DNA from: Candidatus Kapaibacterium sp. | GTDB taxonomy: Bacteria > Bacteroidota > Ignavibacteria > Kapaibacteriales > Kapaibacteriaceae | Length of the DNA stretch: 43,860 bases | Assembly: GCA_030833725.1 (NCBI GenBank) | Contig: JAURGP010000012.1 | Coordinates: 1 to 43,860, forward strand | Direction: 5' to 3' | Part shown: positions 1 to 43,860 of the stretch, in pieces | Position numbering within the stretch: the first letter of the stretch is position 1 | How the letters are laid out: each line of letters opens with the position of its first letter | Made by a program: the position numbers and the translations under genes | The notes under the pieces: generated by a model | What the model saw: only the letters and a program-made list of their open reading frames with translations | Database searches by the model: none | Told to the model about the DNA's origin: nothing

Positions 1-991
1 CAGCAATCAGGCGCTGATCGGCCTGAGCTACCTCGTCGATCAGCATCGTGGCCGGGACAACGTCACCAAACTTCAAACCAACGTGGGAGAAATCGCCGCT
101 AATCAGGTACTGCGCCTTCTTGCCAGTTTCCGACACGAGTTCGCCAATGTGACCGGCAATCCGCGAAAGGTTATCAAGCTGTTCCGTTTCGGTGCCGGTT
201 ACCAAGATTGGCAGGATGGAAAAGGGGCGATGGCCATGCAGGTGCTGGAGAATCACCGCATGTAGCTCGATGGAATGCTCAGGTTGATGGGCTGCGTCGG
301 TAGCTGCAGCACCGGGGATCTGTTGGAGGCGTTGAGCGAGAGCACGATCGGTTTGCACAATGCCAATGGGCGTCTCAAAGTCCTTGGCGGTAACGATAAT
401 GGGATCGTTGGCCCAATAGTGGCTCGTGCCGATGATCACGAACAACTCCGCCTCGCTCTGAGCTAGGACATTCATCGCCGGAGCATACACTGCCGGGGCT
501 ACGCGAAAATCGAGGTGCGGCATCAACACCACACTCGGCGTTGATACCTGGGACGTCGTGACGACCGGTTGGGCACGCATGCCGTCAAGAAACTCTCGCA
601 GTTCGTCGGGTGTGTCCGGATAGGTCTGCCCACTGCAGACGGGTGGTCGCACCATGGCACGATCCCACGCCTCGCGCTTCGCCTGCTCTCGACGACGGCC
701 CTGCTCGGAGTCCATGAAGCCCAGATCGTCCAGCTGTGCCAGAAAACTCCGAATCTGGAGGATCTCCGGTCCGTCTGTCGGTACTCCCAGGTTGTTTGCG
801 AACTCATCCCACGTTGTTTCACCGTCGCAGAGCTCGAGGATGGCAACCATATCGGCATGAATCATCACCGGACCATCGGCAACACCGGAGGCATCGCTGA
901 GAATCAGGTAGGGCTCTTCGGCGTCGTTATCGCGGTACACTGTAACGTCGATGGCCTCTCGCAGCGCTGGCAGTCGTGCAGGAAGATGCAT
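1..991 (-). CDS. Memo-family protein (AmmeMemoRadiSam system protein B), 3' end beyond the window
   Basis: Reading the minus strand from an ATG at 991 gives an uninterrupted frame of about 330 codons to the left edge, so the C-terminus is missing. Residues 1-110 form a small N-terminal extension that looks like a winged-helix/PqqD-like domain (LELCDGETTWDEFA, LAQLDDLGFMDSE). A Memo-type fold follows, with the segments LFVIIGTSHYW, the His/Glu-rich AAHQPEHSIELHA, and YLISGDFSHVG. Memo proteins are metal-binding, related to class III extradiol dioxygenases, and bacterial copies often sit with an AMMECR1 protein and a radical SAM enzyme; neither partner is visible here. The ATG lies 2 nt after the stop of the small membrane protein, so it is translated as the last visible gene of the minus-strand run. 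The family call is confident; the substrate is unknown. Confidence 0.82.
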   Translation of the reverse strand, partial: MHLPARLPALREAIDVTVYRDNDAEEPYLILSDASGVADGPVMIHADMVAILELCDGETTWDEFANNLGVPTDGPEILQIRSFLAQLDDLGFMDSEQGRRREQAKREAWDRAMVRPPVCSGQTYPDTPDELREFLDGMRAQPVVTTSQVSTPSVVLMPHLDFRVAPAVYAPAMNVLAQSEAELFVIIGTSHYWANDPIIVTAKDFETPIGIVQTDRALAQRLQQIPGAAATDAAHQPEHSIELHAVILQHLHGHRPFSILPILVTGTETEQLDNLSRIAGHIGELVSETGKKAQYLISGDFSHVGLKFGDVVPATMLIDEVAQADQRLIA

Positions 992-993
992 GC

Positions 994-1191
994 TCACTTG
1001 CCACCAATCTTGCGTGAAAGAGAGCGAATCACCAACACACCGGCAACGCCGGCAACAACAAACAGGCCAGAGGCGATGAAGTACAAGGGCTCACCAACCA
1101 CGATGCCGGCAATTGTTGTGACGGCCGTGGCAATGCCAAGCGAAACCAGGATGATAACAAGCGCAGACTGAAGGGGGTTGTTGCGTGACAT
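994..1191 (-). CDS. small two-helix membrane protein
   Basis: This 65-residue protein consists almost entirely of two hydrophobic segments, residues about 9-32 (ALVIILVSLGIATAVTTIAG) and 37-56 (YFIASGLFVVAGVAGVLVI), with a short basic tail RSLSRKIGGK. It is predicted to be an inner-membrane hairpin with its tail in the cytoplasm. I do not recognise a family. It lies 12 nt downstream of the carbonic anhydrase and 2 nt upstream of the Memo gene, in the same direction, which is the main reason to accept so short a gene as real. Confidence 0.65.
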   Translation of the reverse strand: MSRNNPLQSALVIILVSLGIATAVTTIAGIVVGEPLYFIASGLFVVAGVAGVLVIRSLSRKIGGK

Positions 1192-1203
1192 CGGGACCTC
1201 GGA

Positions 1204-1740
1204 TCAGGGACGGTGGGTACGAATGTTGGTGTTCGATCGGTAACTAGCAACGTAGTCGATATAGTTCTGGGCACTTTGATACAGCTTGGCGTGCTCGGCT
1301 TCGGTGAGTTCGCGGACCACCTTGGCAGGAACGCCTGCCACAAGGGTTCCCTCCGGCACTTCAAATCCCTCCCGGACTACAGCACCGGCGGCTACCATCG
1401 AGTGACGGCGTACGCGAGCCCCATCCAATACCGTGGCCTGCATGCCAATGAGTACGGCATCTTCAATCGTGCAGCCATGTAGCATGGCACTGTGCCCAAT
1501 GGTAACGTCGTTGCCAATGTGCAGGGCATGCTTGTTGTAGGTTACGTGGCACATGGTGAGGTCCTGGATGTTCGTGCGCTGGCCAACGCGAATCTCGTGC
1601 ACGTCACCGCGGAGGACACAGTTGAACCACACGCTGGAGTCTTCGCCGATTTCTACATCGCCCAGGATCACGGCGCCATGCGCTAGGTAGACGCTCTCGT
1701 GCAGCACTGGAGTGCGATCGGCATAGGGGAGAATCACCAT
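1204..1740 (-). CDS. gamma carbonic anhydrase family protein
   Basis: A 178-residue left-handed beta-helix (hexapeptide repeat) protein of the YrdA/CaiE/gamma-carbonic anhydrase group. Seen: the N-terminal VILPYADRTPVLHESVYLAH, the repeat segment with DVEIGEDSSVWFNCVLRGD, and the metal-site histidines in MCHVT and in IGHSAMLHGCTIEDAVLIGM, then the C-terminal helix. Family members bind zinc or iron as trimers with His from neighbouring subunits; many YrdA-type members have little proven CO2 hydratase activity, so the reaction is inferred. The frame is open upstream to 1896, but that would overlap the CCA-adding enzyme by 125 nt. The ATG at 1740 is preceded by GGAAG and gives the normal family length, so I chose it. 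Confidence 0.88.
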   Translation of the reverse strand: MVILPYADRTPVLHESVYLAHGAVILGDVEIGEDSSVWFNCVLRGDVHEIRVGQRTNIQDLTMCHVTYNKHALHIGNDVTIGHSAMLHGCTIEDAVLIGMQATVLDGARVRRHSMVAAGAVVREGFEVPEGTLVAGVPAKVVRELTEAEHAKLYQSAQNYIDYVASYRSNTNIRTHRP

Positions 1741-1771
1741 GATGCTTCCTTTATGTGAATGCCTACGAACA

Positions 1772-3205
1772 TCATCCACGTCGAGCAAACGGAGCGGACT
1801 TCCCCTCTTCCTTCCACACATCCAAGTGGGAGAGCAAGTATGCGCGAGCTTCGTCGTAGTTGTTTGCAATCTGGCCATCCAGAATGGCCTCCTCAATCAT
1901 CCACTTCATGTAGCCAATCTGCCGGCACGGGCCCAGCGCCGACAACTCCATGATCTCTTCGCCACGAATGGGGCTCTGGAATGCTCGGAGTTGATCGCGC
2001 TCCAGGACATCCTTCACCTTGGCCTGGACAACGTCGTAGTTGCGTAGGTATCGTTCAGCCCGCTTGGGGTTTCGTGTGGTAACGTCGGCACGACACAACA
2101 TGAAGAGATCGTCGATAGCATCGCCGGCCTGGACAGCCAAGCGTCGAATCGCTGAATCCGTCACGCCATCATCTACCAGCATCATGGGTCGCTGATGCAG
2201 GCGTACCATGTTTTCCACGTAGGCAAGGTGTTGCATCGGCAACTTCATCCTGCGAAAAATCTTCTCCTGCCAGCGCGCGCCAACATCTTCGTGTCCGTGA
2301 AACGTCCAGCCATGTCCGTCCACAAATCGCTTGGTACGGGGCTTGGCAACGTCGTGCATGAGGGTTGCAAAGCGCAACCACACGTTCTCGGACATCTCCG
2401 AGACATTGTCGACAACCTTCAAGGTATGCCAGAAGACGTCCTTGTGCTTGAACTCCCGGCTTCCGTCTTGAACAAGATCTACGCCGGCCAACCGATCCAC
2501 TTCCGGGAAGACATATCTCATCAGCCCCGTCTCATACAGCACCGCCAGACCAATCGAGGGTCGGCGCGTTGCAAGGATCTTCAGGAATTCGTCGGTTAAG
2601 CGTTCCTGTGCTACGATGGTGATCCGGTCCGCCATACTGGACATGGCTTCCAGCACCACGGGCTGGATGTCGAACTCTAATTGGGCGGCAAATCTGGCAG
2701 CTCGCATCATGCGCAGCGGATCGTCGCTCATCGTCACGATCGGATCCAGCGGCGTACGCAGCAGCCGGCGTTGCACATCGGCGGCACCGTCGAACAGATC
2801 TACCACCTGGCCGAGGCGATCCGGATGCAGCGAGGCCGCCATAGCATTCACCGTAAAGTCCCGACGACGCAGATCATCTTCAAGCGTCCCCTCGCGCACG
2901 ATCGGGTTACGGGATCCTGGTTCGTAGTCTTCAACACGCGTGCCGACAAACTCTACGTGATGGTCACCAATGGGCACCATGGCCGTGCGGAAGCGTTCAT
3001 ATACGACCGCCTTCGACCGGAAGAGCTTGGCAACATCGTTGGCAAACGCCAGTGCATCACCAACCACGGTGATGTCGATATCGGTGCGATCCCGATGCAT
3101 GAGGGCATCGCGAACATAGCCCCCTACCACATAGATCTCCTTCCCCTGCTCGGCAGCAAGAGCTGCTATTCGCAAGAGGACGGGATCGTGAATGGGAATG
3201 TTCAC
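1772..3205 (-). CDS. cca: CCA tRNA nucleotidyltransferase with HD domain
   Basis: A 477-residue class II tRNA nucleotidyltransferase/poly(A) polymerase-like protein, which adds or repairs the 3' CCA of tRNA. Residues 26-50 hold the nucleotidyltransferase signature VVGGYVRDALMHRDRTDID, with the carboxylates of DIDI at 42-45. Residues 101-121 hold the EDDLRRRDFTVNAM motif that follows in the family. An HD phosphohydrolase-type domain lies around residues 255-350 (LMHDVAKPRTKRF, with H284/D285 and the His pair TFHGHED at 303-305). The ATG overlaps the transketolase C-subunit stop by 4 nt (ATGA), so the two are translationally coupled. Both tRNA genes in the window lack an encoded CCA end, consistent with need for full CCA addition. 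Confidence 0.93.
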   Translation of the reverse strand: MNIPIHDPVLLRIAALAAEQGKEIYVVGGYVRDALMHRDRTDIDITVVGDALAFANDVAKLFRSKAVVYERFRTAMVPIGDHHVEFVGTRVEDYEPGSRNPIVREGTLEDDLRRRDFTVNAMAASLHPDRLGQVVDLFDGAADVQRRLLRTPLDPIVTMSDDPLRMMRAARFAAQLEFDIQPVVLEAMSSMADRITIVAQERLTDEFLKILATRRPSIGLAVLYETGLMRYVFPEVDRLAGVDLVQDGSREFKHKDVFWHTLKVVDNVSEMSENVWLRFATLMHDVAKPRTKRFVDGHGWTFHGHEDVGARWQEKIFRRMKLPMQHLAYVENMVRLHQRPMMLVDDGVTDSAIRRLAVQAGDAIDDLFMLCRADVTTRNPKRAERYLRNYDVVQAKVKDVLERDQLRAFQSPIRGEEIMELSALGPCRQIGYMKWMIEEAILDGQIANNYDEARAYLLSHLDVWKEEGKSAPFARRG

Positions 3206-4203
3206 TGTGCCTGCGGAACGTCCTTGATGGCACGAACGCCACTGGAGCCGCGATCACGGCGATCCATGGCCACCAGAGCTGATGCGTAGATCTCGCGCCA
3301 CGTCAGGCCGAACTTCACCATCAACTCCTCTGGCTCTCCAGACCCCCCGAAGGAGTCTTTGACACCCACGAACTCAATCGGTACGGGAGCATTCTTTGCC
3401 GTGCACTCGGCAACGGCACCACCCAAGCCGCCGTGGACCTGGTGCTCCTCTGCTGTTACGATCGCACCGCAGTCGCGGGCTGCCTGTGTTACCGTGGCAA
3501 AGTCGAACGGTTTGATCGAGGGAGAGTTAATCACGCGAGCATGAATGCCCTTCTTTGCCAGTTCCTGAGCCGCGAGCAGCGATTCCCACACCATGGCACC
3601 GCAGGCAATCAGCGCCACATCCGTGCCATCGGTGAGGACCTGGGCCTTGCCAATCTCGAAGGGGCTCGATTCCGTGGTAAACATCGGTACAGGCGAACGT
3701 CCGAACCGAATGTAGGCCGGGCCGTGCATTTCACCCATGGCGATGGTAGCCTTACGTGCCTCTTCGAAGTCTGCCGGTACGAGCATGGTCATGTTCGGCA
3801 GCGTTCGCAGGAAGGCTACTTCCTCCAGCACCTGGTGCGTAGCACCGTCCGGACCTACGCTGATGCCGGCGTGACCACCACCGATCTTAACGTTGGCCTC
3901 GTTGTAGGCCACCGAGATGCGAAGCTGGTCGGCATTGCGAAGCGCGCAGAAAGCCCCATACGAAGCAAAGAAGGGGATCTTTCCCGACAGAGCCAGGCCG
4001 GCGGCAATGGTCGTCGCGTTCTGTTCGGCAATGCCGATGGAAAAGAACCGGTCCGGGAACTTCTCCTTGAACATGGACGTGAGGACCGAGCCGGTGATGT
4101 CGCCACCAAGGACGATCACGTTTGAATGCCGCTCACCGAGAGTCACCAAGCCTTCGCCAAAGCCGAAGCGGGTGGGTTTCTGACCAAGAAGTTCGTGTGC
4201 CAT
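3202..4203 (-). CDS. transketolase, C-terminal subunit
   Basis: A 333-residue protein with the pyrimidine-binding and C-terminal domains of a split transketolase. Together with the neighbouring N-terminal subunit it should form the thiamine-diphosphate enzyme of the non-oxidative pentose phosphate pathway. Seen: FSIGIAEQNATTIAAGLALS, whose Glu is the conserved cofactor-activating residue; the loop GGGHAGISVGPDGATHQ typical of transketolases; and the C-terminal domain from about residue 195 (VLTDGTDVALIACGAMVWES). A two-gene transketolase is usual in many archaea, Firmicutes and Bacteroidota. The start ATG is 37 nt after the N-subunit stop. A DXS or pyruvate dehydrogenase E1 subunit is less likely because of the HAG..GPDGATHQ loop and the partner's sequence. 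Confidence 0.93.
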   Translation of the reverse strand: MAHELLGQKPTRFGFGEGLVTLGERHSNVIVLGGDITGSVLTSMFKEKFPDRFFSIGIAEQNATTIAAGLALSGKIPFFASYGAFCALRNADQLRISVAYNEANVKIGGGHAGISVGPDGATHQVLEEVAFLRTLPNMTMLVPADFEEARKATIAMGEMHGPAYIRFGRSPVPMFTTESSPFEIGKAQVLTDGTDVALIACGAMVWESLLAAQELAKKGIHARVINSPSIKPFDFATVTQAARDCGAIVTAEEHQVHGGLGGAVAECTAKNAPVPIEFVGVKDSFGGSGEPEELMVKFGLTWREIYASALVAMDRRDRGSSGVRAIKDVPQAQ

Positions 4204-4240
4204 ATGTATCTAGTTGTGGGTGGTGATGGAGGTGTGGGGA

Positions 4241-5137
4241 CTACATCTTCGCAAGTTCTTCCAGAGCCGCAACAGCCTGGTCGTGCGACGGCGGCTTGCC
4301 GTGCCACTCAAACTTGTCGTTCATGAAGCTAACCCCATGACCCATATAGGTCTTGGCAACGATTGCCGTGGGCTTACCCGTGCCGTTGGCCTGATTGGTC
4401 AAGAACACGTCAAAGCCGCGCATGATGTCGTCCGGATCGTGACCGTCAACAACCACCGTATCGAAGCCAAATGCTACGCATTTATCTACGATGGGGTACA
4501 CATTCATCACCTCCGGTAGCCGTCCGTCGATCTGACAGTCGTTGTTGTCGATGATCCAGCAGAAGTTGTCCAGCTTGAAATGGGATGCTGACATCGCCGC
4601 CTCCCACACGCTGCCTTCTTGCAGTTCGCCATCGCCCGTCAGTGTAAACACGCGACGATCGGAGTGGTCCACGAGCTTGTCGGCCATGGCCATGCCTACG
4701 GCAATGGAAATCCCCTGCCCCAACGAACCAGAGGATGTTTCAACACCCGGCAGGTGCATGTCACGGCCGGGATGGCCCTGCAGGCGTGTATTGAACTTGC
4801 GCAGTGTGCCCAGCTCCTCCTTTGGGAAACAACCGGCGTTGGCGAGTGCAGCATACATCACTGGAGCCATATGACCAGCTGAAAGCACAAACCGATCGCG
4901 GCCACTCCAGTGCATGTCCTCCGGACGATAGCGCATCACGCCGCCAAAGTAGAGCGCGGCAAACACGTCGGCCGACCCGAGGGGACCTCCCGAGTGTCCG
5001 GATCCGGCACGTACGAGCGACCGAATAATGTCGCGTCGAATCTCGTTGGCGGCAGCCTTTAGGGCCTGCGCATCGGTGCGCTGATTGGGGAACGTGGTCG
5101 TGTTGAAGTCCAGCGACTGCTTTGTGGCCGTGTCCAT
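4241..5137 (-). CDS. transketolase, N-terminal (TPP-binding) subunit
   Basis: A 298-residue protein carrying the thiamine-diphosphate-binding domain of a split transketolase. Seen: SGHSGGPLGSADVFAALYF, the segment VLSAGHMAPVMYAAL, the conserved GVETSSGSLGQGISIAVGMA, and the Mg-TPP motif GDGELQEGSVWEAA ending at the paired asparagines of IIDNND. The frame is open to an upstream ATG at 5197. I prefer the ATG at 5137 because a good -7 element (TAAGTTTG on the minus strand, 5181 to 5174) lies inside the extra stretch, and the shorter form begins just ahead of the conserved region. It is the first gene of the six-gene minus-strand run, whose members lie at most 37 nt apart. Confidence 0.92.
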   Translation of the reverse strand: MDTATKQSLDFNTTTFPNQRTDAQALKAAANEIRRDIIRSLVRAGSGHSGGPLGSADVFAALYFGGVMRYRPEDMHWSGRDRFVLSAGHMAPVMYAALANAGCFPKEELGTLRKFNTRLQGHPGRDMHLPGVETSSGSLGQGISIAVGMAMADKLVDHSDRRVFTLTGDGELQEGSVWEAAMSASHFKLDNFCWIIDNNDCQIDGRLPEVMNVYPIVDKCVAFGFDTVVVDGHDPDDIMRGFDVFLTNQANGTGKPTAIVAKTYMGHGVSFMNDKFEWHGKPPSHDQAVAALEELAKM

Positions 5138-5173
5138 GTGCGTACTACGTTGTGGGAACAATGTGCGAACCAA

Positions 5174-5181
5174 CAAACTTA
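5174..5181 (-). promoter_or_regulatory. putative Bacteroidota-type -7 element for the transketolase operon
   Basis: The minus strand reads TAAGTTTG, an exact match to TAnnTTTG. Transcription would begin about 7 nt downstream, giving a leader of about 30 nt before the ATG at 5137. No clear -33 TTTG is seen at the right distance. The 248-nt region 5138-5385 between the two divergent genes also contains the tandem heptamer GTTAGTA GTTAGTA (5203-5216) and an inverted repeat TTCAC-N7-GTGAA (5251-5267), which may be operators; nothing else is recognisable there. Confidence 0.5.
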
Positions 5182-5385
5182 CGAACTGTAACATCATTGA
5201 GGGTTAGTAGTTAGTACGAACGTAACGCAGTGCAGTAGTGTGTAGTTTGCTTCACGTTTTGTGTGAAAACTTTGTTATTATGAATGCCCGTAGTGGCCAT
5301 CAGTCCAGATGGTCGAGCGGCGGCGCTATCAGTACGACAGATCAAATCATTTTACATGTCCGTAGTCCACGTCTGGAGGTTCTTC

Positions 5386-8300
5386 ATGACAGTCCGATAC
5401 ATGCTGCGCTCACTTGCGGTGTTCTTGGTGCTTCTTGCAAGCGTCAGCACGTCCATGGCGCAACGCAAGGTTCCCACAGCGGCAGAGATGCTGAGCGTTA
5501 ACGGCGCTCAGGGTACTGAGTTCTGGATCACCGTTCCACCGAACGAGTTGCTTCCCTTCCCTGTCAACGGTCTCGACGTGTATATCGCCTCGGCCTACGA
5601 CACGGAAGTGACCATCTTCGACGCGGCCGGCAACGACGTCAAGAAGCGGAAGATTACCGCCAACGACATCCGTACGCTCTCCGATGATCGCGGTGAAACG
5701 AACTGGTCATGGGAAGTGCGGGAGTACGAACAGACGGAACGTAAGGCCATTCGCCTAACGGCCGACAAGCCGTTCTCCGTGTACGTCCTGAACTCCAAGG
5801 TGACCACGTCCGACGGCTACCTCGCCATCCCCACGTCTGCTTGGGGCAAAAACTACGTAGCTGTCAGCTACTTCGACTTCCGCGAGTTTTCGCCGTGGGC
5901 AGGGGGCTTTGTGATCGTGGCCAAAGAAAACGGCACGGTGGTGAACATCAACCTGCGCGGCCAAGGTAAGCTGGACGCTCGCACCTCTGGTGGCAAGCGC
6001 ATTGGTGATCGCCTCGAGATCGTCATGAACGAAGGCGAGATCTACGCCATCGTGGGTGACGGACAAACGCGCGGCGTTTTCGACCTTACAGGTACGGAAA
6101 TCCGCGCCAATCAGCCGATCGGTGTGTGGGGCTTCCACCAGCGTACAACGATGCCGAACCTGCTGATTAACGGTAACGGTCGCGACCACCTTGTTGAGAT
6201 GTTGCCGCCACTTGAAACGTGGGGAAAAAAGTACGTCTCGGTAGAGTACAACCGTCAAGGCAGCAATCCGAATGCAAAGGGTGACGTCTTCCGCGTGGTG
6301 TGCTCGCAACCGAACACCAAATGGACGCTGAAGTATTACGACAAAACGTCGAAGGCCCTCATCGGTCAGGGTGGTGGCCTCCTGGCCAATGCCGGCGACT
6401 TCCAGGACTTGTCGCAGGCGCAGGGCCCATCGATTTTGGTCAACGGTTACAGCGTATGGGAGGCCGACAAGCCCATCTTCGTGATGCAATATGCATGCTC
6501 GGCTAGCTTCGACGGCGACCAGGTACACGACCCCTTCATGATCAACGTGGTGCCTGAAGAACAGTTCATCCCGAACACCATATTCCAGACGCCAACCGAC
6601 ACGAAGTTCTATTCGCACAAGTTGAACCTGATCGTGTGGGCCGACGTCAACGACCCTGACTATGTCGACAACCTGAAGTCGCTCACGATCAACGATGTGC
6701 CGATCTGGAACCACCCACAGTCGGCAGCACCAACGCTGCTCTACAACCACATGGGTGACAACCTCCACTGGGTAACGCTGAACTTCGGCACGATTGCTCA
6801 GGCGCGCCGTATGAACGGCAATGGCAAGGTGAAGTTCGGTGGCTACATCTACGGCTACGGCTCGGTAGACTCCTACGGATGGCCGGCAGCTTCGGGCTTC
6901 CGTCCGACGACGTCCTTCGACACCATGCCGCCGGTACTGACGGCTGAAGATCTCTGCGGAGACTTTGCCTACACCGCCACCGAGTTCCGAAACATCCCCG
7001 ACCCACCACGCGACGAGCCCCTTGACAGCGACCAAGTAGAAACAGGTATGGCTCTGATCGACTTTGTCCCGAGCGGTGTGAGCTACAACTACCGCATCGT
7101 GCTGATCACCGACCAGACCATGCCACGCGACCCCTCATTCAAGGAGTTCAAGTTCCGCCTAGAGGTGATTGATAAAAGCAAGGATGCATACGCTGAGTTC
7201 TTTGTGCAGGACTGGGCCGATAACATCACCTACGATACGGTGCAGTACTTCGCTCCGCAGTTGTCGTTCGCACCAAGCCCGTTGAAGTTTGGTGAGATAC
7301 GCCTTGGTACCACCAAGACCATGGACGTGACCGTGCGCAATGAAGGCGACGGTCCGGTTACGCTGAAATCGAATACCTTCAAGACCGGTACGTACTACAG
7401 CATCGTCAACGGATCACTGCCTCCCGAGGTGGTGCTTGAGCCAGCCCAGACACATACCTTCACCATTCAGTACAGCGGCGATCGCGAAACAGCCGACATC
7501 GAGCGTGACTTCGACCTTGATACGCTGACGATTGAAGCCGATTGCGGTGAAGCAGAGTTCGGTATGGAGGGTGTAGCCGGTGTGCCATGTATCGTGGTAG
7601 AGGACTTCAAGGTTGGCACGGTGGGTGCCGGTGAAGAGCGCTGCAAGGCCGGAGGCCTGCGCGTCCGCAACCAGGGCTCAGATACGTTGGTGATTACCAA
7701 CATCACCGGCTTCCTGGGTACCAACTTCACCGTGACGAACTTGACCCCAGCACTGCCGATTCGAGTACTGCCAAAGGCCTCTGTCAACTTGGAAACGATC
7801 TGCTACCAGCGCAACGACGTTGGTACTGATTCCATCGATGTGGTCTTCAGCAGCAATGCCGATGGTCCCTTCTGCCAATCCGACAGCATCTCCGTATGGA
7901 CGGGTGCAACGGAAAGCCCAGGACCTGGCATCATTGGTCACAACTGGCTGCTGCGCCGCGAGAACACGCTCCACCCAGAGTTTGGAGTGGTGAACGTGTA
8001 CAACTCGGGCAACCAAGGCCTGACCGTTCGCGACGTCACGTTTGCCGATGGTAGCAAGTACTTCCCAGCCGGTTCCAACGAAGCGAACTACGTCTTCAAG
8101 CTTGGCCGACTGCTGGACAACGGTGCTCCCGTAACGGACTTTGCCGTATCCAACGGCTCAAGCGTCTTTGTAGAGGCCTGGTTCCGCCCAGCAGACGACG
8201 TAGCCTACTCAGCCACCATCGTTCCGGTGTGGGCCGAGGCTGACGTACCTGCCCGTTCTGCACTGCTGGAGGGTGAAGGTACCTTGCCAACGATCGCTAC

Positions 8301-9774
8301 CCAGGGTGCCGTGCTCACGTGCGCGGATACACCGGAAGCCGTGGCGGTCTCGCGCGATCTGGTGTTCACCAACAACGGTACAGAGGATCTCACGATTACG
8401 AATCTGCGTCTCGCTGCCGGTAGCGATCCGGCATGGGCCTTTGCAGCTCCCGGCCCTGCTGCATCGTTCGTGGTGCCATTCGTTGCCGGTTCGAATGAGG
8501 TGCGCGTACCAGTAGAGTTCACACGACCTACCCTCAACAACAATGCCTTTGCCCTTACCGTGGAGTTTGAACACGACGCTGTACGTGGCAACGGTACCGA
8601 CGCCGTGATTACACCGGTAACAGCTACCGAGAGATTCACGGTGGGCAGCTGCTCCGGCCCAGCCATCGAAGTCACGGACATCGACTTTGGCCGTAACCTG
8701 GCAAGCTGCGACGCACCAATTCTGGAGTTTACGATCACCAATACCGGCGGCGGAGCTACCCCGCTGGAGATTCGTGAAATGCTTCCTGTTGGTGCCGATG
8801 CTGGTGCCTTCAGCATTATTTCGATCAACGACGATGCCGGTCGCGCTCTGACGCTTCCGTTCACGTTGGCTGCCCAGGTCAAGGCGATCGTACGCGTACG
8901 ATTCACGCCAACAGAGCCAGCAGCAGCTCCATGGAACGACCGTGTGTACAACGCCCAGTTCCACATCCTCAACTACGAAGAAGGCCGTGGTGATGAGTTG
9001 CAGCCAGATACGTACGTGAATGTCACAGGCGTCGGCTTTGTGATTCCTGTTTCAGCTAGCCTCACACAGGAGCTGGCTGGTCAGCTGATTGCCCCTTCCG
9101 ACCGGCCAGTGCGGTTCACAGTGAGCGGTCAGTCGGGTAACTGGAACCGTGCGGCGGTGCGTCAGTTCGAGGTTACCATGGTATACAACCCTACGGCCGT
9201 GTACTACAACGCCAACTCGGTAGCTCGTGCAGGCCTTCCAGCCGACTGGACGGTATCGGAACCTGCTATCACGCAAGTATCGCCAACACAGTGGCGCGCT
9301 ACCTTTACAGCAAATGGCACTACACCAATAGCAGCCAATGGCGACCTGTTCACGTTCACGTGCATCGTGCTGCTGGGTGAGGAGTTCAACTCCAAGCAGG
9401 ATTTGGAGCTATCGTTCGACCGGGCATGTCTCATTCCAACTGCACAGGGCACGTCGACGGAAATCACGAACTGTGCCCTCACCAAGCGCGTGATCAGTGC
9501 CGGAACGATCCAGTACACGCTTGACCCCGTGGCTCCAAACCCGGTTTCGACCGGCACGGCCAAGGTCTCCTTCGGTGTTGGCATCAAGGCTCCAACAACG
9601 GTCGAGCTGATTGATGCCCGTGGTCAGGTAGTAGAGCGTCTCGTGGATCAGACACTCGACGAAGGCGAGTACAACCTTGAGTTCCCAACTGCGAAGCTCA
9701 GCAATGGCTTGTACTTCCTCCGCATGACGTCGGCGGACTACACCAGCACTCAGCAGGTGATGGTAGCTCGCTAA
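5386..9774 (+). CDS. very large type IX-secreted surface protein with IgGFc-binding-like N-terminus
   Basis: A 1462-residue secreted protein. Residues 1-26 are a signal peptide ending SVSTSMAQ. Residues about 40-460 resemble the IgGFc-binding N-terminal domain common in Bacteroidota surface proteins (GTEFWITVPPNELLPF early, KYVSVEYNRQGSN later). From about residue 625 there is a series of immunoglobulin-fold modules of the ASH/choice-of-anchor type (FGEIRLGTTKTMDVTVRNEG; DFGRNLASCDAPILEFTITN), then a cohesin-like module near 1220-1350. The last 85 residues are a type A sorting domain (DPVAPNPVSTGTAKVSF to LSNGLYFLRM), so export by the type IX system is expected. The start at 5386 is chosen because GGAGG lies 6 nt upstream and the signal peptide follows; the frame is open from 5284. 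The ligand is unknown. Confidence 0.87.
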   Translation: MTVRYMLRSLAVFLVLLASVSTSMAQRKVPTAAEMLSVNGAQGTEFWITVPPNELLPFPVNGLDVYIASAYDTEVTIFDAAGNDVKKRKITANDIRTLSDDRGETNWSWEVREYEQTERKAIRLTADKPFSVYVLNSKVTTSDGYLAIPTSAWGKNYVAVSYFDFREFSPWAGGFVIVAKENGTVVNINLRGQGKLDARTSGGKRIGDRLEIVMNEGEIYAIVGDGQTRGVFDLTGTEIRANQPIGVWGFHQRTTMPNLLINGNGRDHLVEMLPPLETWGKKYVSVEYNRQGSNPNAKGDVFRVVCSQPNTKWTLKYYDKTSKALIGQGGGLLANAGDFQDLSQAQGPSILVNGYSVWEADKPIFVMQYACSASFDGDQVHDPFMINVVPEEQFIPNTIFQTPTDTKFYSHKLNLIVWADVNDPDYVDNLKSLTINDVPIWNHPQSAAPTLLYNHMGDNLHWVTLNFGTIAQARRMNGNGKVKFGGYIYGYGSVDSYGWPAASGFRPTTSFDTMPPVLTAEDLCGDFAYTATEFRNIPDPPRDEPLDSDQVETGMALIDFVPSGVSYNYRIVLITDQTMPRDPSFKEFKFRLEVIDKSKDAYAEFFVQDWADNITYDTVQYFAPQLSFAPSPLKFGEIRLGTTKTMDVTVRNEGDGPVTLKSNTFKTGTYYSIVNGSLPPEVVLEPAQTHTFTIQYSGDRETADIERDFDLDTLTIEADCGEAEFGMEGVAGVPCIVVEDFKVGTVGAGEERCKAGGLRVRNQGSDTLVITNITGFLGTNFTVTNLTPALPIRVLPKASVNLETICYQRNDVGTDSIDVVFSSNADGPFCQSDSISVWTGATESPGPGIIGHNWLLRRENTLHPEFGVVNVYNSGNQGLTVRDVTFADGSKYFPAGSNEANYVFKLGRLLDNGAPVTDFAVSNGSSVFVEAWFRPADDVAYSATIVPVWAEADVPARSALLEGEGTLPTIATQGAVLTCADTPEAVAVSRDLVFTNNGTEDLTITNLRLAAGSDPAWAFAAPGPAASFVVPFVAGSNEVRVPVEFTRPTLNNNAFALTVEFEHDAVRGNGTDAVITPVTATERFTVGSCSGPAIEVTDIDFGRNLASCDAPILEFTITNTGGGATPLEIREMLPVGADAGAFSIISINDDAGRALTLPFTLAAQVKAIVRVRFTPTEPAAAPWNDRVYNAQFHILNYEEGRGDELQPDTYVNVTGVGFVIPVSASLTQELAGQLIAPSDRPVRFTVSGQSGNWNRAAVRQFEVTMVYNPTAVYYNANSVARAGLPADWTVSEPAITQVSPTQWRATFTANGTTPIAANGDLFTFTCIVLLGEEFNSKQDLELSFDRACLIPTAQGTSTEITNCALTKRVISAGTIQYTLDPVAPNPVSTGTAKVSFGVGIKAPTTVELIDARGQVVERLVDQTLDEGEYNLEFPTAKLSNGLYFLRMTSADYTSTQQVMVAR

Positions 9775-9800
9775 TTCCGCTCCAGCCGCGACACAATTCA

Positions 9801-9836
9801 ACGGCCTGCCAGACATTCTGGCAGGCCGTTTGCTTT
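9801..9836 (+). terminator. strong intrinsic terminator after the surface protein
   Basis: A perfect 12-bp stem (CGGCCTGCCAGA with TCTGGCAGGCCG, 9802-9828) with a 3-nt CAT loop is followed by TTTGCTTT. It lies 27 nt after the surface-protein stop. The T-rich tail is shared with the -33 box of the next promoter. Confidence 0.88.
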
Positions 9837-9861
9837 AGACGGTAGAAATCAGCTACCTTTG
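9829..9861 (+). promoter_or_regulatory. two-box Bacteroidota-type promoter, near-leaderless
   Basis: TTTG at 9829-9832 and TACCTTTG at 9854-9861 are separated by 21 nt, matching TTTG-N(19-21)-TAnnTTTG. A start about 7 nt past the -7 box would fall at or next to the ATG at 9869, so the mRNA is probably leaderless or nearly so. This is the clearest promoter in the window. Confidence 0.72.
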
Positions 9862-9868
9862 CAGGGTA

Positions 9869-10402
9869 ATGTTGTTAGGATCAAACCATCTTGTCCGCGT
9901 TTGCCGCGTTTGTCTCGTAGCCGTCCTCGCTCTGGCTACGGTGGTGACGGCGTTTGCTGATAATGCGGTAAAGGCTCCTGGTAAGAAGACGGTCGTCGTG
10001 CCGCTCAAGGCGGTGCAGTACGGAAGCCCTGGTTTCGGTCCTGCAGACCTGATCGTTACGGCCATGGGTAAGCTAGCGTCCTCGAAGCAGGCCAAGCAAA
10101 CTGCGCAGGCTGTAGTAGCCAATACCCGCGATACAGCAGCCTCTGACAACAAGATCGTGTCCACCGTTGCAACGGCGGACGTGTTCACAACGGTGGTCTC
10201 GGTTGCCTCCGCCCAAGCCAAACTCGACGTCGGCATCTACAACATGCTAGGTAAGCGCATGGCCGATGTATACACTGGCTCTGCTGCTCGTGGCATGCAC
10301 GAGTTTACCACACCCATCTCGCAACTGCCCGACGGCGTCTACATCTGCATCATGCAGGGATCGAACTTCCGTCGAGCCTCCAAGTTCTACCTAAGCCGGT
10401 AG
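9869..10402 (+). CDS. small secreted protein with type IX sorting domain
   Basis: A 177-residue protein. Residues 1-31 are a signal peptide (VCLVAVLALATVVTAFA then DNAV). The middle, residues 32-110, is Ala/Lys/Thr-rich with no recognisable fold. Residues about 112-177 form a por-type C-terminal sorting domain (LDVGIYNMLGKRMADVY, then LPDGVYICIMQG and a final KFYLSR). It is almost only an export signal plus a sorting domain, so either the cargo is tiny or the domain itself has a role. It begins right after a two-box promoter and ends 4 nt before the following PLP enzyme, with which it may be co-transcribed. Function unknown. Confidence 0.82.
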   Translation: MLLGSNHLVRVCRVCLVAVLALATVVTAFADNAVKAPGKKTVVVPLKAVQYGSPGFGPADLIVTAMGKLASSKQAKQTAQAVVANTRDTAASDNKIVSTVATADVFTTVVSVASAQAKLDVGIYNMLGKRMADVYTGSAARGMHEFTTPISQLPDGVYICIMQGSNFRRASKFYLSR

Positions 10403-10406
10403 CCCC

Positions 10407-11540
10407 ATGAAGTTTGCAACGACTGCTATTCACGTTGGGCAAGAGCCCGACGAGTTGACTGGTGCCGTTACGGTACCCCTTTATCAAACATCGACCTACG
10501 CTCAGGAAGAGATCGGCAAGCATAAGGGCTGGGAGTACGCGCGTACCCAGAACCCCACGCGGTCACGCTGGGAAGCCTGTGTTGCCGCGATGGAAGGTGG
10601 TATCGCCGGCTACGCCTTCGGCTCCGGGTTGGCTGCGATCGACACCATTATGCGCACGCTGAGCAGTGGCGATCATGTGATCATGGCCGAAGACATGTAC
10701 GGAGGGACGTTCCGCCTGGCCAATACGATCCTCCAAAAGTCTGGCATCACCTTCTCGTACGTCGACATGCGCAACATGGATCATGTTCGCGCAGCTGTCA
10801 CTCCGGCTACCAAGATGATCTACACGGAAACGCCAACCAATCCGATGATGACCATCACGGATCTGCGGGCTGCGGCATCCTTGGCTCACGAGGCAGGGGC
10901 TCTCCTGGTGGTAGACAACACCTTTGCATCTCCGTACCTCCAGCGTCCACTCGAACTTGGTGCCGACATCGTGGTTCACTCAGCTACCAAGTACCTCGGT
11001 GGTCATAGCGATCTTGTGCACGGCGTGGTGATTACGCGTCACCAGCATGTTGCCGACCAGCTCGCCTACCTGCAGAATGCTGTTGGTGCGGTGCCAGGAC
11101 CCATGGAGTGCTGGTTGTGCCTGCGTTCGGCAAAAACCCTGCACGTGCGCATGGACCGACACAGCGCCAACGCCCAAGCCATTGCTGAGTGGCTGGAACA
11201 GCACGCTGCCGTTCAACATGTGTACTATCCAGGGCTAAAGTCACACCCTCAGCATGCCTTGGCAGCCTCACAGATGGACGGGTTCGGCGGCATGATCAGC
11301 ATCGAACTGGGCTCCCTCGAGCGTGCCGTAGCCGTCACCAAGAAGCTCCAGCTGTTCTGCCTCGCCGAGTCCCTCGGCGGCGTTGAATCGCTGGTCTGTC
11401 ATCCCGTGTCGATGACGCACGGCTCCGTGCCAAAGGCTCAGCGCGAGAAGCTCGGCATCACTGATGGGTTGATTCGCTTGAGCGTTGGTATCGAGGACGT
11501 TGCCGACCTGATGGCTGATCTCGACCAGGCACTGGCCTGA
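10407..11540 (+). CDS. cystathionine gamma-synthase / lyase family PLP enzyme
   Basis: A 377-residue enzyme of the Cys/Met metabolism PLP-dependent family. Seen: VPLYQTSTYAQEEIGKHKG and EYARTQNPTRSRWEACVAAM at the N-terminus, SGLAAIDTIMRTLSSGDHV, the VVDNTFASPYLQRPLELGAD segment, and the PLP-lysine motif HSATKYLGGHSDLVHG near residue 195. The C-terminal domain carries SLGGVESLVCHPVSMTH and the final GLIRLSVGIEDVADLMADL. The family covers cystathionine gamma-synthase, gamma-lyase, beta-lyase and O-acetylhomoserine sulfhydrylase. The length and overall pattern suit gamma-synthase or gamma-lyase, but sequence alone does not fix which. The ATG is 4 nt after the preceding stop. Confidence 0.92.
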   Translation: MKFATTAIHVGQEPDELTGAVTVPLYQTSTYAQEEIGKHKGWEYARTQNPTRSRWEACVAAMEGGIAGYAFGSGLAAIDTIMRTLSSGDHVIMAEDMYGGTFRLANTILQKSGITFSYVDMRNMDHVRAAVTPATKMIYTETPTNPMMTITDLRAAASLAHEAGALLVVDNTFASPYLQRPLELGADIVVHSATKYLGGHSDLVHGVVITRHQHVADQLAYLQNAVGAVPGPMECWLCLRSAKTLHVRMDRHSANAQAIAEWLEQHAAVQHVYYPGLKSHPQHALAASQMDGFGGMISIELGSLERAVAVTKKLQLFCLAESLGGVESLVCHPVSMTHGSVPKAQREKLGITDGLIRLSVGIEDVADLMADLDQALA

Positions 11541-11550
11541 TGGGCCATCC

Positions 11551-11572
11551 CCTAAGGCCCTAATGCCTTAGG
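11551..11572. terminator. hairpin between convergent genes
   Basis: CCTAAGGC (11551-11558) pairs perfectly with GCCTTAGG (11565-11572) around a CCTAAT loop, in the 27-nt gap between convergent genes. It overlaps the stop codon of the PaaN-type gene (11568-11570). There is no T tract on either side, so its role as a two-way terminator is only probable. Confidence 0.45.
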
Positions 11573-13238
11573 CCTGCTTCCTGACGCCGATAACGTTGAA
11601 CCGATTGGTCACAAACGACCAGTCGGCGAACGTAGCATTGCCTGCTGGATTAGCTCCCGCACCGTGGAAGTCCGAAAACGCCGCAGATTGATTCACCCAG
11701 ACGAAGTTGTTGAAGTTAAAGGCAATCGGTGCACCTGCACGTACGATGGCATCCTCTGCTCGATCCATGACCGACGCGTCCGTCGTGTACATCAGTGTGG
11801 TAAGGGCACCATGAGCCTGAATACTGCTGGCGACGCGGTGGATCGCATCATCAACATTGTCAACGGCAATGATGAAGGAGATAGGTCCAAACCACTCTCG
11901 GGTGTATATGTCATCCCGCTCCACATCCACCTTGAGGATCAGCGGCGTTGCCGACCGTGCACCGTCAAATCCCGGATGGGCAACTACGGCAGACTCACGC
12001 ACGACTTCCAACCCCAGCCCCTTGGCTTCCTCGACGCGTGCCAGTGTGGCTGCGCTCTGGATGGTTCCTACCGTGCTGGGACCTGCCTTCTCGTTGAGAA
12101 CCAGTGCATCTACGTGTTGACGCAAATGCTGGGCAAACTCGTCCACCGACCACGTTTCATCACCCACACGCACGCCACTGGCGGGAACGTAGATGTTCTG
12201 CGGTGCCGTACACATCTGTCCGGCATACAGCGACAGCGAGAAGGCCAGGTTTCCGAGCGCCTGATCGGCATTATCGAAACTCTCAACAATCACATTGTTC
12301 ACACCAGCCTTTTCGGTGTAGACCACCTTGCCGTGCGCGGCGCAAGCAGCCTCTACCGTAGCACCGAACACCGGTCCGCCCGTGTAATCCACGATGCGTA
12401 CTGCAGGATGCTCGAGTAGTTCCAGCGTCACTGGCGCTTCGACCGTATCAACGGCCAGCTGGCAGATGTTCGGATCTAGGCCTAGGTCTACTAGGGTTGC
12501 ACGCAGCTCAGCAACAACAATGGCAATCGGATAGATTGCGCCTGGATGGGGCTTCACGATCACGCTGTTGCCCGTTACCAAACCTGCAAACATTCCTGGA
12601 GTGGTATTCCACACCGGGAAGGTGCTACAACCAATCACCAGGTTGATACCCTTGGGTACTACGCGATAGGTCTTCTGGATCACTACGCTCATCTTCCCCA
12701 TCGGCTTTTCCCACGTGACATGCTGCGCAAACGCCGTCTGAGAGGCGTAGCCCATGGCTACGGCCTCGAGTGCACGATCGAATCCATGAGGCCCGGAGGA
12801 CTGAAACGCCATCACGAAGCCTTGGCCCGTGGTATGCATCGTGGCGTAGCCAATCTCGAAGAACCGCTTTGAGGCACGCTCCAAGGCTTCAATCAACACG
12901 GCAGCGCGCTCTGCGGCCGACAGTGCCTGCCAGGCAACTTGTGCATCCGAAGCTCGTTCCACCAGCTCGTCGACCGACCACATCGGATACGTCACGCCTA
13001 GGTTGAACCCATAGGGTGAGGCTTCGTTGCCACCGTGCTGCTGCGCCTCACCGAGACCAGCAACTGGCTTTCCGACCTGATCCTGAAAGGCTTTCAGGCC
13101 ATCATCGTTCGCTGTTTCGCCATAGATCTTTCCTGAAGGGGGCTCTGGCCAGTGGGCATGAAACGTACGATCTCGGTTCGCTGCAACCGCAGCATCGAGT
13201 GTTGATTGATGGCGAGTGATCAGGTCGGACAGCATCAT
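11568..13238 (-). CDS. paaN: PaaN-type aldehyde dehydrogenase family protein
   Basis: A 556-residue member of the aldehyde dehydrogenase superfamily most like the phenylacetate-degradation protein PaaN. Seen: the N-terminal HWPEPPSGKIYGETANDDGL and GGNEASPYGFNLGVTYP characteristic of PaaN, the NAD-site segment VTGNSVIVKPHPGAIYP, the glutamate-containing VVYTEKAGVNNVIVES, and the catalytic cysteine in LYAGQMCTAPQNIYVP. In the phenylacetate pathway PaaN is linked to oxidation of an aldehyde intermediate. No other paa gene is in the window, so the role here may differ. It lies 55 nt after the preceding minus-strand gene and has a separate -7 element. ATG codons occur at 13238 and 13235; either could be used. 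Confidence 0.85.
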   Translation of the reverse strand: MMLSDLITRHQSTLDAAVAANRDRTFHAHWPEPPSGKIYGETANDDGLKAFQDQVGKPVAGLGEAQQHGGNEASPYGFNLGVTYPMWSVDELVERASDAQVAWQALSAAERAAVLIEALERASKRFFEIGYATMHTTGQGFVMAFQSSGPHGFDRALEAVAMGYASQTAFAQHVTWEKPMGKMSVVIQKTYRVVPKGINLVIGCSTFPVWNTTPGMFAGLVTGNSVIVKPHPGAIYPIAIVVAELRATLVDLGLDPNICQLAVDTVEAPVTLELLEHPAVRIVDYTGGPVFGATVEAACAAHGKVVYTEKAGVNNVIVESFDNADQALGNLAFSLSLYAGQMCTAPQNIYVPASGVRVGDETWSVDEFAQHLRQHVDALVLNEKAGPSTVGTIQSAATLARVEEAKGLGLEVVRESAVVAHPGFDGARSATPLILKVDVERDDIYTREWFGPISFIIAVDNVDDAIHRVASSIQAHGALTTLMYTTDASVMDRAEDAIVRAGAPIAFNFNNFVWVNQSAAFSDFHGAGANPAGNATFADWSFVTNRFNVIGVRKQA

Positions 13239-13276
13239 GGTGGAGGGTTAGGAGGATGTTGAAAGTTGAACTGCCA

Positions 13277-13284
13277 CAAACTTA
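13277..13284 (-). promoter_or_regulatory. putative -7 element for the PaaN-type gene
   Basis: The minus strand reads TAAGTTTG, an exact TAnnTTTG match, 39 nt before the ATG at 13238, in the 55-nt gap after the upstream gene. No convincing -33 box is seen. It suggests the PaaN-type gene can be transcribed on its own. Confidence 0.4.
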
Positions 13285-13293
13285 CGGATGTGC

Positions 13294-14658
13294 CTACAAC
13301 CGCAGCTTGAAGGCCAGAAACGGATCTGGCCGCTGGATACCCTGATGATCTCTCCGCAGAGTCCATGGTCCAAGAGGATTGACGTCGACATCTACGTCGA
13401 GATCCAACCACGACGTGGATCGCGTTGGCTCCTCAGGCCTAGCCAAGGCCAGCGACACACAAAAACCTCCGAGAGCTCCAGCATACGACATCAAGGCAGA
13501 CCATTCAGGAGCCATGTCGAGGGCCTGCGACAGTCCCAATCCGATTGCTCCCCCACCGAGGAGCGAGATGATACTCACCGTTCCATCACTGGATGGGTAA
13601 TCCTTACCCTTCACAAGTTCACTACCGGCCCATAACCCGCCAACAGTGCCGCCAAGACAGAGGAGACTGGTTGCCGTAGCAGACATGTTATCCGGCTGTA
13701 TGGCGGCCATAACCACTACGGGTAGCGCGGCACCAAGCAAGCCAGAGATACCGTACATCGTGGCATCGCCCGGCGAATAATACTGTGCATCAGCTAAGAG
13801 ATTTCCTACCACAACACCAGCAGCGGCACCCGCCAGTGCCATTCCGCCGAGACTCCGCGCTGCAACATCGGAGCTGGGCTGTACCTGATCGAACACCGCA
13901 GCGGTCACCAACACACCCGATAGCAGTCCATAGAACGACGTCGTATTGATCACACCTGCACGACCCTCGCTCATGTGGGTCTCGGTTGCAACCACGTATC
14001 CTACCACCGACTCAGCTACACCTGTTATCACCGACAGACCAAGCCCTAACCGAGGCGTGTCATTGTCGAACGGTGTTTGTCCGCCAGTGAGAGCTGCCAA
14101 CGCCCAACCGTGGAGTGTACCCTGAAACATTCCCCCTAACGCGAGCGAAGCTGCACCGTCGGTTACTGGAAGATTGCTCGTGATGAGAGCTGGAACGAGG
14201 TATCCCAGGCCCCCTGCCAACAGAATCGGCACCGATGAATTATCAATGTTCAGTGCAATACTCGTCGCCGTGCCGTAGTAGAGCAAACTCCACAGCGTGC
14301 TGCCCCACAGGAGTGACGTGCGCCCACTCTGGTCAAGACTAACCGTTGGTGGTGCAGCGGCGGCAGCAAGCTTGCGACGGATCAGTTCAATATCCTGCTG
14401 CGAGAGTATCTGCGTGCTGCGTTCGCGCTTTCCGTCACGAAGAATCACCAGCTCCAGAAGGTAGGTGCTATCCGTTCCACGTTGAAACAAACGGGCCTCG
14501 ACGAAACCGTCGAAGCCCGTAATAACGCCGTATTGTTCATTCAGTGTCTGCGTCAGCGCGAAGATCGTACCATCGTTGTCAAACGCGACCTGCGTTTCCT
14601 GCGCGCGACCAATCACTGCGCCGAGGACGAAGGCCAACAGGACGATAACACTCCGCAT
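13294..14658 (-). CDS. exported glycine-rich membrane protein with internal repeats, unknown function
   Basis: A 454-residue protein I do not recognise. Residues 1-19 are a signal peptide (VIVLLAFVLGAVIGRAQ). Residues 20-100 are a soluble region with VTGFD-like and LELVILRDGKRERSTQ strands. From about 115 to 405 there are many Gly/Ala-rich hydrophobic segments. Three sections share a pattern: LALGGMFQGTLHG (172), SLGGMALAGAAAG (269) and LCLGGTVGGLWAG (333). The last two are each followed by an Asp/Ser-containing turn (YYSPGD, YPSSDG) and a GLLG or SLLGGG stretch. The C-terminus has alternating Asp (LDLDVDVDV) and ends FLAFKLRL. An outer-membrane beta-barrel and a helical inner-membrane protein both remain possible. 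GGAGG precedes the ATG; alanine dehydrogenase is 38 nt upstream. Confidence 0.7.
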   Translation of the reverse strand: MRSVIVLLAFVLGAVIGRAQETQVAFDNDGTIFALTQTLNEQYGVITGFDGFVEARLFQRGTDSTYLLELVILRDGKRERSTQILSQQDIELIRRKLAAAAAPPTVSLDQSGRTSLLWGSTLWSLLYYGTATSIALNIDNSSVPILLAGGLGYLVPALITSNLPVTDGAASLALGGMFQGTLHGWALAALTGGQTPFDNDTPRLGLGLSVITGVAESVVGYVVATETHMSEGRAGVINTTSFYGLLSGVLVTAAVFDQVQPSSDVAARSLGGMALAGAAAGVVVGNLLADAQYYSPGDATMYGISGLLGAALPVVVMAAIQPDNMSATATSLLCLGGTVGGLWAGSELVKGKDYPSSDGTVSIISLLGGGAIGLGLSQALDMAPEWSALMSYAGALGGFCVSLALARPEEPTRSTSWLDLDVDVDVNPLGPWTLRRDHQGIQRPDPFLAFKLRL

Positions 14659-14696
14659 CGCAGTCCTCCGCCAAGCGTGAATGAGATCAAAGGAGA

Positions 14697-15812
14697 TCAG
14701 TTGAGTGCCGAGGCCAGCGGCGTGTACTCCATGCCGAAGGCTTCTGCTACTGCTTCGTAGACAATCTTGCCGCCAACTACGTTTACTCCGAGTGCGAGCT
14801 CGTGGTTCTCGGCGATGGCCTTTTTCCAGCCCTTGTTGGCGAGTTCTACAGCGTAGGGTAGGGTTGCACCCGTGAGCGCCAGCGTGGACGTGTACGGAAC
14901 AGCGCCCGGCATGTTGGCTACACCGTAGTGCACAACGCCGTCTACAACGTAGATCGGATCGGCATGGGTAGTTGCCTTACAGGTTTCCACACAGCCACCC
15001 TGGTCGACAGAAACGTCCACGATCACCGACCCTGGCTTCATGGTGCTGAGCATATCACGCGTGACCAGCTTTGGTGCCTTGGCACCTACAATCAACACAC
15101 CGCCGATCACGAGATCGGCATCAACGATGTTCTCGCGGATAGCCGACATCGTAGACATCTGCGTTGTGATGTTCTTTGGCATCACATCGTCGAGGTAGCG
15201 CAGGCGATAGAGGTTGTTGTCGTAGATCGTCACGCGTGCACCGAAGCCAGCAGCAATCTTGGCTGCGTTCGTTCCTACAATGCCACCCCCGAGGACCATC
15301 ACGTTTGCCGGACGTACACCCGGAACGCCCCCTAGCAGAACACCGCGACCTCCAGAAGGGTGTTCGAGATACTTGGCTCCCTCTTGTGGAGCCATCCTGC
15401 CAGCTACTTCCGACATTGGTATCAGCAGGGGCAGCGAGCCGTCGGCTTTCTGAACGGTTTCGTAGGCGATGCATACCGCTCCGCTCTTCACCATGGCCTC
15501 GGTGAGCTCCTGCGATGCTGCAAAGTGGAAGTAGGTGAACAGAATCTGTCCCTCGCGAATCAGAGGATACTCCGGTGCAATCGGCTCCTTCACCTTCACG
15601 ATCATGTCGGCCTTGCCGTACACGTCGGCAGCAGATCCTACGATCTGTGCACCAATAGCTGTGTAGGCAGCATCATCGTAGCCGCTTCCCACGCCGGCCT
15701 GTGTTTCTACCATCACCGTATGACCGTTCCGGATGAACGTCTCAGCACCGCCCGGCGTAAGACCTACGCGCTTCTCAAGGGGTTTGATCTCCTTTGGCAC
15801 ACCGATCAGCAT
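14697..15812 (-). CDS. ald: alanine dehydrogenase
   Basis: A 371-residue enzyme, the usual family length, catalysing reversible NAD-dependent deamination of L-alanine to pyruvate. Seen: the N-terminal [20 protein letters not shown] with the conserved Arg and Lys of the substrate site, [20 protein letters not shown], the catalytic-His segment [11 protein letters not shown], the Rossmann motif [20 protein letters not shown], and the late [18 protein letters not shown]. The frame is open upstream to 16100 but that would overlap the divergent aminotransferase. The ATG at 15812, preceded by GAGG, matches the family start. It probably heads a minus-strand unit with the repeat-rich membrane protein. 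Confidence 0.95.
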
Positions 15813-15918
15813 ACAATCCTCTAGGATAATTGGTTTGTTCGAATGATACAGCCAGCAAAATTGCGAATTTCGCAGTGTATTCTCACCTCCGATCACATCC
15901 TCAACCGGAAAGATTCCC

Positions 15919-17073
15919 ATGGCCGTACCACTGCTCGACTTGAAACTCCAGTACCAGGCACTGAAGACGGAAATCGATGCGGCCTTGATCCGGGTTGCCG
16001 AGTCGCAGGCGTGCATCTTGGGACCAGAGGTCGCCGCCTTGGAGGCCAGCATGGCCACGTATCTGGATGTTCGACATGCCATCGGCATTTCCAGCGGCAC
16101 GGATGCCCTCCTGATCGCCTTGATGGCCTACGATATTGGTGCTGGCGATGAGGTGATCGTCCCCACGTTCTCCTTCTTCGCCACTGCTGGCTGTGTTGCG
16201 CGAACAGGCGCTACCCCGGTCTTCGTAGACGTTGATCCTGTGTCGTACATGATCAATCCAGACCTTGTCCGTAAGGCCATCACGCCTCGTACAAAGGCCA
16301 TCATGCCCGTCCACCTATTCGGTCAGGCAGCGAACATGACGGAACTGATGGCCATCTCTGCCGAGACGGGTATCCCCGTGATCGAAGATGCTGCTCAAGC
16401 CATCGGCACGAGGTATCGGGATGGTCGCCCAGTAGGGGGCATTGGTCACATCGGCTGTTTTTCCTTCTACCCGACGAAGAACCTTGGTGCCTTCGGTGAT
16501 GGAGGCTTGGTTACCACGAATGATGACGCCCTCGCTACCAAGATTCTGCAACTGCGGAACCATGGTATGGAGCCCCGCTACTACCACAGTATGATCGGCG
16601 GCAACTTCCGTCTTGACGCCATCCAGGCAGCTGTGCTGAGTGTGAAACTGCCACACCTCGACAGTTGGCACGCAGCACGTCGCCGCAATGCCGAGCTCTA
16701 CGAGCAGGCCTTCGTTGCCGAGGGGTTGAGTCAAGGGGCGGGAGCCACAGAGTTTTCCGAACGCGATCGTATTCTGCTCCCCGCAGCCATGGGCCATCAC
16801 ATCTTCAATCAGTACACCATTCGTACTGCCCATCGCAATGCGCTGCGAGCCTTCCTCAGCGAGCGCGGTATTGGCACGGAGATCTACTACCCCGTGCCAT
16901 TCCACCGTCAGGACTGTTTCACGTACCTGCAGCCACAGGATGCCGACTATCCGGTAGCGAATAGTCTGGCCGAAACGGTACTGTCACTGCCCATCTTTCC
17001 GGAACTGCGTCCGGAGCAGATTACCGAGGTAGTTGCAACCATTGCGGAGTTCGAGCGTACCATGGTTTCGTAG
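15919..17073 (+). CDS. DegT/DnrJ/EryC1/StrS family aminotransferase
   Basis: A 384-residue PLP-dependent sugar-type aminotransferase. Seen: the N-terminal VPLLDLKLQYQALKTEIDAA, GISSGTDALLIALMAYDIG, VIVPTFSFFATAGCVARTGA, the HLFGQAANMTELMAISAETG segment, the aspartate-containing VIEDAAQAIGTRYRDGRPVG, and the PLP-lysine in SFYPTKNLGAFGDGG. These enzymes transaminate keto-sugar nucleotides in lipopolysaccharide, glycan or antibiotic sugar synthesis. No nucleotide-sugar epimerase or glycosyltransferase is next to it, so the substrate is open. It is divergent from alanine dehydrogenase (106 nt apart) and followed after 25 nt by the LiaF-like gene. Confidence 0.92.
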   Translation: MAVPLLDLKLQYQALKTEIDAALIRVAESQACILGPEVAALEASMATYLDVRHAIGISSGTDALLIALMAYDIGAGDEVIVPTFSFFATAGCVARTGATPVFVDVDPVSYMINPDLVRKAITPRTKAIMPVHLFGQAANMTELMAISAETGIPVIEDAAQAIGTRYRDGRPVGGIGHIGCFSFYPTKNLGAFGDGGLVTTNDDALATKILQLRNHGMEPRYYHSMIGGNFRLDAIQAAVLSVKLPHLDSWHAARRRNAELYEQAFVAEGLSQGAGATEFSERDRILLPAAMGHHIFNQYTIRTAHRNALRAFLSERGIGTEIYYPVPFHRQDCFTYLQPQDADYPVANSLAETVLSLPIFPELRPEQITEVVATIAEFERTMVS

Positions 17074-17098
17074 GCATCACCAGGTAGAGGAACACAGC

Positions 17099-17797
17099 AT
17101 GCGCAGTACATCGGGATCAAGTTTGTGGATTGGACTCACGTTACTCATTCTAGGTACCGGCTGGCTCTTGGATGCCTTCGACGTGCTGCATTTCGGACGT
17201 CTGCTGCGGATGTACTGGCCCACCGCTCTGATGCTGGTTGCCATTGCCCAGTATGCCACACGATCATCGGGCTTCACAGGTTCGGCGATGCTCTTTGCCT
17301 TGGGAGCTCTGCTCCAACTCGACAAGTTCGATCTCCTACCAGGGGGTTTCTGGAGTGCCTTCTGGCCAATCGTGTTGATCGTGATTGGTGTGTCATTGAT
17401 TGCTCCCTACCTGCGTCGCAGGCCGAATACTGTGGATAGCCAATCACTACCACCTCAGTCAGATGATTCCTACGTCCGACAAACAGCGCTCTTCAGTGGT
17501 GCCGAGATTCGAAGCACAACACAATCGCTGATGGGAGGCGAACTCACTGCCGTGTTTGGCGGGATTGAACTGGATCTGCGCGACTGTCAGATGGCGACAC
17601 GCTCTGTTATGTTCAAGGCAACAGCTATCTTCGGTGGTATCGAGATCATTGTCCCACCTACGTGGCGCGTAGTGGTTACCGGCACACCCATCTTTGGTGG
17701 TGTCGACAACGTAACCCAGCATCGCACCATCGACCCTCAAGCCCCAACGCTTCTGCTGGACGTCACAGCCGTGTTTGGAGGTATCGAGGTTCGATAG
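17099..17797 (+). CDS. LiaF-like membrane protein with FGG-repeat C-terminus
   Basis: A 232-residue protein with four hydrophobic helices at the N-terminus (LWIGLTLLILGTGWLL; MYWPTALMLVAIAQYA; GSAMLFALGALLQL; SAFWPIVLIVIGVSLIAPYL) and a C-terminal beta-rich domain. That domain repeats the motif AVFGGIELDL, AIFGGIEIIV, PIFGGVDNV and AVFGGIEVR, as in LiaF/VraT-type 'cell wall-active antibiotics response' proteins and DUF5668 proteins. In Firmicutes LiaF restrains an envelope-stress kinase; in Bacteroidota these proteins are widespread and their role is poorly known. The start at 17099 follows AGAGGA and the first helix comes soon after. It is 25 nt after the aminotransferase and 29 nt before the photolyase. 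Confidence 0.85.
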   Translation: MRSTSGSSLWIGLTLLILGTGWLLDAFDVLHFGRLLRMYWPTALMLVAIAQYATRSSGFTGSAMLFALGALLQLDKFDLLPGGFWSAFWPIVLIVIGVSLIAPYLRRRPNTVDSQSLPPQSDDSYVRQTALFSGAEIRSTTQSLMGGELTAVFGGIELDLRDCQMATRSVMFKATAIFGGIEIIVPPTWRVVVTGTPIFGGVDNVTQHRTIDPQAPTLLLDVTAVFGGIEVR

Positions 17798-17826
17798 CAC
17801 TGGCGAGTGCACACACCAGAGGTCCC

Positions 17827-19233
17827 GTGGTTCTTCGTCCAGAACGTCTTCGCTGCCTTCGCACCAACACGATTGGTCCAGGCATCCCTCCCGCTGGAAG
17901 CGGCCCCGTGATCTACTGGATCCAGCGTGAGCGGCGTGTTCACGACAACTGGGCGCTGCTCTACGCGATTGAATTGCACCGCGCCTTCGGTGAGGCCTCA
18001 CAAGGCGTCCGAGTATGTTTCTGCATGCCGCCCAGCTTCTTGGGGTCGACCATGCGGCAGTATGATTTTAAGCTACATGGGTTCGAGGAGCTCGAGCGTG
18101 AACTCGCCGATCTGGGCATTCCCTTCGATATGCTCACCGGAAGTCCCGACGAAGAACTGCCACCCTACCTGAATAGTTACGCTCCCAGCGCCATAGTCAC
18201 GGACTTCGAGCCGTTGCGAACAAAGCGGAACTGGACCACGATCGTTGTTCGTGATACCGCAGCCCCCTTCCATCAGGTGGATGCACACAACGTGGTTCCT
18301 GCATGGATTGCGTCCTCGAAAGAGGAGTATGCTGCGGCTACCCTGCGACCGAAGATTGAACGACTGCTACCTACCTTCCTTGAGCCCTATCCAGAGGTTG
18401 TTCCCGTGGGACCGCCGGTACAACCCACCACCGATTGGCAAGCAGTGCGTGCAAGTGTCACGTCGGATCCTCGTGTTGCTCCCGTTTCGTGGCTAGTGCC
18501 CGGCGAGCAAGCTGGACGATCGGCATTGGCCGGTTTTCTGTTTCGGCTGGATACGTATCAGGATCGGAACGATCCAATCAAGGTTGGGCAGTCTGATTTG
18601 TCGCCATACTTGCACTTTGGTCAGTTGGCACCACAGCGCGCAGCCCTTGACGTGTGCACCCTGCTCGGTCTCGACCCCGCTGCCTTGGGTGACATTCGCA
18701 CGATTGCCCATGGCTTCCTCGAGGAGCTGATCATCCGACGGGAACTAGCCGACAACTTCACCCACTACAACGATCAGTACGATCAGGTATCGGGCTTTCA
18801 TGAGTGGGCGCAGCGCTCGCTGAATGAGCATCGCAGCGACCGGCGCGAGCATACCTATCACTACGAAGTCTGGGACGAAGCCCGCACTCACGACGAACTC
18901 TGGAATGCCGCTCAGCGTCAGATGGTTCGCACCGGGAAGATGCACGGCTTCATGCGGATGTATTGGGCCAAGAAGATCCTGGAGTGGTCGCACTCTCCGG
19001 AAGAGGCCCTTGCTACGGCCATTGCGCTGAATGACCGCTACTCTCTCGATGGCCGTGATCCCAACGGATATGCCGGCATTGCCTGGAGTATCGGTGGTGT
19101 GCACGATCGGGCGTGGACGGAGCGGCCCGTGTATGGCAAGATCCGGTACATGAATGCTAACGGCTGCCGCAGAAAGTTCGACGTTGACAGCTACATTGCA
19201 TCGTTTCCTCCAGAAGAATCCTCACCCGAATGA
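17827..19233 (+). CDS. phrB: class II deoxyribodipyrimidine (CPD) photolyase
   Basis: A 468-residue flavoprotein that uses light to split cyclobutane pyrimidine dimers. It is the class II type found in animals, plants and some bacteria, not the E. coli class I type. Seen: an N-terminal photolyase-homology start VIYWIQRERRVHDNWALLYA, FKLHGFEELERELADLGI, the FAD-domain segment SDLSPYLHFGQLAPQRAA, the ELADNFTHYN segment, MHGFMRMYWAKKILEW, and the class II signature GGVHDRAWTERPVYGKIRYM. The frame is open upstream but overlaps the LiaF-like gene. The GTG at 17827, with AGAGG 4 nt upstream, gives an N-terminus (VLRPERLRCLRTNT) like other class II enzymes, so I chose it. Confidence 0.92.
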   Translation: MVLRPERLRCLRTNTIGPGIPPAGSGPVIYWIQRERRVHDNWALLYAIELHRAFGEASQGVRVCFCMPPSFLGSTMRQYDFKLHGFEELERELADLGIPFDMLTGSPDEELPPYLNSYAPSAIVTDFEPLRTKRNWTTIVVRDTAAPFHQVDAHNVVPAWIASSKEEYAAATLRPKIERLLPTFLEPYPEVVPVGPPVQPTTDWQAVRASVTSDPRVAPVSWLVPGEQAGRSALAGFLFRLDTYQDRNDPIKVGQSDLSPYLHFGQLAPQRAALDVCTLLGLDPAALGDIRTIAHGFLEELIIRRELADNFTHYNDQYDQVSGFHEWAQRSLNEHRSDRREHTYHYEVWDEARTHDELWNAAQRQMVRTGKMHGFMRMYWAKKILEWSHSPEEALATAIALNDRYSLDGRDPNGYAGIAWSIGGVHDRAWTERPVYGKIRYMNANGCRRKFDVDSYIASFPPEESSPE

Positions 19234-20060
19234 TCCACATGCTGGCTGCGATCAGTGCGCTTGTTCTGATTACTCAAGGTCTTACACTCACGCGTCCCAT
19301 CAAGGTGACGGATACCTATCTCCTGCAGGGCACGTCCCGACAGATCACGCGCATGACCACCGTCGACGCCCGTGGCGTTCGTCAACAACCAACGGATGGA
19401 ACGATCTCCGTGCGGCTGGACGCCATGTGCACCGTCGAGGGAGTCACCGAGGACGGCCAGGAGGCGATCAAGTCGCTCGTGATTCGCAACGCCGAGGTCG
19501 TCGTCAATCAGGATCCTCCCAACACGCTGCAGACAGCCGGGACGCGCCTGAAGGCCTCGTTCAGCAATCAGGGAACCATACTCGAACAGGGCGACTCACT
19601 ACTGAGCGACCAGGTAACGCAGCTGCTGTCCAGCGTGATTCGTGGTGAAGGGGGCTCACACACCGGCACGTTAATGAATCCGGATCGTGTGGTGACTGTT
19701 GGCGATACGTGGCAGCCCAATCTTCCCGCTCTGAACGCTCTCCTCCAGCAATCATTCAACCAACAGCCAGATTCCGTGCATGGTGCCGTGTCGTACGTGG
19801 CCATCGATTCCTCTGCAAGCCAACCCAGTGCTGTCGTCCGGCTGTCGGCTCAGGCAACGAACGTCATCGATGAGTTCGATGGTATGCGTCCCAGTGAGTC
19901 GACGTTCTCCATGACCGTTACCGTCCATGCACCGATCGACCAGCGCTACCCCATTTCTCGCACCGAGACAACCACTCGTCTGTTGATGCACTTCGGTGAG
20001 GGACCTGGTTCGGTATTGTTGGAAATCATCAATGAGTCGCAAGCCAGCTTCCTCCGCTGA
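19230..20060 (+). CDS. exported protein of unknown function
   Basis: A 276-residue protein beginning with a hydrophobic export signal (HMLAAISALVLITQGLTLT). The remainder is a soluble, Thr/Ser/Val-rich beta-type sequence with VRLDAMCTVEGVTEDGQEA, NPDRVVTVGDTWQPNLP and a C-terminal MTVTVHAPIDQRYPISRTE. The VGDTW element resembles exported DUF6263-like proteins of Bacteroidota and Planctomycetes, but I cannot confirm membership. Its ATG overlaps the photolyase stop by 4 nt (ATGA), and its own 3' end overlaps the EamA gene by 29 nt, so the three are translationally linked. No function is assigned. Confidence 0.72.
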   Translation: MIHMLAAISALVLITQGLTLTRPIKVTDTYLLQGTSRQITRMTTVDARGVRQQPTDGTISVRLDAMCTVEGVTEDGQEAIKSLVIRNAEVVVNQDPPNTLQTAGTRLKASFSNQGTILEQGDSLLSDQVTQLLSSVIRGEGGSHTGTLMNPDRVVTVGDTWQPNLPALNALLQQSFNQQPDSVHGAVSYVAIDSSASQPSAVVRLSAQATNVIDEFDGMRPSESTFSMTVTVHAPIDQRYPISRTETTTRLLMHFGEGPGSVLLEIINESQASFLR

Positions 20061-20907
20061 TCCGCTGCACGCCAGGGGTGTCCTGGCGTTGGTACTCACG
20101 GCCATCTTGTGGAGCACCGGAGGCGTCTTCATCAAGTCGCTTCCGCTGGAGCCCCTTACGATCGCTGGCTCAAGAAGTGCCATCGCTGCCGTGGTGATGT
20201 TGATGGTGCTGCGACGTCCGCAGCCAACGTGGTCGGGCTACCAATGGGGTAGTATTGTGTCCTACGCCGCTACAGTGATCCTCTTCGTGGTAGCCACCAA
20301 GCTCACGACGGCAGCCAATGCCATCTTCTTGCAGTACACGGCTCCGATCTGGGTTGCGGTGTTTAGCTGGGTGATTGCGCGGGAGCGCCTCACGAGGATC
20401 GACGCCCTAGCGATTCTCCTTGTCATGGCGGGAATGTCGGTGTTCTTCGTTGAGCAGGTAGATGTTGGCTCACTTACTGGCAACATGATTGCCGTTGCCT
20501 CTGGTGTGGCCTTTGCAGGTGTGGCACTGTTCATGCGTGCGCAGAGGGGCACCTCCACCACGGAGAGCATCCTGCTGGGCAACGTACTCACGGCCGTTGT
20601 GTGCCTACCGTTTCTCAGCCCCTTCCCCCTGACGCTTCCCGTCATGGCCAACCTCCTTGCATTGGGCGTGCTGCAGTTAGGTGTGTCGTACCTGCTGTAT
20701 TCCTGGGCCTTGAAACATGTGTCAGCTCTGGAGGCAATTCTCCTGACCACGCTCGAGCCACTGCTGAATCCCGTCTGGGTGACGCTCTTTCACGGTGAGA
20801 CGCCCAGTGTGCTGTCGATGGTAGGGGGCTCGATCGTTGTGGGCGCTGTCGTACTCAGGAATGTGCTGAACAGTTCACGGCTGCAGCCACAAGCATCGAA
20901 TCGTTGA
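20032..20907 (+). CDS. EamA/DMT-superfamily transporter
   Basis: A 291-residue inner-membrane protein with about ten hydrophobic helices arranged as two EamA repeats. The first repeat begins LALVLTAILWSTGGVFIKSL and includes AANAIFLQYTAPIWVAVFSW. The second begins NMIAVASGVAFAGVALFMRA and includes the family-typical SYLLYSWALKHVSALEAILL and EPLLNPVWVTLFHGETPS. Members export amino acids, nucleosides or other metabolites; substrates cannot be read from sequence. The chosen ATG lies inside the end of the preceding gene (29-nt overlap), with GGAAA upstream. Its 3' end overlaps the convergent beta-helix gene by 33 nt. Confidence 0.9.
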   Translation: MSRKPASSADPLHARGVLALVLTAILWSTGGVFIKSLPLEPLTIAGSRSAIAAVVMLMVLRRPQPTWSGYQWGSIVSYAATVILFVVATKLTTAANAIFLQYTAPIWVAVFSWVIARERLTRIDALAILLVMAGMSVFFVEQVDVGSLTGNMIAVASGVAFAGVALFMRAQRGTSTTESILLGNVLTAVVCLPFLSPFPLTLPVMANLLALGVLQLGVSYLLYSWALKHVSALEAILLTTLEPLLNPVWVTLFHGETPSVLSMVGGSIVVGAVVLRNVLNSSRLQPQASNR

Positions 20908-22446
20908 TCCGCACACCACAACGTAGGCACCCGGTTGCAGGTGCTGCAGTAGCTCGTCTTCCGACGGCGCACTGCACACCAGCGTACCACGTACGGTGTA
21001 GGCCGAACAGCGTCCCATCGGCCAATAGTTCTCTGTAGAGGAACGCACCGATGTTGGTTGGCTCGTGCAGGCAACGCTCAATCGGTTGTAGGCCTCGATC
21101 GTAGCCTGGAGTTCTTCGCTGGGTTCACCGATACCAGCACTGCCTTGCACATACGCCGAACCATCAGAGAACATGACCGCTGTTCTTTCAGCTACGATTG
21201 CTTCGGCATCTTCCAGAGAAGTTTCAGTGCTGCGAAGAGCCCCTTTCACCCTATTCCGTGCTAGAAGGTGACCGTTCCCAAACGTGAGATACAATCCCTT
21301 ACTGGCCGAGCGGGAGGTGATTTCATTCAGTAGGAAGATGATGCTGTCCGTAGCCGGAGCGAAGTTCATGAAGAGCCCGTAGTTCTCGGCTCGATTACGC
21401 GCAAAGAAGTTTCCAGGTCCGTTGGCGCCGTGAGAGTCGTCGATCACGATCTGCTGCACGATGTTGTTCATGACGTGATTGTGGTGTACCCAGTTACCGT
21501 GTAGGACAATGTCGCCAGCAGCATCAGCCGGAAGGGTGACATCCGTCCAGTACGGCTCCCGAGAATAGTTCGCCACGATGGTGTTGTGGTACGCACCTGC
21601 TTGCAGCAGTATCGAATGGCGCAGTCGGCGGTACGTGTTGTTCTCTACGAGGTTTCGATTCGACGTGTACTGCAACACCGTACCGTAGCCTTGACCACCG
21701 CCACCAAAGGCATGGGCATCGTGGAAGTAGTTGCCCCGTATCACGCAGAGAACGGACCGGTTTAGCTCCACGTGGGCAAAGTTGGTGAACTCGCTCTCGA
21801 CGCATTCTACGGTACACCGCACCGCCACGGCCACATCGATCGTGGAGGTTTGGGTCTCGGTGGGCGTTTCGTTCACCAGCTTGAGGTATCGTACGGCGGC
21901 GTCTTCTACAGGAGTGAGGTACCGCATCCGTGCCGTCGTGGGATCAAGGTCCGACCGGCACATGCCGTGCTGATCGTCCATCCATCCCTGGGCATCCACG
22001 GTGCCAATGAGTCCAGCAGAGCCAATGGCCCAGTCCGAGGTCACCAGCGCACGGTCGTCGTCTGTCAACTCTACCCAAGACGAAGGTGGTACCGTGTGGA
22101 GCGCTGGCGTAACGCGGTATCGGCTACCGTCCCAGAGTAGCGTATCAACGGGGATCGACGCGCTTCGTGCTCCATGGATTCGGATGCATGAGGTTGGCTG
22201 TTGAAGCCGGAACCTCATCACCGTGCGATCAGCCCCTTGCCCAATCAGCTCCTGTCTGTTTGTTAGCGCGATGGGCTCTGTTACAATGTACTCCCCTGCC
22301 TCCAGCAGAAACACCGTTGGCAGCGTGCGCCGGGTGACGAGTGCATCGCGCAGATCGTCGGCCGTTGCAACACGTATCGTGTCGATCTGAGCATGCATCG
22401 TTGTAGCAGTGACAACACTCAGCGTGAGCACCGTAATCACGCGCAT
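20875..22446 (-). CDS. secreted right-handed beta-helix protein
   Basis: A 523-residue protein with a signal peptide (RVITVLTLSVVTATTMHAQ). It then has DDLRDALVTRRTLPTVFLLE and GEYIVTEPIALTNRQELIGQ, the start typical of pectate-lyase-like right-handed parallel beta-helix proteins. From about residue 200 the Asn-rich turns recur (NRSVLCVIRGNYFHDAHAFG; NRNLVENNTYRRLRHSILLQ; GNWVHHNHVMNNIVQQIVID; FFARNRAENYG; HLLARNRVKGALRS), as expected for stacked beta-helix coils. Such folds occur in polysaccharide lyases and in adhesins; no catalytic residues can be assigned with confidence. The start at 22446 removes a seven-residue extension and puts the signal peptide at the N-terminus. There is no sorting domain at its end. 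Confidence 0.78.
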   Translation of the reverse strand: MRVITVLTLSVVTATTMHAQIDTIRVATADDLRDALVTRRTLPTVFLLEAGEYIVTEPIALTNRQELIGQGADRTVMRFRLQQPTSCIRIHGARSASIPVDTLLWDGSRYRVTPALHTVPPSSWVELTDDDRALVTSDWAIGSAGLIGTVDAQGWMDDQHGMCRSDLDPTTARMRYLTPVEDAAVRYLKLVNETPTETQTSTIDVAVAVRCTVECVESEFTNFAHVELNRSVLCVIRGNYFHDAHAFGGGGQGYGTVLQYTSNRNLVENNTYRRLRHSILLQAGAYHNTIVANYSREPYWTDVTLPADAAGDIVLHGNWVHHNHVMNNIVQQIVIDDSHGANGPGNFFARNRAENYGLFMNFAPATDSIIFLLNEITSRSASKGLYLTFGNGHLLARNRVKGALRSTETSLEDAEAIVAERTAVMFSDGSAYVQGSAGIGEPSEELQATIEAYNRLSVACTSQPTSVRSSTENYWPMGRCSAYTVRGTLVCSAPSEDELLQHLQPGAYVVVCGSTIRCLWLQP

Positions 22447-22447
22447 G

Positions 22448-22455
22448 GTAGCTTT
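22448..22455 (+). promoter_or_regulatory. putative -7 element upstream of the sugar isomerase
   Basis: TAGCTTTG matches TAnnTTTG and lies 38 nt before the ATG at 22494, in the 47-nt gap between divergent genes. No -33 TTTG is seen at the right spacing, where the beta-helix gene's first codons lie. Confidence 0.4.
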
Positions 22456-22493
22456 GCAGATCAACAACCTTCTCCCTACAGTTTAGTACAGCC

Positions 22494-23078
22494 ATGACCA
22501 GCGAACAGATCAACGACATCATCAGCGACAGTGCTGCAGTGAAGCGCAAGCTCGCTGAGGAATGCAGCGAAGATATCCTTCGTTGCGGAGAGTTGCTGGC
22601 CCAGGTTGCGCTTGATAGCGGCCTGATCATGCTGTGCGGTAACGGCGGTAGCGCAGCCGACAGTCAGCACCTAGCTGCTGAACTGGTGGTGCGTCTGCGC
22701 AGCTCGGTAGATCGCAGGGCCATCGGTGCGCTAGCGCTCACCGTGGATACGTCCATCCTCACGGCCGGTGGTAACGACTACGGCTTCGAGCACGTATTCG
22801 CCCGCCAGGTGGAAGCGTATGGTCGCGAGGGCGATGTGCTCATCGCCATCAGCACGAGTGGTAACTCTGAAAACGTGATTGCTGCCGTGGAACAAGCCAA
22901 CGCCGACGATATGCACACGATCGGTCTGCTGGGTGGCGACGGTGGCGAACTGAAGGACCTTGTAGACGACTACGTCCTGGTGCCGTCGTCGGTAACGGCC
23001 CGTATCCAGGAGGCCCACATCCTGATCGGCCATATCTGGTGTGAGATGATCGAGGACGCCGTGGTTCACGCGGAGTAA
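22494..23078 (+). CDS. gmhA: D-sedoheptulose 7-phosphate isomerase (SIS domain)
   Basis: A 194-residue single SIS-domain protein of GmhA length. It should convert sedoheptulose 7-phosphate to D-glycero-D-manno-heptose 7-phosphate, the first step of heptose synthesis for lipopolysaccharide. Seen: LCGNGGSAADSQHLAAELVV, the signature phosphosugar-binding loop with catalytic-site His and Glu; LTVDTSILTAGGNDYGFEHV, found in GmhA; GDVLIAISTSGNSENVIAAV; and the C-terminal QEAHILIGHIWCEMIEDAV with the family's second catalytic His. Its substrate is a pentose-phosphate intermediate, also handled by the transketolase at the left end. DiaA, a related SIS protein, is less likely because of the conserved GmhA residues. 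Confidence 0.88.
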   Translation: MTSEQINDIISDSAAVKRKLAEECSEDILRCGELLAQVALDSGLIMLCGNGGSAADSQHLAAELVVRLRSSVDRRAIGALALTVDTSILTAGGNDYGFEHVFARQVEAYGREGDVLIAISTSGNSENVIAAVEQANADDMHTIGLLGGDGGELKDLVDDYVLVPSSVTARIQEAHILIGHIWCEMIEDAVVHAE

Positions 23079-23140
23079 CAGAGCTCATACCTTCCCGCAC
23101 ACCATCTCTAGTCGCTGCACGAACATTCCCGTCTGATGCG

Positions 23141-23148
23141 TACTTTTG
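23141..23148 (+). promoter_or_regulatory. putative -7 element for tRNA-Thr
   Basis: TACTTTTG matches TAnnTTTG and ends 23 nt before the tRNA 5' end. No clear -33 box is present. The same transcript would include the methyltransferase gene that begins 11 nt after the tRNA. Confidence 0.42.
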
Positions 23149-23171
23149 TGCGCTGTACATGTGACGCACAC

Positions 23172-23245
23172 GCCGACGTAGCTCAGCTGGCCAGAGCAGC
23201 TGATTTGTAATCAGCAGGTCACCGGTTCGACTCCGGTCGTCGGCT
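23172..23245 (+). tRNA. tRNA-Thr (anticodon TGT)
   Basis: A 74-nt cloverleaf. The acceptor GCCGACG pairs with CGTCGGC; the D-arm has GCTC and GAGC; the anticodon stem GCTGA/TCAGC encloses loop TTTGTAA with anticodon TGT (reads ACA); the T-arm is ACCGG TTCGACT CCGGT. The discriminator is T and the next bases are CTCCA, so the CCA end is not encoded in register. Confidence 0.96.
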
Positions 23246-23255
23246 CTCCACCACC

Positions 23256-24452
23256 ATGCACACCCTCCGCCTTCGCCCGAAAGAACACTACCGCATCGCT
23301 GAAGGCCACCTGTGGGTATTTCGCGACGAACTCGTCCAGCCCCTTCCCAAGATCTCAACGGAGGCTTCTGGTCTGCCCGTGGACGATCTGGTTGCTGTGG
23401 AGTCGAATGATGGCAAGCCCCTTGGCGTAGGCTTCTACCATCCCACATCGAAGATTGCCGTGCGGATGCTGGGCACCGACACCACCACGATCGATGCCAA
23501 CTTCTTTGCCGAGCGGTTTGCCTCGGCGCTCGCGCTGCGCCAGAGGATGATGCCGCATGAAGAGGCCTACCGCCTGGTGTTTGGCGAAGCCGATCTCCTG
23601 AGTGGATTGATCATCGACATCTACGGCAGCGTGGCCGTCCTGCAAATGCTGGCTGCGGGTATGGATCGCCGACGAGACATGATCGTGGAGGCCCTGTTGC
23701 AGACCCTGCCGCACCTGACGGGTGTGGTGGAGCGCAACTCGATGAAGGTTCGAGAGAAAGAGGGCCTCGAGATGCGCGATGGTATCGTGTGGGGTACGGT
23801 GCCGGATCGTGTGCGCTTTACCGAAAACGGCATCCTGCTGGAGGTGGACCTGATCGGTGGTCAGAAAACGGGCTACTTCCTGGACCAAAAGACCAATCGC
23901 GCCTTCATCGGGAAGCTGTCGGCCGGGAAGCGCGTGCTGGACTGTTTCTGTAATGTAGGCGGCTTTGCCCTGAACGCCGCTGCCGGCGGGGCTACGTTGG
24001 CCGTTGGCGTAGATAGCTCTGCTGTGGCCATTCAAGCAGCCGAACACCATGCCCTGCTGAACGAACTTCCAAACTGCCGTTTTGAACAGGCGAACGTGTT
24101 CGACCTGCTGCGCCAGTACGTAGACGAGGGTCAGACGTGGGATATCGTGATCCTGGATCCACCGTCATTTGCCAAGAGCCGACAGGCACTCTCGGGCGCA
24201 CGGGCCGGCTATGCCGAGCTGAATCGCACAGCCCTCAAGTTGTTGCGGTCCGGAGGGTTACTGGTGTCGGCGTCGTGTACGCAACTCGTGCCCGAGCACG
24301 ACCTGATGGACATCATCTACACCGAGGCCGCACGATTACGTCGGCGGCTGCGTCTTGTGCATCGCGGCGAGCAGGCAGCCGACCACCCCGTACTGCTTGC
24401 GATGCCGGAAACCCAGTATCTGAAATTTCTCGTATTCGATGTTCTCGCATAA
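23256..24452 (+). CDS. rlmI: class I SAM-dependent rRNA large-subunit methyltransferase (RlmI type)
   Basis: A 398-residue protein with an N-terminal PUA-like RNA-binding domain (LRLRPKEHYRIAEGHLWVF, then LGVGFYHPTSKIAVRML) and a C-terminal Rossmann methyltransferase. Seen: LTGVVERNSMKVREKEGLE, KTGYFLDQKTNRAFIG, the SAM motif VLDCFCNVGGFALNAAAGGA, the catalytic-site loop ILDPPSFAKSRQAL and the following LVSASCTQ with the conserved cysteine. RlmI of E. coli makes m5C1962 in 23S rRNA; the RlmI/RlmK family call is strong and the exact base is inferred. The gene starts 11 nt after tRNA-Thr and probably shares its transcript, pairing two translation functions. Confidence 0.9.
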   Translation: MHTLRLRPKEHYRIAEGHLWVFRDELVQPLPKISTEASGLPVDDLVAVESNDGKPLGVGFYHPTSKIAVRMLGTDTTTIDANFFAERFASALALRQRMMPHEEAYRLVFGEADLLSGLIIDIYGSVAVLQMLAAGMDRRRDMIVEALLQTLPHLTGVVERNSMKVREKEGLEMRDGIVWGTVPDRVRFTENGILLEVDLIGGQKTGYFLDQKTNRAFIGKLSAGKRVLDCFCNVGGFALNAAAGGATLAVGVDSSAVAIQAAEHHALLNELPNCRFEQANVFDLLRQYVDEGQTWDIVILDPPSFAKSRQALSGARAGYAELNRTALKLLRSGGLLVSASCTQLVPEHDLMDIIYTEAARLRRRLRLVHRGEQAADHPVLLAMPETQYLKFLVFDVLA

Positions 24453-24496
24453 TCAGTACCATTGCATGTTCAACCCCGTAATGAGAGGTAGGCACC

Positions 24497-25939
24497 ATGC
24501 TGGAGTTTTTTGATGATGCGGCTGATGAACAGGAGCTGAATGAGCAGTTACGTGCCTATCGGGAAGCCTTCCGCTCGGGCCAATGGACCAATGGCCAGCC
24601 CAGCGTTGAAGCTCTCGAGAACATGGTACATTACTGTTTAGACACGCAGCGTTTCGACGATGCCGAAAACCTTGCGCGACTTTGGCGTGAGAAAGCCCCT
24701 TACTCCTCGGATGCATGGCACAAGTTGGGAATCGCCCTGGGCAGCTTGAATCGCTGGCGCGAAGCATTGGATGTGTACGAACGCGCCGCGGAACTGGATC
24801 CCATCGACGTTGAAATTTCCGTGAACCGTGCCATTGCCCACGAGCAGCTGGGTCAGTTGGCCGAGGCCTCGGCATTGATCGACGGCGTCCTCCGCTTGGA
24901 GCCCGACAACCTCGACGCCCTGTATACTAAGGCGATGATTGCCGAAAAAGCTGCAGACTACACCGAGGCTGCCAAGTTATTCCGGTTCCTTGCAAAGCAG
25001 GAGGGCTTCCAGCGCGAGGCACTCTTCGAACTTGCCTACTGCGAGGAAGCTCTCGAGAACTACGATGCAGCCATCGAGATCTACAATCGCCTGATCGATA
25101 GCGATCCGTTCGATGCCAACGCTTGGTTCAACAAGGGTGTGATGTATGGGCGGAAAGGGGCTCACCGGCAGGCAATCTCCGCCTACGAGATGGCCGTTGC
25201 CATCAAGAGCGACTTCGTCAATGCCTACTACAACATGGGTAACTCCTATGCCTCGGTAGGACAACTGGATGCCTCGGTAGAGGCCTACCGCGACGCGCAC
25301 CGTGTGGATCCCACCGATGTGCCGGTGATTCACAACCTTGCCTCCTCGCTGGAGGAGCAGGGGTTCTTTGTCGAGGCGGTGGAGTTCTTCACCAAGGCCC
25401 TCGAGATCGAGCCGAAGCATGTAGCCTCGCTCTTTGGACGTGGTACATGTTACGATGCCTTGGAGGACTACCAGCGAGCGATCACGGACTACGCTCAGGC
25501 ACTTGACATTGAGCCGGAACACTCGGACGTGTGGTATGCTCTTGCGGACTCCCAGTTCAACGTTGGACATACCGCAGAGGCGCTCAGCTCGTACGAGCGA
25601 GCATTGAGCCTGCACCCTACCGACACGGAGTGCTGGTTCGACTACGGATCAACACTGCTGGACCAAGGTGCCGTTGTAGAAGCCCTACAGGCCTTTATGG
25701 AGTGTATTCGGCTCCAGCCAGACTGGGCAGAAGGATACTACGCCGTAGCCAAGACACTCTGTGCAGCTGGGCAGCCCGTGGATAGTATTCCGTACCTCCG
25801 CTCAGCGTTCCAGCGAGACGCGCGCAAGCGTACTGATTTCGAACAGGAGTTCCCCGGTATTGCCGGACCCTTGGGTATGGAATACCTGTACGACATGCTT
25901 CAACGACAAGATTCATCCCTACCACCATCTCAACAATGA
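24497..25939 (+). CDS. tetratricopeptide repeat protein
   Basis: A 480-residue protein made almost wholly of TPR units, each about 34 residues with the W/G/Y/A/P pattern. Examples are AWHKLGIALGSLNRWREALD, NAWFNKGVMYGRKGAHRQAI, NAYYNMGNSYASVGQLDASV, SLFGRGTCYDALEDYQRAIT and CWFDYGSTLLDQGAVVEALQ. I count about ten repeats between residues 60 and 440. There is no signal peptide or membrane segment, so it is probably a cytoplasmic scaffold. The start follows GAGAGGTAGGCACC. Its stop is 7 nt before the bacilliredoxin, which suggests co-translation; its partner is unknown. Confidence 0.9.
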   Translation: MLEFFDDAADEQELNEQLRAYREAFRSGQWTNGQPSVEALENMVHYCLDTQRFDDAENLARLWREKAPYSSDAWHKLGIALGSLNRWREALDVYERAAELDPIDVEISVNRAIAHEQLGQLAEASALIDGVLRLEPDNLDALYTKAMIAEKAADYTEAAKLFRFLAKQEGFQREALFELAYCEEALENYDAAIEIYNRLIDSDPFDANAWFNKGVMYGRKGAHRQAISAYEMAVAIKSDFVNAYYNMGNSYASVGQLDASVEAYRDAHRVDPTDVPVIHNLASSLEEQGFFVEAVEFFTKALEIEPKHVASLFGRGTCYDALEDYQRAITDYAQALDIEPEHSDVWYALADSQFNVGHTAEALSSYERALSLHPTDTECWFDYGSTLLDQGAVVEALQAFMECIRLQPDWAEGYYAVAKTLCAAGQPVDSIPYLRSAFQRDARKRTDFEQEFPGIAGPLGMEYLYDMLQRQDSSLPPSQQ

Positions 25940-25946
25940 GGTTTTC

Positions 25947-26375
25947 ATGCCCTACGATCCCATGCTTGTCCAGCCGATGAAGGAAGAACTCACCAGCCTT
26001 GGTGTGAAAGAACTTCTTACGGCCGAGGACGTCGATACTGCCCTGAGGCAACCAGGTTTGACCCTAGTTGTGGTCAACTCCGTATGTGGTTGTGCTGCCG
26101 GCGGAGCTCGCCCAGGCGTTGCTCTTGCGATGAAACACTCCACCCTGCCTGATCAGGTAGTCACGGTGTTTGCCGGTCAGGATGTTGAAGCTACCGAGCG
26201 TGCCCGCACATACTTCACCGGTCAAGCACCCAGCAGCCCAGCCATGGCCATTCTGCGTGACGGTGAGTTGGTGGCGTTCATGCCACGTCACCACATCGAA
26301 GGACGTTCCCCGGAGCAGATTGCTTCGGCGCTGACCAATGCCTTTGATGCTCTTAGCTCTGCGACGGCGTCGTAA
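25947..26375 (+). CDS. bacilliredoxin (BrxA/BrxB, YphP/YqiW family)
   Basis: A 142-residue thioredoxin-fold protein of the UPF0403/bacilliredoxin family. Seen: MPYDPMLVQPMKEELTSLGV at the start, the active-site segment LVVVNSVCGCAAGGARPGVA with the diagnostic Cys-Gly-Cys, and the C-terminal SPAMAILRDGELVAFMPRHH with EGRSPEQIA. Bacilliredoxins remove bacillithiol from proteins after oxidative stress. The start at 25947 follows TGAGG and matches the family N-terminus; a longer frame to 25761 would lie inside the TPR gene. The 3' end overlaps the convergent metallopeptidase by 23 nt. Confidence 0.93.
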   Translation: MPYDPMLVQPMKEELTSLGVKELLTAEDVDTALRQPGLTLVVVNSVCGCAAGGARPGVALAMKHSTLPDQVVTVFAGQDVEATERARTYFTGQAPSSPAMAILRDGELVAFMPRHHIEGRSPEQIASALTNAFDALSSATAS

Positions 26376-27030
26376 GAACGGACGTCCACTGATCCAGTAG
26401 TCGATTTGCTTCGTCGTAGCCCGGCATGAGGTGCCGTGCCAGGTGCTGAAATGCCGGGCCATGATGCATGTACATAAGGTGTGCCAACTCGTGGGCAATC
26501 ACGGCCTGCCAACACGGGTCGGGTACGCGGATCAGCCAGTCGTTGAGCGTGATCCTACCATCCATGGTGCAGGAGCCCCAGCGGCGACGCATGGTACGAA
26601 GGCGTAGCGATTGGTATCGCAAGGCGGCTACTCCCAATGCCGGCAGCATCTGCCGGATCGTGTCCTCGAACAGCTGTAGCGCTTCAGCACGTTGCCACGA
26701 GCGCAACGCCGACGCCGTCCCACGCCATTCCATCACCGCCCCTCGATGATGGACATGTCGCTCCGTGGGAAGCAAGGGAATGCTCTGCAGGGCGCGATCT
26801 GCATCCAGAATTCGGCGCTCTATCCACCTGCGCTTACTCAGCAGGAACGCTTCAATATCTGCGTGGGAAACGTAGAGGGGACTGCGCACATGAACGGCAC
26901 CATGGGGCTGGATCTCCACGGATAATGTGCGTCGACGACTGCGGTGAAGCGTATACGTTAGCCCCCTACCAGACTCGGGAAAGAGTGGCCAGCATGCCGT
27001 AGATTCCCCCTTCTTCACCGAAACTTTCAC
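26353..27030 (-). CDS. YgjP-like zinc metallopeptidase (M48-related, DUF45)
   Basis: A 225-residue protein of the YgjP/WLM-type metallopeptidase family. Seen: RRRTLSVEIQPHGAVHVRSP near the start, IEAFLLSKRRWIERRI, the family signature RRRWGSCTMDGRITLNDWLI (residues 148-167), and the zinc site HELAHLMYMHHGPAFQHL with H180, E181, H184 and a further His near 190. It is probably cytoplasmic, with no signal peptide; the substrate is not known for the family, though YgjP relatives often sit beside HsdR. The first codon is GTG at 27030. The start lies only 26 nt from the divergent sigma-factor ATG. Confidence 0.87.
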   Translation of the reverse strand: MKVSVKKGESTACWPLFPESGRGLTYTLHRSRRRTLSVEIQPHGAVHVRSPLYVSHADIEAFLLSKRRWIERRILDADRALQSIPLLPTERHVHHRGAVMEWRGTASALRSWQRAEALQLFEDTIRQMLPALGVAALRYQSLRLRTMRRRWGSCTMDGRITLNDWLIRVPDPCWQAVIAHELAHLMYMHHGPAFQHLARHLMPGYDEANRLLDQWTSVLTTPSQS

Positions 27031-27056
27031 CCTTGTAGTCTGTTGGTACTCCCTGC

Positions 27057-27617
27057 ATGGAGCGATTGCTCAGCGAATATACCGACACGGAGCTGTACGA
27101 GTGCCTCAGTACAGCTGATGCCGATGTGGCGTTCTCCGAGCTATACGCTCGGTATTCGTCCGTGGTGTATGCCTACTGCGTCCGAGTGATGGGTGATCGC
27201 GACAAGGCAGCGGACGTGTTTCAGGATACCTTCATACGGTTCTACCAGAGTGCCCAGCGGCATCAAAGCATGGAGAACGTCAAGGGATACCTCCTCACGA
27301 TTAGTCGCAACCTGTGCCTGAACGAAAAGAAGCGCGCCTCGTCGAACAACCTGGAGTTCGATGAACTCCTGTACAATCCAGGTGAGTCGCGCGAGCACGA
27401 GCGCAATGAGATGATGGACCTGATTGCCCGTGCCTTGGAGCTTCTGCCGCAGGACATGCGCGAGGCCTTTGTACTGCGCGAGTACCAGGGCTTATCGTAC
27501 AAGGAAATGACCGTTATTCTCGATATCAAACTCGAAACAGCCAAGGTGCGTGTGTTCCGGGCACGGCAGCGCATCAAGGAAATCTTGCAACCCTATCTCG
27601 ATGACATGCAACGGTAG
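27057..27617 (+). CDS. ECF-type RNA polymerase sigma factor
   Basis: A 186-residue sigma-70 family protein of the extracytoplasmic-function type. Region 2 is at about residues 25-90 (FSELYARYSSVVYAYCVRVM, then KAADVFQDTFIRFYQSAQ, which matches the -10 recognition helix region). Region 4 is at 120-180 (ARALELLPQDMREAFVLREY, then LSYKEMTVILDIKLETAKVR with the helix-turn-helix). The next gene, 35 nt downstream, encodes an anti-sigma-like membrane protein, the usual arrangement for ECF regulation. Targets probably include its own operon, but no promoter for it can be identified. A divergent metallopeptidase starts 26 nt upstream. Confidence 0.93.
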   Translation: MERLLSEYTDTELYECLSTADADVAFSELYARYSSVVYAYCVRVMGDRDKAADVFQDTFIRFYQSAQRHQSMENVKGYLLTISRNLCLNEKKRASSNNLEFDELLYNPGESREHERNEMMDLIARALELLPQDMREAFVLREYQGLSYKEMTVILDIKLETAKVRVFRARQRIKEILQPYLDDMQR

Positions 27618-27652
27618 GGTGATGTGTAGGTTGCTTGAGAAAGTGATGATGT

Positions 27653-28876
27653 ATGCAACAGTTCAGTGAACATATCGACCAACTCCTCGATGGCGAGCTC
27701 GATCCGATGCTCGAGCAGGCGCTGTATGCGGAGTTGGCAACAAATGCCGACCTGCGCACGGAAATGCGCGATCAGATCGCACTCAAAGCAGCTGTCAAGG
27801 ACGACCGCATGGCCTTGGTTCCCCCAGCTGCATTGACGTCGTCGGTGTTTTCTACGCTGGGTCTGGCTACCGGAATGGCCACGGCTGGTGCTGTGGGTGG
27901 TAGCGTGGCTTGGCAGTGGCTCACGCGATTGGGCTTGCCCGTGCTGTCGGCACTCACGGCTGCCGGAGTGAGTTGGTCGGTGTCGCAGAATGCCTTCACG
28001 AAGTTCGTTGCCGAGACTGGAGCCCAAGTTGAGACTCCGGCGGAGCAGCAGACTCCGGCGGAGCAGCAGACTCCGGATCTGGCTCCTGATCAGACTCCAG
28101 ATCTGGCCTCTCAAGTCGTCACACTGCGCCAGGAGAATCAGTCTCTGCGGCAGGAGTTAGCGGCTCGTCCAGAACGTGAAGTTGTGCGGGAGGTCGTGCG
28201 AGAGGTTGTGCGCGTCGTACAACCGGAGGTCGCGCCGGAGGTAGAGCCGGAAGCAGAAACGGAGCCCGAACCAATCACGCTCGCCGTAGGTACATCCAAC
28301 ATCGACATCGTCAACAGCATAGAACTGCAGCGCGATCCCACGCCACAAACGATTCGACTGGCAACGGCTGACCTCGCTCTGCGTCCGCCAGCGCGAAGAC
28401 CATTTGCCGCTCAGGTTCGGGGCATGTCGTTGACGCCCTCTCTGAGTACGGCTGTGTCGGAGCAAAGCGCCTGGTACAACAACCTGGGTCTGGCCGTGAT
28501 GTATTCGATGAACGAGCGAAGTGCTCTTGGGTTTGAAGTTGGAAACGAGGCCTATCCGATGATCTTCGAGGGTGATCGCAACGGACAGGTGGTTCGCTAC
28601 GAGCAGTATCCGTCCACAGTTTGGGCTGGTATTACCTATCGCTTCACGGGTTCCGTCCTCGGGGCGCTTCCCCTGCAGCCCTATGGGCAGGTGCTTGTAG
28701 GGGGCTCAAAGTTTGGTCCTATGGGTCGTATGCAGGCAGGCCTGCAGTATGCACCGGCCGGTCCTCTTGTGTTTTTGCTGGGTGTTGAGGGCTCCGCAAT
28801 GACGTTCACATACCAGAACGCCTGGTATGTCTCTCCAAAATTTGGCCTTACCTACGGTATGGCCCTTCGATTCTGA
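27653..28876 (+). CDS. putative transmembrane anti-sigma factor fused to an outer-membrane-type beta-barrel
   Basis: A 407-residue protein of unusual architecture. Residues 1-55 resemble the cytoplasmic part of an anti-sigma factor (SEHIDQLLDGELDPMLEQAL, TNADLRTEMRDQIALKAAV). Residues 64-110 are hydrophobic, with one or two membrane helices (STLGLATGMATAGAVGGSVA; GLPVLSALTAAGVSWSV). Residues 125-150 are a Gln/Thr/Pro repeat. Residues 150-190 form a coiled coil (QVVTLRQENQSLRQELA, then repeated REVV). Residues 190-208 are Pro/Glu-rich. Residues 250-407 look like an OmpX/OmpA-size barrel: alternating strands such as TVWAGITYRFTGSVLG and LQPYGQVLVGGSKFG, ending with Phe (GLTYGMALRF). It follows the ECF sigma gene by 35 nt. 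If two helices cross the membrane, the barrel could not be periplasmic, so topology needs testing. Confidence 0.75.
   Translation: MQQFSEHIDQLLDGELDPMLEQALYAELATNADLRTEMRDQIALKAAVKDDRMALVPPAALTSSVFSTLGLATGMATAGAVGGSVAWQWLTRLGLPVLSALTAAGVSWSVSQNAFTKFVAETGAQVETPAEQQTPAEQQTPDLAPDQTPDLASQVVTLRQENQSLRQELAARPEREVVREVVREVVRVVQPEVAPEVEPEAETEPEPITLAVGTSNIDIVNSIELQRDPTPQTIRLATADLALRPPARRPFAAQVRGMSLTPSLSTAVSEQSAWYNNLGLAVMYSMNERSALGFEVGNEAYPMIFEGDRNGQVVRYEQYPSTVWAGITYRFTGSVLGALPLQPYGQVLVGGSKFGPMGRMQAGLQYAPAGPLVFLLGVEGSAMTFTYQNAWYVSPKFGLTYGMALRF
28034..28069 (+). repeat. two tandem 18-bp repeats
   Basis: ACTCCGGCGGAGCAGCAG occurs twice in direct tandem (28034-28051, 28052-28069), followed by a partial third copy ACTCCGG and two related ACTCC[AG]GATCTGGC units. 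It codes the Thr-Pro-Ala-Glu-Gln-Gln repeat in the linker of the anti-sigma/barrel protein. Repeat number may vary between strains and change linker length. Confidence 0.85.
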
Positions 28877-28881
28877 GTAGT

Positions 28882-29451
28882 ATGATGAATAGTATGATGA
28901 AACGGTGGATTCTCGCATTGGGTGCTGTGATGCTCGGCGTCACAGCCTGTGTGTCCCCCTTGGACACGGACGCTCCGCGCAAGGAAACGCCCCTTACCCC
29001 CGCTCCCACGGTAGAACCTCTTCGGGTGACGACGAACTTCGAGTTCAGCGGGCATCGGTACGAACTCACGGGAACACCCGTGTTCAAGATCGACACGACC
29101 GTGTCGCCGATCGTGTTCTGGATGGACTTCCAGATGATCGAGACCAGCACGCCGAGTACGGCCGTGGTGGAGGAGTTTCGTGTCACGGTGGATTCCTTGC
29201 CTGCCGTTGCGTATCCGCATGCCCTTGAGCAGGGAGAAGTACGCCTCTGGGCAACCTTTACGGGCACGCGACAGCTGTATCCGTCCGATGCTGCCACGAA
29301 CCTGGCAACAATGCTCATTGGTGAGTATCCGCGCGAACCAGGCCAGCCGCGCAAGGTGACCATCACGCTCTACCTGGTGGCAAACGCCAACGGTTTCTTC
29401 CCGGGCGCTGCCACGGAAGAAGTCTTTGGTACGATTGACCTTGAAATCTAA
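28882..29451 (+). CDS. lipoprotein of unknown function
   Basis: A 189-residue protein with a lipoprotein signal: a basic start (MMKRW), a hydrophobic stretch ILALGAVMLGVTAC, and a lipobox VTAC with the lipidated cysteine at residue 23, followed by VSPLDTD. The mature part is Thr/Pro-rich for about 25 residues, then a beta-type domain (LRVTTNFEFSGHRYELTGTP, VEEFRVTVDSLPAVAY, KVTITLYLVANANGFFPGAA). No family is recognised. It begins 5 nt after the anti-sigma/barrel gene and so is very probably in the same operon. Several ATG codons lie close together (28882, 28885, 28894, 28897), all compatible with the signal. Confidence 0.8.
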   Translation: MMNSMMKRWILALGAVMLGVTACVSPLDTDAPRKETPLTPAPTVEPLRVTTNFEFSGHRYELTGTPVFKIDTTVSPIVFWMDFQMIETSTPSTAVVEEFRVTVDSLPAVAYPHALEQGEVRLWATFTGTRQLYPSDAATNLATMLIGEYPREPGQPRKVTITLYLVANANGFFPGAATEEVFGTIDLEI

Positions 29452-29528
29452 CGGCGTTGTAACATTTCTCCCCGTCGAGGACTCTCACCGCCCGTACCGA
29501 ACTGCACTTCACATTACGAGGATCTGAG

Positions 29529-31505
29529 ATGAAACACCTTTCCGCTCTGTGGGGCATGTTGCTCGTCATTGCAGCACTTGTCGCCCCCACAGGTGTTGTC
29601 CTGGCCGAAGTTCCAGGTAAACCCGTCGAGTTCACAGCAAAAGTGGTTGAACAGGGAACCATGGTTCAACTCACGTGGCAAACCAACGGCGACGGTGGCG
29701 CGCCGATCGACTTCGTGGTCCACATGGCCGAAGGCGAAACGGAAGATACCACACTCTTCACGGCGATTGCCGAGGTACCCGCGCAGCAGGGCGGGCGGAA
29801 CACGTACACCTACCTCGTCCGCGAACTGGAACCCGGCACCTATACGTTCTACATCACAGCGCGAAATGCCTCGGGTTCGAGCATCCGTACCCCCATCAAG
29901 GTGGTGGTCATCAAGGAAGGCAACAACAACGGAAACGACAAGGAACGATGCGCTGTGCTGTTCGGTACGGTCAAGGGTGAAGGCAATGGTGCCTTGACGC
30001 CCGTAGCTAAGGGCACGGTTACGGCATGGCAGTTGAACGACGATTCCACAAGCACGCATGTCTTCCGCACGGAGATCGTCCGTGGAACCTACGAACTGCG
30101 CGTACCCGCGGGAACCTACCGTCTTAAGGTTGACGGCCCCTTCATCGAATCAACGTGGTACACCCAAAACGATGTGACCGTTGCCTGCCAGACTGAAAAC
30201 GAAGCCAATTTCGTGGTAGAGTTCCTACCCGAACCGGAGATGGTCACCGTCACTGGCCGGGTGTATGATGCAGGCACTCTGGACGGCATTGAAAATGCAC
30301 TGGTGGTGTTCGAAACCCGCAAGAACCGCGAAAACAACGAGCGCGAGTACAAGCGGGTTGTAGCTGAGACCAACGCCAGTGGCGAGTACAGCATCAAGAT
30401 TCCTACCACCTACACGTTTGTTGCATCTGCAGTGGCCCGCACTCCTAATGCCAGAGAGGATCTCTACTATCGCGAGTGGTACTACAACACGCACGATGCC
30501 TCCCAAGCCGCCAGCATTGTAGCCAGTGGCCCGATCGACAGCATGGATTTCGCGATGGACCTCAAGCCAGTCTACACGGGTGGTTTTGGTGGTACGATGA
30601 AGTCAGCTCTCACCAACAACGGTGTCCCAGGAATGGTGGTAGCGTATATGGTCGAGGCAGTACATGATTCCTCGAACGCCGAGAAGAAGTACCGCGCAGC
30701 GTCCGTTGAGACCGACGGCGAAGGGAACTACAGCTTCAGCGGACTCGAACCGGGAAGCTATATCGTGTTTGGCATGCCGGCCGATCGTCCTTACGCTCCA
30801 GGCTGGTACGTCCAAGGCGAAACAGCTGCCCACTCTTGGTTGGATGCCACACGCATTAGCGTAGACGACGTGATGATCACCCTCCAGCACGACATCCTGC
30901 TCGACACCGTGCGTGGTACTGTGGGTCGTGGTGGAATGCGTGGCTGGGTGAAGCATCGCGGCGGTTCCATTACCAAGGACCAAGGTTCGGTACAAGCTGA
31001 TGTGGCTCTGGCAGGAGCTCTCGTGTCCGCCTTCGATGCGAACAACACGCTGGTTGGAGCGGACATCACATTGGATAACGGCTCATTCGAGTTAGCAAAC
31101 CTTCCCCTCGGAACATCGACGATCGTGATTGATCGTGTAGGCTTCCAGCCTGCAACCATCACGGCTGAAATCACGGTTGATCAGACCATGGTGGAGGGAT
31201 CGGCAACGTTGACACCCATCGTTACGAGCGTGGACGAGGAAGCTCCTCGTGCTGGTTCGTCGGTACAGATCTATCCAAACCCTGCATCATCGCAGGTAAC
31301 GATCTCATGTGCTGGCGCAACTGGCATGGCAACCGTTCAGGTGCTGTCCGTTTCGGGATCGCTCCTGTCTTCAACCGTTGTTCCGGTGCAGCAAGGTACC
31401 AGTACTGTGGAGCTCAATCTTGAATCGCTCCCGACTGGTCTGGTGGTGATTCGTGTGGTGAGCGGTACAACCACGGTTACCACGCCGCTGATGATCGTTC
31501 GCTAG
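29529..31505 (+). CDS. type IX-sorted surface protein with FN3 and carboxypeptidase-regulatory-like domains
   Basis: A 658-residue secreted protein. Residues 1-26 are a signal peptide (LLVIAALVAPTGVVLA). Residues 28-130 form a fibronectin type III domain (GKPVEFTAKVVEQGTMVQLT to YTFYITARNASGSS). Four beta-sandwich modules of the carboxypeptidase-regulatory/Cna-B type follow, at about 140-232, 236-330, 350-440 and 490-565. Each has the growth-like GEYSIKIP, GNYSFSGLEPGSYIVFG or GSFELANLPLGTSTIVI turn. The last 80 residues are a sorting domain (VQIYPNPASSQVTISC to LPTGLVVIRV and a final MIVR). GAGG precedes the ATG. It lies 77 nt after the lipoprotein and ends in a terminator, so it may be the last gene of the sigma-factor operon. 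Ligand unknown. Confidence 0.85.
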   Translation: MKHLSALWGMLLVIAALVAPTGVVLAEVPGKPVEFTAKVVEQGTMVQLTWQTNGDGGAPIDFVVHMAEGETEDTTLFTAIAEVPAQQGGRNTYTYLVRELEPGTYTFYITARNASGSSIRTPIKVVVIKEGNNNGNDKERCAVLFGTVKGEGNGALTPVAKGTVTAWQLNDDSTSTHVFRTEIVRGTYELRVPAGTYRLKVDGPFIESTWYTQNDVTVACQTENEANFVVEFLPEPEMVTVTGRVYDAGTLDGIENALVVFETRKNRENNEREYKRVVAETNASGEYSIKIPTTYTFVASAVARTPNAREDLYYREWYYNTHDASQAASIVASGPIDSMDFAMDLKPVYTGGFGGTMKSALTNNGVPGMVVAYMVEAVHDSSNAEKKYRAASVETDGEGNYSFSGLEPGSYIVFGMPADRPYAPGWYVQGETAAHSWLDATRISVDDVMITLQHDILLDTVRGTVGRGGMRGWVKHRGGSITKDQGSVQADVALAGALVSAFDANNTLVGADITLDNGSFELANLPLGTSTIVIDRVGFQPATITAEITVDQTMVEGSATLTPIVTSVDEEAPRAGSSVQIYPNPASSQVTISCAGATGMATVQVLSVSGSLLSSTVVPVQQGTSTVELNLESLPTGLVVIRVVSGTTTVTTPLMIVR

Positions 31506-31536
31506 GCGATCACGCACTTGTACAGGTCAAACATTC

Positions 31537-31567
31537 AAAAGCCCGGTTCAATCGACCGGGCTTTTTC
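31537..31567 (+). terminator. intrinsic terminator after the FN3/sorting-domain gene
   Basis: AAAAGCCCGGT (31537-31547) pairs with ACCGGGCTTTT (31555-31565) around a 7-nt loop, with a T5 tract inside the closing arm. It lies 32 nt after the stop and only 13 nt before the ATG of the M1 peptidase. Confidence 0.9.
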
Positions 31568-31580
31568 TGTATGTTCTGCG

Positions 31581-33242
31581 ATGCCTAGGTTTCTTCGTTT
31601 CGTCGTCTGGATCCTGCTTGTCGGGCCGGTCGTGACTTCCGGACAGCAGGACTTCGACATTCTTCACTACGAAGCCGACATCACGCTTCGTGAGCCCCCT
31701 ACCCTCTATGCTCAGGGAATGGTAGACATCCACGTCCTGTGGGATCCCAATGTTGCTGACCGGATTCTACCGATCCACGCCCGAGGAATCCGCGTGGATA
31801 GCACCGCATGTTCTGGGCGCACCCTCCAGATAGAGCGCGACACTGCCCAAGATCCCGACCGCTACAACCTGTATGTCCCTCACGAGGACCGTCGTGCTGC
31901 GCACGTCATCGACACCGTTCGCGTGTGGTTCTCGGGCACCATGACCAATGAAGGGGGCTCTGACCCATGGGGTGGTGTGTGGTACGAAGACGGCGTGCTG
32001 TATGCGCTGGGCGTAGGTTTTGCGAACACTTCGGTGACGGCAACGCGTCACTGGCTGCCGTGCTTCGATCACCCATCGGACAAGGCGACGTTTCGGGGAA
32101 CTTTCAGGATCCCTTCGTCGCTTGTATGTGTGTCAGTAGGCGTTTTGGAACGAGACACCGTTCTGCCTTCTGATCAGCTGAGGGTGATCACGTGGGAAGA
32201 ATCCCATCCCACAGCTACCTACGCTCTCACGTTTGCTGTTGGTGAGTTCCAGAAGCTAGACCTCACCAACAGCAGCGTAGGTGGAGTAAGTTCTGTCCCG
32301 CACCATGTCTACTCCCAGCCGCGCGATTCCAGCGCATCATCAATTGCGTACTCCCTGACTCCGCTCATGACGCGCCACTACGAGGCGTTGTTCGGTGCCT
32401 ATCCGTTCTACAAAGTGGGGTATGTGAATACGTCTCGTGGTGCGATGGAACATCAAACCATGATCAGCATGCCCGTGTCGGTAGTACGCAAAGCTGACAG
32501 CATGCATTCCACCATCGCACATGAATTGGTGCATCAGTGGTTTGGCGACTACGTTACCCCACAGGATTTCCGACATGCTTGGCTTACCGAGGCCTATGCC
32601 ACCTATGGTGAGTCTGCCTGGATCGAGCACCGTCTGGGCTGGCAGGCCTACCTCGAGAGCATCGAACGCGGCACCCAGCGATACCTGCAGACGATTGCTC
32701 CTGAGGAGGGTGTGTTGCCCCTCGTGGACTATCCTCGCGATGCACCCTCATCGAACTATCCTGGCACGATCTACCAAAAGGGGCGCGTCGTGGTGGCGAT
32801 GATGCGAGCGTTAGCCGGCGACTCGGCCTTCTATCAAAGCCTGCGCGACTATCTACGGCAGCATGCCTACGGCACGGCTACAACATCCGACATGCGTGAA
32901 GTGATGCGCTCGGCACTTGGCGCGCGAACGGATGCTTTCTTTGAGGAATGGATCGTGGGAAGGGGCTGGCCAATCCTGTCGGTGTCCTACGAACAACAGA
33001 TAGACCAGCAGGATACGACACTATATGCCGTGCTGCGCCAGGAACAGCAGAATCTTCATGGATGGCAGCTGTTCACAACGTTACCGCTGGACGTCACGTA
33101 CACTGCACCGGATGGAGAGCGCGTGAACGAGCTCATCGTGATGACGGAGCATACACTCCGCATACCTCTGGGTTTTGCTAGTGGTTTTGCTATCAACGCT
33201 GGCACGCTGGTGCGATCACTCGTGGAGATCCAAGAACCTTAG
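31581..33242 (+). CDS. M1 family zinc aminopeptidase, exported
   Basis: A 553-residue gluzincin aminopeptidase. The N-terminus is an export signal (RFVVWILLVGPVVTSGQ). The M1 beta-sandwich domain precedes the catalytic domain. The substrate motif GAMEN is present as GAMEH (about residue 287, in SRGAMEHQTMISMPVSV), a form common in Bacteroidota. The zinc site is HELVH at 314-318 with the third ligand E337 in WLTEAYATYGE, exactly 18 residues on. The protein lacks the C-terminal armadillo region of long M1 enzymes and has no sorting domain, so it should be periplasmic. The frame is open from 31518, but that start lies before the terminator hairpin; 31581 matches the signal peptide. Confidence 0.92.
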   Translation: MPRFLRFVVWILLVGPVVTSGQQDFDILHYEADITLREPPTLYAQGMVDIHVLWDPNVADRILPIHARGIRVDSTACSGRTLQIERDTAQDPDRYNLYVPHEDRRAAHVIDTVRVWFSGTMTNEGGSDPWGGVWYEDGVLYALGVGFANTSVTATRHWLPCFDHPSDKATFRGTFRIPSSLVCVSVGVLERDTVLPSDQLRVITWEESHPTATYALTFAVGEFQKLDLTNSSVGGVSSVPHHVYSQPRDSSASSIAYSLTPLMTRHYEALFGAYPFYKVGYVNTSRGAMEHQTMISMPVSVVRKADSMHSTIAHELVHQWFGDYVTPQDFRHAWLTEAYATYGESAWIEHRLGWQAYLESIERGTQRYLQTIAPEEGVLPLVDYPRDAPSSNYPGTIYQKGRVVVAMMRALAGDSAFYQSLRDYLRQHAYGTATTSDMREVMRSALGARTDAFFEEWIVGRGWPILSVSYEQQIDQQDTTLYAVLRQEQQNLHGWQLFTTLPLDVTYTAPDGERVNELIVMTEHTLRIPLGFASGFAINAGTLVRSLVEIQEP

Positions 33243-34537
33243 CCCCGTACCATCCAGCTGGCAATCTCCTTCAAGGTGGGCTTCTTTCCATAGGAGAGGA
33301 TGCCAATTCGATACACACGGGAGGCGAGCCATATCGTGCCTACGAATGTTGCGCTAACGAGGATCATGGACAGACCAATCTGCCACCACGGCACATCGGT
33401 CGCAGCAATGCGCACCACCATGATAATGGGAGCAAACAACGGAAACAGCGATAGCCCTACCGACAGCGCCGAGTTGGGAGCTGCCACCACACTGCCAATG
33501 AACATGATGGTGAGAATCACCGGTAAGGTGATGGGCATGGTGAGCTGTTGAGCATCAGCTTCCTGATCCACCGCCGACCCCACGGCAGCAAACAGCGTTG
33601 CATAGATGAAGTACCCGGCAAGAAAGAAGAAGACAAACAGCAGCAGTGCGCCGATACTGATGTCCGGTATGGCAAATGGGAGATCGCTGGCCTGAGGACT
33701 CACTTGAGCACCAACCGGAGTACCAACCTGCATGTCCGAACCGGAAGCCATAGCACCCTCCAGCAGCGGTCCAGCAGCAAGAAACACGCCACTGCCCAAC
33801 ACCAGCCACGCCAGCACCTGGCTGAGGCCTACGAGTCCAATACCTACCACCTTACCCATCAGCAGTTCAAACGGCGTCACGGACGACGCCATCACTTCTA
33901 CAATCCTGTTGGCCTTCTCTTCAACCACTCCACGCAGCACCATCGACCCGTAGATGAAAATCAGGAAGTAGATCACGAAGCCAGCACCGTAGCCGATAGC
34001 AGCTGATGCCTCGCTAGCATCCTTTTCGGTGGTCCCCTGCTCCGTTACCTTCATGGCCGTAACAGACAGACCACGTTCGACGATGTCGATGACCGACGTG
34101 TCGGCTCCCATCAGCGTCAACCGCTTGCGCGTTACCACCGGTTCGAAGGCACTGGCAATGTCCTGCGAGAAGGTAAATCCGGTACCTCCCCGGGAAAAGA
34201 GTTGTAGGGGGCTTCCCGAGAGGACGTTCTCGGGGATGACCACGTAGGCGACGTACGTCTCAGCTAGCACATCGGCCTCAACCTCCTGCTCGGTGCGGGA
34301 CCCTGCCATCTCAAAGCGTGACGTGTCGGCGGCCACGACCGTGGCTGCTACGCTACCGGTTCGATCGAACACCACAACCTTACCCTCAGTGGAGTCGCCG
34401 AGCATTGCCGTGATAATGGCTGGAATGGCCACCATGGCCACGAAGCCTAACGGGCCCAGTATCGTGGAGATGATGAACCACTTACTGCGAATACGTGTTA
34501 GGTACTCGTGCTGGATGATGACGCGAATCTTTCCCAT
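33239..34537 (-). CDS. ABC-2 type transporter permease
   Basis: A 432-residue inner-membrane protein of the ABC-2/NatB permease type. The N-terminus is IQHEYLTRIRSKWFIIST, followed by a first helix (LGPLGFVAMVAIPAIITAML), a large extracytoplasmic domain (about residues 45-190, with SGSPLQ- and DTSVID-type sequence), and five more helices from about 190. These include IGYGAGFVIYFLIFIYGSMV, the conserved VEEKANRIVEVMASSVTPFE, and LLLFVFFFLAGYFIYATLFA. The matching ATPase gene is not next to it, so it must be encoded elsewhere. The substrate (sodium, drug or lipid) cannot be told. Its 3' end overlaps the M1 peptidase stop by 4 nt. Confidence 0.9.
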   Translation of the reverse strand: MGKIRVIIQHEYLTRIRSKWFIISTILGPLGFVAMVAIPAIITAMLGDSTEGKVVVFDRTGSVAATVVAADTSRFEMAGSRTEQEVEADVLAETYVAYVVIPENVLSGSPLQLFSRGGTGFTFSQDIASAFEPVVTRKRLTLMGADTSVIDIVERGLSVTAMKVTEQGTTEKDASEASAAIGYGAGFVIYFLIFIYGSMVLRGVVEEKANRIVEVMASSVTPFELLMGKVVGIGLVGLSQVLAWLVLGSGVFLAAGPLLEGAMASGSDMQVGTPVGAQVSPQASDLPFAIPDISIGALLLFVFFFLAGYFIYATLFAAVGSAVDQEADAQQLTMPITLPVILTIMFIGSVVAAPNSALSVGLSLFPLFAPIIMVVRIAATDVPWWQIGLSMILVSATFVGTIWLASRVYRIGILSYGKKPTLKEIASWMVRG

Positions 34538-34596
34538 AGGCGTGAAAAGTACGTGGTTTCCGCGAATTGGTTTCAGCGGCTTTCATCGGCAGTTCG

Positions 34597-34604
34597 TAGT
34601 TTTG
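34597..34604 (+). promoter_or_regulatory. putative -7 element for citrate synthase
   Basis: TAGTTTTG matches TAnnTTTG and lies 41 nt before the ATG at 34646; a weak -33 (TTTC, 34571-34574) is 22 nt upstream. On the other strand, near-match TACTTTTC (34551 to 34544) lies just ahead of the ABC permease ATG at 34537. Confidence 0.45.
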
Positions 34605-34645
34605 AAGACTTTTCTACTAACAAAATTGACCTACGGGAGTACACC

Positions 34646-35923
34646 ATGAGCATCCTGCACCAGGCCCTGAACGAGCAAGCAGCTCAACTACGCGCAAAGA
34701 AGAAAGGCCTCCTCGAATCGATTGGCGACGTCAGTATCGCCGAGGTAACTCCCGGACATGTGTTCGGAGGTATGCGCGGTGTTCCCGCCTTGATCTGTGA
34801 AACCTCGACCGTGTCTGCCGATGAAGGCTTGCGTATTCGGAACATTCCCATCATGGAACTCACCGACCGCACACCAGAAGAGACCTTCTGGTTGCTGCTG
34901 ACCGGTAAGCTTCCCAATGAAGAGGAACTGGCTGAACTGCAAGGCATTCTGGCTAAGTACTACGAGATTCCGCAGTATGTGATCGACATGCTCAAGGCCA
35001 TGCCGAAGGACTCCCATCCCATGGCCATGCTGAGTGCGGCCTTGCTGGCGATGGAACGTGAGAGTGAGTTCCGCAAGGCCTACGACGACGGTACCGGAAA
35101 GGATGAACTCTGGAAATCACTCGTCAACGACGGTGCCCGACTCGTCGCCAGCATGCCGGGCATCGCTGCAGCGATCTACCGCATTCGCTTCAACAAAGGC
35201 GACATCATCAAGCCTCTGCAGGGCGACAACGACCTCTCGAACAATTTCGCCCACATGCTGGGTGTCAGCAACGATCCTGCGTGGAAGGATCTACTCCGTC
35301 TGTACCTTGTGCTGCACAGCGACCACGAGGGTGGCAACGTGTCGGCCTTCACTGGCTACGTCGTGAGCTCCGCACTGAGTGACCCATACTACAGCATTGC
35401 TGCTTCGTTGTGTGGACTAGCTGGCCCGCTCCACGGACTGGCGAATCAGGAGTGCCTTGGCTTTATCATGAGCGTCAAGGACAAGTTCAACGGTGTACCA
35501 TCAGAAGAGCAGATTCGTGAGTATGCTTGGGAGCGTCTCAACGGTGGACAGGTTGTGCCAGGCTATGGACACGCGGTCCTGCGCGTGACCGATCCTCGGT
35601 TTACCGCCTTCCATGAGTTTGCTCAGAAGCATAACGTCCAGGACGACAACGTGCAGATCGTGCAGCGCATCTTCAACGTCGTTCCAGGAGTCCTCACCGA
35701 GCAGGGCAAGGCCAAGAATCCATGGCCAAACGTAGATGCCTACTCGGGTTCGCTGCTGTATGCCTACGGCATGACGGAGTTCGACTTCTACACGGTGATG
35801 TTTGGTGTAAGCCGGGCGATGGGCATTGCGGCACAAATGATCGTGATGCGCATGATGAATTCGTCGATCGTGCGGCCAAAGTCCATCACGATGGACGCGC
35901 TGGCAGCGAAGGCAGCTAAGTAA
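34646..35923 (+). CDS. citrate synthase, mitochondrial (eukaryotic) type
   Basis: A 425-residue citrate synthase that condenses acetyl-CoA and oxaloacetate at the entry to the TCA cycle. It matches the mitochondrial si-citrate synthase closely rather than the usual bacterial forms: FGGMRGVPALICETSTVSAD, HPMAMLSAALLAMERESEF, LYLVLHSDHEGGNVSAFTGY, PLHGLANQECLGF, VVPGYGHAVLRVTDPRFTAF and GKAKNPWPNVDAYSGSLLYA all have direct mammalian counterparts. The catalytic triad is present: H263 (GPLHG), H309 (GYGH) and D364 (NVDAYSG). The start at 34646 follows GGGAG and lies after a -7 element; an upstream in-frame ATG at 34508 is inside the divergent permease gene. Confidence 0.95.
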   Translation: MSILHQALNEQAAQLRAKKKGLLESIGDVSIAEVTPGHVFGGMRGVPALICETSTVSADEGLRIRNIPIMELTDRTPEETFWLLLTGKLPNEEELAELQGILAKYYEIPQYVIDMLKAMPKDSHPMAMLSAALLAMERESEFRKAYDDGTGKDELWKSLVNDGARLVASMPGIAAAIYRIRFNKGDIIKPLQGDNDLSNNFAHMLGVSNDPAWKDLLRLYLVLHSDHEGGNVSAFTGYVVSSALSDPYYSIAASLCGLAGPLHGLANQECLGFIMSVKDKFNGVPSEEQIREYAWERLNGGQVVPGYGHAVLRVTDPRFTAFHEFAQKHNVQDDNVQIVQRIFNVVPGVLTEQGKAKNPWPNVDAYSGSLLYAYGMTEFDFYTVMFGVSRAMGIAAQMIVMRMMNSSIVRPKSITMDALAAKAAK

Positions 35924-35949
35924 CCTCGTACTCTTCCAGCCCTATGAAG

Positions 35950-35991
35950 AAGGGGCTTCTCATGATCAGCATGTGATCAGAGAAGCCCCTT
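35950..35991. terminator. long hairpin downstream of citrate synthase
   Basis: AAGGGGCTTCT (35950-35960) pairs with AGAAGCCCCTT (35981-35991), and TGATCA repeats near the loop pair again inside it. It lies 27 nt after the citrate synthase stop and before the convergent tRNA-Val. No long T tract follows, but the stem is strong and nearly symmetric, so it may terminate from both sides. Confidence 0.7.
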
Positions 35992-36079
35992 ACTGTTTGC
36001 GTTGATTACGGTCGCGCTCGTCGCGAGAAGTCAGTTTTTGGGGTATCTTTGCCCCTTGCGTCAGGCGCGGTTGATACTG

Positions 36080-36153
36080 TGGACCCTACTGGATTCGAAC
36101 CAGTGACCTTTACGATGTCAACGTAACGCTCTAACCAACTGAGCTAAGGGTCC
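36080..36153 (-). tRNA. tRNA-Val (anticodon GAC)
   Basis: On the minus strand a 74-nt cloverleaf. The acceptor GGACCCT pairs with AGGGTCC; the D-arm has GCTC and GAGC; the anticodon stem TTACG/CGTAA encloses loop TTGACAT with anticodon GAC (reads GUC); the T-arm is ACTGG TTCGAAT CCAGT. The discriminator is A and the next bases are CAG, so CCA is not encoded. It occupies part of the 333-nt gap between citrate synthase and the pyrophosphatase, which otherwise holds the hairpin at 35950-35991 and short promoter-like motifs. Confidence 0.97.
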
Positions 36154-36190
36154 TTGGGATTGTTACCCGGGGTTGTTACCCGCGAGAGTT

Positions 36191-36198
36191 CAAAACTA
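36191..36198 (-). promoter_or_regulatory. putative -7 element for tRNA-Val
   Basis: The minus strand reads TAGTTTTG, matching TAnnTTTG, 38 nt before the tRNA 5' end. A near-match AATCTTTG precedes it on the same strand. The -33 box is not evident. Confidence 0.4.
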
Positions 36199-36256
36199 AT
36201 CAAAGATTCTGTATTCATTTTCTACGTCGTCGTGACTTACTTGTGAAAGGACAGGA

Positions 36257-38374
36257 ATGATTGTAGGTATCGTTGCCGGACTTGGTGTACTGGCACTCCT
36301 CGTAGCGCTGGTGTTTCGCCAGCGTGTGGTGAGCGTAAAGATCGAAGACGGAGCCGCCTCGGCTGAGGAAGTCTCACGTCTGAATGAGATCTCAACAGCA
36401 ATTGCTGAAGGCGCCATGGCCTTCCTTAAGCGCGAGTATCGCGTTCTGGCCATTTTCATGGCGTTGTTTGCCGTGCTGATCGCTGCCACGGTGCACCACG
36501 GCTGGCAAACGGCGTTGGCCTTCCTCGTTGGCGCAGCTACATCCGTAGCGGCAGGATACATCGGTATGCGCATTGCCACCATCGGTAACGTCAGGACAGC
36601 TTCTGCGGCTCGGGAGTCGTTGGCAAAGTCGTTTGGCGTTGCCTTCCAATCGGGTGCTGTGATGGGCTTTGGTCTGACGGGTCTTGCCGTGATTGGCCTG
36701 GTCCTCGTGTGGCTTGGCATCCCCTACCTGCCCGGCCTGGAGGGAATGTCGATGGAAGCTCACATGGAGATCCTCTCCGGCTTCGGTCTAGGAGGCTCGG
36801 CCGTAGCACTGTTTGGTCGCGTAGGCGGGGGCATCTATACCAAGGCCGCTGACGTAGGTGCCGACCTTGTTGGCAAGGTCGAGGCCGGTATTCCTGAGGA
36901 CGATCCTCGTAACCCAGCCGTTATTGCCGATAACGTGGGCGATAACGTGGGCGACATTGCCGGCATGGGCGCCGACCTGTTCGGCTCCGTAGCAGAATCC
37001 ACCTGTGCGGCTCTGGTGATTGGTGCTGTTGGCTACGAAGCAACCGGTGGTACGAACATGAACATTCTGCTGTTTCCGATGCTCGTCAACGGCGTTGGCA
37101 TCGTTGCCTCGCTGCTGGCACTGCCATTCGTGCGTGCCACGGTAGAAGAAAAAGTTGAAGGTGCACTGAAGAACGCCCTGATCATCTCCACCCTGATCAT
37201 GCTGGTGGCCTTGTATCCAGTAACCAACTGGGCATTTGGCAGCGAGAGCTTCATGGTAGGTACGGTCAGCGTGGACGCCTGGGGCGTGTTTGTCGCGCTG
37301 GCAGTTGGCCTTATTGCCGGTCTTGCCATCGGTCTGATCACCGAGTTCTACACGTCGCATCGGTACAAGCCCGTGCGCGAAGTTGCTGATGCCTCCAAGA
37401 CAGGTTCTGCTACGAACATCATCTATGGTTTGGCTCTAGGGTACAACTCCGCCGTTCTTCCGATGCTGCTCATCGCCATCAGCGTGGTGATTGGCTATAC
37501 GTTTGCTGGCATGTACGGCATTGCACTCACCGCTATTGGTATGCTGGGTACGATCGCCGTTGGCCTCACGATTGATGCCTACGGCCCAACGTCCGACAAT
37601 GCTGGTGGTATTGCTGAGATGGCCGAGATGGGCAAGGACATTCGTAAGCGCACGGATGCACTCGATGCTGCTGGCAACACAACGGCAGCCATTGGTAAGG
37701 GCTTTGCCATCGGTTCGGCAGCATTGACATCACTGGCCTTGACCAGTGCCTTTTTGACCCGTGCACAGGCTGGTGGAAACACGCTCGCCCTGGAAATCAC
37801 CGACCCCAACGTTCTGGCCGGTTTGCTGGTTGGTGCTGCACTACCGTTCGCCTTTAGCGCCATGACGATGAAGAGCGTGGGTAAGGCTGCCTTCGCGATG
37901 ATCGAGGAAGTGCGTCGTCAGTTCCGTACCATTCCTGGCTTGATGGAAGGCAAGGCGAAGGCCGACTATGCCAAGTGTGTCGACATCTCCACCGCAGCTT
38001 CGATCCGCGAGATGATTGCTCCGGGTCTGCTGGTGATCCTGTCCCCACTTCTGGTAGGCTTCCTGTTCGGCGTGCAGATGCTGGCGGGTCTTCTCATTGG
38101 TGCATTGATCGTTGGAGTGATGCTGGCTGTGTCGATGGCCAACTCCGGTGGTGCATGGGACAATGCCAAGAAGTACATCGAAACCGGCGTTCACGGTGGC
38201 AAGGGTTCCGATACTCACAAGGCCGCCGTTGTTGGCGATACCGTTGGTGATCCGTTCAAGGATACATCGGGTCCATCGCTGAACATCCTCATCAAGCTGA
38301 TGGCCATTATCTCCCTGGTGTTTGCCGGTGCCTTCGCAGCTAACGGTGGCATCTTGCTGGAAATGTGGAAGTAG
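36257..38374 (+). CDS. hppA: membrane-bound ion-translocating pyrophosphatase
   Basis: A 705-residue integral membrane protein with about 16 helices that couples pyrophosphate hydrolysis to ion pumping. Seen: the acidic PPi/Mg site [20 protein letters not shown] with the following [20 protein letters not shown] (around residues 199-240), the second acidic motif [20 protein letters not shown], and the C-terminal [20 protein letters not shown]. At the diagnostic site the sequence is [10 protein letters not shown] (about residue 473), with Ala rather than Lys, which marks the K+-dependent class. Within that class both H+- and Na+-pumps exist and I cannot separate them by eye. The ATG follows GTGAAAGGACAGGA. 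It stands alone as a plus-strand unit. Confidence 0.96.
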
Positions 38375-38468
38375 GCCACACCTCGGGGAACTTCACCGTC
38401 TGAAAATCGTTACGTGGGATTCATGCTCTACAGCGTGGGTCCCACTGTTCGTTGTACACTTTTCGAAG

Positions 38469-39263
38469 ATGAATGTCATGCCAGACACAGTCATACCAAG
38501 AACAATCATGAACGGAACAGCGTTAGTCGAATCGCTGGCGCCCGCACGTGAACAATTGCTGCACCATCCCGTGTATCAGTCCGTGCGATCGCTGCCGGAT
38601 CTCCATCGCTTCATGGAGGTGCATGTGTTTGCCGTGTGGGACTTTATGTCGCTGTTGAAGTCCCTGCAGCAGCGGCTTACCTGTACCACACTCCCGTGGC
38701 GGCCGATGGGAGATCCGGATGTTCGCGGTCTGATCAACGCCATCGTGATGGGAGAGGAAAGTGATACGCTTCCGGATGGTTCACACCAGAGTCACTTTGA
38801 GTTGTACCATCGCGCCATGACACAAGCGGGTGCTAACACGTCAGCTATCGACGCCTTCCTTGCTGCCATCTCGCAAGGAACTCCCTGGCAGGAAGCACTC
38901 GCCAATAGCCCGATTCATCCGCACGTTCAGGACTTTGTCACGTACAGCCTCACCATTGCCGAACATGGTACGACCGAGGAGGTTGCCGCCGTATTCACGT
39001 TCGGTCGAGAGGATGTGATCCCAGACATGTTTTCTGCAATGGTCACCGACATCCAGCAAGACGCACCGGACCAGGTTGCGGAATTTCGCTACTACCTCGA
39101 TCGCCACATCGAGCTAGATGGCGACGAGCACGGGCCGATGGCGTTGCGCATGATGGACGTCGTCTGCCGAGACGACGCAGAGGCGTGGAAGCGCGCCCAG
39201 GCAGCTGCAGAGCGGGCTTTGGAGTTACGGATGCGCCTGTGGGACGCTGTGCTCGCTCAGTAG
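38469..39263 (+). CDS. DUF3050 family protein, heme-oxygenase-like fold
   Basis: A 264-residue protein matching DUF3050: LLHHPVYQSVRSLPDLHRFM, then the Glu/His-containing MEVHVFAVWDFMSLLKSLQQ, NAIVMGEESDTLPDGSHQSH, FELYHRAMTQAG, VFTFGREDVIPDMFSAMV, and the late YYLDRHIELDGDEHGPMALR. The family belongs to the heme-oxygenase/TenA-like helical fold. The spacing of Glu, His and Asp residues is like that of heme-oxygenase-like diiron enzymes, though no reaction is known to me. The start is uncertain: ATG codons occur at 38469, 38478 and 38508, and family comparison slightly favours 38508. It overlaps the convergent DUF429 gene by 7 nt at its 3' end. Confidence 0.85.
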   Translation: MNVMPDTVIPRTIMNGTALVESLAPAREQLLHHPVYQSVRSLPDLHRFMEVHVFAVWDFMSLLKSLQQRLTCTTLPWRPMGDPDVRGLINAIVMGEESDTLPDGSHQSHFELYHRAMTQAGANTSAIDAFLAAISQGTPWQEALANSPIHPHVQDFVTYSLTIAEHGTTEEVAAVFTFGREDVIPDMFSAMVTDIQQDAPDQVAEFRYYLDRHIELDGDEHGPMALRMMDVVCRDDAEAWKRAQAAAERALELRMRLWDAVLAQ

Positions 39264-40015
39264 TCAACTCCCAGAATCCACCCCTCGACTCGGCAGATCA
39301 CTTCCAACTCGGAGTCGGTTGGGGGCTTGAAGTATGCGCCCAACTGACCAGACTGGTGCATGTCAAACAACCAGCGCGCAATGCTGTAGGCGTCGTGCTG
39401 GTCGGGTGTTCGATCTTCGGCGTCGTATCGGTTGCGGTACAATGTGGGGTAGCACTCTGCCAGGAGTGGTGCTCCGTGCGGAGGAATCCACCCGTCGAAC
39501 GGCCAGACGTGCAGTGCGGGAATCGCGCATGCCAGTTCCAGTGCCCACGGAATCCCCGTAAACGAAGACTTGGCCACCGAACCCGGCACATCGAAGTGAA
39601 AGACGCTCTTCGCTCCGCAACGCTTCTCACATTCTCGGCGCCATAGTGCACTGCCACTCCGTTGGTCGGCTGCTCCCACGACGCCGGTGCGGATCATGTC
39701 GATGGTAACACCGGGCAGATGGGCAGGCCAATGATCGCGCAGGTCTGCGGCAAACACACGCCAGCTGGCAGGCATGCCCCACTGTTCGTGGTAGGCGCGA
39801 GGAAAACCGAGGCAGTGATCGATACCAACAATCGTCTCGGGTTGTTCGCGGATCGCGGTGGTAAGCCACGTCGCAATAGCAGCCCGCGTCCACTGGGATG
39901 TAGGGGGCTCGACCCTACTCGTGGTGCCCGTGTGATCGGTGAGGTACACCTGCAGGCCGCGCAGAGGCGTCCACGCTGTCTGGGCACCGGAGTAGTCGAT
40001 GCCGACAAACTGCAT
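39257..40015 (-). CDS. DUF429 family protein, RNase H-like fold
   Basis: A 252-residue protein of the DUF429 predicted nuclease family. It begins with the RNase H-like strand QFVGIDYSGAQTAW, has ETIVGIDHCLGFPRAYHEQW with the family Asp-His-x-Leu-Gly-Phe-Pro element, VFHFDVPGSVAKSSFTG, LLAECYPTLYRNRY, and ends with DQHDAYSIARWLFDMHQSGQ, the usual acidic C-terminal motif. The acidic residues suit a metal-dependent nuclease, but activity is not shown for the family as far as I know. The ATG at 40015 shares one base with the stop of the preceding porin gene (TGATG), so it is probably translated by re-initiation; a GTG at 40018 is also possible. Confidence 0.83.
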   Translation of the reverse strand: MQFVGIDYSGAQTAWTPLRGLQVYLTDHTGTTSRVEPPTSQWTRAAIATWLTTAIREQPETIVGIDHCLGFPRAYHEQWGMPASWRVFAADLRDHWPAHLPGVTIDMIRTGVVGAADQRSGSALWRRECEKRCGAKSVFHFDVPGSVAKSSFTGIPWALELACAIPALHVWPFDGWIPPHGAPLLAECYPTLYRNRYDAEDRTPDQHDAYSIARWLFDMHQSGQLGAYFKPPTDSELEVICRVEGWILGVDY

Positions 40016-41274
40016 CACAACTCGTAATAAAGCAGCGACGACACGCGTGTAGCCAGTCCCGTAGCTGCATCAACGTTGGCACGCGAGCCCACAGCCCACT
40101 CCAGGCCAAGTCGCATACCGCTGAAGACATCCCAGAAGGTATTCGCCGCCAGCTGCCATCCCCAGCGATACGTGGTAGACGGGTCGTAGGCGCGCGTGTC
40201 GTGGGTGAGAGCGCTCAGAGCAACCATGGAACGCATGGCAGCCGTCCATTGATACTCACCAGCAATAAAGCCACTGGCGGTGAATGCCAGCTGCACTTCA
40301 TCGGATGCAGGGTTGACGTGTACCGTTCGCCCCTTGCCTGCCAAGGTCGGGAAGGCATCAGCAACGCCCTGCCCGAAGGCTGTGTTGACATAGATCCGCG
40401 TCTGAGGATCGACATCCACGGCTGCAGAGGCCGAGAGCCCCCAGCCAACCTGCACCTGCAGATCCTGCGCTACTCCATACCGACCAGCAATCAACGGCAG
40501 CACCAAGGATGCCTCGACCATTCCCCAGTCCGTTGAGCGCCGTGCACGGATCACCGGATCTGGCAGAACCTGACTGGACTGGATGCCAGTACTATCAAAC
40601 GAGGTCACCGTATGATCCACGAACTCGGCACCGATCGTCAGCTCTGTATCCTGCAACAGGTCGCGCAGACGATATCGAATTTGCGGAAAGAGATTGGCAT
40701 TGGCTCCCAGGGGGCCGTTAAGGTCCACCATCATCGGCAGGAGCGTTACGTGCGAGAACAAACTCCATGTTTGCCCAACCAGCACATCCCCAAACTCGGC
40801 GTAGGCATGGCGCAGACGGAAGCCATCCGATCCGTTGAAGTCTGTTTCAAGACGGAGGATAATTCTTCCCACTTCCGACTCCCGCATCCCGACAAGTGCC
40901 AGACGCGTTTGTCGCAGGTCATCATAGAAGTGAGGATCGAACGCCGCAGCTTCACCAACAGGAATGTCCGCCGTGGTAAAGCTGGATGGTACAGCCATGC
41001 GATGCCCGTTGATCACGGCAAGGTTGCGGATCGAGGCCTGCACTTGTAACTGCATCTGACGGTCGCTACTGACAATGGTCAGCCCCCTGCTCCAGTCATG
41101 ATCGAGCGGTGCATCCTCGCGCAACGCCTCAGGAAGCACTGGCAGCGGCTCGACGCGCAGCGGCAATTCGATGCGACGAGCAGTATCGGGGATACCTTGG
41201 CCGTACATTAACGGTGCATTCCACGATGCACAGGAGCAGATCAGAGCGATTGAGAGCAGCGTAATGTGTTTCAT
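40015..41274 (-). CDS. DcaP-like outer-membrane porin
   Basis: A 419-residue exported protein. Residues 1-26 are the signal peptide (HITLLSIALICSCASW). The mature part has an N-terminal beta region (QLQVQASIRNLAVING) and a barrel with the DcaP signature: RLALVGMRESEVGRIILRLE, the FRLRHAYAEFGDVLVGQTWS segment, and a PMMVDLNGPLG loop, followed by alternating strands to the C-terminus LLYYEL. DcaP-type porins pass dicarboxylates and other small anionic solutes. The frame is open upstream to 41496, inside the divergent regulator; ATG 41274 gives the signal peptide. It is divergent from a Crp/Fnr regulator 127 nt away, which may control it, and is coupled to DUF429. Confidence 0.83.
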   Translation of the reverse strand: MKHITLLSIALICSCASWNAPLMYGQGIPDTARRIELPLRVEPLPVLPEALREDAPLDHDWSRGLTIVSSDRQMQLQVQASIRNLAVINGHRMAVPSSFTTADIPVGEAAAFDPHFYDDLRQTRLALVGMRESEVGRIILRLETDFNGSDGFRLRHAYAEFGDVLVGQTWSLFSHVTLLPMMVDLNGPLGANANLFPQIRYRLRDLLQDTELTIGAEFVDHTVTSFDSTGIQSSQVLPDPVIRARRSTDWGMVEASLVLPLIAGRYGVAQDLQVQVGWGLSASAAVDVDPQTRIYVNTAFGQGVADAFPTLAGKGRTVHVNPASDEVQLAFTASGFIAGEYQWTAAMRSMVALSALTHDTRAYDPSTTYRWGWQLAANTFWDVFSGMRLGLEWAVGSRANVDAATGLATRVSSLLYYEL

Positions 41275-41324
41275 ACAAGCCACGATATTACGGGATCTTG
41301 ACGACTTCGCACAGATGCAGCTCG

Positions 41325-41368
41325 GGAACAATCCAGGAACAATCTCGAAAAGATACACCGTAACTTTG
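41325..41368 (+). promoter_or_regulatory. Crp/Fnr gene promoter with phased direct repeat
   Basis: GGAACAATC occurs at 41325-41333 and again at 41336-41344, 11 bp apart, about one helical turn. TAACTTTG, an exact TAnnTTTG -7 box, follows at 41361-41368, and no TTTG -33 box is present. A start near 41375 would leave a leader of about 27 nt before the GTG at 41402. The repeat sits where a -33 box would be, as expected of an activator or repressor site. It also lies in the region upstream of the divergent porin. Confidence 0.5.
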
Positions 41369-41401
41369 AGGCGTCCCACACACCGACGAGCCGAGGTTGC
41401 C

Positions 41402-42109
41402 GTGAAAACTGAATTCCACGTCGCTTGTGAATCCTGCGGAGCGCGCATGACGTCCGTGTTTGCAACGCTAGAACCCGCGGAGATCACGGAAGTCACAACA
41501 ACGAAGAGCTGCCACCAGATACACCGCGGTGATGCGGTGTTTTCGGAAGGTCAGTACCCACGGGGCCTTCACTGCATCCATCACGGTCACATCAAACTGG
41601 TGCGATATGGTCGTGATGGTCGAGAGCAGATCATCCGCTTTGCCGGAGCCGGAGACACCATTGGCTATGCAGCCATGATCACGGGACAGCCATACACGAT
41701 CTCGGCCATTGCCGTGGAGTCCTCGGCCGTCTGTTTTGTCCCGAATGAGAACATCCACCGTTACTTGCGGGATAATCCTCAACTCAGTCTGCGTGTATTG
41801 CAACTGATGAGTCACGAGCTGCAGGATACCGAGCGTCGTGTAGTTGAGCTTGCACAGAAGTCAGTGCGCGAGCGGGTTGCCGAAGCACTCCTGGTGCTGC
41901 GGTCAACGTTTGGTACCGACGACGACGGTGAAACGCTCAACATGCCACTTACCCGCGAAGAAATTGCCGACATTGTCGGTACGGCACCGGAAAGCTTGAT
42001 CCGAATGCTGAGTGAGTTCAAGGCAGATCACGTGATCGAAACCGTGGGCCGACGGATCAAGGTCAAGAACGTCGAGGCATTGCGTATTGCTGCCGACCTG
42101 GAATTCTGA
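41402..42109 (+). CDS. Crp/Fnr family transcriptional regulator
   Basis: A 235-residue regulator. It has an N-terminal Cys pair (HVACESCGAR), a cyclic-nucleotide-binding-like beta-roll (residues 20-130, with IHRGDAVFSEGQYPRGLHCI and GREQIIRFAGAGDTIGYAAM), a dimerisation helix (LRVLQLMSHELQDTERRVVE), and a winged helix-turn-helix (LNMPLTREEIADIVGTAPES then LIRMLSEFKADHVIET). The beta-roll does not show a full Crp cAMP pocket, and the N-terminal cysteines fit an Fnr-like or redox type, common in Bacteroidota. The GTG at 41402 gives the family N-terminus and follows a -7 box; the frame is open to 41171, inside the porin gene. The divergent porin at 41274 is a likely target. Confidence 0.9.
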   Translation: MKTEFHVACESCGARMTSVFATLEPAEITEVTTTKSCHQIHRGDAVFSEGQYPRGLHCIHHGHIKLVRYGRDGREQIIRFAGAGDTIGYAAMITGQPYTISAIAVESSAVCFVPNENIHRYLRDNPQLSLRVLQLMSHELQDTERRVVELAQKSVRERVAEALLVLRSTFGTDDDGETLNMPLTREEIADIVGTAPESLIRMLSEFKADHVIETVGRRIKVKNVEALRIAADLEF

Positions 42110-42267
42110 CGACAGTCAGAAACCTTACTCATTCTGTGGTACTGTCTCGACGTCGCACGTACTGCACACATTCAGCTGAGGTACAGCATCAATGGTACAT
42201 CGAGCTCAATAGGAAAGGTGTGAGCATACGAACGATGGTGTCGTAGCGGAAAGCCAAACGATCAGGG

Positions 42268-42537
42268 TTAGTCCTGTTTCTTTCCGCGATAGAGCAGGGC
42301 AAAGGGGATCACGACACAGTAGCCGATCACCAGAACAACAGGGGCAACATCCACCGACAGTGGATTATCCCAGCCCGAACTCATGCCGAGCGAAAGCAAC
42401 ACAAATCCAAGAATAACGATGGCCACTCCTGCACCGACGAGGATGAATTGCTGTCGGGAGAGGGGCATGGTCCACTGCACCTTCGTACGGGACGAAGGTC
42501 TTGTGGCAGATCGTGAAGATCGAGACTGTTGTGCCAT
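42268..42537 (-). CDS. DUF3098 family small membrane protein
   Basis: An 89-residue protein. Residues 1-27 are Ser/Arg/Thr-rich (RSSRSATRPSSRTKVQWTMP). Two helices follow, FILVGAGVAIVILGFVLLSL and VAPVVLVIGYCVVIPFALLY, ending KKQD. The pattern, with the DNPLSVDVAPVVLVIGY stretch, is that of DUF3098, a small inner-membrane family found mainly in Bacteroidota and often near cell-division genes such as ftsX. ATG 42537 is preferred to an earlier ATG at 42552. Its upstream TATCTTGC is close to the -7 consensus and would give a near-leaderless mRNA. The 158-nt gap upstream of its 3' end (42110-42267) shows no recognisable feature. Confidence 0.78.
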   Translation of the reverse strand: MAQQSRSSRSATRPSSRTKVQWTMPLSRQQFILVGAGVAIVILGFVLLSLGMSSGWDNPLSVDVAPVVLVIGYCVVIPFALLYRGKKQD

Positions 42538-42572
42538 GGGCGCAAGATACAACGTTGATGAACAATCGCGTG

Positions 42573-43409
42573 CTAGAAGTGCACGCGAACACCTACAGAG
42601 TAGGTGATCATACTCAGGGCAGGTGCACTATTGAAGGGCCAGTTCATCTCTGACGCCCGTAGAGCCTTGAAGCCGGCAGCGATGCCATTTCGCACGAGGA
42701 AATGCATCACCGGCATTGCTGCGGGAGCATGCTTCCCAATCTCACGAACAAACCACGCCGCAACCCCATCTGCCGCACCCTCGATGATCGAACTGCCCGC
42801 CCAGTACCAGAAGAGGTGTCGCTCGTACACTAGTGCCCACTCAGCAGATGCGGTAATGCTCACGGGCTCGGCTACACGGACATTGATGGCTGCCGATGAC
42901 GCTTCACCGAACCGGAGTCCGTCAGCGAAGCGCGGCAGTTGATCTGCGCTGGGTTGTATGGCAAACCAGCTCAAGGGAGACGAACCAACGGACAGGTACA
43001 CACCTGCTTTCGTGTTGTCACCGAAGGTGTATCCATACGACGTTGCATCGGTGAAACCGAAACGCCATCCTGATACGGTTCCTTCACTCGTCCCGAGATC
43101 CCCCGCAATGGCATGGCGGACGTAGAGGCCATTCGACTGGCTCCGCGCAACCGAGGTACCATCGAGGAGTTTTGTGGATTCGAACCCAAACTCTGCGCCA
43201 ACGACCATACTCCCTGCAAGTGATGGTCCCTGATCTAGAGACCATGAGCTCAAGCCCCCTTGAATCTCGGTAAAGGGCGTGCGCTCCGTGAACACGCTAT
43301 CCCATTGCATAGCAAACGGCTTTCGTGTGCGCACGGAATCCTGGGCCGTAGCCATTACGGCATGCATCAGCATGAGACACGAAACAACGAGGGTAAGCAC
43401 AGCCTTCAT
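42573..43409 (-). CDS. outer-membrane protein, probable beta-barrel
   Basis: A 278-residue exported protein. The signal peptide is residues 1-22 (LTLVVSCLMLMHAVMATAQ). The mature part has alternating Gly/aromatic strands (GAEFGFESTKLLDGT; GLYVRHAIAGDLG; GWRFGFTDATSYGYTFGDNT; AGVYLSVGSSPLSWFAIQP), a segment with INVRVAEPVSITASAEWALV, and a C-terminus ITYSVGVRVHF ending in Phe, as in Bam-assembled barrels. I do not recognise a named family; the sequence could also be a periplasmic beta-sandwich. It begins 11 nt after the preceding gene's stop and so is probably co-transcribed with the Arg-rich-repeat protein. Confidence 0.75.
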   Translation of the reverse strand: MKAVLTLVVSCLMLMHAVMATAQDSVRTRKPFAMQWDSVFTERTPFTEIQGGLSSWSLDQGPSLAGSMVVGAEFGFESTKLLDGTSVARSQSNGLYVRHAIAGDLGTSEGTVSGWRFGFTDATSYGYTFGDNTKAGVYLSVGSSPLSWFAIQPSADQLPRFADGLRFGEASSAAINVRVAEPVSITASAEWALVYERHLFWYWAGSSIIEGAADGVAAWFVREIGKHAPAAMPVMHFLVRNGIAAGFKALRASEMNWPFNSAPALSMITYSVGVRVHF

Positions 43410-43420
43410 AGGTCTGATTT

Positions 43421-43860
43421 CTAATCTTCTGAAGAATCCGAGGGACGGTTACGGCGACTACGCATCTTCCGCTCGGATGGTTTCGTTGGATCAAGATTCT
43501 CTTTGTACAGGAACATGTCCGAGGTATACACCTTGGACCGACCTGGGGCCTTTGACTGTTGCTTCTTGGCTAGGCCCAAACCTCGTCCCTTGCGGGCAGA
43601 CAAAGAGGGTGGACCATTCCGACGCTGCTGTCCATCACGGCGTGGTGGGCGTCCATCGTCGCGGCGTGGTGGGCGTCCACCCTCGCGAGACTGCTGGCCC
43701 TCACGACGTGGTGGGCGGCCATCCTCACGACGTGGTGGGCGACCGTCCTCACGGCGTGGTGGGCGACCGTCGTCACGACGCTGCGGACGACCACCCTCGC
43801 GAAACTGCTGACCCTCACGACGTGGTGGGCGACCGTCGTCGCGACGCTGCGGACGACCAC
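43421..43860 (-). CDS. Arg/Gly/Pro-repeat protein, C-terminal part (5' end beyond window)
   Basis: The minus-strand frame is open from the right edge to a TAA at 43421, about 145 codons; the start is outside the window. The visible part is a tandem low-complexity region with units such as GRPPRRDDG, GRPPRREDG, GQQFREG and GQQSREG, rich in Arg, Gly, Pro and Asp/Glu. A conserved-looking tail follows (ARKGRGLGLAKKQQSK, then SKVYTSDMFLYKENLDP). RGG/RPP-type tails occur on RNA helicases, ribosome-associated factors and some pseudouridine synthases, and suggest RNA or DNA binding, but the folded domain is missing so I do not name a function. It is 11 nt upstream of the outer-membrane protein. Confidence 0.72.
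   Translation of the reverse strand, partial: GRPQRRDDGRPPRREGQQFREGGRPQRRDDGRPPRREDGRPPRREDGRPPRREGQQSREGGRPPRRDDGRPPRRDGQQRRNGPPSLSARKGRGLGLAKKQQSKAPGRSKVYTSDMFLYKENLDPTKPSERKMRSRRNRPSDSSED
43615..43860 (-). repeat. tandem coding repeats (24-27 bp units)
   Basis: On the minus strand the units GACGGTCGCCCACCACGTCG and variants, often followed by GGTCAGCAG- or GGCCAGCAG-type sequence, recur about nine times. A larger unit of about 66 bp, coding GRPQRRDDGRPPRREGQQ and FREG, is repeated nearly unchanged at the right edge. The units stay in frame, so they vary the length of a protein tail rather than break it. Confidence 0.85.

Follow-up and report, generated by a model that had tools for sequence, protein, structure and literature searches.

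The locus lies in a window of 43,860 nucleotides, the whole stretch of DNA analysed here, which is contig 3 of a Candidatus Kapaibacterium genome of 1.98 Mb and 98% completeness; Kapaibacterium is placed in the Bacteroidota by NCBI. Three genes follow one another on the forward strand: an ECF sigma factor, a single frame of 407 codons that putatively encodes a trans-envelope anti-sigma factor, and a lipoprotein whose gene begins 5 nt past the end of that frame (Table 1). Pfam regions 2 and 4 of the sigma factor are both matched far above the cut-offs, and a scan of viral contigs with the sigma factor returned no relative. A sequence-only reading of the locus had placed the sigma gene, a gap of 35 nt and the 407-codon frame, and its coordinates, frame and lengths proved exact. 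Upstream, a gene for a YgjP-like metallopeptidase (26353-27030, minus strand) diverges from the sigma gene at a distance of 26 nt, with its called start overlapped by the sigma promoter. The same genome carries a second, diverged operon of sigma, trans-envelope anti-sigma and lipoprotein on contig 53 (L004:5245-7680, minus strand).

Table 1. Features of the sigma/anti-sigma/lipoprotein locus, in window coordinates.
Feature	Position	Strand	Basis
Promoter-like site GAAACTTTC-N13-GTTG, degenerate copy of family GTAAC-N17-GTTA	27020..27045	+	Aligned with orthologues' site
ECF sigma factor, 186 aa	27057..27617	+	Sigma70_r2 E 6e-14, Sigma70_r4_2 E 1.7e-13
Putative trans-envelope anti-sigma factor, 407 aa, single frame	27653..28876	+	Full-length conservation in relatives; model
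Predicted zinc-less class I anti-sigma domain, residues 1-69	27653..27859	+	Profile to RsiW, DdvA, RseA; helices pLDDT ~90
Predicted transmembrane segment, residues 93-111	27929..27985	+	Common to family; within model helix 84-122
Predicted periplasmic tether, residues 123-250, Pro/Glu-rich, coiled-coil helices 151-187	28019..28402	+	Model; composition
18-bp tandem repeat in tether, 2.5 copies, 100% match	28032..28076	+	Sequence
Predicted outer-membrane-type 8-stranded beta-barrel, residues 251-407, C-terminal beta-signal	28403..28873	+	Model, fold matches, beta-signal
Lipoprotein, third operon gene, 189 aa	28882..29451	+	Lipobox GVTAC; lipoprotein after anti-sigma gene in 40/42 loci

The second gene product gave no family match in Pfam or NCBIfam on its own, nor did its N-terminus alone in Pfam, and searching the PDB with the whole protein or the family returned only coiled-coil noise. 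An AlphaFold model built with 28 homologues folds the N-terminus into four helices (2-12, 18-30, 32-55 and 59-68). A profile of this part, extended with intermediates, reaches RsiW (E 3.6e-6), DdvA (5.8e-4) and RseA (0.004), which bears out the earlier suggestion of an anti-sigma-like N-terminus. Members of the family match zf-HC2 and RseA_N weakly, and one short homologue (from L092) matches zf-HC2 above the cut-off. Since residues 1-72 contain no Cys, the zinc ligands HxxxCxxC of the ZAS/zf-HC2 type are absent, and by its profile the N-terminus is an anti-sigma-like domain of the zinc-less class I kind. In another short anti-sigma-like protein (L095), the C-terminus matches AMPK1_CBM/CBM48, so that an anti-sigma factor may there be joined to a possible sugar-binding sensor.

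Beyond this domain, the model continues with a helix (84-122), a low-confidence stretch (123-150), helices at 151-187 and disorder up to about residue 248, giving a long and largely disordered tether. Model and composition thereby agree with the coiled coil and Pro/Glu linker that had been read from the sequence. The 18-bp repeat noted there does exist, as a feature of this one Kapaibacterium genome that recurs in no other family member. The accompanying idea that it tunes the reach of the tether was rejected: its position is all that speaks for it, and tether length ranges from 108 to 186 residues across the family without the repeat elsewhere. From residue 251 to the terminal Phe, the model forms a barrel at pLDDT ~95 whose best fold matches are OprF, NspA, PagL and OmpA (Z 14-15), with Ail and OmpA returned by Foldseek. 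The beta-signal G-x-x-h-x-(F/L/Y) closes 38 of 44 members compared with 1.1% of shuffled sequences; of the six exceptions, five have Arg as their last residue and one is truncated at the edge of its contig. As such, the barrel-like C-terminus of the earlier reading is now modelled as an outer-membrane barrel of the OmpA/OprF/NspA type.

The sequence-only reading had proposed to ask whether the fusion is conserved, and it is: of 60 relatives from the Kapaibacterium lineage of the Bacteroidota, 59 carry a homologue, and the best match of most is one frame of about 385-445 aa that aligns along the query, so that nearly all relatives carry a full-length version. The labels of the named relatives read Candidatus Kapaibacterium or "Ignavibacteria bacterium" in most cases and are different or uninformative in a few. 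Full-length homologues in one frame, residues that are invariant in both the N- and the C-terminal part, and the shared beta-signal together amount to more than chance. In all 44 distinct copies checked, the sigma gene lies directly upstream of the anti-sigma gene. A profile search that scored the four best candidates of each genome recovered full-length matches across the whole order. Matches from other classes are mostly limited to the N-terminus, in proteins of 150-245 aa, and the short homologues examined there have no barrel. In a few genomes of the same class, a sigma gene is accompanied by a long protein (442-599 aa) whose match lies mostly in the N-terminus and whose C-terminus, judging from the sequence, may be a diverged barrel. 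One genome of 7.9 Mb (G037) holds 31 matches to the anti-sigma family, a large expansion.

The third gene is a regular companion of the pair: an automatic scan found a lipoprotein after the anti-sigma gene in 32 of 42 loci, and reading added eight more. In the closest group, the lipid Cys is followed by xSPLD(S/T)D(A/T)PR with small variations. The best matches of the predicted fold reach only about Z 8, with no clear known relative, and the protein is therefore described as a beta-rich globular domain. Its role may be that of a partner in sensing or of an output of the system.

Upstream of the sigma gene, the family shares a promoter-like motif. GTAAC occurs in 32 of 44 distinct upstream regions (6.5 expected) and GTAAC-N15-20-GTTA in 17 (0.12 expected), although some of these regions come from close relatives, so the counts overstate independence. 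Fifteen of the 17 sites have a spacing of exactly 17, and most lie about 36 nt before the start codon. The window's own site aligns with that of its orthologues, about 37 nt before the start codon; with three mismatches to a stricter version of the pattern, it is by itself not significant. Across 20 family genomes, the stricter pattern yields 27 sites versus 8 for a reversed control. Eleven of the 27 are the operon itself. Of the remaining 16, the majority stand before large secreted proteins, and six before proteins with a type IX tail (E < 0.002), an enrichment of P ~5e-5, or 3e-6 with related sites merged, against a background of about 4.5% of genes that derives from 109 matches in one genome and an estimated gene number of 2,400. 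None of the 8 control sites stands before a protein recognisable on inspection as type IX cargo, although the 280-aa protein behind one of them may carry a signal peptide. The presence of the promoter before the operon and before type IX-secreted proteins points to autoregulation and to a regulon of type IX-secreted surface proteins in relatives. In the window's own genome, a scan with the exact pattern gave no match, and within the window a scan allowing three mismatches stayed at chance (14 sites, 12.6 expected), so no regulon is assigned there.

In relatives, promoter-like GTAAC-N17-GTTA sites stand before large secreted proteins, several of them with type IX sorting tails, at L151, L153-L159 and L143, a candidate regulon. 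At another locus, L152 in G004, several very large type IX proteins that are related to one another stand in a row, and one of them is apparently interrupted after 734 residues, with its tail in a separate frame. At 5188-5213 of the window, GTAAC-N17-GTTA lies about 70 nt before an ORF of 1496 aa (5284-9774) with a type IX tail, possibly by chance.

Taken together, the trans-envelope anti-sigma factor, the sigma factor and the lipoprotein probably form one operon that links the outer membrane to gene expression. On the computed gene order, conservation, domain types and promoter, and because of this anatomy and the analogy with Reo and Dma, a mechanism can be proposed that covers sigma binding, topology, release, signal and regulon. 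The zinc-less class I domain would hold the ECF sigma factor in the cytoplasm, one helix would cross the inner membrane, and the tether, some 130-140 residues with its coiled coil, would span the periplasm. The 8-stranded barrel would sit in the outer membrane and report its state, which the tether would relay across the periplasm. The trigger might be an unassembled barrel, a disturbed barrel or lipoprotein, an altered membrane spacing or a ligand. Speculatively, a barrel that itself needs assembly could signal when this assembly fails. Release of sigma would probably proceed via proteolysis of the tether or the membrane helix, and the freed sigma factor would transcribe its own operon and, in relatives, genes for large type IX-secreted surface proteins.

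The sequence-only reading had regarded such a polypeptide as a design not known to be described. This has to be withdrawn, since the same domain order is shared by Reo (PMC9308784, PMC13114119), an anti-sigma factor reaching from the cytoplasm to an outer-membrane barrel, and by the "dual membrane-spanning anti-sigma" (Dma) family, a class found solely among Bacteroidota (PMC13088901). In Bacteroides, this order works likewise (PMC13088901, PMC9308784). In Bacteroides thetaiotaomicron, Dma1 and Dma2 go with Das1 and Das2, and the dma2 operon, which is autoregulated, consists of sigma, anti-sigma and a DUF4943 protein (PMC13088901). EcfO-Reo, of Bacteroides fragilis and Phocaeicola vulgatus, is proposed to sense outer-membrane stress (PMC9308784, PMC13114119). 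Dma proteins resemble the one described here in the adjacent ECF sigma gene, the anti-sigma domain, the single transmembrane helix, the disordered tether and the C-terminal barrel. Membership in the Dma family by descent would call for homology to the Bacteroidia Dma proteins along the chain, an adjacent sigma factor of group ECF21 and an anti-sigma factor that represses its own sigma, with deletion inducing the operon. Dma1 is reportedly the subject of Pardue et al. 2024 in PNAS, as cited in PMC13088901. The Dma systems differ in having another kind of anti-sigma domain, DUF4943 rather than this lipoprotein as third gene, and another lineage; the probable type IX regulon is a further feature of the system described here. 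Reo is likewise predicted to run from the cytoplasm to a barrel at the surface, and its regulon includes nigD lipoproteins; the comparison here used related Bacteroidia proteins, not Reo itself. RsiW, RseA and the zf-HC2 class I factors have the same kind of anti-sigma domain but are single-membrane proteins without a barrel, and the window copy lacks the zinc ligands. FecI/FecR also passes an outer-membrane event to an ECF sigma factor but uses a separate TonB-dependent receptor. A FecR-type reading was rejected, as there is no match to the FecR domain and no TonB-dependent receptor gene in the operon; the genes downstream encode the lipoprotein and a type IX cargo protein. The architecture is already known, and the lineage, the parts and the probable regulon are new.

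Two alternatives concern the function of the protein itself. The pairing could mean that the sigma factor co-expresses an outer-membrane protein whose N-terminus has no control over it, and the profile of the fused proteins alone indeed matches known anti-sigma factors weakly (E ~0.2). This is most improbable, because even that search places RsiW at the top of the PDB ranking and RseA next, the sigma pairing holds in 44 of 44 copies across divergent paralogues, and short homologues with the same N-terminus adjoin sigma genes as ordinary anti-sigma factors. It is also unlikely that the protein fails to bridge the envelope, either by crossing the inner membrane twice or because its barrel is a soluble, ligand-binding periplasmic domain. 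A second hydrophobic candidate (64-83) is present in the window copy, whose hydropathy is below that of most relatives, and in most close relatives, and soluble avidin-type barrels are among the fold matches (Z ~11). Yet this second candidate coincides with the fourth anti-sigma helix and an Ala/Gly linker, and by hydropathy it was not found in L027, L032, L062, L068 and L069, leaving some members with a single candidate. The hydrophobic helix at about 93-111 is common to all 43 members in the same analysis, in most cases directly preceded by a basic residue. One universal helix, together with members that lack the second candidate, makes a single passage with the N-terminus inside and the barrel outside the reading that fits, and largely resolves the earlier doubt about two helices between 64 and 110. 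Outer-membrane barrels, furthermore, score clearly above soluble ones, hydrophobic residues alternate in the strands, and the beta-signal is conserved.

The other alternative concerns descent: did the bridging architecture arise here anew, or is this protein a member of the Bacteroides Dma/Reo family, diverged beyond detection, with nothing assembled twice? The latter is a serious if somewhat doubtful possibility. Domain order and gene order are identical within one phylum, the barrel profile finds Bacteroidia barrels marginally (E 0.003, probability 11%, above a reversed control), and homology could be missed by alignments as shallow as these. Bacteroidia proteins of the dual-membrane type were recovered via the DUF4943 neighbour of Dma2, and the dma2 operon order was found in two Bacteroides-like genomes. 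Against common descent, the Kapaibacterium-type and Bacteroidia proteins show no pairwise match, and their anti-sigma domains no profile match in the shallow alignments; RsiW and RseA are reached from the Kapaibacterium type alone. An unrooted tree of a limited sample of sigma factors has a 100/98 branch that splits off all those from Bacteroidia and leaves those of the Kapaibacterium type on the side of the sigma factors of barrel-less anti-sigma factors. Given the missing anti-sigma match, the marginal barrel match and the sigma split, a common fused ancestor with Dma and Reo could not be demonstrated. With about equal weight for and against, the trans-envelope design may thus have arisen at least twice in the Bacteroidota, once in Dma/Reo and once in Kapaibacterium from a class I RsiW/RseA-like domain with another sigma group, here as a three-gene lipoprotein switch over type IX surface proteins. 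A 547-aa Bacteroidia protein among those recovered (L117:352-1995) resembles the described Dma3 in having its sigma factor fused to a helix, a tether and a barrel.

If the bridging reading is correct, connecting the outer membrane to RNA polymerase through a single protein would be a recurrent solution and not something peculiar to Bacteroides of the gut: nearly every member of one environmental lineage would use it, some in expanded numbers. If two unrelated anti-sigma domains were joined to barrels in the same way, this would speak for selection of the physical link as such. The lipoprotein and the promoter, both of them conserved, provide testable handles on the signals that such systems sense and the genes that they control.
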